DNA of 64,000 nucleotides, from the NCBI RefSeq assembly GCF_019669905.1, contig NZ_AP019777.1, positions 1,550,001-1,614,000 on the forward strand. The letters are read 5' to 3'. The notes under the pieces were generated by a model, which saw nothing but the letters and a program-made list of their open reading frames with translations, ran no database searches and was not told the DNA's origin. Shown one piece after another: positions 1 through 64,000 of this stretch; positions within the stretch are counted from its first letter, which is position 1, and each line of letters opens with the position of its first letter. Position numbers and translations under genes: made by a program. The stretch comes from Methylomonas koyamae. GTDB lineage: Bacteria > Pseudomonadota > Gammaproteobacteria > Methylococcales > Methylomonadaceae.

Positions 1-1
1 G

Positions 2-202
2 GGTTTGAACGGCGTCAGCATCGGCCACCAGGTGGCGGTCCAAGCCCTGGCGGTATTGGTAACCGCGGCCTGGAGCGCCGTTTTCAGTTACGGCCTGTTG
101 AAAACGCTGGATCTGCTGATCGGCTTGCGCGTTACGGAAGACGAGGAACAGCAAGGCCTGGATATCGTGCTGCACGAGGAGACCGGCTACCACAATCTGT
201 AA
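2..202 (+). CDS. amtB: Ammonium transporter (Amt family), C-terminal end
   Basis: Partial gene whose reading frame is open from the left edge of the window. The visible 66 residues cover a last membrane helix followed by a short cytoplasmic tail with the phrase GLRVTEDEEQQGLDI, which matches the conserved end of Amt/AmtB ammonium channels (normally near 400 residues). In the family this tail contacts the PII protein GlnK, which gates the channel. The only start codon visible (TTG at 5) is internal and should not be used. A partner glnK would lie outside the window. The identification rests on the tail alone, so the paralogue cannot be decided. Confidence 0.8.
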   Translation, partial: GLNGVSIGHQVAVQALAVLVTAAWSAVFSYGLLKTLDLLIGLRVTEDEEQQGLDIVLHEETGYHNL

Positions 203-292
203 ACTGCGGCATTGCGGGTTAAAATAGCCGGCTGATTCAAACCAGCGGGGTGTGCAAACATCCCGCTACCGACATTTTAAGCCGAGACCACC

Positions 293-1057
293 ATGCCAAT
301 CACACTCCAAGCCTTGGAACCCATCATTCGCGCCGCCGGCAGCGTGGCGATGAATTATTTCAACGATCTGCCCAATCTGGCCGTCAATAAAAAAAGCGCG
401 CGCGATCTAGTCACCGACGCCGACGTTGCCGTCGAAAACTATCTGAAACAAGCGTTGACCGAACGATGCCCGGAATACGGTTTTTGGGGCGAGGAGAGCG
501 GCCAGACCGCCAACCAAAGCAGCCGTTGGATCGTCGACCCGATCGACGGTACCCATTCTTTTTCCAAAGGCCAATATTATTGGGGCATCAGCGTGGCGCT
601 GGAAATCGACGGCGAACTGGTCATGGGCGTGGTCTACGGCCCGGCCTTGGACGATTACTATTGCGCCGAGAAAGGCAAGGGCGCCTGGAAAAACGGCCAA
701 TCGATCCGCGTCTCCGACGAAACCGACCTCGGTGCCAGCATGGTCTCGACCGGCTTTGCCTGTTTGCGCCAATATTTAACCGACAACAACCTGGCCCGTT
801 TCGCCCGCATCGCTCAAGCCACCACCGGCCAACGCCGCTTGGGCTCGGCGGCATTGGACTTGTGCACCGTCGCCGACGGCCAAGTCGATGCATTTTGGGA
901 GCAGGAACTGAATTTGTACGACGTTGCCGGCGGCGCTTTGGTGGTGATGGAAGCCGGCGGCACGCTGACCGATTTCGCCGGCAATCCCGGCGTCTTCCCC
1001 AAACAAATCCTGGCCACCAACGGCAAATTGCTGGATCAGATCTTGCCGTTGATGTGA
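293..1057 (+). CDS. Inositol monophosphatase family phosphatase (HisN-like)
   Basis: A 254-residue soluble protein with the Mg-dependent IMPase fold. The metal-binding motifs are visible: GEESG near residue 67, WIVDPIDGT near residues 79-87, and LYDVAGG near residue 209, corresponding to the family's W-D-x-A-A-G motif with Tyr for Trp. Length fits the family (250-270). The set includes histidinol-phosphatase HisN, inositol-1-phosphatase and CysQ-like phosphatases; the sequence gives no firm way to choose, although the overall look is closest to HisN-type proteins. It stands alone between the ammonium transporter and the convergent NACHT gene. The substrate is unknown. Confidence 0.85.
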   Translation: MPITLQALEPIIRAAGSVAMNYFNDLPNLAVNKKSARDLVTDADVAVENYLKQALTERCPEYGFWGEESGQTANQSSRWIVDPIDGTHSFSKGQYYWGISVALEIDGELVMGVVYGPALDDYYCAEKGKGAWKNGQSIRVSDETDLGASMVSTGFACLRQYLTDNNLARFARIAQATTGQRRLGSAALDLCTVADGQVDAFWEQELNLYDVAGGALVVMEAGGTLTDFAGNPGVFPKQILATNGKLLDQILPLM

Positions 1058-1116
1058 GCCGGCGCGGTGGCGGCGCGCCGACCGTTGCGTCGGTTTATCG
1101 GCGATAACCGGTCCGA

Positions 1117-4100
1117 TCAAGTTTCGTCCCGGTCCGAACCGCTTTCGGTTTGCGCCAGAAATCGCTCGCAAGCCATCAGCATTTCTTGCTGAGCAGTCTC
1201 TAAGCCGAAATCCCGGTAGCGTTGCTGCTCCGGCCACTCGGCCAGTGCGGCACTGAGAAAAGCGTGCGGCGACCAGGGTTGTTGTTTCAGAATCGCCAGA
1301 TCGCTGCGTAACAGGCGGTCGTCGCCGGCAGTGAGGCCTTCCGGGAAGAAGAAGGCCAACACGGCATCGTCGTCGTTCAACCAAGCTTGCAACGCCAGCC
1401 ATGATTGTCGATCCTGGCGCTCCAGCGGTATCCCGCGCTCGTCGAACAAACCCAGGCTGCGCGGTAACGGCTCGCCGGGGATCAAACCGCGGCGGCGGAC
1501 CAAGTCCGGGTTCTCGGCTTGTTCGGTAAACCAGTCGTGGGCGGCGTAACGGTGGCTGAACAATTCAAACGCCGAAATAAAAGTGATTTCGATATCTTCA
1601 GGAACGTCCGTAACTTTCAATTTTTCATCGCAACGCTGTAATAGGATTCTCAAATGCGAAGGCATTACGGAATGTGTTATTAGTTGCTCAGGCAAGCGCG
1701 AGAAAAAGGTTGGCTGCGAACCACCAGCTATCCGCGACCGTAGCATCGATCTGAAATGTGAATGTCGCGAATGTGAGTGTTCGAGGCGCCGTAACCACCT
1801 AATTAGAATCCACGCTGCTGTCGATTCGGATCGGAATTGAGAGAATAACTCTGATCTTTCCGCCTTAAGTTTTGGCAATGGTGAGCATTCACTGACTAAT
1901 AGCACTTGATATAGGCCCAACGATAACCGGCTCCGAATCGGTAAGTTATCAGTCGGGTTTATGGTGGATTGCACCGATGGCTGAGTAAACTCGGTTTCCC
2001 CTTGCAATAACCAAGCATCTGTAGGGATCAATGAACACAGGTGTTGCCATAAGTTGCCTTGCTTGGGCATAACTGTATCGAGCGTCGTACAAGTATTTGT
2101 TGGATAGGGGAATGCGATGTTGATGCCGTTATCCCGCCGTTGCCAGATTAACGATTCGGAATCGATTGCTGAAAGCAATGCGTCCTCAAGTGCAGAGTCC
2201 GCAAAAGGATTTTCAAAGTTTTCTTTTAACCCCCATCTCGTTAGAAGCAATAAACACAAAATACTGTAGAGCCGCGCAGCCAATGGATTCCGACACGTAT
2301 CCCAATCAGGCTTCAACCAAGTTTGTTGAAATTTTTTTGTGATCTGGTCGGACCAGTTCAGATACGGTATGTCAAGTAATTTGGACTCTAACGATTGCCA
2401 CTGCCGCTCGGGGTTTGAACATTCGGTTAATAGTTGTTTAACTTGATTTAAGCCAGTGTCAGTTAGCGTTTCACATGAGCTAAGCAAAAGGCCAATCCCC
2501 CAATTGGGATTGCACAAACAGATTATCAATAATGCCGGCAACCAAGCCCGTTGCTGTTCCGGCGTCAGCCCCAATTCCTTGCTGCAGACCGCTCTGACCA
2601 ATAAGCCGGCTGCGCTTGCCTGATCTGGCGGCAACAATCCCAGCAATTCCAGATGGCCTTGATCTGTACGGCTTTTTTGCATGGTCAGCAACAACATGCC
2701 GACCTCGTCCCAGCCGGGTTGGCCCAGGCGTTGTACCAAATCCTCGCGAAACACGTCGGCAAAGCGGGTGCCGGCCAACCGGCGCTGGATATCTTCCGCG
2801 CACAGGTATTCCTGAAAGCTCAAATGGGCAAAGCAAATTTCGCCTTTGCGCGGTGAGATCAGTAAACCGGCGGGGTGCAGGTAGTAATCCAGCAATTGGC
2901 CGGCGTCTTCGGCGGGGACGCCGCCCAGACTGGCGCGCCCTAGCAGGTAATCCGCAACAAAGCTCTCCAGGTCGGCTCGTTGCCAAACGATCCGGCGCCG
3001 GTCGGGATGTGTGCCGGCTTCGGCATTTTCCGATCCCATCACTTGGCTTTGGTAGGCAATCCGGGCCAACACCCGGCGCTTTTCCTGCACCGGCCAGTCT
3101 TTTAGCTGATGGCCCTGGGTATCGAGGCGGTTTTTGCGTTGGCGGTGGCGGTCCTGGCGGTTCAGGTATAGATCGACGATGGCTTCGTACAAATCCGCCC
3201 GGCCGTGCGGCATTTCGTTGCGGGTGCAGTGGACCAGAGCCATCAGCGTTAAAAATATCGGGCGTCGTGCCAACGTCAACAGATAATTGCGCTGCGGATC
3301 TTTAAGTGCCTCCAGAAAGTGGGCGCTGCCTTCGGCGCGTTTGATTGCCCATTCCGGCCGCAAGCGGTACCAACTGTCGATGAAATTTTCGATTTGCGGC
3401 CAGGCCAACGGTAATAAGTGGTAAAGGCAGTCTTTGGTTAAGTTGATGCCAACCGTTTCGCGCCGGGTTTTAGCCCACCGAATTTTTCCGATATTGTCCG
3501 CTTCCTTCGATACCAAATAAGGGATATCCAGGCCGTCGAAGCCGCTCGGGCGGCCTGTGACGACCACCCGGTGGCCGCCATGGTTGTGCGCGGCGATTGC
3601 CATATCCAGCAGGGCTTGGCGCAGGTCGGGGCCGCCGGTTTCGTCGAGACCGTCGAGCAACAACAACAACGGGAAAGCGTCGCCTTCGGCGGAGAAACTG
3701 GCGCGCAGCCGGGCAATGTCCAGGTTGTCGCTCTGTGCCGCCTGCCGCTGCAGGTTGCGCCACCAAGCTTCCATCAATTCCTCGAGACTGTGGATGCCGT
3801 CGATGCCGGCAATGTCGCGCAGAACGATGGGAATAGGCGCTATGCCGCGTTGCCCTTGCAGCGTTGTGCGCAGCCGGCTCGGATGGCTGCCGCATAGCTC
3901 GCCGACCAAGGCTTTGGTCAGCGTGGTTTTGCCGCTGCCGGGGAGACCGGACAGGCAAACGAACGAACTTTCCGCAACCAAATCGAACGCATCCTCGCCC
4001 CTGAGCCGGTCCGGGGTTTCCAATTCGACGACTTTTTCCGGCGGCGCCATGTTGGTTTCCGAACGGTTCTTACGGCTGACCCGCATCGGCACGAAGATTT

Positions 4101-4239
4101 GGCGCAAACTGATCGGTTCCGGCTCGTCGGTTATTTCCGCAAGTTCTGCATTACCGTAATGCTTGTTGAGCCAACGAAAATAGCCGGCTCTGGCCTGCAT
4201 TCTGGCGTTTTGTTCGGCGGGGCTATTGAAATCGGCCAT
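1117..4239 (-). CDS. NACHT-domain NTPase, large STAND-type protein
   Basis: A 1040-residue protein with an N-terminal NACHT NTPase. Visible motifs: Walker A GLPGSGKT at residues 98-105, the acidic Walker B LLLLLDGLDE at 191-200 typical of NACHT, and VVVTGRPSGF at 225-234 matching the sensor strand. A winged-helix/helical segment follows (YLLTLARRPIFLTLMALV, about residues 318-335). The remaining half has no domain I recognise and would be the place for a sensor. No membrane segment or signal peptide is seen. The start lies 3 bases after the stop of the upstream KAP gene, so the two are almost certainly co-translated. The DNA for about the last 300 residues (roughly 1600-2480) is visibly AT-richer than the 5' half. 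Bacterial NACHT proteins include antiphage sensors; that role is inference here. Confidence 0.8.
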   Translation of the reverse strand: MADFNSPAEQNARMQARAGYFRWLNKHYGNAELAEITDEPEPISLRQIFVPMRVSRKNRSETNMAPPEKVVELETPDRLRGEDAFDLVAESSFVCLSGLPGSGKTTLTKALVGELCGSHPSRLRTTLQGQRGIAPIPIVLRDIAGIDGIHSLEELMEAWWRNLQRQAAQSDNLDIARLRASFSAEGDAFPLLLLLDGLDETGGPDLRQALLDMAIAAHNHGGHRVVVTGRPSGFDGLDIPYLVSKEADNIGKIRWAKTRRETVGINLTKDCLYHLLPLAWPQIENFIDSWYRLRPEWAIKRAEGSAHFLEALKDPQRNYLLTLARRPIFLTLMALVHCTRNEMPHGRADLYEAIVDLYLNRQDRHRQRKNRLDTQGHQLKDWPVQEKRRVLARIAYQSQVMGSENAEAGTHPDRRRIVWQRADLESFVADYLLGRASLGGVPAEDAGQLLDYYLHPAGLLISPRKGEICFAHLSFQEYLCAEDIQRRLAGTRFADVFREDLVQRLGQPGWDEVGMLLLTMQKSRTDQGHLELLGLLPPDQASAAGLLVRAVCSKELGLTPEQQRAWLPALLIICLCNPNWGIGLLLSSCETLTDTGLNQVKQLLTECSNPERQWQSLESKLLDIPYLNWSDQITKKFQQTWLKPDWDTCRNPLAARLYSILCLLLLTRWGLKENFENPFADSALEDALLSAIDSESLIWQRRDNGINIAFPYPTNTCTTLDTVMPKQGNLWQHLCSLIPTDAWLLQGETEFTQPSVQSTINPTDNLPIRSRLSLGLYQVLLVSECSPLPKLKAERSELFSQFRSESTAAWILIRWLRRLEHSHSRHSHFRSMLRSRIAGGSQPTFFSRLPEQLITHSVMPSHLRILLQRCDEKLKVTDVPEDIEITFISAFELFSHRYAAHDWFTEQAENPDLVRRRGLIPGEPLPRSLGLFDERGIPLERQDRQSWLALQAWLNDDDAVLAFFFPEGLTAGDDRLLRSDLAILKQQPWSPHAFLSAALAEWPEQQRYRDFGLETAQQEMLMACERFLAQTESGSDRDET

Positions 4240-4242
4240 GGC

Positions 4243-5780
4243 TTAGTCGGTATCGGTGATTTGCAAATACATGGCAGGCAGGCTTTCGTTGGGAGAAACA
4301 TTCTGCTTCATCCACTCGACGAAATATTGGTCGGAGCGGCGCCGGTCCAGGCGCTCCAGGGCCTTGTCCACCGCGGCATCGAGGGATTGGCTGCGATGCA
4401 GTTTCATGTCTTTGGCATCGTCGTGTTTCAACACGTGGGCGAAGGAGCGGGAAAATATTTCGCGGGTTAGACGTAATTCGTCCGTGCTTAAACTTTTGGA
4501 GTCTATGTCCACCGGATCGGTGCTATCGGTGAATACGCGAAGCAGCAGTTGCAACAACACCGGCTCGCGTTCCAGCAGGCGCCATACCGGGCGATGGTTG
4601 ACTCGCAAGTACTGGAACATGACCAGACGCCGGCAGTTCTCGGCTTCCTTCATGGCCTTGCAGCGCAGCATCTGCCAGTTGATGCAGAGACTGTTCAAAA
4701 AGTTTTTCACTTTGCGCGGATTGGGTTCCAGCAGAGCTTCGATATCGTTTGCCAAGGCTTCCCTTGCGTCGGCGGGAAAGCCGTGGCTTTCCAGTTGTTG
4801 TAGGATCAACGCCCGCACCTGTTTGGGTTGCGGTTGCGGCACCGGAAGCGTGGCCTGAAACAGTTTTTCCAGATACTCGCGGTTGTTGTCGTCGCTGCGG
4901 CCTTGCCAGTGGCGTTTCAACGCGTCGCCGACCGCGACGTCGTCAACTCCCAAAATAAATACGCAGCGGCTGGTGCCCAGGTAGAGCTTGATCGCTTCCA
5001 ATAAGGCCACCACAGCTTTCTCCTCGCAGCGGTCCAAGTCGTCGATAAAGACGATCAGGCGGGCTTGGTTGTTGAGTTTTCGAGTGTTTAACTCGGCGAG
5101 GTCGTCCAATAGATTCTCTACCGCGTCTTCGAACAATAGATGGAAGCGTTGGCCGTCGCTCGGTTTAGCCAGGTTTTCCGAATTGTTCTCATTCCAGGCC
5201 TTGCGCACGTTTTCGCTAACGCCGACGGCGGCTTTGACGGGTTTACCGCTGGTAAAACTGATCGCGGCGTCGATGACGTACTCTATCAGAGTCAAAGCGG
5301 CCAATCCGCCTTGCCGGTTGAGTTGTCCGCCTTGTTCCAACAATCTGCGCTTGACACCATACTGGGCGCGTATTTCCTGCAACAACGGAATCAACGGGTT
5401 GTCGGCTTGTTGGTGCTGCCACGGCGAATACCAGATGCTTAAACTTTGATCCGCCGTCTCATGCAATGCGTCAGTCCAATTCAGAGCCCGATTTTTTTCG
5501 CCATTTAACCGATGGTTCAGACTATTAAGTTGTTCCAGCGATTCTTGGGTCAGCTCTGATTTATCCTGGCCTAATCTGAGGTTCTGGCTGATCGGTTTGC
5601 CGCCCAGTGTTGCAAAAGCCCGTCGCATCAGACTGGTTTTGCCGCAACCCCATTTGCCGGTAATCCCGATGGTGAAAGGCGATTGACTTCCAGGCTCATG
5701 CGCGCCAGTTCGTCGCCGGCCCTCCCCAGTCCCAGTTGGTCTTGTTGCACCCATTGGTCGTTGATATAGGTCGCTGGCAT
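4243..5780 (-). CDS. KAP-family P-loop NTPase, apparent frameshift near the start
   Basis: KAP P-loop NTPase of about 512 residues once two frames are joined. From ATG 5780 (preceded by GGGAAAGG) the frame encodes MPATYINDQW then DQLGLGRAGDELA, the usual KAP lead-in to the P-loop. At about 5685 the reading must slip by one base (GTC then CAA, sharing the C) to continue into SQSPFTIGITGKWGCGKTS, the Walker A region. Walker B is LIVFIDDLDRCE near joined residue 243. Read as a single frame, the long ORF could start only at 5811 with a basic, unrelated N-terminus, while the upstream frame ends soon after the slip. No slippery heptamer is seen, so a 1-base deletion or sequencing error is likelier than programmed shifting. 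KAP proteins include the phage-exclusion protein PifA. The gene is paired with the downstream NACHT gene. Confidence 0.7.
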
Positions 5781-5965
5781 TGCCTTTCCCGGTGGTTTTG
5801 GATTGGCCCAATTGTATACAGAATTCTGGGTTTGCCGCAGAGGTTGCCGGAAGACAGCGGCCAAGTGGTTAGTCGGGGAATAGAGAAATCGGTGGAGCAG
5901 TCCGGATTTGCCGTTACAAATCCTTCAGTCCAGCGCAGGCACTATGCGGTCGTGGTCGGTAATCG

Positions 5966-5994
5966 AAAAGGATGGGCGTTATCCGCACCCATCC
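5966..5994 (-). terminator. Rho-independent terminator of the oxidase operon
   Basis: On the minus strand a 7-bp stem GGATGGG/CCCATCC with an 11-base loop is followed directly by TTTT. It lies 18 bases beyond the stop codon of the membrane cytochrome gene, at the end of the oxidase operon, and separates it from the KAP-NACHT genes. Confidence 0.7.
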
Positions 5995-6011
5995 CGAATA
6001 ACGATTTAAGG

Positions 6012-6803
6012 CTAATCCCGCAACACCGCATTGCGCCGGTCGGATTGTTTCAGCACGCCGCCCAGTATCCACATCTGGTACATCGACACGGTCCACATGA
6101 AGGCGAAGGAAATGCCGAGACCGGCGCCGGCAATGATGACCAGCCAGGCAAAGTGCGGGTTTAGTTTGGTCAGCCACCACGAGGCGATGTCGACCAATAA
6201 AAACAAATAGGGCATGACAATGGCCGGATATTTGTATTTACACGGTACGCCGGTACTGAAGCTGAAGATCACGCCGACGAACATGAAAATGAAGCTGATG
6301 CCGAATAAATGAATGTGCGACAAGCGGGTCAGCGAGGCAAAGGTGGCGCCTTCGCTGGATTCGGAAGCCTTTTTCAAGGCTTCGAATTTGGAAAAGTCCG
6401 GCAGCGAACCGGCGTTGGCATTGTGGCAGATCACGCAGTTCTTTTCGACGATCGGTTTGATGTCGGCGTTGTATTTTGCTTCGTCGGCACCGTCGCGCAC
6501 CCATTGGATAATCTTGAACCGCTCCTGGTCCGGCGCGTTCATTTTCATCGATCCGTTGAGTTTGGATTCCAACACCGAACCGGAGCGGTCGCCGTAGTAG
6601 CTGTAGACGATATCGTCCAGCGACAAACCGAATTTGCCGTCGGCCATGCCGTGGGTAAATAAAATCTGGGTCAGCGCCATCAGGTAGCCGGCGCCGATCG
6701 TGACCAGGTAGCCAGTGAACAACAATTTGATACTAGTGCCGAAGCTGATCAGGTTTGCGCCCTTGTAGGCATACTTAACGGGAATATTGGAATCGGTGGA
6801 CAT
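6012..6803 (-). CDS. Membrane protein with one c-type haem site, oxidase-linked
   Basis: A 263-residue integral membrane protein: an N-terminal helix (about 27-50), a hydrophilic stretch containing one CxxCH site (CVICH near residue 139), then about four further hydrophobic helices. The single haem motif sits between membrane segments, so the soluble loop should face the periplasm. No named family is assigned. It is the last gene of the minus-strand operon behind the B-type oxidase subunits and the dihaem cytochrome, which suggests it carries electrons to the oxidase or from a membrane donor. A strong intercistronic hairpin precedes it. The function is inferred from context only. Confidence 0.7.
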   Translation of the reverse strand: MSTDSNIPVKYAYKGANLISFGTSIKLLFTGYLVTIGAGYLMALTQILFTHGMADGKFGLSLDDIVYSYYGDRSGSVLESKLNGSMKMNAPDQERFKIIQWVRDGADEAKYNADIKPIVEKNCVICHNANAGSLPDFSKFEALKKASESSEGATFASLTRLSHIHLFGISFIFMFVGVIFSFSTGVPCKYKYPAIVMPYLFLLVDIASWWLTKLNPHFAWLVIIAGAGLGISFAFMWTVSMYQMWILGGVLKQSDRRNAVLRD

Positions 6804-6841
6804 AAGCTATCCGGTCGCTGAATTGGCGGAGCGGGCGTAAA

Positions 6842-6869
6842 CGGGCGGCCGCAATGTCGCGGCCGCCCG
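6842..6869 (-). repeat. Strong intercistronic hairpin
   Basis: A perfect 11-bp inverted repeat CGGGCGGCCGC/GCGGCCGCCCG with a 6-base loop lies in the 74-base gap between the dihaem cytochrome gene and the membrane cytochrome gene. On the minus strand it is followed by GTTTACG, too short a T run for an efficient terminator, so it may act as a partial terminator or mRNA-stabilising element that lowers expression of the last gene. Confidence 0.55.
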
Positions 6870-6877
6870 GCGCCCGG

Positions 6878-7525
6878 TTATTTATTGACGTTTTGGTAAA
6901 AGAAGCCCAACTCGTTGATTTCGTCTTCGCTAAGCGCTTCGGCGATTAAACGCATCCGGCTGTAGATGTCGTTATGGCGACTGCCGGTTTTGAAGGCCTT
7001 CAAGGTAGTGACAAAATACTCGGCATTTTGGCCGGCCAGGGCCGGCGTATCCATTTCCTGGCCCTGGCCGTTACCGCCGTGGCACACTTCGCACGGCGGC
7101 AATATCCGGTCGTTGCTGCCTTGGGTTACCAGCTTTTCCGCCTGTTCGTAAACCATGGGGCTGCGCGACTTGAACGCCGGCGGCCGGCTGGAAAACCAAG
7201 CGGCCAAGTCGGCGGCGTCCTGCTTGCTCAACGATTTGGCCGGGCCGGACATCATCGGGTTGTCGCGGCTGCCGTCGGCGTAATCGCGCAATTGCTTGTA
7301 CAGGTAGGTCGGCAACTGGCCGGCCAGCGACGGCGTACCGGGCATGGTGCTGATGCCGCTTTCGCCGTGGCAGCCCCCGCAGTTTTTGGCCAGCTCCTGG
7401 CCTTTCTGCGGATTGCCGGCTTTGACAAAATTCAGCTGGTCGGCCGTCCAGGCCACTTGCGACGAAGGTTGCGCCGCTAGTGCGGTCGGCAGCAGCAAGG
7501 CTGTAGTAAGTATCAGTTTTTTCAT
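6878..7525 (-). CDS. Dihaem cytochrome c (c4-like)
   Basis: A 215-residue secreted protein. The start at 7525 gives a clean signal peptide (MKKLILTTALLLPTALAA); the longer frame upstream runs inside the oxidase subunit I gene and is rejected. Two CxxCH haem sites are visible, CGGCH near residue 50 and CEVCH near residue 145, each followed later by Met-containing segments that can supply axial ligands, as in class I cytochromes c4. It starts 2 bases after the subunit I stop codon. The likely role is periplasmic electron donor to the B-type oxidase encoded just upstream. Confidence 0.85.
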   Translation of the reverse strand: MKKLILTTALLLPTALAAQPSSQVAWTADQLNFVKAGNPQKGQELAKNCGGCHGESGISTMPGTPSLAGQLPTYLYKQLRDYADGSRDNPMMSGPAKSLSKQDAADLAAWFSSRPPAFKSRSPMVYEQAEKLVTQGSNDRILPPCEVCHGGNGQGQEMDTPALAGQNAEYFVTTLKAFKTGSRHNDIYSRMRLIAEALSEDEINELGFFYQNVNK

Positions 7526-7527
7526 GA

Positions 7528-9147
7528 TCAGACCCCCCATCTGCCTGAACCAAAGGTTTCCATCAAGAAGAATTGCAGAATCGGATAACCGAAGGCAATC
7601 AACATGAATACGGCGATGATGGCGTTCCACAAGCCAAAGCTGTTCAGATAGTTGGGTAGATCTTTCACGGCATGGATCGGTTCGGCGTACTCGATCTCGC
7701 CTTGATAGCTTTCCTGGCTAATCTGGGTTTTATACAAGATATAAACCAGCAAGCCGGCCGAGCCCAGCAGAATCAGGCCGCCGAATATCATCGTCACCTC
7801 GTACGGTTCCCATGACAGCGTCAGCAGGTTGTTGTAGTGCACGCTGTCGATCCGGCGCGGTTGGCCGAGCAGGCCTAAAATGTGCCAGGGCGTGGTCATG
7901 ATGATCATGCCGATAAACCAGCTCCACAGTTGGGCGATTGCCAGCGACGGGCAGTACAACGGTTTGCCGCTCAACACCGGCCAGAAGTAATAGGCGATAC
8001 CGAAATACATGATCACGGTAGTGCCGCCGAAGATCAGATGGAAATGGCCGGAAATCCAGGCGGTGTTATGCACCATCGCGTTCATCGCGTAACTGGCATT
8101 GATCAGGCCGCCGAAGCCGCCGAAGATCAACATCAACAGGCCCAGGATCAAGGCCAGCACCAGCGGGTTGCTCCACGGCAGCGCGGCGATCCAGCCGAAC
8201 AGGCCTTTGCCGCCGTTCAGCCTGCCGGCGATTTCCAGCGAGGCAATCACGGTAAAGCCGGTGATGAAGGTCGGCAGCGTGACGACGAAGGTGCCGACCG
8301 CGTGCAGCAGTTTCCAGCCGTGGCCTTGTTCCGGGTCCATGTACAAATGGTGGAAGCCGATCGGCAAGCTGAACACCACCAACAGGATAAAGGCGGCGCG
8401 CGCCATCTCGTCGCTGAACAGGAAACCGCCGGCCTGTTTCGGTACCAGGCAGTAAAACGCGGTGTAGGACGGAATCAGCCAGAAGTAGACGATGGGGTGC
8501 AAGGTCCAGGCGAACAGCGTGCGAGCCAAGCCGGCGTCGATGGTATCGATCCAGCCCAACGCCCACGGAATCAATTGGAACAAGACTTCGGCGGCGACGC
8601 CGGCGCTGGTCCACAACCACAGAATGGCGTTGCCGGTGGTGGCGAACATCGCCAGCGGCACCGGCACGCCGGGATTGGCTTTTTTCCACTGCATGTACAT
8701 CACGATCATCGACACGCACCAGAACCAGGAGCCGACCACTAGCAAGGTGGCGCCGATATAGAACAATGGATGCGCCTTCAACGGCGGGTAAAAGGTAAAC
8801 AGTACCGAGGCCTGGCCGAACAGCAGTGGCAGCGCGGCCATGACCACGCCGGCCAGCGCCACGCCGAAACCGGTCCAAGCGAAGGTCTTATTCCACACCG
8901 GCAGTTTCAAGCTGCTGGTGGCGACGTAGTAACCGAAGCCCATGATGAAGAAGGTGGTCAACACAAAGCCCATCAGCACGCCGTGGGTACTGACCGACGC
9001 GTAATAGACCTCGCGCGACTCCAGAAAACCGAAGAAGCCGCTGCGTTCGATAACTTGATACAAGCCCATCACCGCGGCCAGCCCGAAGGCGCCGAACGCA
9101 ACCCAGAAATGGGTTAGCGCCAATTTTTTCTCTACGCTGTTATCCAT
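7528..9147 (-). CDS. Cytochrome c oxidase subunit I, B-type (ba3-like)
   Basis: A 539-residue haem-copper oxidase catalytic subunit with 12 or more membrane helices. The CuB/Tyr site reads WTLHPIVYFWLIPSY; the HPxVY lacks the Glu of A-type enzymes (HPEVY), which marks a B-type oxidase. Further ligands are HHLYMDPEQGH and HNTAWISGHFH. It couples oxygen reduction to proton pumping in the inner membrane. The start overlaps the end of the subunit II gene by 8 bases. B-type enzymes generally have high oxygen affinity and one main proton channel, which would suit a microaerophilic life; that is family knowledge, not visible here. Confidence 0.92.
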   Translation of the reverse strand: MDNSVEKKLALTHFWVAFGAFGLAAVMGLYQVIERSGFFGFLESREVYYASVSTHGVLMGFVLTTFFIMGFGYYVATSSLKLPVWNKTFAWTGFGVALAGVVMAALPLLFGQASVLFTFYPPLKAHPLFYIGATLLVVGSWFWCVSMIVMYMQWKKANPGVPVPLAMFATTGNAILWLWTSAGVAAEVLFQLIPWALGWIDTIDAGLARTLFAWTLHPIVYFWLIPSYTAFYCLVPKQAGGFLFSDEMARAAFILLVVFSLPIGFHHLYMDPEQGHGWKLLHAVGTFVVTLPTFITGFTVIASLEIAGRLNGGKGLFGWIAALPWSNPLVLALILGLLMLIFGGFGGLINASYAMNAMVHNTAWISGHFHLIFGGTTVIMYFGIAYYFWPVLSGKPLYCPSLAIAQLWSWFIGMIIMTTPWHILGLLGQPRRIDSVHYNNLLTLSWEPYEVTMIFGGLILLGSAGLLVYILYKTQISQESYQGEIEYAEPIHAVKDLPNYLNSFGLWNAIIAVFMLIAFGYPILQFFLMETFGSGRWGV

Positions 9148-9664
9148 GGTTTGCTCCCCGTTGTTTGTTGAGCGCTTCCCATTGCGCTTTGCTGACCACC
9201 TTGATATTGCTCCACATATGCGCGTGGCCCATGCCGCAGTATTCGTTGCACAGCAGCGGATAATCGCCGGCGTGGTGCAGTTCAGTTTGGACCTGGGCGA
9301 CGTAACCGGGCACGATCATCGTGCTCATGTTAGTCATCGGGATATGCACGCCGTGGATCACGTCCAGGCTGACCCAGCGGAAGGTGAGTTTGGTTTCCGC
9401 CGGCAGGGTCAAGGTTTTCGGATAAAAACCGTAGCGCCCGGCCACCATCCGCACCGTAACGCTGCCGTCCGGGTTGGTGCTGGCGCCGAGTTTATCTTCG
9501 GCAAATTCTTCCGACAGGTGCAGTTTCGCCGAATCGATGGTCTCGACGTTGCTCGGCGCGTGGATGCCGTGAAATAGGGCGGAGCCCAGAATCACCGCGA
9601 CAAAAAAGCCGGCGATGCCCAAGGCGATGCCGGCCCATCTTTTTTCCAGTTGGTCGATATGCAT
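9140..9664 (-). CDS. Cytochrome c oxidase subunit II with CuA site
   Basis: A 174-residue protein with one N-terminal membrane helix (about residues 12-34) and a periplasmic cupredoxin domain. The CuA ligands are visible as the early His in VIHGVHIP and the cluster CNEYCGMGHAHM near the C-terminus. It is short like subunit II of ba3-type oxidases. It receives electrons from cytochrome c and passes them to subunit I. It is co-transcribed with the small subunit 9 bases upstream and overlaps the subunit I start. Confidence 0.92.
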   Translation of the reverse strand: MHIDQLEKRWAGIALGIAGFFVAVILGSALFHGIHAPSNVETIDSAKLHLSEEFAEDKLGASTNPDGSVTVRMVAGRYGFYPKTLTLPAETKLTFRWVSLDVIHGVHIPMTNMSTMIVPGYVAQVQTELHHAGDYPLLCNEYCGMGHAHMWSNIKVVSKAQWEALNKQRGANHG

Positions 9665-9673
9665 GGTGTCCCC

Positions 9674-9826
9674 CTAACCGATATGGCCGCGAGGCAGGAA
9701 TACCCCGTAATACATCAGCAACCAGGCGATCACCATGCCGCCGCCGACGATCAACATCAAGGCCCAGGTGCCGACCGGCGAGCTCTCCAGGATTTTTTTG
9801 CGTTCTTCTTCAGTCAGATTGTTCAT
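9674..9826 (-). CDS. Small oxidase subunit (CoxIIa-like), 50 residues
   Basis: A short gene read from the DNA: ATG at 9826 with a strong AAAGGAAGG ribosome binding site, ending TAG at 9674. The product starts MNNLTEEERKKILESS, then has one membrane helix (about residues 18-43, rich in Leu, Ile and Gly) and ends LPRGHIG. Its position directly before subunit II, its size and its single helix match subunit IIa of B-type oxidases, which completes the missing second helix of subunit II. It is likely the first gene of the operon. Confidence 0.8.
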   Translation of the reverse strand: MNNLTEEERKKILESSPVGTWALMLIVGGGMVIAWLLMYYGVFLPRGHIG

Positions 9827-10300
9827 ATCCTTCCTTTCTTGTATGCGGTTGTGACAGGAATTGAGTTGGCAACCAACGGCATGAACAGCACAGGCTCCGT
9901 CATTCTTGCTGATGACTTAACCAGCCGATTGCTGGGGTTATCATACTCTCAAAGAATCGCCGGCTCAAAATCGGATAACTCAAGTTTTTTATATGGTTGT
10001 GGGGCTTTCTTACAGAGAGTTACGACTTGTGTCGGCCGGGCAGCGGATCGCAGTCTGATCCGGGTGGCGCTGTCGAGCAGCTGGTTGTCGCGCCACTTCC
10101 CCAGACAAACCCGGATTGCGGATATGCGGCCGGCAAGCGCCATGGCCGCCGGGAAGGGCCTGGGCAGTACAGTCCGGCCGTTTTTTCGGTAGGGCGGCGG
10201 ATTGTCAGTCCGGGTCGATTCGGTTATAAGGCGTCGCTAAGGACAATACCATTGTCGATTTCAGGTTAATTGCGAGATTTATCGATTGGGAACAAGCATA
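9827..10300. other. Intergenic region between divergent oxidase operon and sensor gene
   Basis: About 470 bases without a convincing gene. Both flanking transcription units start here, so it should hold two promoters, but I see no clear sigma-70, sigma-54 or operator match. An open frame over 9650-10192 has atypical composition, overlaps the small oxidase subunit on the other strand and is not supported. Confidence 0.5.
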
Positions 10301-13300
10301 GTGGATTCATTACCATCAACTGAGCCGATTCGTCTGGGCTTAATGCCGCCGCTGACCGGCGTGGTGGCGATGTACGGCAGCGAAATCATTCACGCCGCCC
10401 GGATCGCCTGTGCCGAAGTCAACCGCAGCGGAGGTTTGTTGGGCCGGCCGCTGGAGTTGATCGTCGAAGACGACGGCAGTTTGCCGCAGACCGCGGTGCC
10501 TGCCGCGCGGCGCTTGGTCAGCGAGCACCGCTGCGTGGCAATCATAGGCAATTTATTGTCCAGTTCCCGGATTGCCGTCGCCAGCCAAGTCGCCGAACCG
10601 GAAAAGATTCCCTATCTGAATTTCTCGTTTTACGAAGGCAGTATTTTCAGCCGTTATTTCTTTCATTTCGCCGCACTGCCGAACCAGCAGATCGACAAGA
10701 TGATTCCGTACATGGCCGAGCACTACGGGCTGAAAATGTTTTTTGCCGGCAATAATTACGAATGGCCGCGCGGCTCCATCGATGCGGCCAAACGTTGCCT
10801 GCACAAACTCGATGGCGATGTGGTCGGCGAAGAATATCTGCCGATAGGCGCCAGTGGCGACGAGATCAACGCCCTGCTGGAACTGGTCGCCCGCTCCGGA
10901 GCCGATGTATTCGTGCCTTATTTTGCCGGCACCGATCAACTCAAATTGTTGACCGGTTTCGCCGAGATGGGCTTGAAGAAGCACATGGCGGTGGTGATGG
11001 GGCATTTTGACGAAGTATTGGCGAGCCTGTTGCCGGCTCACGTGCGGGAAGGCTTTTATTCCAGCAACACTTATTTCATGTCGCTGGATCGCGAGGAAAA
11101 TCGGGCTTATTTTCAAAAGTTAGCCGCCGAACCCGGTATCGACGGCATTTGGCCGAACGGCAACGGCATATTGACTAACTTCGGCGAAGCGACCTACGTT
11201 TGCGTGAAAGCTTTCGCTAAAGCCGTCGAGCAAGCCGGTTCCACCGCCAACGAAGCCTTGGTGGATGCTTTGGAAACGGTCAGCGTTACTGCGCCCCAGG
11301 GCCGTGTCAGCATGGATGCGGAAACCCATCATGCCTGGGTGAATACCTATTTGGCGCGCTGTAACGCCGACGGCAGCTTCCGTATTGTCGAGCGTTTCGA
11401 GCTGAATCCGCCGCGTATACCGGAGCGCTATAGTCGCCAAGCCGCCGAATTGCATATTTCGCCGCCGTCTCCGCAGGATACCGGCCAGGTCATGCAGGGG
11501 GCCAAGTCGGTATTGGCCCAATCGAATGCCGCGCAGCAGATATTGTCGATTGCCGATATGGCGATTCTGGCGGCCGACGAAAACGGCATCATCACCGAAG
11601 CCAACGTCAACGCCTGCAAAATGTTCGGCTATTCGGGCGCGGAAATTTTGGGTATGTCGGTGCACTTATTGCTGCCGCCGCATTTTCGCCAGCGCCACGC
11701 CGAATTGGTCAAGCGGTTTGTCGAAAGCGACGAGACGCAACGCAATATGGGTGGGCGCGGAGAACTGGCCGGTTACCGCAAGGACGGCTCGTTTTTTCCG
11801 TTGGAAGCTTCGATCGGTAAAGTCCGCTTCGGCGAGCAATGGATGTTGGTCGTGACGCTACGCGACATTTCCAGCCGCAAACAGGCCGAGGAGGAGTTGC
11901 TGTGGCAGGCCACGCACGACAGTCTGACCGGTTTGCCCAATCGGGCGCTGATCCGCGAACGTTTGGCCAGTGCCTTGCAGCGTTCGCGCCGGCATGGCGC
12001 CAACGTCGCGCTGTTATTTGTCGATCTCGACGATTTCAAACTGATCAACGATACCTACGGCCACGAGATGGGCGATGCGCTGCTGAAAACCATCGCCGCG
12101 CGTTTGCGGGAACTGATACGCCCGGGCGATACGCTGGCCCGTCTGGCCGGCGACGAGTTCGTGGTGCTGTGCGAACAAATCGATCAACCGACGGCACTGT
12201 CTTTGATTGCCGAGCGCATCAATGCCGCGTTACGCCAACCGATGGCGTTAAACGGACATTCCTTGTACGTGACGGCCAGTATCGGTATTGCCGCCGGCCA
12301 CGGTTCCACCCATTCCACCGACGACTTGTTGCGCTATGCCGATACCGCGATGTACGAGGTGAAGCAAAAAGGCCGCGACGGTTGGCATTTTTTCAACGAC
12401 AGCCTCGAACAAAAGGTTCGCCAGCGCCTGTCGGTGACTCAAGGTTTGCGGTTGGCGATAGAACGCAACGAATTATCGCCCAGGTTTCAGCCGATAGTTT
12501 GTGCCGATAGCGGCCGGATCGTCGGCGCCGAACTTTTGCTGCGCTGGTTTCCGCAGGAGGGCGAAATTTCGCCGGCGATTTTTATTCCGATAGCCGAGAT
12601 GACCGGTGCGATTGTGGCGCTGGGTTTATGGGTGTTCCGTCAGGCGTGCCGGGCCGAATCCGACTGGCGCCGGCGTTGGTCCGACTCGGCGCCGGCCTAT
12701 ATTTCGGTGAATGTGTCGGCCCGCCAGTTGAGCGAACAAAGTCTGGCCGAGGATTTTGCCGAGATTCTGCGGGAAACCGGCGCCGACCCGCGGCGTATTT
12801 TGTTGGAAATTACCGAAACCTCGTTGATGGCCGATATCGACAACAATTTGCGCGTATTGCAACGATTGGCCGATTTGGGGATGCGGGTGGCGGTAGACGA
12901 TTTCGGTACCGGCTATTCGTCGCTGGCGCAATTGACCCGGCTGCCGGTCAATGTGTTGAAAATCGATAGGGCGTTTGTGGACGGTATCGAAACCCAGTCG
13001 GAAAACCGGGCCGTGAATCGCGCCATTGTCGGTTTGGCGCGGGCCCTGGGCTTGAAGCTGGTTGCCGAAGGGGTCGAAAATATCGAGCAGTTGCTCGAGT
13101 TGCGCGCATTGGGCTGCGACTACATTCAGGGCTACCTATTTCATCGGCCGCTGGAAGAGCCGATTTTTATCGACCGGTTTAGCCACGAGCTCCAGGAGCA
13201 GTCGCTGGTAGGGGCCGAGCCGCCGTTGTTTTTCCTGATTTACGTCAGCAGGGCGGTCCGGCCGTTTAGCGATAGCCAATTGGACGCGCTGCTGGAAAAG

Positions 13301-13639
13301 ACCCGCGCGGCGAATAACGCCAGAAGCATTACCGGTTGCCTGTTGTACATGGATGGTTGTTTTATGCAGATATTGGAAGGTAGGCGCAAAACGGTATTGC
13401 AGTTGGTCGAGAGGATAAAGCTCGATCCGCGCCACCGAGACTTCCACTTGGTGGTGCAGGCGCCGCAGCAGCGCCGGATTTTTCCTAATTGGAACATGGG
13501 TTTTCGCGATTTATCCAGGCTCAACGGCGAACCGGATTTTTCTCCATGGCGCAAACGCAGCATCGGTTTTTTCGAACTGGCCGAGGATGCCCGCACCTGC
13601 TACACCTACATCACCGCGTTTCGGCATGACAGCATTTAG
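10301..13639 (+). CDS. AmiC-like/PAS/GGDEF/EAL/BLUF sensor protein
   Basis: A protein of about 1112 residues. Domains in order: a Peripla_BP (AmiC/urea-binding-like) domain at about 10-370 with no signal peptide; PAS at about 405-530; GGDEF at about 535-700 with AGDEF in place of GGDEF and an RPGD inhibitory site five residues before it; EAL at about 715-965 with ELL in place of EAL but [23 protein letters not shown] and KIDRAFV intact; and BLUF at about 970-1075. BLUF residues are present: Tyr in FLIYVSRA, Asn in NNARSITG, Gln in CFMQILEG and Trp/Met in NWNMGF. Predicted role: cytosolic c-di-GMP turnover controlled by a small ligand and blue light through FAD. GTG 10301 is chosen because GGGA lies upstream; TTG 10286 is possible. 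The gene is monocistronic. Confidence 0.85.
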   Translation: MDSLPSTEPIRLGLMPPLTGVVAMYGSEIIHAARIACAEVNRSGGLLGRPLELIVEDDGSLPQTAVPAARRLVSEHRCVAIIGNLLSSSRIAVASQVAEPEKIPYLNFSFYEGSIFSRYFFHFAALPNQQIDKMIPYMAEHYGLKMFFAGNNYEWPRGSIDAAKRCLHKLDGDVVGEEYLPIGASGDEINALLELVARSGADVFVPYFAGTDQLKLLTGFAEMGLKKHMAVVMGHFDEVLASLLPAHVREGFYSSNTYFMSLDREENRAYFQKLAAEPGIDGIWPNGNGILTNFGEATYVCVKAFAKAVEQAGSTANEALVDALETVSVTAPQGRVSMDAETHHAWVNTYLARCNADGSFRIVERFELNPPRIPERYSRQAAELHISPPSPQDTGQVMQGAKSVLAQSNAAQQILSIADMAILAADENGIITEANVNACKMFGYSGAEILGMSVHLLLPPHFRQRHAELVKRFVESDETQRNMGGRGELAGYRKDGSFFPLEASIGKVRFGEQWMLVVTLRDISSRKQAEEELLWQATHDSLTGLPNRALIRERLASALQRSRRHGANVALLFVDLDDFKLINDTYGHEMGDALLKTIAARLRELIRPGDTLARLAGDEFVVLCEQIDQPTALSLIAERINAALRQPMALNGHSLYVTASIGIAAGHGSTHSTDDLLRYADTAMYEVKQKGRDGWHFFNDSLEQKVRQRLSVTQGLRLAIERNELSPRFQPIVCADSGRIVGAELLLRWFPQEGEISPAIFIPIAEMTGAIVALGLWVFRQACRAESDWRRRWSDSAPAYISVNVSARQLSEQSLAEDFAEILRETGADPRRILLEITETSLMADIDNNLRVLQRLADLGMRVAVDDFGTGYSSLAQLTRLPVNVLKIDRAFVDGIETQSENRAVNRAIVGLARALGLKLVAEGVENIEQLLELRALGCDYIQGYLFHRPLEEPIFIDRFSHELQEQSLVGAEPPLFFLIYVSRAVRPFSDSQLDALLEKTRAANNARSITGCLLYMDGCFMQILEGRRKTVLQLVERIKLDPRHRDFHLVVQAPQQRRIFPNWNMGFRDLSRLNGEPDFSPWRKRSIGFFELAEDARTCYTYITAFRHDSI

Positions 13640-13820
13640 CCGACGGATTCTGATTTGATTTCGGACGGCTATGGCCCGCCGGTTTACCGCTGGCCGGGAT
13701 ATAGCGGGATCGGCCGAGTTTTTAGCGGTTCCGGCGTGCGCCACGCCCTGCTCGGGCCGACAATGGCTAAGTTCTGCGGTTATAATGCCCGGTTTTTCCA
13801 AATCATCGGATAGTCAAGCC

Positions 13821-15077
13821 GTGGATATAAAAACCTATATGCAGCAACTCGGCCGCCAAGCCAGACAGGCCGGCCGAGAAATCAGCAAAGCCGATAGCGG
13901 CCGGAAAAATGATGCCTTGCTCAAAATCGCCGCAGCGATTACCGAAGCCGGTGCCGAATTGGCCGGCGAAAACCGCAAGGATCTGGAGGCCGGCCGAGCC
14001 AACGGCATGGATGCGGCTTCGTTGGACCGGCTGGAGTTGACGCCGGCCCGCATCGGCGCCATGGTCGAGGGCTTGAAGCAAGTCGCGGCCTTGCCTGACC
14101 CGGTCGGCGAAATCAGCAACCTCGGCTACCGGCCCAGCGGCATCCAGGTCGGGCAGATGCGGGTGCCGCTGGGCGTGATCGGCATCATCTACGAATCGCG
14201 GCCGAATGTTACCGTCGATGCGGCGGCCTTGTGCCTGAAATCCGGCAATGCCTGCATCTTACGCGGCGGTTCCGAATCCATACATTCCAATCGGGCAATC
14301 GCGGCCTGCATCGCCAAAGGCTTGGCCGCGGCCGGCCTGCCGGAACAGGCGGTACAAGTGGTCGAAACCACCGACCGGGCCGCGGTCGGCGAACTGGTCC
14401 GGCTGCAGCAGTATGTCGACGTAATCGTGCCGCGCGGCGGCAAGAGCCTGATCGAGCGGATCAGCGCCGAAGCGACGATTCCGGTGATCAAGCATCTGGA
14501 CGGCATTTGCCATGTCTATATCGACGGCAAGGCCGATATCGATAAAGCCGTGGCGATTGCGCTGAACGCCAAAACGCACCGCTACGGCGTCTGCAACGCG
14601 ATGGAAACCTTGTTGGTCGCCGAAAGCATCGCGCCGACGGTGTTGCCGGTTTTGGCCGAAAAATTCGCGGAGAAGGGCGTCGAATTGCGCGGTTGCCTGA
14701 AAACCTGTTCGTTGGTGAAACAGGCCGTCCGCGCCAGCGAAGAAGATTGGCATACCGAGTATCTGGCGCCGATTTTGTCGATCAAGATCGTGGCCGATAT
14801 CGACGAAGCGATCGACCATATCAACACCTACAGCTCGGCCCACACCGAAGCCATCGTCACCGAGGATTACACGTTGGCGCGGCGGTTCCTGCGCGAAGTC
14901 GATTCCAGCTCGGTGATGGTCAACGCCTCCACCCGGTTTGCCGACGGTTTCGAATACGGTCTGGGCGCCGAAATCGGCATCAGTACCGATAAGCTGCATG
15001 CCCGCGGGCCGGTTGGCTTGCACGGTCTGACTTCGTTGAAATACGTCGTGCTCGGCGACGGCCATATCCGCCAATAA
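13821..15077 (+). CDS. proA: Gamma-glutamyl phosphate reductase
   Basis: NADPH-dependent second step of proline synthesis, reducing glutamyl-5-phosphate to glutamate semialdehyde. The product is 418 residues (E. coli 417). Motifs: [31 protein letters not shown] and the catalytic-Cys region [16 protein letters not shown] 13821 gives [15 protein letters not shown], the usual N-terminus; the frame extends further upstream but those residues have no family counterpart. The stop codon abuts the ATG of nadD with no gap. Confidence 0.95.
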
Positions 15078-15713
15078 ATGATCGGCGTCTACGGAGGCAC
15101 CTTCAATCCGGTCCATTACGGCCACTTACGCACGGCACTGGAAGTCAAGGAACTGTTCGGATTGCAGCGGCTGCACCTGATTCCGTGCCGGCTGCCGGCC
15201 CATCGCGGCCAACCCGAGGCCGACGCCGAGATTCGGATGCAAATGCTGGCGGCGGCAGTGGCCGATACGCCGGGATTTTTCGCCGATAGGCGCGAGCTGG
15301 AGCGCGACGGGCCGTCGTATATGGTCGATACCTTGGCGGCCTTACGCAGCGAATTGGCTGACGATACGCCGTTACTGCTGTTCATCGGCGCCGACGCCTT
15401 TGCCGGCTTGGAGCGCTGGCACCGGTGGCAGCGTTTGTTCGAGTTGGCCCATGTCGTCGTGATGACCCGGCCCGGCTTCCTGCACGGGCCGTTACCGGAT
15501 TTTTTGCAACAACGGCTGGCCGACGATTCCCGGCTGTTGAGCGACGCGCCAGCCGGACGGATTTATTTCCAACCGGTAACGGCTTTGGCGATTTCCGCCA
15601 CCGAAATCCGCCGTTTAATCGCGGCCGGCCGCAGTCCGCAGTTTTTATTGCCTGATCGGGTTATTGCTTTGATCCGTCAGCATCAACTTTATCAAGCAAC
15701 TACTGATCAATAG
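15078..15713 (+). CDS. nadD: Nicotinate-nucleotide adenylyltransferase
   Basis: Converts nicotinate mononucleotide and ATP to deamido-NAD. A 211-residue nucleotidyltransferase with the N-terminal GGTFNPVHYGHLR (GxFxPxHxGH signature) and the C-terminal ISATEIRRLI (the ISxTxxR motif). It starts at the base after the proA stop, so it is translationally coupled. The proA-nadD-rsfS order is common in gammaproteobacteria. Confidence 0.95.
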   Translation: MIGVYGGTFNPVHYGHLRTALEVKELFGLQRLHLIPCRLPAHRGQPEADAEIRMQMLAAAVADTPGFFADRRELERDGPSYMVDTLAALRSELADDTPLLLFIGADAFAGLERWHRWQRLFELAHVVVMTRPGFLHGPLPDFLQQRLADDSRLLSDAPAGRIYFQPVTALAISATEIRRLIAAGRSPQFLLPDRVIALIRQHQLYQATTDQ

Positions 15714-15721
15714 GAATTCGA

Positions 15722-16063
15722 ATGCAATCAGAAGCGTTAGTGAAACTGGTCGAAACCGAACTCGACGTTCGCAAGGGCCTGAATATCAAAACCATAGACG
15801 TGCGCGGTAAGACCAGCATCACCGATTTTATGGTGATCGCCACCGGTACCTCGTCGCGCCACGCTAAATCGTTATGCGATTACGTGGTCGAAAAAGTCAA
15901 GGAAAACGGCCTGCAACCGCTGGGCCTGGAAGGCGACCAGAGTTCCGATTGGATCTTGCTGGATTTGGGCGACGTGATTGTGCACGTGATGACCGGGCAA
16001 GCCCGCGAGCTGTACCAATTGGAAAAATTGTGGTCGGTCAGCGGCGACGCCGCCCGCGCCTGA
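15722..16063 (+). CDS. rsfS: Ribosome silencing factor
   Basis: A 113-residue member of the RsfS/DUF143/Iojap family, which binds ribosomal protein L14 and blocks subunit joining in starvation. Family phrases are visible: DVRGKTSITDFMVIATGTSSRH, and later DQSSDWILLDLGDVIVHVM. It starts 8 bases after nadD. No rlmH follows, unlike in many relatives. Confidence 0.93.
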   Translation: MQSEALVKLVETELDVRKGLNIKTIDVRGKTSITDFMVIATGTSSRHAKSLCDYVVEKVKENGLQPLGLEGDQSSDWILLDLGDVIVHVMTGQARELYQLEKLWSVSGDAARA

Positions 16064-16123
16064 GGATTCGGCGCGGAAACGCGATTTTGCCGGCTTTGCC
16101 GCGCTAATTTTTCGGTGCGCCCC

Positions 16124-16150
16124 CTCAAGAAAAGTCCGGCCCAGTCGATG
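16124..16150 (+). promoter_or_regulatory. Possible sigma-28 (FliA) promoter
   Basis: TCAAG at 16124-16128 and GTCGATGA at 16143-16150, separated by 14 bases, resemble the flagellar TCAAG...GCCGATAA pattern with one or two mismatches. It lies 25 bases upstream of an AAAGGAGGGG ribosome binding site for the FlgP-like gene, which fits late flagellar control. This is a visual match only. Confidence 0.4.
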
Positions 16151-16175
16151 ACTTAGGCATGCTAAAGGAGGGGTT

Positions 16176-16859
16176 ATGAAAACGTTGCGACTAATCGGTT
16201 TGGCGGCCTGTTTGGCCTTGGCGGCCTGTGCTGGCCCCGGCGCTAAAAATGCCGAGACGGCGGCGCAGACTAAAACCTTACGTGCCAGCGGCTTCAGCAA
16301 TTTCGATAACAGCGGCCGGCTTTCGGTCAACCAACGCTGGTTGCAAGCGCAACAGGCGGCCAAGCTGGAGGCGTTCCGCAGCTTGGCAGACCAGTTGTAC
16401 CGGGAGCCGCTGGACGGCGGCGACACGGTCGGCGCCAAAGTGATGCGCGACGAAACGTACCGCGTTTATCTCGATACCTATTTGCGCGGCGCCGCCGCAT
16501 CCGACTACCGCACGGTAAAAGACACGCTGAAAGCGACATTGGAGCTGCAATTAAGCCCGCGTTTTTACCGTTGCATGAACGGCGGTACCGGCAACGTCGA
16601 CCAATGTTTGCAACAAGACAATAAAGTTCCGTTCACCCGGCTGGGCTATAAGGAGGCGACGGTAACGTCGGCCAATCTGGCTTGCGGCTCGCGCGATTGC
16701 AACGACCTGTATTACGTCAGCGGTTTCTCCAAACGACCGAACATTCTGGACGACGTTTTGCTGGATGCCGGACTTTACGACGCGCAAGGGATAGTCAATA
16801 CTGGTGCACGTGGCTTTCTCCAATATTTCCTGTTCAATGGCTTCTTTAATTCGCTTTAA
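16176..16859 (+). CDS. flgP: FlgP-like flagellar lipoprotein
   Basis: A 227-residue predicted lipoprotein: signal peptide with lipobox LALAAC at residues 13-18, then an LPP20/FlgP-like region (repeated LQAQQAAKLEAFRSLADQLY pattern) containing several Cys pairs. In Vibrio, FlgP forms the outer-membrane-associated rings of the polar flagellar motor. Very strong ribosome binding site. The 3' end overlaps the following FlgT-like gene by 23 bases. The family call rests on the lipoprotein plus FlgT context as well as sequence pattern; another LPP20-family envelope lipoprotein is possible. Confidence 0.65.
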   Translation: MKTLRLIGLAACLALAACAGPGAKNAETAAQTKTLRASGFSNFDNSGRLSVNQRWLQAQQAAKLEAFRSLADQLYREPLDGGDTVGAKVMRDETYRVYLDTYLRGAAASDYRTVKDTLKATLELQLSPRFYRCMNGGTGNVDQCLQQDNKVPFTRLGYKEATVTSANLACGSRDCNDLYYVSGFSKRPNILDDVLLDAGLYDAQGIVNTGARGFLQYFLFNGFFNSL

Positions 16860-18030
16860 CAGTCTGATCCTGCCGTTACTGGCGCTGGTGTTGGCCGCTT
16901 GCGACGGCGGCGTGTTGCATAGGAGCGATGCCAACGACTCTGAGGCAAACGTTTCCGGACGGCAAACCAGCGTACAAGGCGCGGCTGCCATCGGCGCCGG
17001 CGGCGTCGAGGACGCGCGGCGCGCAGCGATAGACGATGCGGTGCAGCGGGCGTCGTCGCAGTTGAAACGCAGCAATCCGGCCGGAGCCATGATCAGCGAC
17101 ATCAAGGTGGTCGACGAATGGCAGGACGGCGAGGTCTATCGGGTGCAGGCCTTGGCGGTATTGTCCGAGCGCCAACATTGCGCGTCGCCGTACCGCAAAA
17201 AAATCGTCGCTACCGGTTTTCCGATCATGAACGCCGAGCAGGTCAGTAGCAGCGAAAGCCAGGACTTGTTCAGCGGCATCCCGCGCGAGATCAATAACCG
17301 GTTGATGGAAACCGGCGATTTTATCGGCCGTAATCTGACCAACGCCGTGTTGTATTCCCGACCGGATATTGCGCCCGAAATTTTGCCGACCACCGGCTCC
17401 GCCGAGTCGGTGATCGTCAACGTCGCCCGCCAATATAACGCCCAGTTTGTGCTGTCCGGCGTAATCCGCGGGTTTCGTACCGAATCGACCGAGTTCGTCA
17501 GGGGCACAGGTGTATTGGCCGAAATCAAATCGATGGCGCGCGACTTCATTGGCCGGCGCAGCATCGATTTCGACGTATTCGTCCACGACGGATTCAGCGG
17601 TGTGCTGCTGTTCCAGCAACGCTACAGTGCGTCGATCCTGGGCGATGTCTCGCTGCCCAACGGCTACAACGTCGGCAGCGAGCGTTTCAACGACACGCCG
17701 TCGGGGCATAAAATCAGCGAATTGATCCAGCAGGCCAGCGAGGATTTGCATCGCTTGTTCGGTTGTTATCCGTTTACCACCCGGGTATTGGAGTCGGCAA
17801 ACAATCGCATCGTGATTGCGGCCGGCGCTCAGGACAAAATCAGGATGGGCGACAAGCTGATGGTCTACTCGGCAGCCGGCATTGCGCCCAGCGGGCGGGG
17901 CTTGAGCGACCAGGTCGGAATTTTGACGATCAATGAAGTCAGCGCCAACACTGCGGCCGGTAGTCTGGATTCCGGCGCGCAGGGCGTAGTTCGGCCCGGA
18001 GACTGGGTGAAAAGTTTCGGGTCGCCGTAA
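16837..18030 (+). CDS. flgT: FlgT-like flagellar assembly lipoprotein
   Basis: A 397-residue secreted protein with lipobox LVLAAC (about residue 21) when started at ATG 16837; the GTG at 16804 would place extra residues before the signal and is rejected. An N-terminal domain (VEDARRAAIDDAVQRASSQL), a middle TolB-like domain (QYNAQFVLSGVIRGF and later FDVFVHDGFSGVLLFQQRYS) and a C-terminal SH3-like domain (KIRMGDKLMVYS to GVVRPGDWV) match the three-domain FlgT H-ring protein. FlgT of Vibrio has a cleaved signal rather than a clear lipobox, so this one may be outer-membrane tethered. It ends 3 bases before the convergent peroxidase gene. Confidence 0.7.
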   Translation: MASLIRFNSLILPLLALVLAACDGGVLHRSDANDSEANVSGRQTSVQGAAAIGAGGVEDARRAAIDDAVQRASSQLKRSNPAGAMISDIKVVDEWQDGEVYRVQALAVLSERQHCASPYRKKIVATGFPIMNAEQVSSSESQDLFSGIPREINNRLMETGDFIGRNLTNAVLYSRPDIAPEILPTTGSAESVIVNVARQYNAQFVLSGVIRGFRTESTEFVRGTGVLAEIKSMARDFIGRRSIDFDVFVHDGFSGVLLFQQRYSASILGDVSLPNGYNVGSERFNDTPSGHKISELIQQASEDLHRLFGCYPFTTRVLESANNRIVIAAGAQDKIRMGDKLMVYSAAGIAPSGRGLSDQVGILTINEVSANTAAGSLDSGAQGVVRPGDWVKSFGSP

Positions 18031-18033
18031 GGG

Positions 18034-18522
18034 TTAGGCTGCGGCCAGCAAGCGCTCGATATCCTGGCTCAACGCCGACGGCGCGACGAAGGGTGCGTAA
18101 CGTTTGTACACAGTGCCGTCCCGGCCGATCAAAAATTTGCAGAAATTCCATTTTATCGATTGGCTTCCCAGCAAGCCCGGCGCGGCCGCTTTCAGATAAC
18201 GAAACAGCGGGTCGGCATCGGCGCCGTTCACCTCCACTTTGGCAAACATCGGAAAACTGACGCCGTAGTTGGTTTCGCAAAATCCGGCAATCTCCTGGTT
18301 GGAACCCGGCTCCTGTTGGCCGAATTGGTTGCACGGAAACCCCAGTATCTCGAGTCCGCGGCTTTTGTAGGTTTGGTACAACGCTTCCAGGCCGCGGTAT
18401 TGCGGTGTGAAACCGCAGCGGCTGGCCGTGTTGACCACCATGATGACTTTGCCGCGAAATTGGGCTAGCGAAATGGGTTCGCCGTGTATGTTCACGGCGG
18501 AAAATTGGTAAATATCGCTCAT
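18034..18522 (-). CDS. Glutathione peroxidase family, probably thioredoxin-dependent
   Basis: A 162-residue peroxidase. The peroxidatic Cys is in NTASRCGFTPQ; the Gln and Trp-Asn of the active site are in GFPCNQFGQQEPG and KWNFCKFLI. A further Cys in FCETNYGVSFPMF is at the position of the resolving Cys of thioredoxin-dependent enzymes, so this is a non-seleno peroxidase likely reduced by thioredoxin. No signal peptide, so cytoplasmic. Monocistronic, convergent with flgT. Confidence 0.93.
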   Translation of the reverse strand: MSDIYQFSAVNIHGEPISLAQFRGKVIMVVNTASRCGFTPQYRGLEALYQTYKSRGLEILGFPCNQFGQQEPGSNQEIAGFCETNYGVSFPMFAKVEVNGADADPLFRYLKAAAPGLLGSQSIKWNFCKFLIGRDGTVYKRYAPFVAPSALSQDIERLLAAA

Positions 18523-18719
18523 AGTGAAAACTTAGCTCGGAGTAAAGAACGGTAGCTTGTCGCGAGGCCATGGTTGCACACCGCCGCGGCCCGAATTGTG
18601 TCGGCCTTCCGAAAATTGGCCGGAAGGGGTATCCAAGTTCGATACGCAAGACGACACACCGCGGCGCGAACGGCTGCAGATTACCGTTGGCCGCGGATTT
18701 GTCAACGCACACCCGGCGC

Positions 18720-19388
18720 TTAAGCCGACTGCATCCGTGCCAGGTATTGTTGCAATTTTTGGGCGACGATGGCCTCGTAATGCCGTCTCAGCACAGAGTC
18801 GGACGGTTTGACCGGCAGTTCGCTTTCGATCTGGTTGGCCAGGCGGGCCAAGAAATGCCGCCGTAGCACCGAATCTTGCGGAATGCCGGGTTCTGCGGCC
18901 ACCGCTACCGTCGCCGGCGCGCAGGATTCGGCCTCCGTCCTGATTGGCCGGTTTTCGGCGATTCGCGCTGGGGCCGAATAGGCGCCGTGCGCGGCGGCGT
19001 AATGGCGGCGCAACACCGAATCGGTCGGATACGGGTTGGCCAGCGCTTCCTTCTCTGCCAATTTGGCGGCTTGGTAGTGGCGGCGTAATACCGAGTCTTC
19101 GGGCTCACGTTCGGTATTGGCCGTAACCGCCGGAGCCAGGCTTGGTTCTGCTTGCCTAATAGCCGGCGCGGGTGCCGGTGCCGGTGCCGGTGCAGGGATT
19201 GGTGCTGCGGGCGCCGCTTCGGTTCTGGTTTGCGGAATTGCCTGATCGGATTTGATCGGCGCTTGCGGCGGCTGCGATGTTATCGCCGATGTGGCGGCCC
19301 GGACCTTGCGGCGATGGCGGAAGAAGGCCCAAATAGCAATGCCCAATAGCAGCAGCGATATGCCGAGAATCGATAAAGTTTCCAACAT
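18720..19388 (-). CDS. Membrane-anchored protein with four DSVLRRHY repeats
   Basis: A 222-residue protein of unrecognised family. ATG 19388 is chosen for its AAAGGGG ribosome binding site and because a membrane helix starts at once (residues 5-22), followed by a basic stop-transfer stretch FRHRRKVR. Residues 57-78 form a Pro-Ala linker. The rest carries four copies of the octapeptide DSVLRRHY or DSVLRRHF at 98-105, 123-130, 172-179 and 197-204, spaced 25, 49 and 25 residues. Topology predicts a cytoplasmic C-terminal region. The repeats look like short linear binding motifs for a partner; no function can be assigned. Confidence 0.75.
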   Translation of the reverse strand: MLETLSILGISLLLLGIAIWAFFRHRRKVRAATSAITSQPPQAPIKSDQAIPQTRTEAAPAAPIPAPAPAPAPAPAIRQAEPSLAPAVTANTEREPEDSVLRRHYQAAKLAEKEALANPYPTDSVLRRHYAAAHGAYSAPARIAENRPIRTEAESCAPATVAVAAEPGIPQDSVLRRHFLARLANQIESELPVKPSDSVLRRHYEAIVAQKLQQYLARMQSA

Positions 19389-19679
19389 GACGGTCCCCTT
19401 TGAAAGAGTGTTGTTATTTACAAAGCCGGCCCGGTTTCCCGACTGGGCGCGCTGTGTGTTTTTGTAGTGGCTGCCCGGCATCCGCAAGCAGCGCGGCCGT
19501 CGCCGGCACCGGGGCGAAGTCCGGGATGCCGTTGCGCTGGCCCGCTCCGATTTATAGCATAATTCGTTGAAATAGTTGATTTTGGCCGGGTTTGGCTCGG
19601 CTTAGTGACGCGGTCGCGGTTATCGGCGGCCGGGTTCGGTACAATAGCCGCCTTTTTATCCCGCACCCCTGGTTTGTTA

Positions 19680-20465
19680 ATGACTGATTCAATTATCTAC
19701 GCGCTGGACTTCGACGGCGTGATTTGCGACAGCGCACTGGAAACCGCGCTGACCGGCTGGAAAGCCGCTGCCACAATTTGGAGCGGCATGGCCGAAACCG
19801 CTCCGCCGGAATTGGTCGAGCAATTCCGCGCGGTGCGCCCGATCATAGAAACCGGCTACGAAGCCATCCTGGTGATTCGGCTGTTGCATGCGGGCGAAAC
19901 TATCGAGTCGATTTACGCCGGTTACGGCGAAAAGGCGCAAGCCTTAATGGCGGAAGCCGGTTTGACGGTGGCGGGCTTGAAACAGTTGTTCGGCGATACC
20001 CGCGACCAATGGATAGCCGAAGACAGAGCGGGTTGGATTGCCGTGAATCCGCTGTTCGCCGGCATGGCCGAAAAACTGCGCCGTTTGGGTAGGGACCATG
20101 TCTGGTACGTGGTTACCACCAAGCAGGAACGTTTCGTCAAGAAAATCCTGACTGCGAACGATATCGAACTGGCCCCCGACCGCATCTTCGGTTTGGATCG
20201 AAATATGAGTAAGCCGGAGGTATTGAAAGGGTTGCAGCGCTCGCACCCCGGCCGGCCGCTCTATTTTGTCGAAGATCGGCTACCCTCGCTGCAGAACGTA
20301 CGCAAGCATGCCGAGTTGGCCGATTTACGGCTCGGCTTTGCCTTGTGGGGTTACAACCTGCCGCAGGACAAAGCGTTGGCCGAGGCCGAAGGCTGCCGGC
20401 CGCTGCTGCTAGAAAACTTCCTCGAGAACGCAGCCGGATTCGGCGACGCCTGCAAGCCGGATTAA
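19680..20465 (+). CDS. HAD-superfamily hydrolase
   Basis: A 261-residue phosphatase-like protein. HAD motif I is DFDGVICDS near residue 10, motif II WYVVTTKQERF near 144, the conserved Lys is in MSKPEVLKG, and motif IV is YFVEDRLPS. The cap region lies between motifs I and II. ATG 19680 fits the family N-terminus better than the upstream start at 19605. It overlaps the convergent porin gene by 4 bases. The substrate is unknown; similarity in look is to cyanobacterial/methanotroph HAD proteins rather than phosphoglycolate phosphatase. Confidence 0.85.
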   Translation: MTDSIIYALDFDGVICDSALETALTGWKAAATIWSGMAETAPPELVEQFRAVRPIIETGYEAILVIRLLHAGETIESIYAGYGEKAQALMAEAGLTVAGLKQLFGDTRDQWIAEDRAGWIAVNPLFAGMAEKLRRLGRDHVWYVVTTKQERFVKKILTANDIELAPDRIFGLDRNMSKPEVLKGLQRSHPGRPLYFVEDRLPSLQNVRKHAELADLRLGFALWGYNLPQDKALAEAEGCRPLLLENFLENAAGFGDACKPD

Positions 20466-21949
20466 AACCTGAGCAGGCTTTGCAGGTAAAAATAATCGGT
20501 ATCCGGGGTGCGCGGTGCGGACGGCGCGATTCTGGCGAATTCGCCTTTGAACAAATGGCTCCAGCCGGTTTCGAAATTCAGGCTGCTGTTCACGTCCCAG
20601 CGCGTCGTCAATTCCAATTGTTGGCCGACCGAATCGCCGCTGCGGCCGGTTTTATCCTGCAAGCCGGTGCCGGCCCAACTGTCGGTCGGCGAGGCTAGCC
20701 AGAACAAGCGGTGCGACACCGATGCCTGGACATCGCCACGCGGCGAAAACGTGATTCGAGCGCCGGGCGAGTTGACGTTGGTGCGAGCGAACGCACCGTA
20801 AATGCCGGTGGCGCCGAACTCGAACCGGCGAGCGCCGTAAAGGGTATCGAACCGTTGCTCTTTATTGTCATTCGGATTGTCGTCGCCGCTGGCGTAATCG
20901 TATTCCAGTGTCAGATGCGGGGACCAGGGCGCATCGAAACTGTAGCCGACATCGGCGTGCTGGTACCAGGCGCTGTGCTGTTGGTCCAAGCCGTCGCGGG
21001 CGCCGCTGGTCGCTCTGACCGTGCCGAACTGGCCGATCGTCTCCAATTGAAAGTCGAAACTGGACTTGGCCGGCTTGCTGAATAGCCGGGCTCCCGGCGT
21101 GAAATAGCGGCGGTTGCGGGTCGGATTGCGGATACTGTCGCCTTCGTCCAGATGGTACAAATAAATTTCGGCGCTGGTGTTACCTAGCAAATTGTAAAGC
21201 TCCAAGAACCCGCCGGAAAACCAGGTGTGGGTGTCTTCCTCGTCGAATTCGTGAGTTTCCTCGAGCAAATCTAATGCAGCGGTCGGATAGCGGTTGACCG
21301 GCATCGTGACGAAGCCGGTGAATTGCCAAGCGTTGTAGTCCAGCAGCCGCAATTTAACGCCGGTAAAGGTGTTGATCGTATTGCGCATCGCGTTGCGCGC
21401 CACCAGGCGCCGGCTGCCCAGATTCAGGGTTTGGCGGCCGGCCACTACTTCGAAACCGAGACCGCTGTAGAAAATATTCTGCTTGGCCCAGGCCAGATAG
21501 CCCTGGATGAAATCGGCCTGGTCGGCGTGGGTGTTGTTAATGCCGGAACCGCTGTCGGCTGCCAGCGCTCGGGCATCCAGAAATTCCGCGCCAAGGCGGA
21601 AGGCATCGAAACCGGCCTGCAGCCAAAGGTCGCTTTGCAGTGCGATTTGCTGGTCGCCGCCTTTGCCGTTGGCTTTGAAGGCGTTATCCAGCGTTTCGTA
21701 GCGGGTACGCTGCTCCAGTCCGACCGATAGCCATTTCGGCAAGCCGAGGCTGTCGTGCAGATTCCAGACCGGCTTTTCGTATTTGTCGTTGCCCAGTAAG
21801 GCGTCCGGCATTTGGCTGGAAAAAACGGCAAACGGCGGCCGGCTGTAGCTTTTCTTCTCGGCGGCTTGCGCTACGGTCGCGGTGCCGGCCAGGTAAATGC
21901 CGCCGACGGCGATAGCCGCCCACGTGTTGCAGACTGGTAAGGGTTTCAT
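20462..21949 (-). CDS. Alginate export family outer-membrane porin
   Basis: A 495-residue protein with a signal peptide (cut after about VAQA) and a C-terminal part made of alternating aromatic/polar beta strands ending in YLQSLLRF, the terminal Phe typical of outer-membrane barrels. The region SVGLEQRTRYETLDNAF and VVAGRQTLNLGSRRL match the alginate-export (AlgE-like) porin family. No alginate synthesis genes are nearby, so the passenger is unknown; in many bacteria such proteins act as general anion or polysaccharide porins. Confidence 0.8.
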   Translation of the reverse strand: MKPLPVCNTWAAIAVGGIYLAGTATVAQAAEKKSYSRPPFAVFSSQMPDALLGNDKYEKPVWNLHDSLGLPKWLSVGLEQRTRYETLDNAFKANGKGGDQQIALQSDLWLQAGFDAFRLGAEFLDARALAADSGSGINNTHADQADFIQGYLAWAKQNIFYSGLGFEVVAGRQTLNLGSRRLVARNAMRNTINTFTGVKLRLLDYNAWQFTGFVTMPVNRYPTAALDLLEETHEFDEEDTHTWFSGGFLELYNLLGNTSAEIYLYHLDEGDSIRNPTRNRRYFTPGARLFSKPAKSSFDFQLETIGQFGTVRATSGARDGLDQQHSAWYQHADVGYSFDAPWSPHLTLEYDYASGDDNPNDNKEQRFDTLYGARRFEFGATGIYGAFARTNVNSPGARITFSPRGDVQASVSHRLFWLASPTDSWAGTGLQDKTGRSGDSVGQQLELTTRWDVNSSLNFETGWSHLFKGEFARIAPSAPRTPDTDYFYLQSLLRF

Positions 21950-22343
21950 GGTTCAACCGGATATCGAAGTTAATACGCTGCGCGTGCAGTAGTGCTAGAC
22001 ATCGACTTGCCGGAGCGGGCTTACGCTTCGGCCAGATAAAATCTCCGGCTAGCTTACTTGCCGTTATGTGCTCATGTAAATAACGAAAATGCGGGACTAT
22101 ATAATTCGGCTCAGGCAACAATGGCTGTCGGCAGCGGTAGCCAATTGCCTGCGAATCATTGTCGTATGCGTAATTGAATTGGCGCCGGCTCCTATGCCTA
22201 CGGCCGAGCGAGGCCTCTGCAAATCCGGCGCGGCGTAGGCCTGTCTTAGTAGCCGGGCCACCAGCGCCAGGCGCTGTTCGGCCGGCTCAGCCCTTTGTAT
22301 GGTCGTAAATGCTACACAGGCGGCGGCGCGAGTCCGAAGCCAA
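21950..22343. other. Intergenic region between porin gene and nif-type promoter
   Basis: About 390 bases with no supported gene. It should hold the promoter of the minus-strand porin, which I cannot identify. The NifA-type site and sigma-54 promoter of the plus-strand operon lie beyond its right end. Confidence 0.5.
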
Positions 22344-22359
22344 TGTCGGTTTTGCGACA
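22344..22359 (+). promoter_or_regulatory. NifA-type upstream activator sequence
   Basis: TGT at 22344-22346, ten bases, then ACA at 22357-22359: an exact match to the TGT-N10-ACA NifA binding consensus. It sits about 110 bases upstream of a sigma-54 promoter, the usual spacing for DNA looping by NifA. Confidence 0.65.
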
Positions 22360-22454
22360 ATGTCGGCCGTTTCTATGCCGAATTGGTTGGTTTTGCCGCC
22401 GCACACTACGGACGTCGCCCGAATAATCTCAATCTCGATAAGAGTTTAACAAGC

Positions 22455-22470
22455 TGGCAAGCCTCTTGCT
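22455..22470 (+). promoter_or_regulatory. Sigma-54 promoter (-24/-12)
   Basis: TGGCAAGCCTCTTGCT matches the consensus TGGCACG-N4-TTGCW with one mismatch; the GG and GC elements have the required 12-base step. Transcription would start near 22481, about 38 bases before the first gene, which has an AGGAGA ribosome binding site. Confidence 0.75.
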
Positions 22471-22518
22471 TTGTTCCCAAGTAACACGATTCCATTCATG
22501 CGACAGGAGACTTTTCCG

Positions 22519-23094
22519 ATGTTACTCGAGAGCTACGACAGCCAAGGCCTTTTAAACATTACTTCCGTGCTGGGCAAGACCAGCATGGCCGGAGTTTCGG
22601 CCTGGCGCGGCGATCTGGTATTGGTCGAAGGCGTAATGCGCGAGGGCGCCACCAATCCCAACGACCGCAATCCGCCCAAGCTGCTGATCCATCAAGCCGC
22701 GATGTTGGCCGATAACGAAAAAATCCTGTTCATTAACGGCATGGTTTACCTGCTGGATTCGCTGGAAGCGTTTGTCGAGAAATACAAATCTGCGCTGACT
22801 CCGGAAACCCTGGCGTTGATTTACGTAGAAAACATCGCCGGCAATCTGGAAGTCGAAATCGGCGGCGTCAAGTTCAAATTACTGCCTTACAGCGAAGGCA
22901 TGGTCTGGAACGAAACCATGGAATTGCTCTACATCGAAAAATCCGACCTGAAAGGCCAGTCGGCAGAAGATAAGGTGGTAACCGTTTACGAATCCGCCAA
23001 AGGTTTCAAATTCAAAGCGGAAACGGTGGATTACCCAACGGCGTTGGGCAAAACCATCGAAGTCAAGCGCGAAGCCAGCTACGGTCCGGTATAA
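22519..23094 (+). CDS. Uncharacterised protein, first gene of a nif-type operon
   Basis: A 191-residue soluble protein that I do not recognise. ATG 22519 is used (AGGAGA 8 bases upstream). Its composition is acidic, with no Cys, no signal and no membrane segment; the segment from about 30 to 130 has beta-rich patterns (WRGDLVLVEGVM, LEVEIGGVKFKLLPY). It leads the operon with a rhodanese and a NafY-like protein behind a sigma-54 promoter and NifA-type site, so a part in nitrogenase or cofactor maturation is inferred from context. The absence of Cys argues against an iron-sulfur role. Confidence 0.7.
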   Translation: MLLESYDSQGLLNITSVLGKTSMAGVSAWRGDLVLVEGVMREGATNPNDRNPPKLLIHQAAMLADNEKILFINGMVYLLDSLEAFVEKYKSALTPETLALIYVENIAGNLEVEIGGVKFKLLPYSEGMVWNETMELLYIEKSDLKGQSAEDKVVTVYESAKGFKFKAETVDYPTALGKTIEVKREASYGPV

Positions 23095-23122
23095 CGCGGC
23101 TTGATCCAGATTGGGAGCGAGC

Positions 23123-23437
23123 ATGAAAAACTTTAAAACGGTTTCCGTCGCCGAATCGGAGCAATTGATAGCCGCGCAGCAGCCGATGATTCTGGATTGC
23201 CGCGACTTGAAGGATTACCGGGCCGGCCACATCGAAAACGCCATGCACGTGCACGAACAACTGCGCGATTCCCTGCTGCGCAAGGCCGATAAAACCAAGC
23301 CGCTGCTGATTTATTGCTATTACGGCCACGCCAGCGAACATTTGGCTGAAATGTTCGGCGATTTCGGCTTCCAAGCGGTTTACAGTCTGGCCGGCGGTTA
23401 TGCCGACTGGAAAGAGCAGCACAAACTTGAAAGGTGA
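23123..23437 (+). CDS. Single-domain rhodanese (sulfurtransferase)
   Basis: A 104-residue single rhodanese domain. LDCRDLKDYRAGHIENAMHV is the family N-terminal signature and the active-site loop is CYYGHAS with the catalytic Cys. ATG 23123 has GGGAG upstream. It carries persulfide sulfur between donors and acceptors; in this operon the likely use is sulfur supply for nitrogenase metal clusters. Four bases separate it from the NafY-like gene. Confidence 0.88.
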   Translation: MKNFKTVSVAESEQLIAAQQPMILDCRDLKDYRAGHIENAMHVHEQLRDSLLRKADKTKPLLIYCYYGHASEHLAEMFGDFGFQAVYSLAGGYADWKEQHKLER

Positions 23438-23441
23438 GGCT

Positions 23442-24149
23442 ATGGAACAATTATCACGAGATTTGGCGTTACGGATTGCGTTGGCGTCGCGCGTGCTGCC
23501 CGGCGTCGATGTGGCGACGCTGATCGGCATCTTGCACGAAAAGGCCGGCTCGCCGCTGACGGACGAGAAGTTGAAGTCGATTACTGTGACTAACTTAAAA
23601 ACCGGTATCGGCAGCCACGACGGCGAGGAGGATGGCGAGGACATCGATATCGGCCTGGCCAACATCAAACTGGCCGTGCGCTACCTGTGGGGCGAGGAAG
23701 ACGGCGACGAAGGTTTGCCGGAAATCATGCCTTACAAGGACGGCGATTTGCCGGAGTCGATCCGGGTCGCGATTGCGTCGAACAGCGGCGCATTATTGAA
23801 CGGCCATTTCGGCTCCTGCATCCGCTTCCTGGTGTACCAGTTGTCGCGCGACGACATGCGGCTGGTGGATATCCGCTCCACGGTCGATGCCGACACCGCC
23901 GACGACAAAAACCTGTTCCGCGCCGAACTGATCAAGGATTGCCATGTGCTGTTCGTGCAGTCGATCGGCGGTCCGGCTGCGGCCAAAGTGATCCGCGCCG
24001 ACATTTACCCGATCAAGATTCCGGACGTGATCGAAGCCACCGACCAACTGCGCGAATTCCAGAAAGTATTCGACGCGCCGCCGCCGTGGATGGCCAAGGC
24101 ATTGGGCAAGAGCGCTGAGGAGCGGAAGCGCTTCGTGGCGCAGGAATAA
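23442..24149 (+). CDS. nafY: NafY/NifX-type iron-molybdenum cofactor-binding protein
   Basis: A 235-residue protein. The C-terminal half (about 105-220) is a dinitrogenase iron-molybdenum cofactor domain with GHFGSCIRFLVYQLS and later QSIGGPAAAKVIRADIYPIKI; the N-terminal part (about 1-80) is the helical extension of NafY-type proteins. Such proteins hold FeMo-co or its precursor and keep apo-dinitrogenase ready. ATG 23442 has AAGGTGAGG upstream. Last gene of the sigma-54 operon; only 24 bases separate it from the end of the convergent histidine kinase gene. Confidence 0.88.
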   Translation: MEQLSRDLALRIALASRVLPGVDVATLIGILHEKAGSPLTDEKLKSITVTNLKTGIGSHDGEEDGEDIDIGLANIKLAVRYLWGEEDGDEGLPEIMPYKDGDLPESIRVAIASNSGALLNGHFGSCIRFLVYQLSRDDMRLVDIRSTVDADTADDKNLFRAELIKDCHVLFVQSIGGPAAAKVIRADIYPIKIPDVIEATDQLREFQKVFDAPPPWMAKALGKSAEERKRFVAQE

Positions 24150-24173
24150 CGGGTCAGGCCGCCGGCGACGCGC

Positions 24174-25487
24174 TTAACGGCGCAATTGCCGGTTTAGCCG
24201 TACCACAAACTCGGTACCCTGTCCGGTTTCGCTGGCGAAGCTCAGCGAGCCGCCGTGTTGTTGGTTGACGATGCGGTAGGCGATATGTAGGCCTTGGCCG
24301 CTGCCTTTGCCGAAGTCCTTGGTCGTGAAGAACGGGTCGAAGATGCGGTCGCGAATCGGTTCCGGGATACCCGGCCCGTTGTCGGCAATCCGGATTTCGA
24401 CGCAATCGCCGACCGCCGCGGTGCGGATCACGATTTTACCGCCGCCTTTTTTGCCGTCCTCGATCGCTTGCGCGGCGTTGACGATGATGTTCAAAAATAC
24501 CTGGGCCAATTCTCCCGGGAAGCATTCGATAGCCGGCACGTCGCCGAAATCGGTTTCGACTTCCGCCACATATTTGTAGCTGTTGCGGGCAATCAGCAAC
24601 GTATTCTCCAGCGCCAGATTCACGTTGACCCAGCCGGCGTTGCTTTGTCCGCTATGCGAGAACCCTTTCATGGCTTGCACGATACGGACGATTTGAGAAA
24701 TGCCTTCCAACGATTGGGCGATGGCTAGCGGCGCGTCTTCCAGGATAAACGCCAGATCGGCCTGTTGTTCCAATTGGTCGATCAATTGCCGATGCTCGCC
24801 CTGTGCCGCGAGTAATTTGCGGTACTGTTCCAGCAGGTGGGTAACGCTGGCGAAGAAATCGCCGATGGCTTGCAGATTGTCGCCGACGTATTGCGCCGGC
24901 GTGTTAATTTCGTGGGCAATGCCAGCGGCAAGCTGGCCGACCGCGGCCAGTTTTTCGGCTTGCAGCAGGTTTTTGTTGGCTTGTTCGATGGCCTGGGTGC
25001 GCAGCTCGATTTGTTGCTCCATATAGCGCATCACATTGTGCGACTGCCATTTGCGCAACGCGGCGTGGATTATCTGGCGCAATTCCAGGTCGCTGAACGG
25101 TTTTTCCAAGATCAACAACTGGTCGCTTTCGCCCAATTTCGCGGCAATTTGTTCCCAGCTCAGCTCCTGGCCGGCACAACATAACACGACATGCAGGTCG
25201 GCATCGGCTTGCCACAGACTGCGGATCAGATCCAAGCCTTGGGCGTCCGGCAGGCTGTTTTCGACCAATGCCAGCTGGAAAACTTGTCCGGACTTGATGC
25301 CTCCGCGAATAGCGGCAGTCGCTTCAGCCGCGCTGGAGCAGCCCAGAAACTGATAACTCAGGTTTTCCGCAGCGGATTGCAACGATGCTTGGGCGCTGCC
25401 GTTGAACATCGCGTCGAGCCGGTTGCGCAAGTCAGGATTCGGGGCGACCGCCAGGATTTTGGAAGGGTCTTCGGCTTCGATAAACAT
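24174..25487 (-). CDS. Histidine kinase with a degenerate N-terminal receiver
   Basis: A 437-residue cytoplasmic kinase. Residues about 10-145 fold as a receiver but lack the acidic pair at the start (LAVAPNPD) and have Glu in place of the phosphoryl-accepting Asp ([10 protein letters not shown]), while the conserved Lys is kept (ILEKPFS). A coiled linker (about 150-180) leads to the H-box [15 protein letters not shown] and a HATPase domain ([26 protein letters not shown]). GGAG lies upstream of ATG 25487. It is the third gene of an operon with two response-regulator outputs and may phosphorylate their receivers. Confidence 0.88.
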
Positions 25488-25563
25488 GTTCAGGCTCCGA
25501 GGTTGCGCGGCTTGGCAGCGGAGCCCGCTTGCGCTGCTTTAAGGGAAAAACCGGCGCTCGCGC

Positions 25564-26790
25564 TCATCGGATCGTCAGAGCCCGGCAAATACGCGGTAAA
25601 TTGACTTCGGCCATCGAGATGTCGTCCGTTTGCGGCTGATGCTGTTGGTGGTTGCGCAATTGCGCAACCACCCGATCGATACGCCTTGCTGCAGTAGGGG
25701 CGGCCGCCAGCGCGTGCTTTAAAGCCTCGGCCCCGAACAAGCCGAGACCGGCGCCGATTTGGTCGGTAACGCCGTCGCTGTAGAGAAACACCGACTCGAT
25801 CCCGCCGATGTCGTAGTCGGCGATGGTGCCGATCAGGCCGGCGTCGGCGGCAATGCCGAGCGGCAGATTTGCGGAGTGCACTTTATCGGCGATGCGGCCC
25901 TGCTTGTCCAAAAAGTAAATATCCGGCATGCCGCCGTTCCACACCTGTAACCGGCCCGCGGCCAAATCCAACACCATCAGCGCGGCCGCACAAAACAAAC
26001 CGGTCGGTAATTTACGGCACATTTTCCGGTTAATGATAGAGGCCAACTCGTGCAAGGGCGGACGGTCCGGACATTGTGCGTCGAAAATTTCGGTGACCAG
26101 TAATCCGCCCAGCGCCGATTGCAAACCGTGGCCGGTCAAATCGCCCATCATCAGATAAAACGCCTGGCCGTCGCGGCTGACGGCGTTCAGGATGAAATCG
26201 CCGCCCACCGCCTCCTTGGCCGAGATGAAAAAGTCCAGGCCGTTCGGCACTTGGTAACCGTATTTGCCGAATTTGCTGCAAACGATTTTGGCGGTCTCCA
26301 GCTCGTGTTCCAGCAGCGCCTGTTTTTCGGCCAATTCGGCGTTACGTTGCAGCAATTCCAGGTTTTTCTGTTCCAGTTGTTCGCTCAATTGGCGCTTGGC
26401 GACCACCAGCCGGTAGTGCGCCAGCGCGTCGGCAATGATTTTTTTGGTGACCTCCATCGGGCAAGGTTTGGGCAAGTAGCGAAAGATGTGGGCTTCGTTG
26501 ATCGCTTTGATGGCGACGTCGATCTCGATGTTTCCGGTCAGCACAATTTGCACGCTGTCGGGCGATATCTCGCCGGCGCGCTGCAGAAACTCCAAACCGT
26601 TGGCGCCGGGCATGCTGTAATCGGACATGATCACGGCGATGTCGCGCTCGTGCTGCAGGATGCGCAGCGCGTCTGCGGCGGAACTTGCGGTAAACAATGC
26701 GAACTGCCGGCCCAGCGTGCGTCTGAACATGTCCAATATATTTTGCTCGTCATCTACGCACAGAATTTTGTCTTGTGATGTATCCGCCAT
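25564..26790 (-). CDS. Response regulator with PP2C (RsbU/SpoIIE-type) phosphatase
   Basis: A 408-residue protein: receiver at about 7-125 (CVDDEQNI, phospho-Asp in VIMSDYSMPGANG, Lys in LPKPC), a coiled coil at about 130-180, and a PPM/SpoIIE phosphatase at about 185-395 (AVGGDFILNAV, LMMGDLTGHGLQSAL, FLYSDGVTDQ, QTDDISM). Output is probably dephosphorylation of an anti-sigma antagonist or a similar partner, but none is encoded nearby. It lies 15 bases downstream of the HDOD gene. Confidence 0.92.
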   Translation of the reverse strand: MADTSQDKILCVDDEQNILDMFRRTLGRQFALFTASSAADALRILQHERDIAVIMSDYSMPGANGLEFLQRAGEISPDSVQIVLTGNIEIDVAIKAINEAHIFRYLPKPCPMEVTKKIIADALAHYRLVVAKRQLSEQLEQKNLELLQRNAELAEKQALLEHELETAKIVCSKFGKYGYQVPNGLDFFISAKEAVGGDFILNAVSRDGQAFYLMMGDLTGHGLQSALGGLLVTEIFDAQCPDRPPLHELASIINRKMCRKLPTGLFCAAALMVLDLAAGRLQVWNGGMPDIYFLDKQGRIADKVHSANLPLGIAADAGLIGTIADYDIGGIESVFLYSDGVTDQIGAGLGLFGAEALKHALAAAPTAARRIDRVVAQLRNHQQHQPQTDDISMAEVNLPRICRALTIR

Positions 26791-26805
26791 CTCTGTCTCC
26801 TACTC

Positions 26806-28032
26806 CTATTTTTTTGCGAAACTTGCCGTGACGTTCGCGGCCAGCGTCCGCCATTCGCCGATACGGTCCAGCTTGCCTATTCGCTGCAAATAGGTTTGGT
26901 CCAGCGCCATGTCGAATAAACGGCCGTAACCTGGCACAGCCGTAGGGTTGAGCAAGCACGATGCCGCATGTACTGCAGTCAAGGCGTTGACGCCGTTGTA
27001 TTCGGAATCGCTCGGCGTGTTTTGCAGCAAAATGGACTCGATGATACGCGGCGGTATTTTCCATAAACTCAGCACGTAAGCGGCCGCTTCCGCGCGGGTA
27101 AAGCCGAAGATGGACATTTCCAGCTCCGCCGGCGGCTTATCGCTGTTTACGGCTTGTTCCACCAGGATTTTCAGTTTATCGCCGCAGCGCGACATAAAAA
27201 TCAGCAAACCCATATTGTGCAACAGGCCGCCCAGATAAGCCTGGTCAGGTCTGTCATCGCTTTGCCGTTCCGATAGCGCAATCAGCCGCGCCAGTTCGGC
27301 CACCCGGGCGGCGTCCTGCCAGAGATAATCCATGTAACGTTCCACCGCCGGATCGGTGACCGGAAAGGCGGTTTTGACGTGTACCGATAACACCAGGCTA
27401 TTGAGTTTTTTCAGGCCGATCAGATTGATGGCGTCGGTCAGATTGGACACCGTTCGCTGCAAACCGAAATACGGCGAATTGACCAAATGCAGCAGTTTGG
27501 CGGAAAGCACCATGTCTTTGGCGAAGATATCGGCGATTTGAGCGCTGGTGGCGCGTTCGTCGCCGATCGCGGCGTTCAGCTGGTGGTAAATTTTCGGCAG
27601 GCTCGGCAATTGGCTGGCCTCGCCGACTTCCGCGGCGATACGCGGATTATCGACGCAGGCCTGGATTTTGAAGACTTGGCAGATTGTTTCCCGCAAGATT
27701 TCCGCGCTGCAAGGCTTGGCCAAATATTGATGCGCCACTTCCAGGCCGAGGCGCAAGTTGGTTTCGTCGGTATAGCCGCTGAGGATCATACGGACTGTGC
27801 CGGGGTAGGCCGCGGCGACCTTGGCCAATAATTCGTCGCCGCGCATTTCCGGCATCATCATGTCGCAAACGATCAAATCGATGGGTTGGCGCTGCATCAG
27901 CTCCAGGGCTTGTTTGCCGCAGGTGGCGAAGTGCAGATGCCATTGCCCGCGGTAAGGGCGCAGTTGGCGTTTGATGCCACTGATCACGTGCTCGGTGTCG
28001 TCGACGAACAGGATATGTTTGTTGCCGGTCAT
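26806..28032 (-). CDS. Response regulator with HDOD output domain
   Basis: A 408-residue protein: receiver at about 5-125 (FVDDTEHV, phospho-Asp in IVCDMMMPEMRG, Lys in LAKPC) and an HDOD domain at about 145-345 (LPSLPKIYHQL, LSAKLLHLVNSPYFG, LGGLLHNMGLLIFMS). HDOD proteins act in signal transduction without the catalytic HD motif. GAGG precedes the ATG. First gene of the three-gene signalling operon. Confidence 0.92.
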   Translation of the reverse strand: MTGNKHILFVDDTEHVISGIKRQLRPYRGQWHLHFATCGKQALELMQRQPIDLIVCDMMMPEMRGDELLAKVAAAYPGTVRMILSGYTDETNLRLGLEVAHQYLAKPCSAEILRETICQVFKIQACVDNPRIAAEVGEASQLPSLPKIYHQLNAAIGDERATSAQIADIFAKDMVLSAKLLHLVNSPYFGLQRTVSNLTDAINLIGLKKLNSLVLSVHVKTAFPVTDPAVERYMDYLWQDAARVAELARLIALSERQSDDRPDQAYLGGLLHNMGLLIFMSRCGDKLKILVEQAVNSDKPPAELEMSIFGFTRAEAAAYVLSLWKIPPRIIESILLQNTPSDSEYNGVNALTAVHAASCLLNPTAVPGYGRLFDMALDQTYLQRIGKLDRIGEWRTLAANVTASFAKK

Positions 28033-28261
28033 GCTCGGAACCTCAGGCAGACTGGGGCCCGCACGGGGGAATCGGTCGAGCAGCGCGCAAAAAATCGCGG
28101 GTTTCGCGTTTCGGGTTGGTGAGCATCGGTCACAATGGTCGGGTTGCTAGGAGCTTTAAGTTTAGATAAGCCGAGCCGGTTTGTCCGCCGGTAGTGGGCA
28201 AGCCGGTGCGCAATAAGGCCAAACCCCGTTTTTTCCGGCCCGGATTAAGGTTTACCCGACA

Positions 28262-28290
28262 TTGACAAGGGTTGGGGCAACTGATAGTTT
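28262..28290 (+). promoter_or_regulatory. Sigma-70-type promoter of hrcA
   Basis: TTGACA at 28262-28267 and TAGTTT at 28285-28290 with a 17-base spacer. Transcription would begin at about 28297, inside the CIRCE operator, so repressor binding would block initiation directly. The 230 bases before it hold no gene I can support. Confidence 0.6.
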
Positions 28291-28295
28291 TGCTG

Positions 28296-28322
28296 TTGGC
28301 ACTCGGCAGTGTGGAGTGCTAA
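28296..28322 (+). promoter_or_regulatory. CIRCE operator (HrcA binding site)
   Basis: TTGGCACTC, nine bases, then GAGTGCTAA: the CIRCE inverted repeat TTAGCACTC-N9-GAGTGCTAA with a single mismatch. It lies 22 bases upstream of hrcA, which points to autoregulation and to HrcA control of the grpE-dnaK genes that follow. Confidence 0.9.
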
Positions 28323-28343
28323 CGAATTTCGAAGGTACCGAAT

Positions 28344-29384
28344 GTGGCTGGCGGACAGGATTTAAACGAACGATCGCTTTATTTGCTCAAAACCCTGGTG
28401 GAGCGTTACATCCAAGACGGCCAACCGGTCGGGTCGCGCCTGTTGTCCAAGGATCCGAATTTGAAGTTAAGCCCGGCCAGTATCCGCAACGTGATGGCGG
28501 ATTTGGAAGAGATGGGCTTGATCCATTCGCCGCATACCTCCGCCGGGCGGGTGCCGACGGTCAGCGGTTACCGCTTGTTCGTCGATAGCCTGCTGACGGT
28601 CAGGCCGTTGGCGTCCAGCGAGCTGGACCAGTTGCAGGCCGGCTTGCACAGCGATACCGAGACGGCCAGCGATTTGTTGGGCAAAGCCTCCAAACTGCTG
28701 TCCGACGTCACCAAGATGGCCGGCGTCGTAACCTTACCGCGCCGCGAAAGCGTCTCCCTGCGCCACATCGAGTTTTTGCCGATGTCCAGTACCCGGCTGC
28801 TGGTGATCTTCGTCACCGATACCGAGGAAGTGCATAACAAGATCATCCATACCGAAAAACAATTTTCGCCGGCCGAGTTGCAGCAGGCCGCCAACTATTT
28901 GAACTCGGTGTTTACCGGCCGCAGTTTGGCCAAAATTCGCGAATTGGTGGTCAAGGATTTGGAAAAAGACAGGCATTCGGTCAACCAGGGCATGATCGAT
29001 GCGGTCAACATGGCGCAACTGGCCTTTGCCGAGCAGCCCAACGACGACTATGTGTTAAGCGGCGAAACCAACTTGATGGGTTTTTCCGAGCTGTCGGACA
29101 TGGACCGGCTCAAACAGTTATTCGAAGCCTTCAGCCAGAAACGCGGCGTGATCCATTTGTTGGACCAATGCCTGCAGGCCGACGGCGTCCAGATTTTTAT
29201 CGGCGAAGAGTCCGGCTACAGCGTGTTCGAGCGTTGCAGCCTGGTAACCGCGCCTTACTCGGTCAACGACGAAGTCGTCGGCGTGCTGGGCGTGATCGGT
29301 CCGACCCGGATGGCTTACGAGAAGGTGATTCCGTTTGTCGACGTCACGGCAAAATTATTGGGCGCGGCCTTGAATCCGAAATAA
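28344..29384 (+). CDS. hrcA: Heat-inducible transcription repressor HrcA
   Basis: A 346-residue repressor: winged-helix N-terminus (LVERYIQDGQPVGSRLL; PASIRNVMADLEEMG; HTSAGRVPT) and GAF-like and dimerisation parts beyond. It binds CIRCE and is kept active by GroE. Read from GTG 28344 with GAAGG upstream; ATG 28342 is out of frame. A CIRCE lies just before it, and grpE follows 49 bases downstream. Confidence 0.95.
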   Translation: MAGGQDLNERSLYLLKTLVERYIQDGQPVGSRLLSKDPNLKLSPASIRNVMADLEEMGLIHSPHTSAGRVPTVSGYRLFVDSLLTVRPLASSELDQLQAGLHSDTETASDLLGKASKLLSDVTKMAGVVTLPRRESVSLRHIEFLPMSSTRLLVIFVTDTEEVHNKIIHTEKQFSPAELQQAANYLNSVFTGRSLAKIRELVVKDLEKDRHSVNQGMIDAVNMAQLAFAEQPNDDYVLSGETNLMGFSELSDMDRLKQLFEAFSQKRGVIHLLDQCLQADGVQIFIGEESGYSVFERCSLVTAPYSVNDEVVGVLGVIGPTRMAYEKVIPFVDVTAKLLGAALNPK

Positions 29385-29433
29385 AAGCCCTTATCGTTAG
29401 CCCAACTCAAAATATTAGAACCATGGAGAAACT

Positions 29434-30072
29434 ATGAGTCACCAGCAATCGAGTCACGAACAGCAGACGGACGCCGAACTGATCGCCGAAGTACTGGAGC
29501 AAAACAAACCGGCCGCGGCGGAAGCCGGCGGCGAAGAGCCGGCAGCGGAAGAAGCGGTCAGCATCGAATCCTTGCGCCAGCAATTGGAACAAGCCCAACA
29601 ACAGGCGTCCGCCAATCTGGATAAAGCCTTGCGGACTCAGGCCGAAATGGAGAATTTGAAAAAACGGGTACAAAAGGATTTGGACGACGAGCGCAAATAC
29701 GGCTTGGCTAAATTCGCTAAGGAATTGCTCAGCGTGCTGGACAGTCTGGAATTGGGGATTCAGGCCGCATCCGGCGACAGCCCGGAAGTGGTCAAGTTAC
29801 GCGAAGGCAGCTTGCTCACCGTCAAACAATTCGAATCGGTATTCGCCAAATTCAACATCGAAACCATCGACCCGCTGGGCCAGCCGTTCAACCCGGAATT
29901 CCACCAGGCCATGGTCATGCAACCCAGCGAAACCGCCGAACCGAATTCGGTATTGAACGTATTTCAAAAAGGTTACATTCTGAACGGCCGTTTGTTGCGT
30001 CCGGCCATGGTCGTGGTGGCGAAGGCTGCCGACAAACCGGCCGACGGAGCAAAAATCGATGAGCAGGCTTGA
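29434..30072 (+). CDS. grpE: Nucleotide exchange factor GrpE
   Basis: A 212-residue cochaperone that releases ADP from DnaK. An acidic, Glu-rich N-terminal tail and a long coiled coil (about 45-95, containing RTQAEMENLKKRVQKD) lead to the beta domain (GQPFNPEFHQAMV, GYILNGRLLRPAMVVVAK). Preceded by ATGGAGAAAC as ribosome binding site. Between hrcA and dnaK, probably co-transcribed. Confidence 0.96.
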   Translation: MSHQQSSHEQQTDAELIAEVLEQNKPAAAEAGGEEPAAEEAVSIESLRQQLEQAQQQASANLDKALRTQAEMENLKKRVQKDLDDERKYGLAKFAKELLSVLDSLELGIQAASGDSPEVVKLREGSLLTVKQFESVFAKFNIETIDPLGQPFNPEFHQAMVMQPSETAEPNSVLNVFQKGYILNGRLLRPAMVVVAKAADKPADGAKIDEQA

Positions 30073-30143
30073 AAATCAAACGATCAACCGCATATCGCTA
30101 ACAACTTTTTAACTTACCACTTATTCAAGTCTGGAGAATTTCA

Positions 30144-32081
30144 ATGGGCAAAATGATCGGTATCGATTTAGGAACCACCAACTCCTGCGTCGCCGTACTG
30201 GAAAACGGCACCGCGCGGGTCATCGAAAACAGCGAGGGCGCCCGTACCACGCCCTCCATCATCGCGTTTACCAACGATAACGAAGTATTGGTCGGCCAAT
30301 CCGCCAAGCGCCAAGCCGTAACCAATCCGGAAAACACCTTGTTTGCGATCAAACGTTTGATCGGCCGTCGTTTCAAAGAAGACGCGGTGCAAAAAGACAT
30401 CAAAATGGTGCCTTACAAAATCATCGAAGCCAACAACGGCGACGCTTGGGTGGAATGCCACGGTAAGAAAATGGCGCCGCCGGAAGTGTCTTCCCGCGTC
30501 CTGATGAAATTGAAAAAAGACGCCGAAGCGTTCCTGGGCGAGGAAGTCACCGAAGCGGTCATCACCGTACCGGCCTATTTCAACGATTCGCAACGTCAAG
30601 CCACCAAAGATGCCGGCCGCATCGCCGGTCTGGACGTCAAACGCATCATCAACGAGCCGACCGCGGCGGCGTTGGCGTTCGGTATGGACAAACCGAAAGG
30701 CGACACCACCATCGCGGTTTATGACCTGGGTGGCGGTACCTTCGATATTTCCATCATCGAAATCGCCGAAATCGAAGGCGAGCACCAGTTCGAAGTTTTG
30801 GCCACCAACGGCGATACCTTCTTGGGCGGTGAAGACTTCGACTTGCGTATCATCGATTTCCTGGCCGGCGAGTTCAAAAAAGACACCGGCATCGATTTGC
30901 ACAACGATCCTTTGGCTTTGCAACGTCTGAAAGAATCGGCCGAGAAAGCCAAAATCGAATTGTCGTCAGCCGAGCAAACCGACATCAATCTGCCGTACAT
31001 CACTGCCGACGCATCGGGCCCGAAACACTTGAACGTCAAATTGACTCGCGCCAAATTGGAGTCTTTGGTCGACGATTTGATCGAACGTACCAAAGGTCCT
31101 TGCCTGCAAGCGATCAAAGACGCCGGTATTTCGGCGGCAAAAATCAACGACGTGATCCTGGTCGGTGGTCAAACCCGGATGCCGAAAGTGCAAGCGTTCG
31201 TTAAAGAATTGTTCGGCAAAGAGCCGCGCAAAGACGTCAACCCCGACGAAGCGGTGGCCTTGGGTGCGGCGATTCAAGCCGGCGTATTGGGCGGCGACGT
31301 TAAAGACGTGTTGTTGCTGGACGTTACCCCGTTGTCTTTGGGTATCGAAACTCTGGGCGGCGTGATGACCAAATTGATCGAGAAAAACACCACGATCCCG
31401 ACCAACGCTTCGCAAGTGTTCTCGACCGCCGAAGATCATCAAACCGCGGTGACTGTGCATGTATTGCAAGGCGAGCGGGAAATGGCGTCCGGAAACAAAT
31501 CGCTGGGCCGTTTCGACCTGCAGGACATTCCGCCGGCACCGCGCGGCATTCCGCAAATCGAAGTCTCGTTCGACATCGACGCCAACGGTATCCTGAACGT
31601 ATCGGCCAAAGACAAAGCCACCGGCAAGAAGCAGTCCATCGTGATTAAGGCTTCCAGCGGTTTGTCCGACGACGAAGTCGAACGCATGATTAAGGACGCC
31701 GAAGCCCATGCCGACGAAGACCGCAAGCTGAAAGAGCTGGTCTCCACCCGCAACGCGGCCGAAGGCATGATCCACGCTACCGAAAAATCGCTGAAAGAAT
31801 TGGGAGACCAGGTCAGCAGCGACGAAAAATCGGCGATCGAAGCGGCCATTAAAGACCTGCATGCTGTGCTGAAAAGCGACGACAAAGATGCCATCGAAGC
31901 CAAAACCAACGCCCTGACCGAACTATCGGGTAAACTGGCCGAACGCGTCTACGCCCAAAAAGGCGGCGCCGAAGCGGTGGCTACCGGCAGCCACGAACAC
32001 GCGGCCGGCGGCCAACAAGCCGAGCCAGACCACAATGTGGTCGATGCCGAGTTCGAGGAAGTTAAGGACGATAAGAAGTAA
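30144..32081 (+). CDS. dnaK: Chaperone protein DnaK (Hsp70)
   Basis: A 645-residue Hsp70. N-terminal ATPase with [14 protein letters not shown] and [12 protein letters not shown], linker [13 protein letters not shown] near 390, substrate-binding domain and helical lid, ending in [10 protein letters not shown] like other DnaK C-termini. TCTGGAGAA is the ribosome binding site. It is followed by a terminator-like hairpin and then by a truncated copy of the dnaJ start. Confidence 0.98.
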
Positions 32082-32177
32082 AGTTCGTTCGATTTCTCTC
32101 GCAGCCTGAGAGAGGGTAGGACGGGCGCGCACGCTGTTAAAGTCGCTTCCGTCTTCTTTCAATTCAATATCTTAATT

Positions 32178-32203
32178 AACCGCCGGTTTCCGCCGGCGGT
32201 TTT
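32178..32203 (+). terminator. Hairpin after dnaK (partial terminator)
   Basis: Stem AACCGCCGG/CCGGCGGTT with a 6-base loop, followed by TTCC. It lies about 100 bases after the dnaK stop and just before the truncated dnaJ copy. Its T run is short, so it may reduce rather than end transcription toward dnaJ. Confidence 0.55.
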
Positions 32204-32210
32204 CCTCGTT

Positions 32211-32273
32211 ATGGCAAAAGAAGATTTTTATAAACTGCTGGAAGTGGATCGCAACGCCAGCGAAGCTATGTAG
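32211..32273 (+). pseudogene. dnaJ: Truncated duplicate of the dnaJ 5' end
   Basis: ATG at 32211 opens a 20-codon frame ending TAG at 32271-32273. The residues [19 protein letters not shown] equal the DnaJ N-terminus except that the intact gene has an extra Ala after Met. It is the left copy of a 53-bp perfect repeat and marks the original start of dnaJ before the insertion. Not functional as a J-domain. Confidence 0.9.
32214..32266 (+). repeat. 53-bp direct repeat, left copy
   Basis: Identical over 53 bases to 33098-33150. It runs from GCAAAAGAAG to CCAGCGAAGC and encodes the first part of the DnaJ J-domain. The two copies bracket the toxin-antitoxin insert. Confidence 0.95.
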
Positions 32274-32294
32274 ATGCGCACCGCATACCTTTTT
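32270..32294 (+). repeat. GTAG-headed short hairpin, REP-like
   Basis: GTAG at 32270-32273 followed by ATGCG-CAC-CGCAT and then ACC and a T-rich run. The GTAG head plus palindrome is the layout of REP elements mobilised by RAYT transposases, but the stem is only 5 bp. It could instead be a small terminator. It lies exactly at the left insertion boundary. Confidence 0.35.
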
Positions 32295-32311
32295 GTTTTT
32301 GCGAGGTAGAT

Positions 32312-32497
32312 ATGCAAGCTGTTGTTACGGAAGTCAAAGAATTACTGAATAGATTGTCCGAAGAAAGCGGCTATTAAGATATTCAATATCACCTTTATGG
32401 CATGGCTAAAATTCGGCAAGGAATCACTAGGGCGGAAATCGAAGGGATTGTTCCGCACGAGGAAGTCGAAAAACAATTTGATTGCGTGTTTAGTTGA
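32312..32497 (+). pseudogene. Antitoxin-like gene with an in-frame stop
   Basis: ATG 32312 follows GAGGTAGAT and encodes MQAVVTEVKELLNRLSEESGY, then TAA at 32375-32377, then in the same frame DIQYHLYGMAKIRQGITRAE and on to EEVEKQFD before TGA at 32497. The joined 61-residue product looks like a small antitoxin-type protein found upstream of RelE/ParE toxins (pattern GY-x-DIQYH-Y...KI..G...AE). TAA stands where Glu is expected, a single GAA-to-TAA change. Regarded as decayed. Confidence 0.6.
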
Positions 32498-32533
32498 ATA
32501 CAAACTTCCAAGCTATATTTTGAGGTAAGAATA

Positions 32534-32758
32534 ATGGATAGCACAGTAATCGAACGCGAAGCTCTTCATCTCCCCGCAGCGGAACGCGCCAAACTTGCCC
32601 ACAGTTTATTATTAAGCTTAGAAAATCTCTCTGATGCTGAATTGCATCAAGTTTGGCTGGATGAGGCTCAGCGACGTGCCGATGAAATAGATCAAGGTTC
32701 GGTCGAACTGATTTCCTCCGAAGAAGTTAGTGCCAAAGCGCGTTTATTGCTGAGATGA
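32534..32758 (+). CDS. Type II antitoxin, addiction-module component family
   Basis: A 74-residue protein of the PF09720 type: EREALHLPAAERAKLAHSLL at the N-terminus and EAQRRADEIDQGSVELIS followed by EEVSAKAR at the C-terminus are the family pattern. TGAGGTAAG precedes ATG 32534. Stop codon overlaps the toxin start as ATGA, so the pair is translationally coupled. It should neutralise the following ParE-like toxin and repress their promoter. Confidence 0.88.
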   Translation: MDSTVIEREALHLPAAERAKLAHSLLLSLENLSDAELHQVWLDEAQRRADEIDQGSVELISSEEVSAKARLLLR

Positions 32759-33048
32759 GTTATCGGTTTCATCCGGGGGCCGAGCATGAGCATTTGGAGA
32801 TTGTTGGATTCTACGAGTCGATACAAACGGGGTTAGGCGCTGCCTACTTAGCGGAATTTGAAAATTTAATGACTCGCGTTGTTGGGATGCCTAAAATTTA
32901 TCGGATAAATAGAGGGTCTAATATTCGGGTGGTTTCCCTATTTAAGTTTCCTTATCGAATAATCTTTAGAGAGAATTCTGACGGGTTACAGGTTTTAGCG
33001 GTTTCGCATAAAAAAAGAAGGCCTGATTATTGGTTAGGTCGGTTATAA
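32755..33048 (+). CDS. ParE/RelE-family toxin
   Basis: A 97-residue protein of the RelE/ParE fold. YRFHPGAEHEHLEIVGFYES at the N-terminus, then FPYRIIFRENSDGLQVLAVSH and RRPDYW at the C-terminus match ParE family toxins (PF05016), which poison gyrase or, for RelE types, cleave mRNA. Target not determined from sequence. Ends 43 bases before dnaJ, so transcripts of the pair may run into dnaJ. Confidence 0.88.
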   Translation: MSYRFHPGAEHEHLEIVGFYESIQTGLGAAYLAEFENLMTRVVGMPKIYRINRGSNIRVVSLFKFPYRIIFRENSDGLQVLAVSHKKRRPDYWLGRL

Positions 33049-33091
33049 CTAAATTTACCCATACTTAAAAAATAATATTTAAGAAAAATAA

Positions 33092-34231
33092 ATGGCCGCA
33101 AAAGAAGATTTTTATAAACTGCTGGAAGTGGATCGCAACGCCAGCGAAGCCGAAATTAAAAAAAGCTATCGCAAGATGGCGATGAAATACCATCCGGATA
33201 GAAATAAGGATAATCCGGAAGAGGCGGAGAAAAAATTCAAGCTGATCAAGGAAGCTTACGAGGTTTTGTCGGATTCCAAAAAGCGTGCGGCTTACGACCA
33301 GTTCGGCCATGCCGGCGTCGACCCGTCGATGGGCGGCGGCCGTGGCGGTTTTACCGGGGCGGAGAGCTTCAGCGATATTTTCGGTGATGTGTTCGGCGAT
33401 ATTTTCGGCGGCGGCCGCCAGCAGCGCAGCAGCGTACAGCGCGGCGCCGACTTGCGTTATAACCTGGAATTGACCTTGGAAGAAGCGGTTGGCGGTACCG
33501 AAGCCACCGTCAAAGTGCCGGTATTGGTCGCGTGCGGCGAATGTAACGGTAGCGGCGCGAAAAAAGGCAGCAGTCCGGTCACCTGCACCACTTGCCACGG
33601 CCACGGCCAAGTGCGGATGCAGCAAGGCTTTTTTTCGGTACAACAAACTTGTCCGACCTGCCGCGGTACCGGCAAGCAGATCAAAGACCCGTGCCCGAAA
33701 TGCTACGGCCAAGGCCGAGTGCAGGAAACCAAAACTCTCAACGTCAAAGTTCCGGCCGGCGTGGATACCGGCGACCGGATCCGTTTGGCAGGCGAGGGCG
33801 AAGCCGGATTGAACGGCGGTCCGTCAGGCGATCTGTACGTTCAGGTGCAGGTTAAAGAGCATCCGATCTTCACCCGCGACGGCGCCAATCTGTATTGCGA
33901 AGTGCCGATCAGTTTCCCGATGGCCTGTTTAGGTGGCGATTTGGAAGTGCCGACCCTGGACGGCAAGGTCATGCTGAAAATTCCGCCGGAAACCCAAACC
34001 GGGCGCATGTTCCGCTTGCGCGGCAAGGGCGTCAAGCCGGTCCGGGGTGGCGCGGTCGGCGATTTGCTGTGCAAGGTGCAACTGGAAACCCCGGTGCATT
34101 TGACCAAGGACCAGAAAGCCTTGATCGAGAAACTGGGCGAATCTTTGTCCGGCGGCGGCAAACACCACAGTCCGCAAGAACACAGCTGGATGGACGGTGT
34201 GAAAAATTTCTTCGACAAGTTGACAGGATAA
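33092..34231 (+). CDS. dnaJ: Chaperone protein DnaJ (Hsp40)
   Basis: A 379-residue cochaperone that activates DnaK ATP hydrolysis. J-domain with HPD in [10 protein letters not shown]; a Gly/Phe-rich linker; four zinc-finger repeats [24 protein letters not shown] and CPKCYGQG; and two C-terminal substrate domains. The ATG context is AAGAAAAATAA, a weak ribosome binding site contributed by the insert. The first codons are ATG GCC GCA against ATG GCA in the upstream truncated copy. dapB starts 3 bases later. Confidence 0.97.
33098..33150 (+). repeat. 53-bp direct repeat, right copy
   Basis: Identical to 32214-32266; this copy is part of the intact dnaJ. The identity ends after CGAAGC, where the left copy continues TATGTAG and this one continues CGAAATT. 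Confidence 0.95.
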
Positions 34232-35041
<810 letters not shown>

Positions 35042-35048
35042 GCCAAGT

Positions 35049-35068
35049 GGCCGGAATAAACTCCGGCC
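35049..35068. terminator. Hairpin between convergent dapB and Nudix genes
   Basis: Stem GGCCGGA/TCCGGCC with a 6-base loop lies 8 bases beyond dapB. There is no T run of note on either strand, so termination strength is doubtful. Confidence 0.4.
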
Positions 35069-35087
35069 TGGTAAAATCAGCAAAATC

Positions 35088-35525
35088 TTATATTCTCAAC
35101 GGCGTTACCGCGCCGGTCAGTTTATAATGCCGGTAGTCGGCGATAACCTGGGCGTGATCGAAAGCCAGAACGGCCGGCAAACTGTCGAATGTAAACAATC
35201 CGCAATTTTTCGCATCGTCCGCCGCCAACGGTTCGCCGTGGGCCCGCGCTAGGTAAACGGCGGTAACGGTGTGGTTGCGCGGGTCTCGGGCCGGATCGGA
35301 ATACAGCCCGAGCAATGCGGTCAGTTCGACCTCCAATCCGGTTTCCTCCTTCGCTTCCCGAATCGCCGCGTGTTCGACGGTTTCGCCGACGTCGACGAAA
35401 CCGCCGGGTACCGCCCAGCCGTAAGGCGGATATTTGCGTTCGATCAGCACGAACGGGCTTTGCGGATGGTCGATCAATTCGATCAGGATGTCGGCGGCAA
35501 GCAGAGGCGTAATTGGTTTCGGCAT
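35088..35525 (-). CDS. Nudix hydrolase
   Basis: A 145-residue pyrophosphatase. The Nudix box is complete: [20 protein letters not shown] followed by ETG (GX5EX7REUXEEXGU). The small size and [19 protein letters not shown] lead-in resemble ADP-ribose or 8-oxo-dGTP type pyrophosphatases, but the substrate cannot be fixed. ATG 35525 is preferred to GTG 35534, though neither has a strong ribosome binding site. Convergent with dapB. Confidence 0.9.
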
Positions 35526-35727
35526 GGCGGTCACGAGGCTGGGTTAAACGTTAAAATATCGGTCGGACTCAAGTTTATACCGGTTTTTGCCGGCGGCGGA
35601 AATGTGCGTGGCCCAGCAAAACGGAGCTTTCGGTTCGGCAGCCATGCCGGCCGGACTATATTGCTATCCGGGAACCGGCCGACGCTTCGTGTCGGCACCG
35701 ACTGGAAATCAACTAAAACAGAAATAC

Positions 35728-38493
35728 ATGAACGAATTTATTCCCGGCCAACGCTGGATCAGCAATACCGAATCCGAATTGGGTTTGGGCATGGTAGTCG
35801 AAGCCGAAGCCAACCGCGTCACCGTCTTGTTTTTAGCGACCGGCGACCGGCGGGTTTACGCCAAGGATAATGCCCCGTTGACGCGGGTACAGTTCAGCGC
35901 CGGCGACGTTATCGAGTCGGTGGAGTACGCCAAAATCACGGTGCAGCAGGTACAGCAACATGCCGGCCTGTTGACCTACATCGGTTTGGACCAGGATGGT
36001 CAGCTACAGCAAGTCGACGAAATGGAATTGAACCACCATATTCAATTCAACAAGCCGCAAGACCGTTTGTTCACCGGCCAATTCGATCCGACCGCCTGGT
36101 TTTTGTTGCGCTACGAGACCTGGCGCCGGCAACAGCAACACCAGCAATCCGCGGTTAAAGGCTTGCAGGGCGCGCGTGCGGCGCTGATTCCGCACCAGTT
36201 GTACATTGCCCATCAGGCTGCCAATCGCGCCGAACCGCGCATCATGCTGGCCGACGAAGTCGGTTTGGGCAAAACCATCGAAGCCGGCTTGATCATTCAA
36301 CACCGCTTGATCAACGGCTTGAGCCAGCGGGTTTTGATTCTGGTACCGGAAAGTTTGATGTACCAGTGGTTGGTGGAAATGCTGCGCCGTTTTAATTTGC
36401 GCTTCAGCCTGTTCGACGAGTCGCGCTGCATGTCGTTTGCCGACGAGGGCAATCCGTTTCAACACGAACAATTGATTCTGTGCAGCCAACAGTTCTTCGC
36501 CGATTTTCCGGAGCGGCGCGAGCAGGCGCTCGAGGCCGGCTGGGATTTGGTCGTGGTCGACGAGGCTCACCATTTGGAATGGAGCGCGGAGGCGCCGAGC
36601 GAGGAATATTTATTCGTCGAACAACTGGCCGCCGCGGCACCGGGTTTGGTGTTGTTGACCGCCACCCCGGAACAATTGGGCAAGGAAAGCCATTTCGCTC
36701 GCCTGCGCTTATTGGACCCGGACCGTTTTTACGATTTCAAGCAATTCTTGGTGGAGGAAGGTCAATTCGAGCCGGTTGCCCGCCTGGCGAATCTGTTAAT
36801 CGCCGGCGAAATGCTGGACGGCGAGCAACAAGCGTTGTTGCAACGTTTGTTGCAGCACGACAATGTCGACAATTGGTTGCGCGAGGTTAATGCCGCAGAA
36901 GGCAACGCTCGGGAGGAATTGATCAAATTGTTGCTGGACCATCATGGCACCGGACGGATTCTGTACCGCAATTCGCGGCACACCGTGCAGGGATTTCCGG
37001 ACCGGCAACGCCATGCCTATCCCTTGCAGGGCGAGGACGGCGCCGATTTGGCCAATAGCCCGTATTTGCACTGGCTGGTCGGCCAATTAAAAGCACTGGG
37101 CGACGAAAAAGCCCTGCTGATTTGTAAGCGGGCCGAGACCGCGATCCAATTGGAACAGTTGCTCCGCCACCATGTCGGCCATATGGCTGCAGTGTTCCAC
37201 GAAGGCATGAGCATCGTCGAACGCGACCGCGCCGCGGCGTTTTTTGCCGACGAAGAGAGCAGGGCGCAATTGCTGGTCTGCTCTGAAATCGGCAGCGAAG
37301 GCCGCAATTTCCAATTCGTCCGCCATTTGATCTTATTCGACTTGCCGGAAAATCCGGACTTATTGCAGCAACGCATCGGCCGGCTGGATCGGATCGGGCA
37401 GAAGCATGTGATTCAGATTCATATCCCGTATCTGGTCGGCAGCGCCCAGCATGTGCTCTACCGGTGGTACGAAGAAGGTTTGGATGCATTCAGGCACAAC
37501 TGTTCGGGCGCTGCGCAAGTGCTGAAATTGCTCGGCAGCGAACTGCATGAGGTATTGCGCGCGCGCGATCCGGCGGCAATCGAGGCCTTGATCGCCAAGA
37601 CCCGCGACTTGAACAGTCGGGTTGAAGAAGAATTGCACAAAGGCCGCGATTTATTGCTGGAGCTGAATTCCTGCCGGCCGCAGGAGGCGGCGCAGTTGGT
37701 GGAGCAGATTCGCCGCAACGAGCTGGACGGCAGTCTGTGGCCTTACATGGAGGCGATGTTCGATTGTTACGGGGTCGATGTCGAGGACCATTCCCGCGAT
37801 TGTTATATCTTGTGGCCCAGCGAAAACCTGCGCATCGCCCATTTTCCGATGTTGCAGGACGACGGCCTGACGGTGACGGTGGATCGGGATATTGCCTTGG
37901 CGCGCGAGGACATGCAATTTCTGACGGCCGAGCATCCGATGGTGCTGTCGGCGATGGATTTGGTCTTGTCCAGCGAGACCGGCAACGCCGCAGTCAGCGT
38001 GGTCAAACATCCGCAGTTGAAAGCCGGTCAATTCCTGTTGGAGCTATTGTTCGTCGCCGAATGTAGCGCGCCGGCAGAGCTGCAATTAGGCCGGTTTTTG
38101 CCGCACACCCCAATCCGCGTCCTGGTCGACCAAAACAAGAAAGATCTGACGGCCGTTGTCGGCCACGATAGCTTGACCGAGACCGGAGACAGCTTCGATA
38201 AACTGCAGATCGCCCAGTTTTTGCATAGCCAGCGCCAGCACATTCAGGACATGATCCAGGTGGCCGAACGCCTGGCCGCGGCGCAGATGCAAAGGTTGGT
38301 GACCGAGAGCGGCAACCGGATGATTGCGGCGTTGACCGGCGAGATCAAGCGGTTGGTACGCTTGAAAAAAATCAATCCGGGCATCAAGCCGCAAGAAATC
38401 GAACAACTGAAACAGCAGACGATGCTGTCTCACGAATGCATCCAGGATACCCAGTTACGGTTGGATGCGCTGCGTTTCGTGATTACCAGTTAG
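35728..38493 (+). CDS. rapA: RNA polymerase-associated helicase-like protein RapA
   Basis: A 921-residue SWI2/SNF2 ATPase that recycles RNA polymerase. N-terminal Tudor-like segment (FIPGQRWISNTESELGLGMV), motif I DEVGLGKTIEAGLI near 176, motif II VVDEAHHL near 277, motif III LLTATPEQLG, and the C-terminal helicase half with SEGRNFQFVRHL and QRIGRLDRIGQ. Start chosen at ATG 35728, since earlier residues have no family match; E. coli RapA has 968. Monocistronic. Confidence 0.96.
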   Translation: MNEFIPGQRWISNTESELGLGMVVEAEANRVTVLFLATGDRRVYAKDNAPLTRVQFSAGDVIESVEYAKITVQQVQQHAGLLTYIGLDQDGQLQQVDEMELNHHIQFNKPQDRLFTGQFDPTAWFLLRYETWRRQQQHQQSAVKGLQGARAALIPHQLYIAHQAANRAEPRIMLADEVGLGKTIEAGLIIQHRLINGLSQRVLILVPESLMYQWLVEMLRRFNLRFSLFDESRCMSFADEGNPFQHEQLILCSQQFFADFPERREQALEAGWDLVVVDEAHHLEWSAEAPSEEYLFVEQLAAAAPGLVLLTATPEQLGKESHFARLRLLDPDRFYDFKQFLVEEGQFEPVARLANLLIAGEMLDGEQQALLQRLLQHDNVDNWLREVNAAEGNAREELIKLLLDHHGTGRILYRNSRHTVQGFPDRQRHAYPLQGEDGADLANSPYLHWLVGQLKALGDEKALLICKRAETAIQLEQLLRHHVGHMAAVFHEGMSIVERDRAAAFFADEESRAQLLVCSEIGSEGRNFQFVRHLILFDLPENPDLLQQRIGRLDRIGQKHVIQIHIPYLVGSAQHVLYRWYEEGLDAFRHNCSGAAQVLKLLGSELHEVLRARDPAAIEALIAKTRDLNSRVEEELHKGRDLLLELNSCRPQEAAQLVEQIRRNELDGSLWPYMEAMFDCYGVDVEDHSRDCYILWPSENLRIAHFPMLQDDGLTVTVDRDIALAREDMQFLTAEHPMVLSAMDLVLSSETGNAAVSVVKHPQLKAGQFLLELLFVAECSAPAELQLGRFLPHTPIRVLVDQNKKDLTAVVGHDSLTETGDSFDKLQIAQFLHSQRQHIQDMIQVAERLAAAQMQRLVTESGNRMIAALTGEIKRLVRLKKINPGIKPQEIEQLKQQTMLSHECIQDTQLRLDALRFVITS

Positions 38494-38497
38494 CGGT

Positions 38498-38854
38498 TTA
38501 TTGGGTTTTGATGAATACGGTGGAGTTATCCAGCTCGATGCATTCGAACATCACATCGTCGATAGAACCGTCGATGTGATCCACGTAATGCACGCCGCAT
38601 TCGGATTCGTTTTGTTGGTGTTTCAGGATGCCGTGAACGCTGAAGGTGCTGCCGGATTCGGGCAGCGTCATCGTGATTTTGATATGGCCTATGATTTCGG
38701 CGGCGATCGGTTGTTTCAGTCTAACCCGAATTCCGCTGTAGCTGATGTCCAGAATATCGGCATCCAGCGCGATTTCCTGTTCGGCGGAGTAGAAGCGGAG
38801 GCCGGCTTTCAGGCCTTTCGGTTGTAATCTCGGGTGATTGCGTTTCTCGGTCAT
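38498..38854 (-). CDS. PilZ-domain c-di-GMP-binding protein
   Basis: A 118-residue single PilZ domain. KRNHPR supplies the RxxxR motif near the N-terminus and DISYSGIRV the (D/N)xSxxG motif near residue 37, the two parts that bind c-di-GMP. A hallmark of c-di-GMP effectors; output partner unknown. Convergent with rapA, 4 bases apart. Confidence 0.92.
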   Translation of the reverse strand: MTEKRNHPRLQPKGLKAGLRFYSAEQEIALDADILDISYSGIRVRLKQPIAAEIIGHIKITMTLPESGSTFSVHGILKHQQNESECGVHYVDHIDGSIDDVMFECIELDNSTVFIKTQ

Positions 38855-39006
38855 GCGGGCCTCCGTAAAAAGAATAACTTGCCTGTTAGGGTGGTTATTT
38901 TAGATAAAAAGTTTGTGTTTGCCGATTTTTCCCGGCGATAAATCGGGTAATTGGGCATTAATGGTTTCGCGTCCGGCTCAGCGGACGCCATCTGATGGGT
39001 TGATCA

Positions 39007-40297
<1,291 letters not shown>

Positions 40298-40311
<14 letters not shown>

Positions 40312-40645
40312 CGGCGGAATCGCCGATATGGATCGCCAGCCAGACCGTGTCTTGGTCCGGGCTGGTCCAATCGACCCGGTGCAAGCAATGCGCCGGGATC
40401 ATGACATAGTCTCCCGCAACCATCTCCAGCGCCGCAGCGGTTTTAAAACTCAGCCGCGCAGCGCCTTGCAATACGAGCACCCATTCGTCCCAGGCCTGGT
40501 CGTACCAAGCGTCTTTTGGCGTGATATGCCCGCGCGAGACGATGCGCTCGATGCGCAGATTGGGCGCGGCGAACAAGGTTTGGCATAATTCAATTGGCAA
40601 CTGAACTGGAATGCCTGTAAAAATAGACGAACTGCTGATGTGCAT
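40298..40645 (-). CDS. Cupin-domain protein
   Basis: A 115-residue single cupin. [16 protein letters not shown] and [20 protein letters not shown] are the two cupin motifs; the first has Glu but no His pair, the second keeps His. Metal binding may be partial. The reading frame extends to a TTG at 40657, but ATG 40645 is preferred. It diverges from the HvfX-like gene with under 40 bases between, so their promoters must overlap. Substrate unknown. Confidence 0.85.
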
Positions 40646-40683
40646 ATGGCAGATCAATAATAAAAACTTGGGGGAGGTTACTA

Positions 40684-41328
40684 ATGAATATTACGCCGTT
40701 AAACAAGGTACTCGAGACGCTGATCGGCAATATACCCGATGCGATGCGGCTGTCCAGCCGCTTTTGCGATAAAGCCGGGACTCTGGATTTTCTGGCGCCT
40801 TTGCTGATCCGCCTGTATTTGGTGCCGGTGTTCTGGATGGCAGGCACCAAAAAGTTCGCCAGTTTCTCCGATACGGCGGAGTGGTTCGGCAATGCCGAGT
40901 GGGGACTGGGGCTGCCGGCTCCTTATGTGTTGGTGTTTTTGGTGGCGTTGTTCGAGCTGGTCGGCGCCTTGTGCCTGTTGTTCGGTTTTGCGACCCGGCC
41001 GATTTGTCTGCCGTTGATGGTGATCATGGCGGTTGCCGCGGTCACGGCCCACCTGCAAAACGGTTGGCTGGCCATCGCCACCGGCAGCGGGATTTTCGCT
41101 ACGGACCGGACCGTCGGTGCAATCGAGCGTCTGGAGCGGGCCAAGGAAATCCTGCAGGCGCAAGGCGATTACGAATGGATCACCGAAAACGGTGCGTTGG
41201 CGATTTTAAATAACGGTATCGAATTTGCGGCGACTTATTTCGTGATGCTGCTAGCTTTGTTTTTCCTGGGCGGCGGCCGTTTCGTCAGCGCGGATTACTG
41301 GTTGCGCCGCCATTACGGGATAGAGTGA
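40684..41328 (+). CDS. hvfX: DoxX-family membrane protein, HvfX-like
   Basis: A 214-residue membrane protein. LIRLYLVPVFWMAGTKKFAS, WFGNAEWGLGLPAPYVL and ILNNGIEFAATYFVMLLALF are characteristic of HvfX, the DoxX-family member accompanying copper-binding ribosomally made peptides (bufferins). Four membrane helices, with a long loop (about 140-175) between the third and fourth that the plain DoxX proteins lack. Strong ribosome binding site GGGGGAGG. No bufferin precursor, HvfB or HvfC gene is adjacent, so its role here is uncertain. Confidence 0.75.
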   Translation: MNITPLNKVLETLIGNIPDAMRLSSRFCDKAGTLDFLAPLLIRLYLVPVFWMAGTKKFASFSDTAEWFGNAEWGLGLPAPYVLVFLVALFELVGALCLLFGFATRPICLPLMVIMAVAAVTAHLQNGWLAIATGSGIFATDRTVGAIERLERAKEILQAQGDYEWITENGALAILNNGIEFAATYFVMLLALFFLGGGRFVSADYWLRRHYGIE

Positions 41329-41340
41329 TTCAATCGGCGC

Positions 41341-41368
41341 GCCGGCGGCAGAAGTTGCTGCCGCCGGC
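41341..41368. terminator. Perfect hairpin between convergent genes
   Basis: An 11-bp perfect stem GCCGGCGGCAG/CTGCCGCCGGC with a 6-base loop lies 12 bases after the HvfX-like gene and 20 bases before the DUF2288 gene end. It lacks a T run but is placed as a bidirectional end. Confidence 0.5.
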
Positions 41369-41388
41369 TTACCCGTCGCCGACGCCGT

Positions 41389-41694
41389 TCAGCTTCGGTA
41401 ATTCTGTACCAACACCCACGGTTTAACCACCACGGCCCAGACCGAACTGTCGGCGGCGATCCAGGCGGCGGCCTGGGCGTCGGAAACATGGCCGACTTGG
41501 CCGGCGTTCAGCCACGCTTCGACCTGAGCCTTGTTGTCCAACGAAAATTGGCAAGCCACCTCGAGCAAATCCAAGTCGTCGGCGACGGCAACCGCCAGGC
41601 CGGCCGCAAAAAAACGCTGCAACTCCGACCAAGGAATCGTCGACGTTTCCAAATTGATTTTGGCTTTTTCCAGCTCGGCGAGGGTTTCGCTCAT
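41389..41694 (-). CDS. DUF2288 protein
   Basis: A 101-residue protein. The phrases LETSTIPWSELQRFFAAG, VEAWLNAGQV and SSVWAVVVKPWVLVQNY are those of the DUF2288 family, whose function is unknown. No signal or membrane part. Its start region faces the TPR gene upstream on the other strand, so the two are divergent with about 87 bases between. Confidence 0.88.
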   Translation of the reverse strand: MSETLAELEKAKINLETSTIPWSELQRFFAAGLAVAVADDLDLLEVACQFSLDNKAQVEAWLNAGQVGHVSDAQAAAWIAADSSVWAVVVKPWVLVQNYRS

Positions 41695-41781
41695 TTACTT
41701 TTTCCGGTTGTGGCGGGATGTTGTAGTATGCTGCGCTATTTTATCGCAACCCGGTTTGTAAAACAGAAGTGAGGAATCTTC

Positions 41782-42483
41782 ATGTCGTTGTTGAGTTCAT
41801 TTAAGAAGCGTTCGACCTTGGATGCCGCCATCAAGCAAGTCGCTCAGGCCCGCAAAAGCGAAGGCAGCAAGGCCGAGCAACTGTACAAAGGCGCTTACCA
41901 GGGCTTCGCCAGCGTGATCGCCGACCATTTGATTGTGTCCGAAGCGCTTTACCACTGGGGATTTGCCTTACTGCACGAAGCCAGAAGCCAGCAAGCGCAA
42001 CAAGCCATCGAAATATACGAGGATGCAATTTCCAAGTTTTCGTTCTGCCTGTTGACCGCACCGAACTACTTGGGGGCTGCGATCGACGGCGGCGTCGCGT
42101 TTATGGAATTGGCCCGTATCAGCCCCGATTCGGCAAAACCCGAGTTGTATAAATTCGCCGAGGATTTTTTCGAAAAAGCCGGCGCGATTCAAAAAGGCAG
42201 TGCCGCCTACAACTTGGCTTGCATCTATGCATTACGGGGCGACCAGGACGCTTGCCTGAAAGCGCTGCAAACCGCCCGCGAATTCGGCAGTTTGCCGGAT
42301 GAGCAAAATATTTTGCAGGACCCGGACATGGCGGCAGTGGTCGGCAGCCAGTGGTTCAAAGATTTTCTGGAAGAACTGCGCAAACAGCCGGCAGCCGATG
42401 ACGAGATCAAAGAGCAAACGATCGATGTCGAGCCGCGTTTCAAATTGGAAAAAAAGGAAGACTTCGATTACTACTCGAAATAG
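41782..42483 (+). CDS. TPR-repeat protein
   Basis: A 233-residue soluble protein with helical repeats: ALYHWGFALLHEARSQ, NYLGAAIDGGVAFMELARIS and SAAYNLACIYALRGDQDACL are TPR-like units from about 55 to 165; the C-terminus is acidic and charged. Probably a protein-protein scaffold; the partner is unknown. GAGGAAT precedes the ATG. Followed by a clear terminator. Confidence 0.75.
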   Translation: MSLLSSFKKRSTLDAAIKQVAQARKSEGSKAEQLYKGAYQGFASVIADHLIVSEALYHWGFALLHEARSQQAQQAIEIYEDAISKFSFCLLTAPNYLGAAIDGGVAFMELARISPDSAKPELYKFAEDFFEKAGAIQKGSAAYNLACIYALRGDQDACLKALQTAREFGSLPDEQNILQDPDMAAVVGSQWFKDFLEELRKQPAADDEIKEQTIDVEPRFKLEKKEDFDYYSK

Positions 42484-42521
42484 TCGGGATCGCTCCGCTT
42501 AGTCGCGGGCCGGTTCGGTCT

Positions 42522-42554
42522 AACCCCGCAAGCGCAGGCTGGGCGGGGTTTTTT
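42522..42554 (+). terminator. Rho-independent terminator after the TPR gene
   Basis: Stem AACCCCGC/GCGGGGTT with a 13-base loop, followed by TTTT. It is strong on the plus strand and may also slow the convergent grxD transcript. Confidence 0.8.
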
Positions 42555-42562
42555 CTGGCAAA

Positions 42563-42883
42563 TTATTCTGCGGCGCCTGCGGCGGACAGCATCTTCGCCA
42601 GTTCGCCTTTGTTGTACAAGTCGGTGACGATATCGCAACCGCCCACCAATTGGCCGTCGATATACAATTGGGGATAAGTCGGCCAATTGGAATATTCCTT
42701 CAATGCTTCGCGCAACTCTTGGTCTTCGAAAATATTGAAGTGGCTATATTCGGCATTGCATGCCTCCAATATTTGTACCACCCGGCTGGAAAAACCGCAT
42801 TGCGGAAATTCCGGCGTACCTTTCATGTACAACATCACGCGGTTTTCTGATAACTGGTTTTGAATTTTTTCGATAACGCTCAT
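42563..42883 (-). CDS. grxD: Monothiol glutaredoxin Grx4 (GrxD)
   Basis: A 106-residue monothiol glutaredoxin with the CGFS active site (PEFPQCGFSSRVV) and the glutathione-binding WPTYPQLYIDG and GGCDIV segments. It carries 2Fe-2S clusters with BolA-type partners in iron homeostasis. Single gene. Confidence 0.96.
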   Translation of the reverse strand: MSVIEKIQNQLSENRVMLYMKGTPEFPQCGFSSRVVQILEACNAEYSHFNIFEDQELREALKEYSNWPTYPQLYIDGQLVGGCDIVTDLYNKGELAKMLSAAGAAE

Positions 42884-43098
42884 GGTTAATCTCGGTTGCT
42901 AAACGGTATTCGGATTCTATCAATCGCCATTGCGGATTAGAAGTTTAACTTGGCCGCTGCGTTGCGGCTGAGCGAATCGGTCTGGAAATTCAGCCAAGCC
43001 GCAAAGCATCCGATTCGAGTCGGCGGCGTAGGCTCCAAGTCCATGCAGAGGAGAAAGGTAGACGTTTGCCGGCAGGGCCGGCGGGTGTGGCTCTGGTT

Positions 43099-43129
43099 CA
43101 GCCGCTGCGGAGCGATTCTGCAGCGGCTG
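43099..43129 (-). terminator. Hairpin downstream of rpe
   Basis: A 10-bp perfect inverted repeat CAGCCGCTGC/GCAGCGGCTG with an 11-base loop lies 15 bases past the rpe stop. It lacks a T run on the minus strand, so it is only a candidate terminator. Confidence 0.35.
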
Positions 43130-43143
43130 CCGATTAAGCTTGG

Positions 43144-43815
43144 TTATTTGGCTTTGGCCAATTCCGCGCGCATTTCGTCGATGACGGCTTTGTAGTCCGG
43201 TTTACCGAAGATCGCCGAACCGGCAACGAAGGTGTCGGCGCCGGCTTCCTTGATTTCGCGAATATTGGCGGTATTGACGCCGCCGTCGATTTCCAGACGA
43301 ATGTCCAAGCCGCTGTCGTCGATGATTTTTCTGACTTGGCGCAATTTGGGCAACGCCGACGGCAGGAAGGACTGGCCGCCGAAGCCGGGGTTGACCGACA
43401 TCAACAGAATCATGTCGCATTTATCCAGTACGTGTTCCAGATAGGTCAACGGCGTGGCCGGGTTGAACACCAGGCCGGATTTACAGCCATGGTCGCGGAT
43501 CATTTGCAGGCTGCGGTCGATGTGGCGCGAGGCTTCCGGATGGAAGGTGATGTAACTGGCGCCGGCTTTGGCGAAATCGGGAATGATGCGGTCGACCGGT
43601 TCTACCATCAAATGCACGTCGATCGGTGCGGTGACGCCGTGTTTGCGCAACGCTTCGCAGACCAGAGGACCGATAGTCAAATTAGGCACAAAATGGTTGT
43701 CCATCACATCGAAATGCACGATATCCGCACCGGCATTTAAAACATTGACGACTTCTTCGCCCAAGCGCGCGAAGTCTGCGGAAAGAATAGAAGGTGCAAT
43801 CAGATTGTCGGCCAT
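43144..43815 (-). CDS. rpe: Ribulose-phosphate 3-epimerase
   Basis: A 223-residue TIM barrel enzyme that interconverts ribulose-5-phosphate and xylulose-5-phosphate in the pentose phosphate or ribulose monophosphate routes. [40 protein letters not shown] IDVHLMVEP and [10 protein letters not shown] are the signature motifs. ATG 43815 has AAGGATC upstream; the longer frame overlaps the neighbouring regulator and is rejected. Confidence 0.96.
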
Positions 43816-43924
43816 CTTTTGATCCTTATGGGTCGGGTTAAAAAGCCGCATTATAACGTTTTTCCGCGTATTGGCTAAAACCGGGATCGCGGCAGCGAAA
43901 TCCGCCTCCGCCTTGCCGGCCGGT

Positions 43925-46306
43925 TTAAGCCGCCGGCTGCGACCGCTCCCGGCGGTAAGCCGCCAAAAATTCCGAGAACTCCAACGCACATAGCGGCGCG
44001 CTGGTTAAAAAGCCCTGGTACAAATCGCATTGGCGGGTTTTCAGAAAAGCCAACTGCTCCGCGGTCTCGACGCCCTCGGCGATAACCCGCATGCGCAGGT
44101 TTTTGGCCATGGCAATAATCGTGGCAGTGATTTCCATATCGTCGGTGTGGTGCGGGATATCTTCGATAAAACTCCGGTCGATCTTCAACACGTCCAGCGG
44201 CAGCAATTTCAGATAAGCCAGCGACGAATAACCGGTACCGAAATCGTCTATCGCCAGATGCACGCCCAAGTCGTGCAGATTGTGCAGGATTTGGATCGCC
44301 TCTTTTTCGCGTTTCATCAATGCGCTTTCGGTCAACTCCAGTTCCAGCAGATGTGCCGGGAAGCCGGTCTCGCGTAGAGTTTTGGTCACCTCGGCCCGAA
44401 TGTCGCTGTGCAGGAACTGTTGCGGCGACAGGTTGACCGCCAGCCGCAACGGCGGCAAGCCGGCATCCAGCCATTCCCGGCCCTGGCGGCAGGTTTCGCG
44501 TAGCACCCAATTGCCGATTGCGGTGATCAGTCCGGTTTCCTCGGCGATCGGAATGAAGCGAGTCGGCAACACCGTTTCTCCGGTCGCCGTTTGCCAGCGC
44601 ACCAGTGCTTCGGCGGCCAGAATTTCGCCGGTTTCGACATCGACCTGGGGTTGGAAGAATACCCGCAACTCTCCCAGCTCGATGGCTTGGCGCAGGCGGA
44701 TCTCGATATTGATGCGCTCGCGCGCGGCCCGGGTCAATTCCTCGGAAAAGTATTTGAAACGGTTGCGGCCTTCGTTTTTGGCTTGGTACAGCGCCGTATC
44801 GGCATGTTGGATCAATTGGTCCGGGGTGTTGCCGTGTTCCGGAAACATGGAAATGCCGACGCTGACGCCAATGCGCACTTCGTTGCCGCTGGGTAGGTGC
44901 CAGGTCTGGCTCAAGGTCTTGATGATCTGCGTCGCGACGTGGGCGGCCGCCTCCGGATGGCCGACTTCTTCCAGCAGCACGACAAATTCGTCGCCGCCGA
45001 GGCGGCAGACGGTATCGGAACTGCGCAGGCGTTTGGTCAGCCGCTTGGCGACCATCTGCAATAAGTCGTCGCCGGCCAAATGGCCGAAGCTGTCGTTGAC
45101 ATCCTTGAAGCGGTCCAGATCCAGCATCAACACCGCCATTTGCGTCGACTGGCGCCGGGCTTTCTCGATGATATGTTGCAGCCGGGACAGAAACAGCATC
45201 CGGTTCGGCAGTTTGGTCAGCGGATCGTGGTGGGCCAGAAATTCCAGCTCCATTTCCGAAGCCTTCAGTTTGGTAATGTCGGCAAACACACCGACATAGT
45301 GGCTGATGGCGCCGTCGCCGTCGCGCACGGTACTGATGCTGAGCAGTTCGGGATAGACTTCGCCGTTTTTGCGCCGATTCCAGATTTCGCCCTGCCAATG
45401 GTCGGTGGCCTCGATGCTGCTCCACATCTCCCGGTAAAATTCGGCATCGTGCCGGCCGGAACTGAGCAGGCGCGGGCTATTGCCGATGACCTCGTCCGCG
45501 CTGTAGCCGGTTATGGTCGTGAATGCCTTGTTCACCATCAAGATGCGGCGGTTGGCGTCGGTGACCATGACGCCTTCGCGGGTGCTTTCGAATACCGCGG
45601 CGGCTTGGCCCAGCGATTCTTCTTTGGCCTTGATTTCGGAGATATCGGTAATCGTGCCGACATAACCCAGCAGATTTCCGGCTTCGTCCAACTCCGGTTC
45701 GGCCCGGCCGATGACCCAGCGCAGATGGCCGTCGATATGCTGAAACCGGTATTGCAGCGTGAAGGGTTTGGCGTTGGCGACACAGGCCGCCCATTCGGCC
45801 TTGACCCGCTCCAAATCGCCGACGTACAAGCCGGCAAGCCAGCCGTCGCCGTGAGAATGGCTGTGGCTGAGCCCGGTAATCTCGCACCAGCGCTGGTTGA
45901 CGTAATCGCAACTGCCAAACTGGTCTGTGCGGAAAATGCCGACCGGAGCGATTTTCGACAAGGTATGGAATAGCAGCTCGCTTTCCTGCAGCGCAAGTTC
46001 GGCTTGTTTGCGCGCAGTGATGTCGCGTAGCGCAATTACATAGGCCTGGGCCGATTCCCAATCCAGCGGAGTGGAGCGCATTTCGGCCCAGGCGATGCCG
46101 CTGGGCCGGATCAGATTGATATCCTGGTGAGTACCTTGATCGGTGGCGGCCGGGATGGCCAAAGCCTGGCCGGTCAGCGGGCCGCGTTCCAACAGTTGTT
46201 CGGCGGCCTGGTTGGAATACAGCACGATGCCTTGCGGGTCCACCACCATGACACCGTCCGTGATCGTGTCCAATATCAGCTTCAGTTGTTTGAAGGTTTG
46301 CGGCAT
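43925..46306 (-). CDS. Triple-PAS GGDEF-EAL protein
   Basis: A 793-residue protein. Three PAS domains (about 10-110, 120-240, 250-365), GGDEF at about 370-530 with an intact [10 protein letters not shown] and an RSSD inhibitory site five residues before it, and EAL at about 545-790 with [33 protein letters not shown] and KIDRSFI intact. Both cyclase and phosphodiesterase sites look active. No membrane segment, so it senses in the cytoplasm. The start at 46306 fits the 20-base gap to the receiver-KaiB gene. Third gene of the relay operon, its likely output. Confidence 0.92.
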
Positions 46307-46326
46307 TGTGCGGTGCGGATACTGCT

Positions 46327-47028
46327 TCAGACGATCACGGTTTGTACGCCGGTCCCCTGGGCTTGGGTGGTGATTGCGGCCATGACCGAAGACATCCGCG
46401 ACAGGTCGCCGAGCAATTTCAATACCGGCTCCGGCAAGTCGCGCACTAACATCGGTGTCGCGAAAATTTCCTTCTCCAACGCTTTTTCCGGCATCCCCAG
46501 CACCTCGACTACATCGAAAACCCATTGGCCGGGCTCGTAAATGCCGGCCAACACGGCGCTGATTTGCTCGACCAGGCGCCGGGTCTCCGGATTCAGCGAT
46601 ACCACATACAGCGTCAACACCAATTTGTGGTGGTTAGCGCGGCGGACCTCGTGAATTTTGGCTATATGCACGACCTGGGCAATATTGCGGATTTGCGTCG
46701 CCGATAGTGGCTTGCTGGCCAATTCGAATTGCAGGCCTTCGTCGTGGGCGCTCTTCAATTGGTCCATAAACTCGGCAGCGAAAGCGGTGACGATGTAGAT
46801 GTTCAGACTTTGGTCCAGCGCTTTCAGCCGGCGCAAGGTTTCCACGCCGTCGATGCCGGGCATGCGCAGGTCCAGAAAAATCAGATCGGGGCGTTCGGCC
46901 TTGACCAGGGCGATGCCCACTTCGCCGCTTTCGGCTTCGCGCACGTTGTAGCCTTCGTCTTCCAAAATCAGCTTGAACGCGCCGCGTACCGCCGGATCGT
47001 CGTCGATCACCAATATGCTGTTTACCAT
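46327..47028 (-). CDS. Response regulator fused to a KaiB-like domain
   Basis: A 233-residue two-domain protein. Receiver at about 1-120 with Asp10/Asp11, phosphoryl-accepting Asp53 in FLDLRMPG, Thr81 and Lys106. The second part, about 134-215, has the KaiB pattern: KLVLTLYVVS, VFDVVEVLGMPEKA, IFATPMLVRDLPEP, LKLLGDLS. KaiB is a thioredoxin-like clock protein that binds KaiC and SasA. Here the partner is probably in the same relay; no kaiC is in the window. The gene lies between the large hybrid kinase (25 bases upstream) and the GGDEF-EAL gene (20 bases downstream). Confidence 0.88.
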   Translation of the reverse strand: MVNSILVIDDDPAVRGAFKLILEDEGYNVREAESGEVGIALVKAERPDLIFLDLRMPGIDGVETLRRLKALDQSLNIYIVTAFAAEFMDQLKSAHDEGLQFELASKPLSATQIRNIAQVVHIAKIHEVRRANHHKLVLTLYVVSLNPETRRLVEQISAVLAGIYEPGQWVFDVVEVLGMPEKALEKEIFATPMLVRDLPEPVLKLLGDLSRMSSVMAAITTQAQGTGVQTVIV

Positions 47029-47053
47029 TGTTCAGGTCCGTGAATTTCAAAGA

Positions 47054-50000
47054 TTAATAGTGGGGAAATTTTAACCGGATGCGGCAACCCTGACCAACGC
47101 TACTTTCCACGGCAATGGTGCCACCATTGTCTTGCACCAGGCGCCGTGTCACCGATAAGCCCAGGCCGGTACCTTTGCCGGGAGGTTTGGTGGTAAAGAA
47201 CGGATCGAACATACGGTTTTGCACTTCGTCGCTGATGCCGGGACCATTATCGGTTACCGTCAACTCTAGCATTTTTTCCGCCGCAGTCGCCGAGATTTCA
47301 ATCACCGGCTGTTCGCGGCCGGCCAAGGCGTCGCGGGCGTTAATCAGCAGATTCAGCAGGATCTGCTGCAGGCTTTCCGCGCTGCATCCGATGTTGGGTA
47401 AACCTGCCGGCAGCTCCTTACGCACCTCCACGCCGGCCTTGCGCAGTTCCGCGCCGATCAACAGCAGGGTTTGCTCCAAGACTTCCGCCAGCGAGCAACT
47501 GCCGATTTGCGCGGTTTGGTTGTGCATGAACACCAGCATGTTCGAAACGATGTTTTTGATCCGCTGGATTTGTTGCATCGCCTGCTGCAGGATGTGTTTG
47601 GATTTCGGATCTTCGCTGCGCTCGGCGGCAAATTCGACGAAATTCATCAGCCCCATCAGCGGGTTGTTGATTTCGTGGGCGACGCCGCCGACCAACGTGC
47701 CCAAGGCGGACAGTTTTTCCATCTGCAGCATGTGATCCTGGTTTTCCTGCAATTGTTTGTAGGCTTGGCGGGTCTGTTCCAGTAAGCGGGCATTTTCCAA
47801 CGAGATCGCCGCCTGGGCGGTCAGCAATTCGGTCATGCCGATTTTTTCCGGCGTGAATACGCCGTCGGCCAGCCGGTTTTCCAGGTAGAGCAAGCCGATC
47901 AGTTCGGTCTGCTTGACCACCGGCAGGCATAAAATCGAACGCAGGCCGTAAGCGGCGACTTCCGGCGCGTTTTGAAAATCGCCTTCGCTGCCGGCGTCGC
48001 GCAGCACGACTTTTTCCCGGGTCCGGTGCACATAATTGACGATGGCCCGGCAAACGCCCTGGGCTTGGTTCAGACTGTAATGGGTTTTGGCGATCGAGCG
48101 CTTTTTGCCGGCGTGCTGTTCCGCGGCAATGCACAATTCTTCGCCCTGGCCGATCAGCAAATAGGCATGTTGGGCCCCGGAACTTTCCAGTACCACCGCC
48201 AAAATTTTCTGCATCAGTTGGGTCAGATCGATCTCAGCCGATAATGCCATCGCCGATTTCATCAAATAATTGATATCCAGATTCGGCAGCGTCGCCGCGG
48301 CGGGTTCCGATTTGGCAGTGTGGCGGGCGCCGGTTTCCGGGTGGACGTAGGGGTGGCGTTCCTGCAGCCGTTTGCCCAACGCATCGGCCCGGCACAACCG
48401 GTAATGGCGGCGGGCTTCGCCGTAGTAAAGCTCGGCGTCCCCCAAACGCTGTTTGACCAATAAGTCGGCTAACGCTTCGTAAAGATGGCCGGCCAACAAG
48501 CCGTATTGGTATTCCAGAGCCAGTGCGATGGCGTCCAGATATAAATTGCGCGCTTCCCGGTACTGTTGCTGGCGTAGCGCGATTTCGGCGTGAATCAGCG
48601 CCAGGTAAGGTTGCAGCAGCGGCCCCAGTGCGGCCCAGGTTTCCAGTTGGCTCAGCAGCGGGGCGATCTCCCGGTCGATTTCCGGCCAATCCAGCGGTTC
48701 CGGCAGGCGCAGACGGTTCAGAATGCGGAACGCGTACCACATCCGCTTCAACACGTTGTCGGTCAGGCCGTGCAGGTAATGTTCCACCTCAGCCAGGGAT
48801 TTGGCGGCCGCGTTATACTCGCCAAGGTAATACTGGGCAAAACCCAGCAACACGAAATAACTGCCGGAGGCCGCAACATAGTTGTTTTCCGCCCAATGCC
48901 GCAACGTGGCCTGCATGTCGATGGCCGGCCGTTCCGGTTTCAGCGGCGTCACCCAGCCGGCCAATACCGCCTCGGCCAGGCCGACCGAAAACGACAATTG
49001 GTTTTTGCCGGAAAATTGCAGGCATTCTTCCGCGGCTTCCTCGACCCAGCGCAGATTTTTGCCCTGAACTTGCAGATTCCACATCAGCGGGCCGTAGGAC
49101 AGGCCGGCGTTGTACAGGTCGCCGCAGTTTTTTCCGCACTGTATGGCTTTTTGCGCGTATTCGACGATTTGGGCCGGATGGCTGCGCGAATGCATATTGC
49201 ACCAGACGATGCCGTTCATGCCGCGGGTGGCGCCGAACGTATTCGGGTATTTGGCGCACAGGTCGTGCGCCAGATCCTGGTATTTGAAGGCTTGGTCGAA
49301 GCGGCCCTGTTCCCCCAGGTTCAAGCCCATGATCGAAAACGAGTAAATCACCGATTCGTCCATGCCGCCTTCCAGGCAATGCAGCGTCGACTGTGCTGCA
49401 GACAAATACAGTTGCGGCACCAGGCCGCACATGTACAAATCCGGGATCAACTCGCTATAAAAAGCCAGCTCGATTTTGCTTTGCCGCTGTTCGGTGAACG
49501 GCATATTCAATATGGCTTGCCAGACGTCGCCGCAGCGGTCGATGCGCGCCATCAGCTCCAACATGCGTTGCCGGGCCGCGCCGGCGTCGTCGGGGATGGA
49601 TTTGCCGAAATAGGCCAGACCGCGGTTGGCGGTGGCGATGGCTTGCTTGAAATTGCCGAACGAAGACAGCGAGGTGGTTTGCTCGGCCAAAGCCTCGGCT
49701 TTGTCCAGGTCGCTGACCGCGCGCTCGATCAAACTGTTCAGCAGCGCCTCCGAGCTCTCGTAGCGGCCGCACATCAGATGGGTTTTGGCCAGGCGTTGGT
49801 AAATCCTGAAAGTCAGCGGGTAGGCCGCTTCCCAGCTATCTTCCGGCAAATAATCGCGGGCTTTTTGGAAAAACTCGTTGGCGGCGTCGCCGGCCAGTGC
49901 ATCAAGGGCTTTGTTGCCGGCCTGGAAATTGATGTCGACCAGCCAATACGCCGTTTCTTGGTCCAGTAGCTCCGGCCGGCCGCGGTTCAGGTGCGCGGCG

Positions 50001-52180
50001 ATGGTAAACAGGTTGTCCAGGCTTTGCAGATCGCCGCCGACCGGGACGGCGCGCATCAGGCGGTGGCCGATACGCCAGTGAATGTCGGGCCGGACCGCGG
50101 GATCGACCTGTTGCAACACGGCTTCTTGCACCCGGTCGTGGACGAACTGCAGATCGGCCTTGTTTTCCAGCAGCAGGCCGGAACTCAATACCGGCTTCAA
50201 CGCTTCGAACAAGGCTTCGATGCGCAGGTCCATCACCAGTGCCAGTTCCTCGACGCTGAAACGGTTGCCCATGCAGGCGCAATGTTGCAATACTCGCAGC
50301 GTCTCCGCCGGCAACTTGCGCACCTTGGCACCGAACAGTTCGACTACGCTGGCCGGCATCCGCGATTCGCGGATGCGCTGCATGTCCCAGCGCCAAAAGC
50401 GGTTGGCGTCGGTGTTGAGCAAACCTTCGTTATAGAGCCAGGCCAAGCTTTCGCTGACGAACAGCGGATTGCCTTCGGTCAGATGGGCGATGAATTCGGC
50501 CAGTTTTGCCGTCGCCGCCAACGGCGAATCCAGGATATAGGCCACCATTTCGTGGCAGTCGGCGTCGCTCAGCGCTTCCAGCCGGATTTCCCGCAGCGGC
50601 CCGTCCAGTTCGCGGACGTTGCGGATCAATTTGGTCAGCGGGTGGGCGCTGTCGACTTCGTTGTGGCGGTAGGCGCCGATGAAAAATAAGAAGGGGTGTT
50701 CGCGGTGGTTGGCGAACAGGTTTTGCAGAAAGTCGAAACTGGCGCTATCGCACCATTGCAAATCGTCGATGAACAACACCAGCGGATTCTCGGCGCTGGC
50801 CAGACAGGCCAGGAAGCGGCCGAACAAATTGTTGAAGCGGTGGCGGGCTTCCATCGGCGGCAGATGCGCCGGCTCGGGTTGCGGGCCGATGATGAATTCC
50901 AATTCCGGTGCCGCGTCGATGATCACACCGCCGTTGTGTTCCACCGCCTCCAGGATTTTGTCGCGCCACTGGCGGAGTTGGGCGTCGCTTTCGGTCAAAA
51001 AAGTGCGGATCAGATTGCGCAGGGCTTGGATCAGCGAGCTGTATGGGATGTTCTTCTGGTACTGGTCGAATTTGCCCGATGTGAAATAACCGCGGTTTTT
51101 GACCAGCGGCTTTTGCAACTCCTGGATCAAGCGGGTTTTGCCGATGCCGGACAGTCCGGAAATGAACACCGACCGGAACTGGCCGCGGCCGACTTGTTCG
51201 TATTCGCCGCGGATCAATTCGCTTTCGGCCTGGCGGTCGACCATTTTCGAAATGAAAATCACCCGCCGGCTGCGGTCGTGTTGGCCGATGGCAAAATCAC
51301 CGACTGCGGCTCCGCTAGCGTGCTCCTTTTGGCAGCGCAACAAATCGGCCAGCAGGCCGGATGCGCTTTGGTAGCGTTTCTCCGGTTGCTTCAGCGTCAG
51401 TTTGGCGACGATCTCGCTCAGCGGGCGCGGTACGCCGGGGCAAATGTCGTGGACTTTGACCGCTTCCTCGGCCAGGTGTGAGTGGATCAATTCCAACGGG
51501 TCGTTGGAAAAAAACGGCAGCCGGCCGGTCAGCAACTCGTAGAACACGATGCCGAGCGAGTACAGGTCGGTCGAGAAGTCCACCCGGTAATTGATTCGGC
51601 CGGATTGCTCGGGCGAGGTATAGGCCAGCGTGTTGCGGACGAACTCCGGATCGTAGATGAAATGGCTGACGTCGCGAATGTCCAGCGGTGTGATGAAGTC
51701 GGTCAAACGCAGGTTCAGATTGCCGTTGTGGATCAGAATGTTGTTCGGTTTGATGCCGCCGTGGGTGATGCCGGCATCGTGGACCGCCTGCAGGGTTTCG
51801 GCCAGCGCGCAGGCCAGCGTGAAAAAATCGCCGAGTTGCACGGCTTGCCTTAACGCAGCCCAATGGTTGAGCGGCTGGCCGTTGAACCAGGGTTGGACGA
51901 TGAATTGTTCGCCGTCGTCGGATTCCAAGGCCAGCGGCGTGCTGACCCGGGCGTCGTGCAAGACTTTCAGCCGCTCGATTTTCTGCCGCAAATGGCGGGA
52001 TTGGTCTTCCCAGCTCGACAGCAGTTTCAGGCATTTGATTACCAGCGGATACTCGGGCACGTGCTTGTGGTAGCCCTTGTAAACCGCGGCTTGCAGGCTT
52101 TCGCCCAGTTTTTCGGTCAATACGTAGCTCTCCAGATAGGGAGCGCCGGCCAGCCGCGGGGTAGGTGCTGATTCGATCAT
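47054..52180 (-). CDS. Kinase-like/AAA ATPase/GAF/histidine kinase fusion
   Basis: A 1708-residue protein. A Ser/Thr kinase-like domain (about 18-285) has VIKCLKL for the ATP lysine but HGGIKPNN in place of HRDLKPxN, and LTDFITP for DFG, so the catalytic Asp is gone. An AAA/PF13191-type ATPase follows (SGLSGIGKTRLIQ near 350, LVLFIDDLQWCD near 470), then a long helical repeat region (about 700-1290), GAF (about 1330-1460), and a histidine kinase (H-box GGVAHEINNPLMG near 1500; DNGPGISDE, GKGTGLGLSV). It is the first gene of the relay operon and the probable phosphodonor for receiver-KaiB. Confidence 0.92.
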   Translation of the reverse strand: MIESAPTPRLAGAPYLESYVLTEKLGESLQAAVYKGYHKHVPEYPLVIKCLKLLSSWEDQSRHLRQKIERLKVLHDARVSTPLALESDDGEQFIVQPWFNGQPLNHWAALRQAVQLGDFFTLACALAETLQAVHDAGITHGGIKPNNILIHNGNLNLRLTDFITPLDIRDVSHFIYDPEFVRNTLAYTSPEQSGRINYRVDFSTDLYSLGIVFYELLTGRLPFFSNDPLELIHSHLAEEAVKVHDICPGVPRPLSEIVAKLTLKQPEKRYQSASGLLADLLRCQKEHASGAAVGDFAIGQHDRSRRVIFISKMVDRQAESELIRGEYEQVGRGQFRSVFISGLSGIGKTRLIQELQKPLVKNRGYFTSGKFDQYQKNIPYSSLIQALRNLIRTFLTESDAQLRQWRDKILEAVEHNGGVIIDAAPELEFIIGPQPEPAHLPPMEARHRFNNLFGRFLACLASAENPLVLFIDDLQWCDSASFDFLQNLFANHREHPFLFFIGAYRHNEVDSAHPLTKLIRNVRELDGPLREIRLEALSDADCHEMVAYILDSPLAATAKLAEFIAHLTEGNPLFVSESLAWLYNEGLLNTDANRFWRWDMQRIRESRMPASVVELFGAKVRKLPAETLRVLQHCACMGNRFSVEELALVMDLRIEALFEALKPVLSSGLLLENKADLQFVHDRVQEAVLQQVDPAVRPDIHWRIGHRLMRAVPVGGDLQSLDNLFTIAAHLNRGRPELLDQETAYWLVDINFQAGNKALDALAGDAANEFFQKARDYLPEDSWEAAYPLTFRIYQRLAKTHLMCGRYESSEALLNSLIERAVSDLDKAEALAEQTTSLSSFGNFKQAIATANRGLAYFGKSIPDDAGAARQRMLELMARIDRCGDVWQAILNMPFTEQRQSKIELAFYSELIPDLYMCGLVPQLYLSAAQSTLHCLEGGMDESVIYSFSIMGLNLGEQGRFDQAFKYQDLAHDLCAKYPNTFGATRGMNGIVWCNMHSRSHPAQIVEYAQKAIQCGKNCGDLYNAGLSYGPLMWNLQVQGKNLRWVEEAAEECLQFSGKNQLSFSVGLAEAVLAGWVTPLKPERPAIDMQATLRHWAENNYVAASGSYFVLLGFAQYYLGEYNAAAKSLAEVEHYLHGLTDNVLKRMWYAFRILNRLRLPEPLDWPEIDREIAPLLSQLETWAALGPLLQPYLALIHAEIALRQQQYREARNLYLDAIALALEYQYGLLAGHLYEALADLLVKQRLGDAELYYGEARRHYRLCRADALGKRLQERHPYVHPETGARHTAKSEPAAATLPNLDINYLMKSAMALSAEIDLTQLMQKILAVVLESSGAQHAYLLIGQGEELCIAAEQHAGKKRSIAKTHYSLNQAQGVCRAIVNYVHRTREKVVLRDAGSEGDFQNAPEVAAYGLRSILCLPVVKQTELIGLLYLENRLADGVFTPEKIGMTELLTAQAAISLENARLLEQTRQAYKQLQENQDHMLQMEKLSALGTLVGGVAHEINNPLMGLMNFVEFAAERSEDPKSKHILQQAMQQIQRIKNIVSNMLVFMHNQTAQIGSCSLAEVLEQTLLLIGAELRKAGVEVRKELPAGLPNIGCSAESLQQILLNLLINARDALAGREQPVIEISATAAEKMLELTVTDNGPGISDEVQNRMFDPFFTTKPPGKGTGLGLSVTRRLVQDNGGTIAVESSVGQGCRIRLKFPHY

Positions 52181-52301
52181 AGGCGGATAAAGCTGAAATA
52201 AACCGAAATCGGTGACGGATGTTAATGCGATTCGCCGGCTAAAAACAGACCGGGCTTGTTTTATAATCGCGGCCGTTTCTCAATCCGTACAGGAGTCAAT
52301 T

Positions 52302-52868
52302 ATGGCCGCTACCGCCTCCACGATGTTGCCGCTCGGCACCATTGCCCCCGATTTCCGCTTGCCCGACAGCGTCACCGGCCGCGAGTTCGCGTTGCAGGAT
52401 TTGCGCGGCGAGCGGGCGACGCTGGTGATGTTTATCTGCAACCATTGCCCCTACGTGTTGCACGTCAAACAACAATTGATCGCGATCGCCCGCGAATATG
52501 CTGCGGCCGGCGTCGCGACGATCGCCATCAGCGCCAACGACATCGCCAATTATCCGGAGGATGCCCCGGACAAAATGCAAGCGATGATGGCCGAGTGGGG
52601 CAATCCGTTTGCCGCCTACCTGTACGACGAAAGCCAGGCGGTGGCCAAGGCTTACCAGGCGGCATGCACGCCGGACATCTATTTGTTCGATGCCGGGCTG
52701 GCCTGCGTCTACCGCGGCCGGCTGGATGCGGCGACGCCGAAGAACGCCGAGCCGGTTACCGGCGCCGATTTGCGCAACGCGCTGGATAATCTGTTGGCCG
52801 GCCGGCCGATCGGCGCCGAGCAAATCCCCAGCATCGGCTGCAACATCAAGTGGAAGCCGGCCGAATAA
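52302..52868 (+). CDS. Thioredoxin-like family protein (AhpC/TSA type)
   Basis: A 188-residue protein. APDFRLPDSVTGREFALQDL and TLVMFICNHCPYVLHVK show a thioredoxin fold with CxxC (CNHC), and PDIYLFDAG gives the cis-Pro loop. The family is mostly annotated as thioredoxin family or redoxin; a peroxiredoxin role is possible. ATG 52302 has AGGAG upstream. Divergent from the large kinase gene. Confidence 0.9.
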   Translation: MAATASTMLPLGTIAPDFRLPDSVTGREFALQDLRGERATLVMFICNHCPYVLHVKQQLIAIAREYAAAGVATIAISANDIANYPEDAPDKMQAMMAEWGNPFAAYLYDESQAVAKAYQAACTPDIYLFDAGLACVYRGRLDAATPKNAEPVTGADLRNALDNLLAGRPIGAEQIPSIGCNIKWKPAE

Positions 52869-52881
52869 TGTCGGCGCCGGG

Positions 52882-54459
52882 CTAATCCGTTTTGTCGTCG
52901 AATTGCTCGACCATCATGTCCAGTTCTTTGCTCAACTCGGATACGCTGCCGCTGGCTGCGCTGGCCAGGTTGGCGTGATTGGTGGTTTCGCGCGATAAGG
53001 TGCCGATCGCTTCCACGGTGCGGGAGATGTCTTCCGCCACGGCATGTTGCTGCTCCGCTGCGCTGGCGATTTGCACGATCATGTCGTTGATCACGCCCAC
53101 CGAACGTCCGGTTTCCTGCAACAGTTGCGTCGAATTCTTGCCTTGCGCCGCGCCGGAGGCGGCCAGTTCGCGGACCTTGGCCATTTCCCGCACCGCATTG
53201 TCGGCGCCGCCGCGCAAGGCTTCGATCATTTTATGGATTTGTTCGGTCGAGTTTTGGGTGCGGCCGGCCAAGGTGCGCACTTCGTCGGCTACCACCGCGA
53301 AGCCGCGGCCCTGTTCGCCGGCGCGCGCCGCCTCGATTGCGGCATTCAACGCCAGCAGGTTGGTCTGTTCGGCAATGCCCTGGATCACGTCTAATACGCC
53401 GCCGATTTGTTTGCTGCGGTCGGCCAGAACCTGGATCACCGCTTCGGCTTGGTCGACGGCGGCCGCCAGCCGATTGATCATCTCTATGCTGTCGTTGACC
53501 CGCGCCAGCGTATCCTGAGATTGGCGGTTGACGTCGTTAGTGGCTTGCGCGGCCTGGGCCGCACTGCGCGCGACTTCGCTGACCGTCGCGCTCATTTGGT
53601 GGATCGCCGCTGCCACCTGTTCGATTTCCCCCATTTGTCGGGCCATGGCCAGATTGACGCTTTTCACGGCGCGGTCGCTGGCTTCGGCCTTTTCCGCCAA
53701 CGGTTCGGTGGCTTGAATCAGGCGGCGGATGATGGTTCTGGACTTGGCTTTGAGCAATTTGATCGCCAACAGCAGTTGGCCCACTTCGCCGGCATCGTCG
53801 GTGTAGACCTGCTGCATCAACGGGTTGCGGATAATGTCGCCGGCTTCGCCGGCGGCGGCTTTTAACGGCCGCAGTGCCAACGCGCTCCAGACATAGGCCG
53901 GCACTGCCGTGGCGGCGAAGGCCATGGCTGCTGCGGTGGGCGAGATCGTGCCGGCCAAGACCAATCCGGCGCAGCCGGCGGCTTGGATCGCGGCAAAGCC
54001 CAGAGCCAGTCTGGCCGATAGGCTGGAGCCGCGGCCGGCTGCGGCGTTTTTGCCGGCGTTCAATTGCCGGTAGATGGCGTCGGCGCGGGCAACGCAAGCG
54101 GCATTCGGTTTGACCCTGACCGACTCGTAGCCGACGATGTTGCCGTTGGCGAAACGCGGCGTTACGAAAGCATCCACCCAATAATGGTCGCCGTTTTTGC
54201 AGCGGTTTTTGACGATGCCCATCCAGGGTCGGCCGCTTTTAATGGTTTGCCACAAATCGGCGAAAGCGGCCGGCGGCATGTCTGGATGGCGGACGACGTT
54301 ATGGCTTTTGCCGATCAGCTCGTCTTGGCCGAATCCGCTGATTTTTAGAAAATCCTGGTTGATGTAACTGATCGCGCCGGCCGGATTGGTGGCCGAGGTG
54401 ATGGTGGCTTCCGGGCTGTAAGAGATTTCCCGCTGAGTAACCGGTTGATTGTTTTTCAT
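52882..54459 (-). CDS. Aer-like methyl-accepting chemotaxis protein
   Basis: A 525-residue receptor. N-terminal PAS (about 15-115) with [17 protein letters not shown] and [18 protein letters not shown], the Aer-type FAD-binding pattern; a pair of hydrophobic segments at about 155-195; a HAMP-like part; and a signalling coiled coil centred on [19 protein letters not shown], the methyl-accepting hairpin tip. Predicted redox or oxygen sensing for the flagellar motor. Convergent with the thioredoxin-like gene. Confidence 0.9.
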
Positions 54460-54568
54460 CGTTCTTCTTGTTATTCGGTTCCGGGTGGACAGGGCTTTTA
54501 ACCGGGGGCATCGGTCGCTGCCTGCGTTGCGGCGGCTGCGGTCCGGAACCGGGGTCGAACCCGTTAGA

Positions 54569-54674
54569 GCCCCCTTCGGCCATTATAGGCCACGGCCTGC
54601 ATTTGCCAACGCCGATTTTTTGCCAGTGCCAAGACATGCACTATGCTTGGTCCGATAATTTAACCGAAGGGGGC
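54569..54674 (+). promoter_or_regulatory. Inverted repeat that includes the DUF898 ribosome binding site
   Basis: GCCCCCTTCGG at 54569-54579 and its exact reverse complement CCGAAGGGGGC at 54664-54674, whose right arm contains the AAGGGGG binding site 5 bases before ATG 54680. A third segment, GGGGGC at 54504-54509, could pair with the left arm instead. If one transcript spans all three, the arms could switch translation. A promoter that may start between the arms would break this. Confidence 0.35.
54620..54647 (+). promoter_or_regulatory. Sigma-70-like promoter of the DUF898 operon
   Basis: TTGCCA at 54620-54625 and TATGCT at 54642-54647 with a 16-base spacer; transcription would begin near 54654, just before the ribosome binding site. 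Confidence 0.4.
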
Positions 54675-54679
54675 TTCAC

Positions 54680-55723
54680 ATGGCACAGCATCAGGCGCAG
54701 CCGCTGCCACTGCATTTCAGCGGTAGCGGCAGCGAGTATTTTCGACTTTGGATAGTCAATGTTGGCTTGAGTATCGCGACGCTCGGAATCTATTCGGCTT
54801 GGGCCAAGGTGCGGCGTAACCAGTATTTTTACCGGCACACCCGTCTGGCCGGAGCCGGTTTCGATTACCACGGCGAGCCCATAGCCATCTTGAAAGGCCG
54901 GTTGGCGGCGTTTGCCTTGTTTGCCGCTTATACCGCAGCCAGCAGCTTTGCACCAACCGCGGCGGCGTTCATTCTGATGTTGATTATGGCCTTGGCGCCT
55001 TGGCTGCTGGTGCGGTCGTTGCGGTTCAGAATGCACAATACCAGCTATCGCGGCTTGCGCTTTGCTTTTCGCGGCCGTACCGGGCCGGCTTATCTGGCGT
55101 TTTTGCTGTGGCCGCTGCTGGCCGGTCTCAGTTTGGGTTTGTTGTGGCCGTTCGCGCAGCAACGCATGGCGGCCTATACCCGCAACAACAGCAGCTACGG
55201 CAGCGCCGAATTCAGGTTTTCGGCAGGTGCCGGCGCTTATTACGCCATTTATTTAATGACGTTGATGTTGGGCGTGGTGCTGTTCGCCGGTTTGATGGTG
55301 TTGACCAGCATATTGGGCAGCAACGGCTGGTTCGCCGTGGAAGAGGGCCAGTTGACGGCGATGAGCCTGTTGCTGGCTGCGCTCGGCACTTATTTGGGGT
55401 TGCTGCTGTTTGCCTATCCCTATGTCACGGCGCGTTTGCAGAATCTGGTTTGGGGGGCGACGACGCTGGGCGAGCACCGTTTCGTGGCCAATGTCAGTGC
55501 CTACCAATTGTTGGGATTGATGCTGAGCAACGTCGTGTTGGTGGTGCTGACGCTGGGCTTGTACAAGCCGTTTGCCGATATCAGACTGGCGCGTTACCGG
55601 ATCGAACATCTGCACGTGCTGATGGAGGGCAATCCGGACGATTTCGTCGCCGGACTGCAGGCCGACGCTTCGGCGGCCGGCGACGAAATGGCCGAAATGT
55701 TCGATTTCGATATCGCCTTGTAA
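54680..55723 (+). CDS. YjgN/DUF898 family membrane protein
   Basis: A 347-residue membrane protein with about six to eight helices. LHFSGSGSEYFRLWIVNVGLSIATLGIYSAWAKVRRNQY is cut here to its key features: an FxGxxxEYFxxWIxN start and the GIYSAWAKVR(R)N(Q)YF end, the DUF898 signature, which recurs at about 290-315 (LGLYKPFADIRLARY). Function unknown. It abuts the M48 protease gene with no gap, an arrangement seen in many bacteria. Confidence 0.88.
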   Translation: MAQHQAQPLPLHFSGSGSEYFRLWIVNVGLSIATLGIYSAWAKVRRNQYFYRHTRLAGAGFDYHGEPIAILKGRLAAFALFAAYTAASSFAPTAAAFILMLIMALAPWLLVRSLRFRMHNTSYRGLRFAFRGRTGPAYLAFLLWPLLAGLSLGLLWPFAQQRMAAYTRNNSSYGSAEFRFSAGAGAYYAIYLMTLMLGVVLFAGLMVLTSILGSNGWFAVEEGQLTAMSLLLAALGTYLGLLLFAYPYVTARLQNLVWGATTLGEHRFVANVSAYQLLGLMLSNVVLVVLTLGLYKPFADIRLARYRIEHLHVLMEGNPDDFVAGLQADASAAGDEMAEMFDFDIAL

Positions 55724-56725
55724 ATGCGGGTAGCGGCGGTTTACTACGACGGGCGTAACGCCAAGGCCCATCCGGTTACATTGTGCTTGGAGGGCGACAA
55801 GCTGTTGTTGCAAGGTAAGGATGTGGTCCGCCGCGACGCGCTGGCCGGCCTTGACATTCAACCGCCGCTCGGCAGCACGCCGCGCGTGGTTTTGTTCGCC
55901 GACGGCGCCCGCTGCGAGGTGGCCGACAACCGCGGCTTTGCCGAGTTGTTTCCGGCTGCCGATAGCCGGGTGGCGGCGTTGGAGAATAGCTGGCGCTGGT
56001 CGGGCTTGGCCTTGTTACTGGTGTTGGCGACGGCCGGCGCCGGCTATCTGTGGGGCTTGCCCTATGCCGCACAAAACCTGGCGGAACGGATTCCGGCCGA
56101 ACTGGCCGCGGGCCTGGACCGCGAAGTTTTGGCCGACCTGGACGGTAAAGTATTGCAACCCAGCGGCTTAAGCCAGGATCGGCGGCGCGGACTCGAAGCC
56201 AAACTCGCGGCTTTGGTATTGCCCGATCCGGCCGTCCGGCCGGCCGGACTGGAATTTCGCGCCAGTGCCGAACTGGGTGCCAATGCCTTCGCCTTGCCGG
56301 GTGGGAGCGTGGTGGTATTGGACGCGCTGGTCGAATTGGCGGAAGACGACGCCGAAATCGTTGCGGTTTTGCTGCACGAGCTGGGGCATGTCGCCGGGCG
56401 CCATGCTCTGCGCCAGATGTTGCAGGCTTCGGCGGTCGGTCTGGCGATGGCTTGGTATCTCGGCGATTTCAGCAGTTTGCTGGCGGCGGCGCCGGCCTTG
56501 GCGCTGGAAGCGCGCTATTCCCGCGAGTTCGAACGCGATGCCGACAATTTTGCCGCCGAAACGCTGCGGGCGAACGGGCTTTCGGCTGGCCGCTTGGCCG
56601 ATATGCTGCTGAAATTGGAAACCGCCCGGCAAAGTCGCCTTGACGGAAAATTCGGCGCCGGTTTGGATTACCTGTCCAGCCACCCGAATAGCGAAGAACG
56701 TATCCAACGCCTGCGCAGCCAATGA
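55724..56725 (+). CDS. M48-family zinc metalloprotease
   Basis: A 333-residue membrane protease. One helix (about 88-108) follows an N-terminal domain of about 85 residues; the catalytic HExxH is in VLLHELGHVAGRH near 222, and FERDADNFAAE supplies the third zinc ligand. The likely site is the periplasmic face of the inner membrane, acting in protein quality control, as for HtpX and BepA relatives. The start codon follows the DUF898 stop directly, so they are coupled. Confidence 0.92.
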   Translation: MRVAAVYYDGRNAKAHPVTLCLEGDKLLLQGKDVVRRDALAGLDIQPPLGSTPRVVLFADGARCEVADNRGFAELFPAADSRVAALENSWRWSGLALLLVLATAGAGYLWGLPYAAQNLAERIPAELAAGLDREVLADLDGKVLQPSGLSQDRRRGLEAKLAALVLPDPAVRPAGLEFRASAELGANAFALPGGSVVVLDALVELAEDDAEIVAVLLHELGHVAGRHALRQMLQASAVGLAMAWYLGDFSSLLAAAPALALEARYSREFERDADNFAAETLRANGLSAGRLADMLLKLETARQSRLDGKFGAGLDYLSSHPNSEERIQRLRSQ

Positions 56726-56765
56726 AGCCGTTGCCGGCCATTAGAACCGCTGTGGAGACCACACT

Positions 56766-57182
56766 ATGAAACCATTTTATGGGCTGACGCTGGCCGCTTG
56801 GCTAGCCGCGGGCTGTTCTCAGCCCGTGCAACCGCAAACCGGGGAAGCCGGTGGCAGAATGCACCACGTCGCCGTGGTCTGGTTGAAACAGCCGGGAGAC
56901 CCGCAAGCCCGCCAGCGATACATCGAGGCCAGCCGGCCGCTGGCCCGATTGCAGGGGGTGGTGGCTTACGATGCCGGTACGCCGGCCGCAGTCCGGCGCG
57001 GCCGAGCCAATGCGGCGCTGGACGAAAGCTACGATGTCGCCGTTTCCGCCGTGTTCGAAAGCCGCCAGGCTTACCAGCAATTTTTGCAAGATCCGGAATA
57101 TCTGCGGGTCGCCCAGCAAGTGCTGCGGCCGTTGGTGGAAAAGTACAAACTCTACGAGTTCGCCGAGCCGGATAGGCCCTGA
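56766..57182 (+). CDS. Dabb-domain lipoprotein
   Basis: A 138-residue predicted lipoprotein (lipobox LAAGC near residue 17) carrying a stress-responsive A/B barrel: MHHVAVVWLK at the start, YDVAVSAVFESRQAYQQFLQ in the centre and a VEKYKLYEF end. The domain usually forms dimers; no catalytic role can be set. It follows the M48 gene by 40 bases and may share its transcript. Confidence 0.8.
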   Translation: MKPFYGLTLAAWLAAGCSQPVQPQTGEAGGRMHHVAVVWLKQPGDPQARQRYIEASRPLARLQGVVAYDAGTPAAVRRGRANAALDESYDVAVSAVFESRQAYQQFLQDPEYLRVAQQVLRPLVEKYKLYEFAEPDRP

Positions 57183-57186
57183 AGGT

Positions 57187-58134
57187 TCAGCGCTGCCGCT
57201 CCGGATCTGCCGGCTGCGCTACCCCGAGTGCCGCCGAGCCGCCGCATTCGCCGTTCAGGTCCACCCATAAGTGCGGCAGTTGCAGATCGGTCAACCAGGC
57301 CGGGCCGTCTTCTTCTTTCAGCATCGCAATCGTCGACGCGCTACCGGCTACGACGCAGAATTCGGCGATGACGGTTACCGCAGCCAAATGCCGCACCGGC
57401 CAGCCGGTCCGCGGATTCAAGACGTGGCCGTAACGCACGCCGTCCAATGTGATGCAGCGTTCGTAATCGCCGCTGCTAGCGACCGCGCCTGCCGCCAGGG
57501 CCAGCGTATCGAGCAAGCCGCCGCTTCGGTGGGGATGGCGGATACCGATTTGCCACGGGCTGCCGTCGGCGCGGGGCCCGACGACTTTGATATCGCCGCC
57601 CAAGTTGACCAGGCCGTGGCGGATGCCATGAGCCTGGCATAAGGCTGCGGCCCGGTCCGCGGCGTATTCCTTGACCACGCCGCCGAAATCGATTTCCATG
57701 CTTGCCTTGGCAAAGGCCAGCCGCGGCCGCTGCCAGCTTAGTCTGTGCCAGCCCACGCGTTGCAACAAATTGTCGATCAACGATTGCTCCGGCAATTGGC
57801 CGGAATCGAATTTCCAGGCCCGGCGCAGGATGCCGGAGGTGATGTCGAACAGGCCGCCGCTTTGCGCGTAGCAGGTTGCGGCGTAATCCAGCAGGCCGGC
57901 GGTTTCCTCATCGACCTCGATCGCGGCACCGCTGGCGGCGGCCCGATTGATCTCGGATAGAAAACTATCGTCGCGGTAACGCGAATAGCGGGCTTCCAAA
58001 CGCCGGACGTCGGCGATGGCCGCATCGGCGGCGGCCATCGCTTTGGCTTCACCGGCTGCGAACAACTGGATTTGGCACGGCGTACCCATGGCGTTGAAAT
58101 CGCGGCGGAAATAATGCAGCGGCGGTTTTTTCAT
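57187..58134 (-). CDS. apbE: FAD:protein FMN transferase ApbE
   Basis: A 315-residue flavin transferase that attaches FMN to threonine residues of partners such as Rnf and Nqr subunits. Motifs: FNAMGTPCQIQLF, DFGGVVKEYAADRA, NLGGDIKVVG and YGHVLNPRTGWPV. Start at ATG 58134; no signal or lipobox, whereas typical ApbE proteins are exported, so this copy may work in the cytoplasm or have a misjudged start. Upstream codons of the longer frame look noncoding. Confidence 0.93.
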   Translation of the reverse strand: MKKPPLHYFRRDFNAMGTPCQIQLFAAGEAKAMAAADAAIADVRRLEARYSRYRDDSFLSEINRAAASGAAIEVDEETAGLLDYAATCYAQSGGLFDITSGILRRAWKFDSGQLPEQSLIDNLLQRVGWHRLSWQRPRLAFAKASMEIDFGGVVKEYAADRAAALCQAHGIRHGLVNLGGDIKVVGPRADGSPWQIGIRHPHRSGGLLDTLALAAGAVASSGDYERCITLDGVRYGHVLNPRTGWPVRHLAAVTVIAEFCVVAGSASTIAMLKEEDGPAWLTDLQLPHLWVDLNGECGGSAALGVAQPADPERQR

Positions 58135-58310
58135 GGCTCGGCTAGCCGTGCCGGCGGCGGTGATGTGGGATTGAACCGGATCGGAACAGATTGCGCTTTT
58201 CCAATCCGGACGAGGGCGACGGTCAGCGCCGCCGGAGGCTTGCGAACGGCGGCGGCTGCAGCCAAGGCATCCCGCCGCCAGGCCGTTGGCCGTAGGGCGG
58301 CTCCGGCCGA

Positions 58311-58940
58311 TTACTTTTTCAAAGCCGATGCGGCTGCGGCGCGGCGGGTGATTTCGGCCCAATCGCCGGCGTCGACCAGTTCGGCCGGCGCCATCCACGA
58401 GCCGCCGACGCAGGCGACGTTGCTCAGCGCCAAATATTCCGGCGCGTTTTTCGGATTGACGCCGCCGGTCGGGCAGAAGGTGACTTGCGGCAGCGGCCCG
58501 CCTATCGACTTCAGCATCGGAATGCCGCCGGCGGCTTCGGCCGGGAAAAACTTCATCGCGGTAATGCCTTTATCCAATAAGCGCATGACTTCGCTTGGGG
58601 TAATGACGCCGGGCAACAACGGTACGCTGGTTTCCAGGGCCGCATCCAGCAGATTTTCGGTCACGCCGGGGCTGACGATGAACTGGGCGCCGGCGTCGAT
58701 GGCATGGTGCAGGGTGGTGACGTTGATGATGGTGCCGGCACCGACGATCGCGCCGGGTACTTCGGCTTTGATTTGGCGAATCGCATCCAGCGCCACCGGC
58801 GTGCGCAAGGTGATTTCCAGCACTTTCAAGCCGCCTTCGACCAGGGCTTTGGCCAGCGGCACGGCGTTTTCCAGATTATTGATAACCATGACCGGCATTA
58901 CCGGCGAGGTGGTCATGACTTCTTTGATAGTTACTGTCAT
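58311..58940 (-). CDS. eda: KDPG/KHG aldolase
   Basis: A 209-residue aldolase that splits 2-keto-3-deoxy-6-phosphogluconate to pyruvate and glyceraldehyde-3-phosphate, the last step of the Entner-Doudoroff route. PVMVINNLENAVPLAKAL holds the start of the barrel, GGLKVLEITLRT the Glu motif, AVGAGTI-like IVGAGTIINV the middle, and MKFFPAEAAGG the catalytic Lys. ATG 58940 has GGATAA upstream and is preferred to 58952. Last gene of the zwf-pgl-edd-gnd-eda series. Confidence 0.95.
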   Translation of the reverse strand: MTVTIKEVMTTSPVMPVMVINNLENAVPLAKALVEGGLKVLEITLRTPVALDAIRQIKAEVPGAIVGAGTIINVTTLHHAIDAGAQFIVSPGVTENLLDAALETSVPLLPGVITPSEVMRLLDKGITAMKFFPAEAAGGIPMLKSIGGPLPQVTFCPTGGVNPKNAPEYLALSNVACVGGSWMAPAELVDAGDWAEITRRAAAASALKK

Positions 58941-58993
58941 TGATTTATCCATTAGTGGGTTTGGGTTGTAGCTTAACCCAACTGGGCTTAATT

Positions 58994-59019
58994 GTCGGGC
59001 CACGCTACGCTAACCCAAC
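58994..59019 (-). repeat. REP-like palindrome in the gnd-eda gap
   Basis: On the minus strand GTTGGG...TAGCGTAGCG...CCCGAC forms an imperfect stem like the GTTGGGTTA-type repeats common in gammaproteobacteria. A related GTTGGGTTA stretch lies next to it. It sits between the gnd stop and eda start and may be a REP remnant or an mRNA-stability element. Confidence 0.4.
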
Positions 59020-59057
59020 TCGTGTTTATCGGATAATCCGCTTTCCGCTGCCGGCGG

Positions 59058-60503
<1,446 letters not shown>

Positions 60504-60594
60504 GTTTGCCTGCCGCTGCCTGTTGCCAATATGTTAAATCCGATTCGACTTAGCGCGAAAACCGCATTGGCCGAGTCGCTTGAAATCCGGTCGT

Positions 60595-62418
60595 TCAATC
60601 GACAAAAAATAGATTGGTGGCGCCGGTTTCAGCCGACGAAGCCTGCGCCCGCATCGCGCCGAATAATTCCCGGCCCATGCCGAAGTGGTGGCCGGTGGCG
60701 TGGTTGGGCTCGGCGGCGCGGGCCTCGAACTCGGCTTGGTCGACTTGGACGTTGACTTCGCCGGTCTGGGTGTTCAGCACAATGATGTCGCCGTCGCGCA
60801 CCTTTGCCAATGGGCCGCCGTCGATACATTCCGGCCACATGTGGATGGCCGAGGGCACTTTGCCGGACGCGCCGGACATGCGGCCGTCGGTCACCAGGCC
60901 GACATGGAAGCCGCGGTCCTGCAACACGCCCAGTACCGGGGTCAGTTTGTGCAGTTCCGGCATGCCGTTGGCTTTCGGGCCTTGAAACCTTAACACCACG
61001 ATGACGTCTTTTTCCAGTTCGCCGCGTTTGAAGGCGGCAACCACGTCGAGCTGATCGTCGAAGACCATGGCCGGCGCCGTTACTACCTGGTGCTTTTCGG
61101 CAACGGCGGAAATTTTCGAGACGCCGCGACCCAAGTTGCCGTGCATCACGTGCAAGCCGCCGCCGGCGGCGAACGGTTGGGCGACGCTGCCGATGACTTC
61201 CGGATCCAGCGATTGGGCCGGCCCTTCTGCCCAGTGTAGCTTGCCGGCGGCGTCAAGCGCGGGAGCCTGGCTGTATTGGGCCATGCCGCGCTGGTCGCCG
61301 ATGGTCAGAATGTCGCCGTGCAATAGGCCGTTTTCCAACAATTCCTTGATCAGCAGGCCCATACCGCCGGCATGGTGGAACTGGTTGACGTCTGCCGGGC
61401 CGTTCGGATAAATCTTGGTCAGCAGTGGAATGATTTTCGACAGTTTGTCGAAGTCGTCCCAGTTGATGATGATGCCGGCCGCGCGGGCGATGGCGATCAA
61501 ATGTATCGTGTGGTTGGTCGAACCGCCGGTCGCCAACAGGCCGATAATCGCGTTGATAATGGCTCTTTCGTCGACGACGTGGGCGATCGGCCGGAAATCG
61601 TCGCCGAGTGCGGTGAATTTCAACACCTGCTTGGCGGCGGCCTTGGTCAACTCGTCGCGCAGCGGCGTGTACGGATTGACGAACGACGCGCCCGGCAAAT
61701 GCAAGCCCATGATTTCCACCATCATCTGGTTGCTGTTGGCGGTACCGTAGAAGGTGCAGGTACCGGGGCTGTGGTAGGATTTGGACTCGGATTCCAGCAA
61801 TTCTTTCTCGCCGATCTTGCCTTCGGCATACTTTTGGCGGGCGCGCGACTTTTCCTTATTGGACAGGCCGCTGGTCATCGGGCCGGCCGGCACGAACACG
61901 GCGGGCAAATGGCCGAAGCTGAGCGCGCCGATCAGCAAGCCGGGCACGATTTTGTCGCAGACTCCCAAATACAGTGCGGCATCGAACATATTGTGGCTCA
62001 GGCCGATGGCGGTGGACAGCGCGATCACGTCGCGGCTGAACAACGACAATTCCATTCCCGGCATGCCCTGGGTAACGCCGTCGCACATCGCCGGCACGCC
62101 GCCGGCAAACTGGGCGACGCCGCCCGCTTCGCGCACGGCTTGCTTGATCAACGCCGGATAATCCTTGTACGGTTCGTGGGCGGACAACATGTCGTTGTAA
62201 GCGGAAATGATGCCGACATTGGCTTTGGGGCCATGGGCCAGCTCTTCTTTTTCAGCCGCTGAACATACCGCAAAACCATGCGCCAGATTGGCGCAGGGCA
62301 ATTTGGCGCGGTGCGGGCCCTGTGCGGCCGCGGCGTCGATCCGAGCCAGATAAGCCGCACGGGTTTCGCGGCTGCGTTTCACCACGTCCGCGGTGACTTT
62401 TTCTAAAGTAGGGTGCAT
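60595..62418 (-). CDS. edd: 6-phosphogluconate dehydratase
   Basis: A 607-residue iron-sulfur dehydratase that makes 2-keto-3-deoxy-6-phosphogluconate. Conserved parts of the IlvD/Edd family are visible: [48 protein letters not shown] and [17 protein letters not shown]; the Cys residues of these carry the cluster. Start ATG 62418 with GGAGATTC upstream. A 107-base gap precedes pgl upstream. Confidence 0.97.
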
Positions 62419-62525
62419 AGAATCTCCTGGCGGCCATTACGCCGATTAGCTTGCGACGCGCCTATAGGTCTTGGGATCGAGCATTCTTGGGTCATGCGCG
62501 CCTAACCCGCCCTGAAATACGTTGG

Positions 62526-63236
62526 TTAAGGCGCCCAGTACAATTCCACCGGCGCTTGCTCCTGGTTCAACAGCGCACGGATCGGCATGTCTTCGACCGG
62601 TCCGGGCTGTTGGGCTTGGCCGAATACGGCCAGTTTGTCCTCGCCGGTGAACAGGATCACGATGCGTTCCGACTTCAGCAGGCCGTTACGGGTCAAGGTC
62701 AGGCGTTCGGTGTTGGGCCCGGTGACTTCGCTCTGAATCGCGTCGATTGCCGCGGTCAGTTGCGTGTTATCGTCGCTCAGCGCTTCGGCCAGACCGGGGG
62801 CGTGCGGAAACAACGACGCGGTATGGCCGTCGATGCCCATACCGACGATGCTCAAGGTAAACGGCTGAGGCAATGCTTGGTAACGGCTTTCGGTTTCGGC
62901 TTGGCCGGCCGCGGCGGTCGCGGCAGCGGTTTTCATGCCGACGAACTCGACATTGCGGGCGTTGTTGATCAGCAGGCTGCGGCGGATCAAGGCTTCGTTA
63001 CTGGCGCTATGGTCGCTGTCCACCCAGCGTTCGTCGACTAGGGCTACTTTGATCTTTTTCCAGTTCAGGTCGGATTTGGACAGCGCTTCGTACAACGGTG
63101 CCGGCGTGGTGCCGCCGGAAACCAGCAGCACGGCATGGCCATGTTTGCTGATCGCCTCGGACAAGACGTCGTGGCATTCCGCCACCAATGCGGTGAACAA
63201 GTGGTTGCGCTGTTCGAAAAAAAATTCTCTAACCAT
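62526..63236 (-). CDS. pgl: 6-phosphogluconolactonase
   Basis: A 236-residue DevB/SOL-type lactonase. VSGGTTPAPLYEALS, VDERWVDSDHSASN and IVGMGIDGHTASLFPH are the family signatures. It hydrolyses 6-phosphogluconolactone from Zwf to 6-phosphogluconate for edd and gnd. It lies 30 bases downstream of zwf. Confidence 0.96.
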   Translation of the reverse strand: MVREFFFEQRNHLFTALVAECHDVLSEAISKHGHAVLLVSGGTTPAPLYEALSKSDLNWKKIKVALVDERWVDSDHSASNEALIRRSLLINNARNVEFVGMKTAAATAAAGQAETESRYQALPQPFTLSIVGMGIDGHTASLFPHAPGLAEALSDDNTQLTAAIDAIQSEVTGPNTERLTLTRNGLLKSERIVILFTGEDKLAVFGQAQQPGPVEDMPIRALLNQEQAPVELYWAP

Positions 63237-63266
63237 GATCGTTTTACTCGTGATGGATTTAGATGG

Positions 63267-64000
63267 TTACTCTTCCCAAGCTCGGCCGTCGCGAGCCAAT
63301 AACGCCACCGAGGCGATAGGGCCCCAGCTTCCGGCCGGATAAGATTTGGGCGCGCTGTGGCTGTGCGCCCAAGCGTCCTGGATCGAATCGACCCACGCCC
63401 AAGCCTGTTCGATTTCCTCGCGGCTCAAAAACAGCGTCGGGTTGCCGCGCAGGGCTTCCAGAATCAGCTTTTCGTAACCTCCAAAGATGCTGCTCTTTTT
63501 GAAAGTTTCCGAAAAGCTCAAGTCCAACTTGGTTTGCTGCAACTTGATGTTGCCGTCGATGCCGGGGATTTTGTTCAACATCACCACGTCTACGCCTTCG
63601 TTAGGCTGCAAATGGATCACCAGTTTATTGGCCGGCAAGTCGCGGAAACTGTCTTTGAAAATGTTATGCGGCAACTGTTTGAAGTTGACGACGATTTCGG
63701 TGCGCTTGTTGGGCATGCGTTTGCCGGTACGCATGTAAAACGGCACGCCGGCCCAACGCCAGTTGTCGATGTCGACCCGGATCGCGACGAAGCTCTCGGT
63801 TGTGCTTTCCTTGTTGGCGCCTTCTTCTTCCAGATAACCCGGTACGGCCTGGCCTTTGATGAAACCCGCGGTATATTGGCCGCGTACGGTTTTTTCCTCG
63901 ACGTTGCGCGCTGTGATGGGCCGCAGGGCTTTCAGCACCTTGATTTTCTCCATGTGGATGCTTTCCGCTTCCAGGTCGGCCGGCGGTTCCATCGCTACGA
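63267..64000 (-). CDS. zwf: Glucose-6-phosphate dehydrogenase, C-terminal part
   Basis: Partial gene: the frame runs off the right edge, and the last visible start codon (63992) is internal, being the Met of the AMEPP motif. The 240 or so residues cover the C-terminal half: RTGKRMPNKRTEIVVNFKQ, NKLVIHLQPNEGV, YEKLILEALRGNPTLFLSREE and a final SYPAGSWGPIASVALLARDG. It oxidises glucose-6-phosphate with NAD(P). First of the visible sugar-acid genes and probably near the operon promoter outside the window. Confidence 0.96.
   Translation of the reverse strand, partial: VAMEPPADLEAESIHMEKIKVLKALRPITARNVEEKTVRGQYTAGFIKGQAVPGYLEEEGANKESTTESFVAIRVDIDNWRWAGVPFYMRTGKRMPNKRTEIVVNFKQLPHNIFKDSFRDLPANKLVIHLQPNEGVDVVMLNKIPGIDGNIKLQQTKLDLSFSETFKKSSIFGGYEKLILEALRGNPTLFLSREEIEQAWAWVDSIQDAWAHSHSAPKSYPAGSWGPIASVALLARDGRAWEE

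Follow-up and report, generated by a model that had tools for sequence, protein, structure and literature searches.

The window analysed here is a stretch of 64,000 nt of the Methylomonas koyamae contig NZ_AP019777.1; coordinates are positions within it and the genes and features described are on the forward strand. The operon hrcA-grpE-dnaK-dnaJ-dapB is common to the window and its relatives. Following dnaK (30144–32081, a 645-aa ORF), the start of dnaJ is found twice. A scan for repeats found a 53-bp stretch of dnaJ coding sequence at 32214–32266 and again at 33098–33150, identical at 53 of 53 positions with a spacing of 884; besides this, the direct repeats of at least 30 nt in the 64-kb window belong to a single family (31 nt, 77%). 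The left copy is in a stub (32211–32273) that starts with an ATG at 32211, encodes MAKEDF, reads into the insert from codon 19 and after 20 codons reaches a TAG at 32271–32273. The right copy lies in the complete dnaJ (33092–34231), which from its ATG at 33092 encodes 379 aa, starting MAAKEDF, with the J, central and C-terminal domains. The copies diverge just 5′ of the repeat, where the left reads ATG-GCA-AAA and the right ATG-GCC-GCA-AAA. Between them are 831 bp (32267–33097) with a GC content of about 0.35–0.49, as against 0.52–0.63 in the flanks. The first-pass annotation, made from this sequence, had described a perfect dnaJ repeat with a dead left copy and a right copy that completes the gene, flanking about 0.8 kb of AT-rich DNA with an antitoxin/ParE-like toxin pair and no transposase, and this description holds in each part.

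The insert encodes an antitoxin of PF09720 (Unstab_antitox; 32534–32758, 74 aa, Pfam E 4.5e-13) and a ParE-like toxin of PF05016 (32755–33048, 97 aa, E 3.7e-6, above the cut-off). Both ORFs are intact and adjacent, with the antitoxin first and a 4-bp overlap, and with both domains present they are a predicted type II toxin–antitoxin pair. In NCBIfam the antitoxin fell below the TIGR02574 cut-off and the toxin was without a match, and a search of solved structures by sequence gave no relative of either protein at E ≤ 0.01. Compared with five relatives, dN/dS is 0.04–0.07 for the antitoxin (dS 0.66–2.5) and 0.08–0.13 for the toxin, where dS of 1.2–1.9 is near saturation. The pair is not whole in every relative; the toxin of G001 has an internal stop and that of G022 is short. 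Upstream lies a small ORF (32312–32497) broken by an in-frame stop at 32375–32377, with intact relatives in G003, G025, G026 and G031. It is followed in G026 by a ParE-like gene (E 1.3e-17) and in G031, as judged by eye, by a shortened ORF of similar kind. The small protein has no match in Pfam or NCBIfam, and it is from its position that we call it an orphan antitoxin-like gene. None of the ORFs of at least 30 aa in the insert resembles a transposase or integrase; the profile scans covered three forward ones, the antitoxin, the toxin and the 31-aa tail of the broken ORF. A search for a dedicated promoter in the insert gave one promoter-like site, fewer than the 2.3 that shuffled sequence would yield, and no known RNA family was found in 31000–35000 at E ≤ 1. 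Read-through on the dnaK mRNA is probably how this pair, the passenger DNA of one form of the gap, is transcribed.

By comparing the gap between dnaK and dnaJ across the genus we found that it exists in two forms. From 36 relatives, G027 and G029 were left out because no dnaJ start was found in either, which gave 35 genomes with a readable start, the window included. Form A, present in 13 relatives, has a gap of 93–130 bp and a dnaJ that starts MAK (ATG-GCA). In form B, present in 21, dnaJ starts MAAK or MAEK (ATG-GCC) and the gap is 150–2140 bp in the 20 that could be measured, many of which carry the same or other small toxin–antitoxin-like genes. The start of dnaJ and the form of the gap agree in all 34 relatives. 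The remaining gaps between genes of the operon hardly vary (hrcA-grpE 37–53 and grpE-dnaK 68–99, in the 31 of 35 measured; dnaJ-dapB 2–4 in 34 of 35), so that with its span of 93–2140 bp the dnaK-dnaJ gap holds variable cargo between conserved core genes, as at an exchange hotspot, dnaK being its left core gene. The window is the only genome with both forms, a form-A gap and stub followed by a form-B gap and form-B start. The three relatives closest to it, G002, G006 and G007, all have form A and thus provide the empty sites for which a search had been suggested; with these as the basis, the earlier proposal that an insertion on the lineage of the window duplicated and rebuilt the dnaJ start was borne out. 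Relatives sharing the arrangement, which with diverged repeats would have spoken against it, were absent (0 of 34 readable).

The left part of the hybrid is the native, empty-site leader of form A (32082–32210) together with the stub. Over 184–186 bp it (32082–32266) is 94–95% identical to G002, G006 and G007, and across the repeat the stub differs by one mismatch from G002 and by one from G006 and G007. Nine more form-A genomes match part of this gap, G034 matches only around the dnaJ start, and none of the form-B gaps matches the form-A gap of the window. The leader contains a hairpin at 32180–32199 (−15.7 kcal/mol, z −2.4), with 6 of 200 shuffles folding equally well. A 15-nt inverted match between 32162–32176 and 32373–32387 is probably due to chance. 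The insert is form-B DNA through the ATG-GCC of the dnaJ start: it aligns with the form-B gaps of G003, G018, G001, G025 and G036 in single matches that continue into dnaJ, the best being to G003 (889 bp at 83.8%). Since ATG-GCC is the ordinary start in the 21 form-B genomes, the rebuilt dnaJ start came with the B allele, and the complete dnaJ has a form-B start on a gene body that its tree places in the form-A clade.

The two joins differ in kind. On the right, where the B gaps align through the dnaJ start, the junction lies within homology between donor and recipient, at or just after the left end of the right copy; with the sampled module-bearing form-B relatives as donor, 11–17 identical nt precede the first difference. 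This is short for RecA, so that a closer, unsampled donor or a later conversion must be assumed. The left junction, between 32266 and 32267 and within codon 19 of the old dnaJ, reads AGC/TAT-GTAG and is separated by 3 nt from the GTAG that follows, which belongs to a degenerate GTAG-class REP hairpin (32270–32288) at the left edge of the toxin–antitoxin module. The AGC at this border is also present in G003 and G001, with no further sharing and no extended homology to these two; the actual donor lies outside the sampled genomes, and the 3 shared nt could be chance.

The first-pass annotation had seen a toxin–antitoxin unit that inserts into dnaJ, and here the wider comparison disagrees, as module DNA always lies upstream of dnaJ (13 of 13 matches in the genus). 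At E ≤ 1e-6 these 13 matches come from 12 of 37 genomes, the window included; 12 have dnaK on the other side and one is at a contig edge. Among the best candidates (up to 14 per genome) none lay away from the dnaK-dnaJ gap in the 37 genomes, which makes the module a resident of this locus. The sequence that flanks it on the left differs among species, the transition into the module being near the same REP, and its right end is the normal form-B leader, upstream of which the sequence varies among species. All six named loci that carry a close toxin relative are also between dnaK and dnaJ; five of these are genus genomes already counted and so not independent. Confinement does not extend to the whole toxin family, as six relatives from other genera (56–64% identity) have neither dnaK nor dnaJ in flanks of up to 1.5 kb a side. 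Nor are dnaK and dnaJ always adjacent in the bacterial family, 7 of 40 genomes having no dnaK within 3.5 kb upstream of dnaJ.

Further stubs were also sought. No old stub was found in the other form-B gaps with blastn at E ≤ 0.01, the stub matching true dnaJ starts only, and in the 36 other genus genomes there was no second match to the first dnaJ codons among the best candidates (up to 20 per genome), second matches starting at query base 57 or later. Across the family, 185 of 201 genomes gave a match to the dnaJ start in a search of the best four candidates per genome, in which stubs could be missed for that reason. Five genomes besides that of the window had two matches. On searching again the second matches started at bases 14, 49, 58 and 106; the one in G086, from query base 14, is 70% identical over 95 nt and on another contig. 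In G160 the second match (contig C281, 3–55; query bases 1–53) is truncated by the contig edge and may or may not be a stub.

In trees of dnaK and of dnaJ the genes of the window group with those of the form-A genomes G002, G006 and G007. With the window scored as A, the form of the gap changes 8 times on the dnaK tree and 9 times on the dnaJ tree, at least five changes on each being forced by well-supported branches; both trees describe the flanks and not the species, and the count of swaps varies with them. When the labels are shuffled, as few changes are obtained in 44 and 67 of 500 trials, so that gap form carries hardly any phylogenetic signal. The stub has 0 of 53 positions changed, where dS of dnaJ to G006 is 0.48; had it evolved neutrally ever since the split from G006, the chance of this would be about 3e-6. 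These counts suggest that the insertion is recent.

The locus combines the two alleles of the dnaK-dnaJ gap that circulate among Methylomonas species, and we consider it probable that form-B DNA was joined homologously at the dnaJ start and illegitimately before the degenerate REP. A chromosome with the short form-A gap would have received form-B DNA of another lineage, A being presumably the recipient and B the donor. Homology in the first few dnaJ codons would have served to join one end, fusing the form-B leader and ATG-GCC to the recipient's own gene, and the other end would have been joined illegitimately within codon 19 of the old dnaJ, just before the REP. Because the illegitimate join would be 53 bp downstream of the homologous one, this stretch was duplicated, and what had been the gene start is left as a 20-codon stub. 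The process may have been homology-facilitated illegitimate recombination or a near equivalent, presumably with free donor DNA, entering by transformation or other transfer, and with RecA making the right join. The same junctions would also result if a trimmed donor circle had integrated by a single crossover, or from template switching at a replication fork. As the rebuilt start is the B allele's own, neither an integrase nor a circle is needed. Against this reading stand the short homologous join, a best donor match of only 84% and the rarity of the homology-facilitated route in the laboratory. ComEC and DprA have matches in the genome of the window but do not demonstrate competence, the same families matching in 10 and 11 of 14 controls, E. 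coli included.

The same sequence would result from the reverse direction, in which a form-B ancestor received form-A DNA comprising the end of dnaK, the A gap and the first 18 codons of dnaJ. The homologous join would then fall in the long dnaK homology at one end, and an illegitimate join inside the B gap would have removed its left part. A stub derived from a near relative would explain its identity, and switches of form are frequent on the flank trees. However, with all three nearest relatives (G002, G006 and G007) form A, two events are required, and even then form B must have been gained earlier through a crossover right at the beginning of dnaJ. We therefore regard this direction as unlikely.

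The REP at the left junction raises a different scheme, in which a REP-associated tyrosine transposase (RayT) cut the donor there and so made the end that was joined to dnaJ. In excerpts of PMC8266576, cleavage by the TnpA-REP enzymes studied takes place at CT, and for one of them also at CA, on either the 5′ or the 3′ side of the hairpin; in the window the junction lies 3 nt before the GTAG at a C/T step. In a tally of REPs from 18 of 30 loci, GTAG is kept in 13–15 of 18 and the preceding base in 6 of 18; the REP core has 43 strand matches (39 places) at ≤ 2 mismatches, as against 3 for the reversed control. GTAG hairpins occur in 14 of the 20 measurable form-B gaps, 33 in total compared with 0.4 in shuffles. 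One gap carries a RayT (E 3.8e-61), and the genome of the window has nine Y1 transposase matches, one of them between REPs of this GTAG family. On the other hand, the scheme is based on a single junction, the AGC/CGA on its recipient side is not a CT step, and G003 and G001 share 3 more nt to the left of the junction. The REP of the window is degenerate, was missed by the hairpin scan and is no more stably folded than shuffled sequence (z −0.9). The same scan of the form-A gaps gave 4 hairpins in 1,578 bp, three being the form-A hairpin read from the opposite strand, a density not below that of form B, which makes the scheme less likely; overall we judge a RayT cut at this junction very unlikely. 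That the gap is a dedicated, integrase-free exchange site, with module ends set by RayT-cut REPs and the dnaJ start as fixed anchor, we also think has little chance of being correct. Were it so, each arrival would swap the leader and the first dnaJ codons, the toxin–antitoxin genes would ride the heat-shock operon as alleles, and in the window an intermediate would have been captured before the displaced dnaJ start was lost.

Some integrative elements rebuild the gene that they enter, such as tRNA genes or the 5′ end of a few protein genes. A mobile toxin–antitoxin element that targets and restores the dnaJ start in this way would account for a directly repeated gene start of which one copy continues into the complete gene, and here too the target is restored by sequence arriving with the insert. 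It is nevertheless highly improbable. The insert has no visible integrase or transposase of its own, no same-ended copy is found elsewhere, and module DNA is absent outside the gap in the 37 genomes and a second match to the first dnaJ codons in the 36 others, among the candidates given above. The restoring sequence is the gene start of the other allele, and the right end is that normal form-B leader with species-specific sequence upstream of it. The locus thus looks like a recombination scar and not a new kind of mobile element. An assembly artefact that joined A and B alleles of two strains would fit a junction (32266/32267) unlike that of every relative read, but can be considered extremely improbable given a contig of 4.86 Mb (completeness 99.97, contamination 0.2), a junction without a long overlap open to misuse by the assembler and a distance of 884 bp that is short if reads were long.

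Hybrid formation between gap alleles has parallels in known systems. Excerpts of PMC3240628 describe homology-facilitated illegitimate recombination in S. pneumoniae, A. baylyi and P. stutzeri, and at low frequency in E. coli, as 100 to 1e6 times rarer in the laboratory than homologous recombination. One homologous and one illegitimate junction, with foreign DNA that has no recombinase of its own, are shared with the window. In the E. coli test the commonest product was a partial duplication of the target (56 of 60 clones), ascribed to a single crossover of trimmed circles (PMC3240628). Unlike those experiments, the window has a natural scar with a very short apparent homologous join and a junction beside a REP. 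In the Vibrio cholerae effector–immunity modules, for which excerpts of PMC5361080 report sequential displacement and propose a process akin to homology-facilitated illegitimate recombination, a new module likewise arrives at a fixed locus while remnants of old genes and orphan protective genes remain; here, however, what remains is the beginning of a chaperone gene, the cargo is a type II-like pair and the anchor is dnaJ. Integrase-free exchange hotspots, as presented in excerpts of PMC5635113, also have variable cargo between core genes and no integrase, and their flanks have signs of homologous recombination, as those of the dnaK-dnaJ gap may have. They differ from the present case, in which the gap is internal to an operon and the border between alleles falls within the initial codons of the gene that follows. 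Among ten pairs compared at this locus alone, G019 against five A or B species has 0–2 differences in the first 100 nt of dnaJ and 6–16 in the next 100 nt, but G013–G031 and G000–G002 already have 11 in the first 100 nt. Among the papers listed, titles and the opening lines of abstracts contained nothing relevant on a toxin–antitoxin unit or insertion between dnaK and dnaJ, a dnaJ attachment site, transformation of Methylomonas or allelic toxin–antitoxin exchange.

If the hybrid origin is correct, the locus shows at base resolution how small toxin–antitoxin genes can cross species without a mobile element, spreading as alleles of a core-operon gap, with a one-sided homologous join leaving a datable scar. 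It would also be a warning that a direct repeat resembling a target site is not in itself proof of a transposable or integrative element, and it would suggest that an exchanged gap can take in the first codons of a core chaperone gene.

The direct repeat at the start of dnaJ proved to be exact, positions 32214-32266 and 33098-33150 being identical at 53 of 53 bases, and among direct repeats of at least 30 nt in the whole 64-kb window there is a single other family (31 nt at 77%). As the first-pass annotation had claimed, the left copy opens a dead stub of 20 codons (ATG at 32211, TAG at 32271-32273) and the right copy opens an intact dnaJ of 379 amino acids. The AT-rich insert between them (32267-33097, 831 bp) codes for a PF09720 antitoxin and a PF05016 ParE-like toxin, whose reading frames overlap by 4 bp; upstream of them lies a small ORF that is broken (32312-32497). 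Directly outside the repeat the copies diverge, the stub reading ATG-GCA and the working dnaJ ATG-GCC-GCA. A 53-nt match resembling a dnaJ start in another genus (G160:C281:3-55) is ended by the contig end and could be a second dnaJ start or a split contig.

All 37 genomes of the genus, including that of the window, were searched with the dnaJ start and the region was then fetched in 34 of the 36 relatives; G027 and G029, where the start was not found, were left out of the gap comparison. Among the 34 the gap between dnaK and dnaJ has two forms. Form A (13 genomes) measures 93-130 bp and its dnaJ starts ATG-GCA, while form B (21 genomes) has ATG-GCC and measures 150-2140 bp in 20 genomes, the gap of G026 running into a contig edge and not being measurable. 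Gap form and dnaJ start are linked in all 34 relatives, and only the window combines the two. In alignments 32082-32266 matches form A, at 94-95% to the three nearest relatives (G002, G006 and G007), and the sequence from 32264 onward matches form B, at up to 84% (G003), in one match continuing into dnaJ. Form A looks to be ancestral, since in six genomes of four other genera (G142, G078, G053, G116, G123 and G042) the dnaJ leader is A-like: it contains GGCGGTT, and dnaJ starts after TTACGTT or a close variant.

The insertion is real, but the unit does not look like an element that targets dnaJ; the insert is the second allele of this gap, joined in asymmetrically. Searching the 37 genomes with the insert DNA (E up to 1e-6) gave 13 matches in 12 genomes, the window's included, and none outside the gap: dnaK and dnaJ both appear in the sequence fetched around 12 of them, and dnaJ beside the thirteenth, which lies at a contig edge. 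A toxin-antitoxin element directed at dnaJ was accordingly set aside. Close relatives of the toxin in the genome collection lie in this gap at six of six loci, five belonging to genomes already counted in the genus, and the toxin is in the same operon in Methylomonas LW13, SURF-2 and WSC-7, M. fluvii EbB, MAG BC.006 and the Methylococcaceae MAG ZH-Oct18-38. In this last, of another genus, the same pair lies between dnaK and dnaJ (L210; toxin 66% identical); in the corresponding genome G210 dnaJ starts MATK. Six distant toxin relatives from other genera (56-64% identity) have neither dnaK nor dnaJ beside them, so not every member of the toxin family is tied to this gap. Against five relatives dN/dS is 0.04-0.07 for the antitoxin and 0.08-0.13 for the toxin, with dS high and partly saturated, and both look conserved as proteins; the toxin is broken in G001 and short in G022.

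Other form-B gaps hold DUF4160 genes, DUF2442-like genes (matching just below the cut-off) and another ParE, the last beside a relative of the protein whose small ORF is disrupted in the window. Relatives of this protein precede a ParE-like gene in G026 (L014) and, by eye, a shortened one in G031 (L043), and occur without such a gene in G025 and G003 (L034, L040), where they resemble orphan antitoxins left by module displacement. In G009 a REP-associated tyrosine transposase gene lies between dnaK and dnaJ (L052:6389-6916; NF047646, E 3.8e-61).

Unlike its neighbours in the operon this gap is highly variable. The hrcA-grpE and grpE-dnaK spacings are 37-53 bp and 68-99 bp (31 of 35 genomes measured) and that of dnaJ-dapB is 2-4 bp (34 of 35), against 93 to 2140 bp for dnaK-dnaJ in the same genomes. 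On trees of dnaK (31 of 35 rows, the other four genes being incomplete) and dnaJ (34 of 35 rows, first 25 codons removed) the gap form requires 8 and 9 changes respectively, with the window scored as A. Over 500 shuffles of the labels the means are 10.3 and 11.0, and 44 and 67 shuffles need as few changes as observed. Well-supported branches force at least five changes on each tree. The gap form is thus nearly independent of the flanking genes, whose trees describe flanks that may themselves recombine, and this fits the expectation for gaps swapped between species. The gap agrees with what is known of integrase-free exchange hotspots (PMC5635113); no description of a two-allele, toxin-antitoxin-bearing gap in a rigid heat-shock operon was found in the literature searched. 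Within one clade G019 (A) differs from G025, G003, G024 and G020 (all B) and from G010 (A) at 0-2 of the first 100 positions of dnaJ, but at 6-16 of the following 100, so that the early stretch is either a short recombining tract or a locally conserved one; the pattern is absent from G013-G031 and G000-G002, with 11 differences already in the first 100 nt. Seven of the 40 fetched family genomes (G059, G084, G164, G127, G057, G110 and G044) lack dnaK in the 3.5 kb ahead of dnaJ; their operon is split or widely opened.

A neutral stub as old as the split from G006 (dnaJ dS 0.48 to the window) would have kept all 53 nt unaltered with a probability of ~3e-6, taking the stub lineage alone, half of dS and a clock; the insertion looks recent. 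A form-A recipient is favoured, because all three of the nearest relatives carry the A gap. At the right junction the form-B leader ends ATG-GCC with recipient-type dnaJ directly after it, and the first difference from module-bearing form-B relatives comes 11-17 nt from the junction. The left junction reads GCGAAGC/TATGTAG, with a degenerate REP starting at GTAG. Allelic DNA bounded by one homologous and one illegitimate junction is the kind of scar that homology-facilitated illegitimate recombination produces. In an E. coli test most products were partial duplications, which the authors ascribe to a single crossover of trimmed circles (PMC3240628); such a crossover would give the same anatomy as in the window. 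For Vibrio cholerae a comparable model has been put forward to account for arrays of displaced immunity genes (PMC5361080). ComEC and DprA have matches in the window's genome, but support for DNA uptake from these is weak because most control genomes match the same families.

REP-cutting enzymes possibly took part in the left join, since it lies at a C/T step and such enzymes cleave at CT near GTAG hairpins (PMC8266576), but a single junction proves nothing. The same REP forms the left module edge in G001, G003, G025, G036 and G026 and is altered in G018; to its left the DNA differs in G001, G003 and G026, and G018, G025 and G036 have mutually similar flanks (all judged by eye). REP conservation starts at GTAG in a one-strand tally of 18 of the 30 fetched REP loci, and, with up to 2 mismatches allowed, matches to the 17-nt REP core number 43 by strand (39 places), where the reversed pattern gives 3. 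The copy at the left junction folds no better than shuffles. Our own scan found GTAG-class, REP-like hairpins in 14 of the 20 measurable form-B gaps (G001, G003, G008, G009, G011, G015, G017, G018, G020, G024, G025, G033, G035 and G036), 33 altogether over 20,361 bp where shuffles give 0.4. In eight of the 20 gaps one begins 4-9 nt past the dnaK stop. The 13 form-A gaps have four in 1,578 bp, three of which are the A hairpin read from the opposite strand, so density alone does not distinguish form B. Elsewhere in the window's genome a Y1-type transposase match (1320243-1320554) sits between copies of the REP family that borders the insert, and this stretch (G000:C1:1319882-1320735) is likely a REP/RayT unit.
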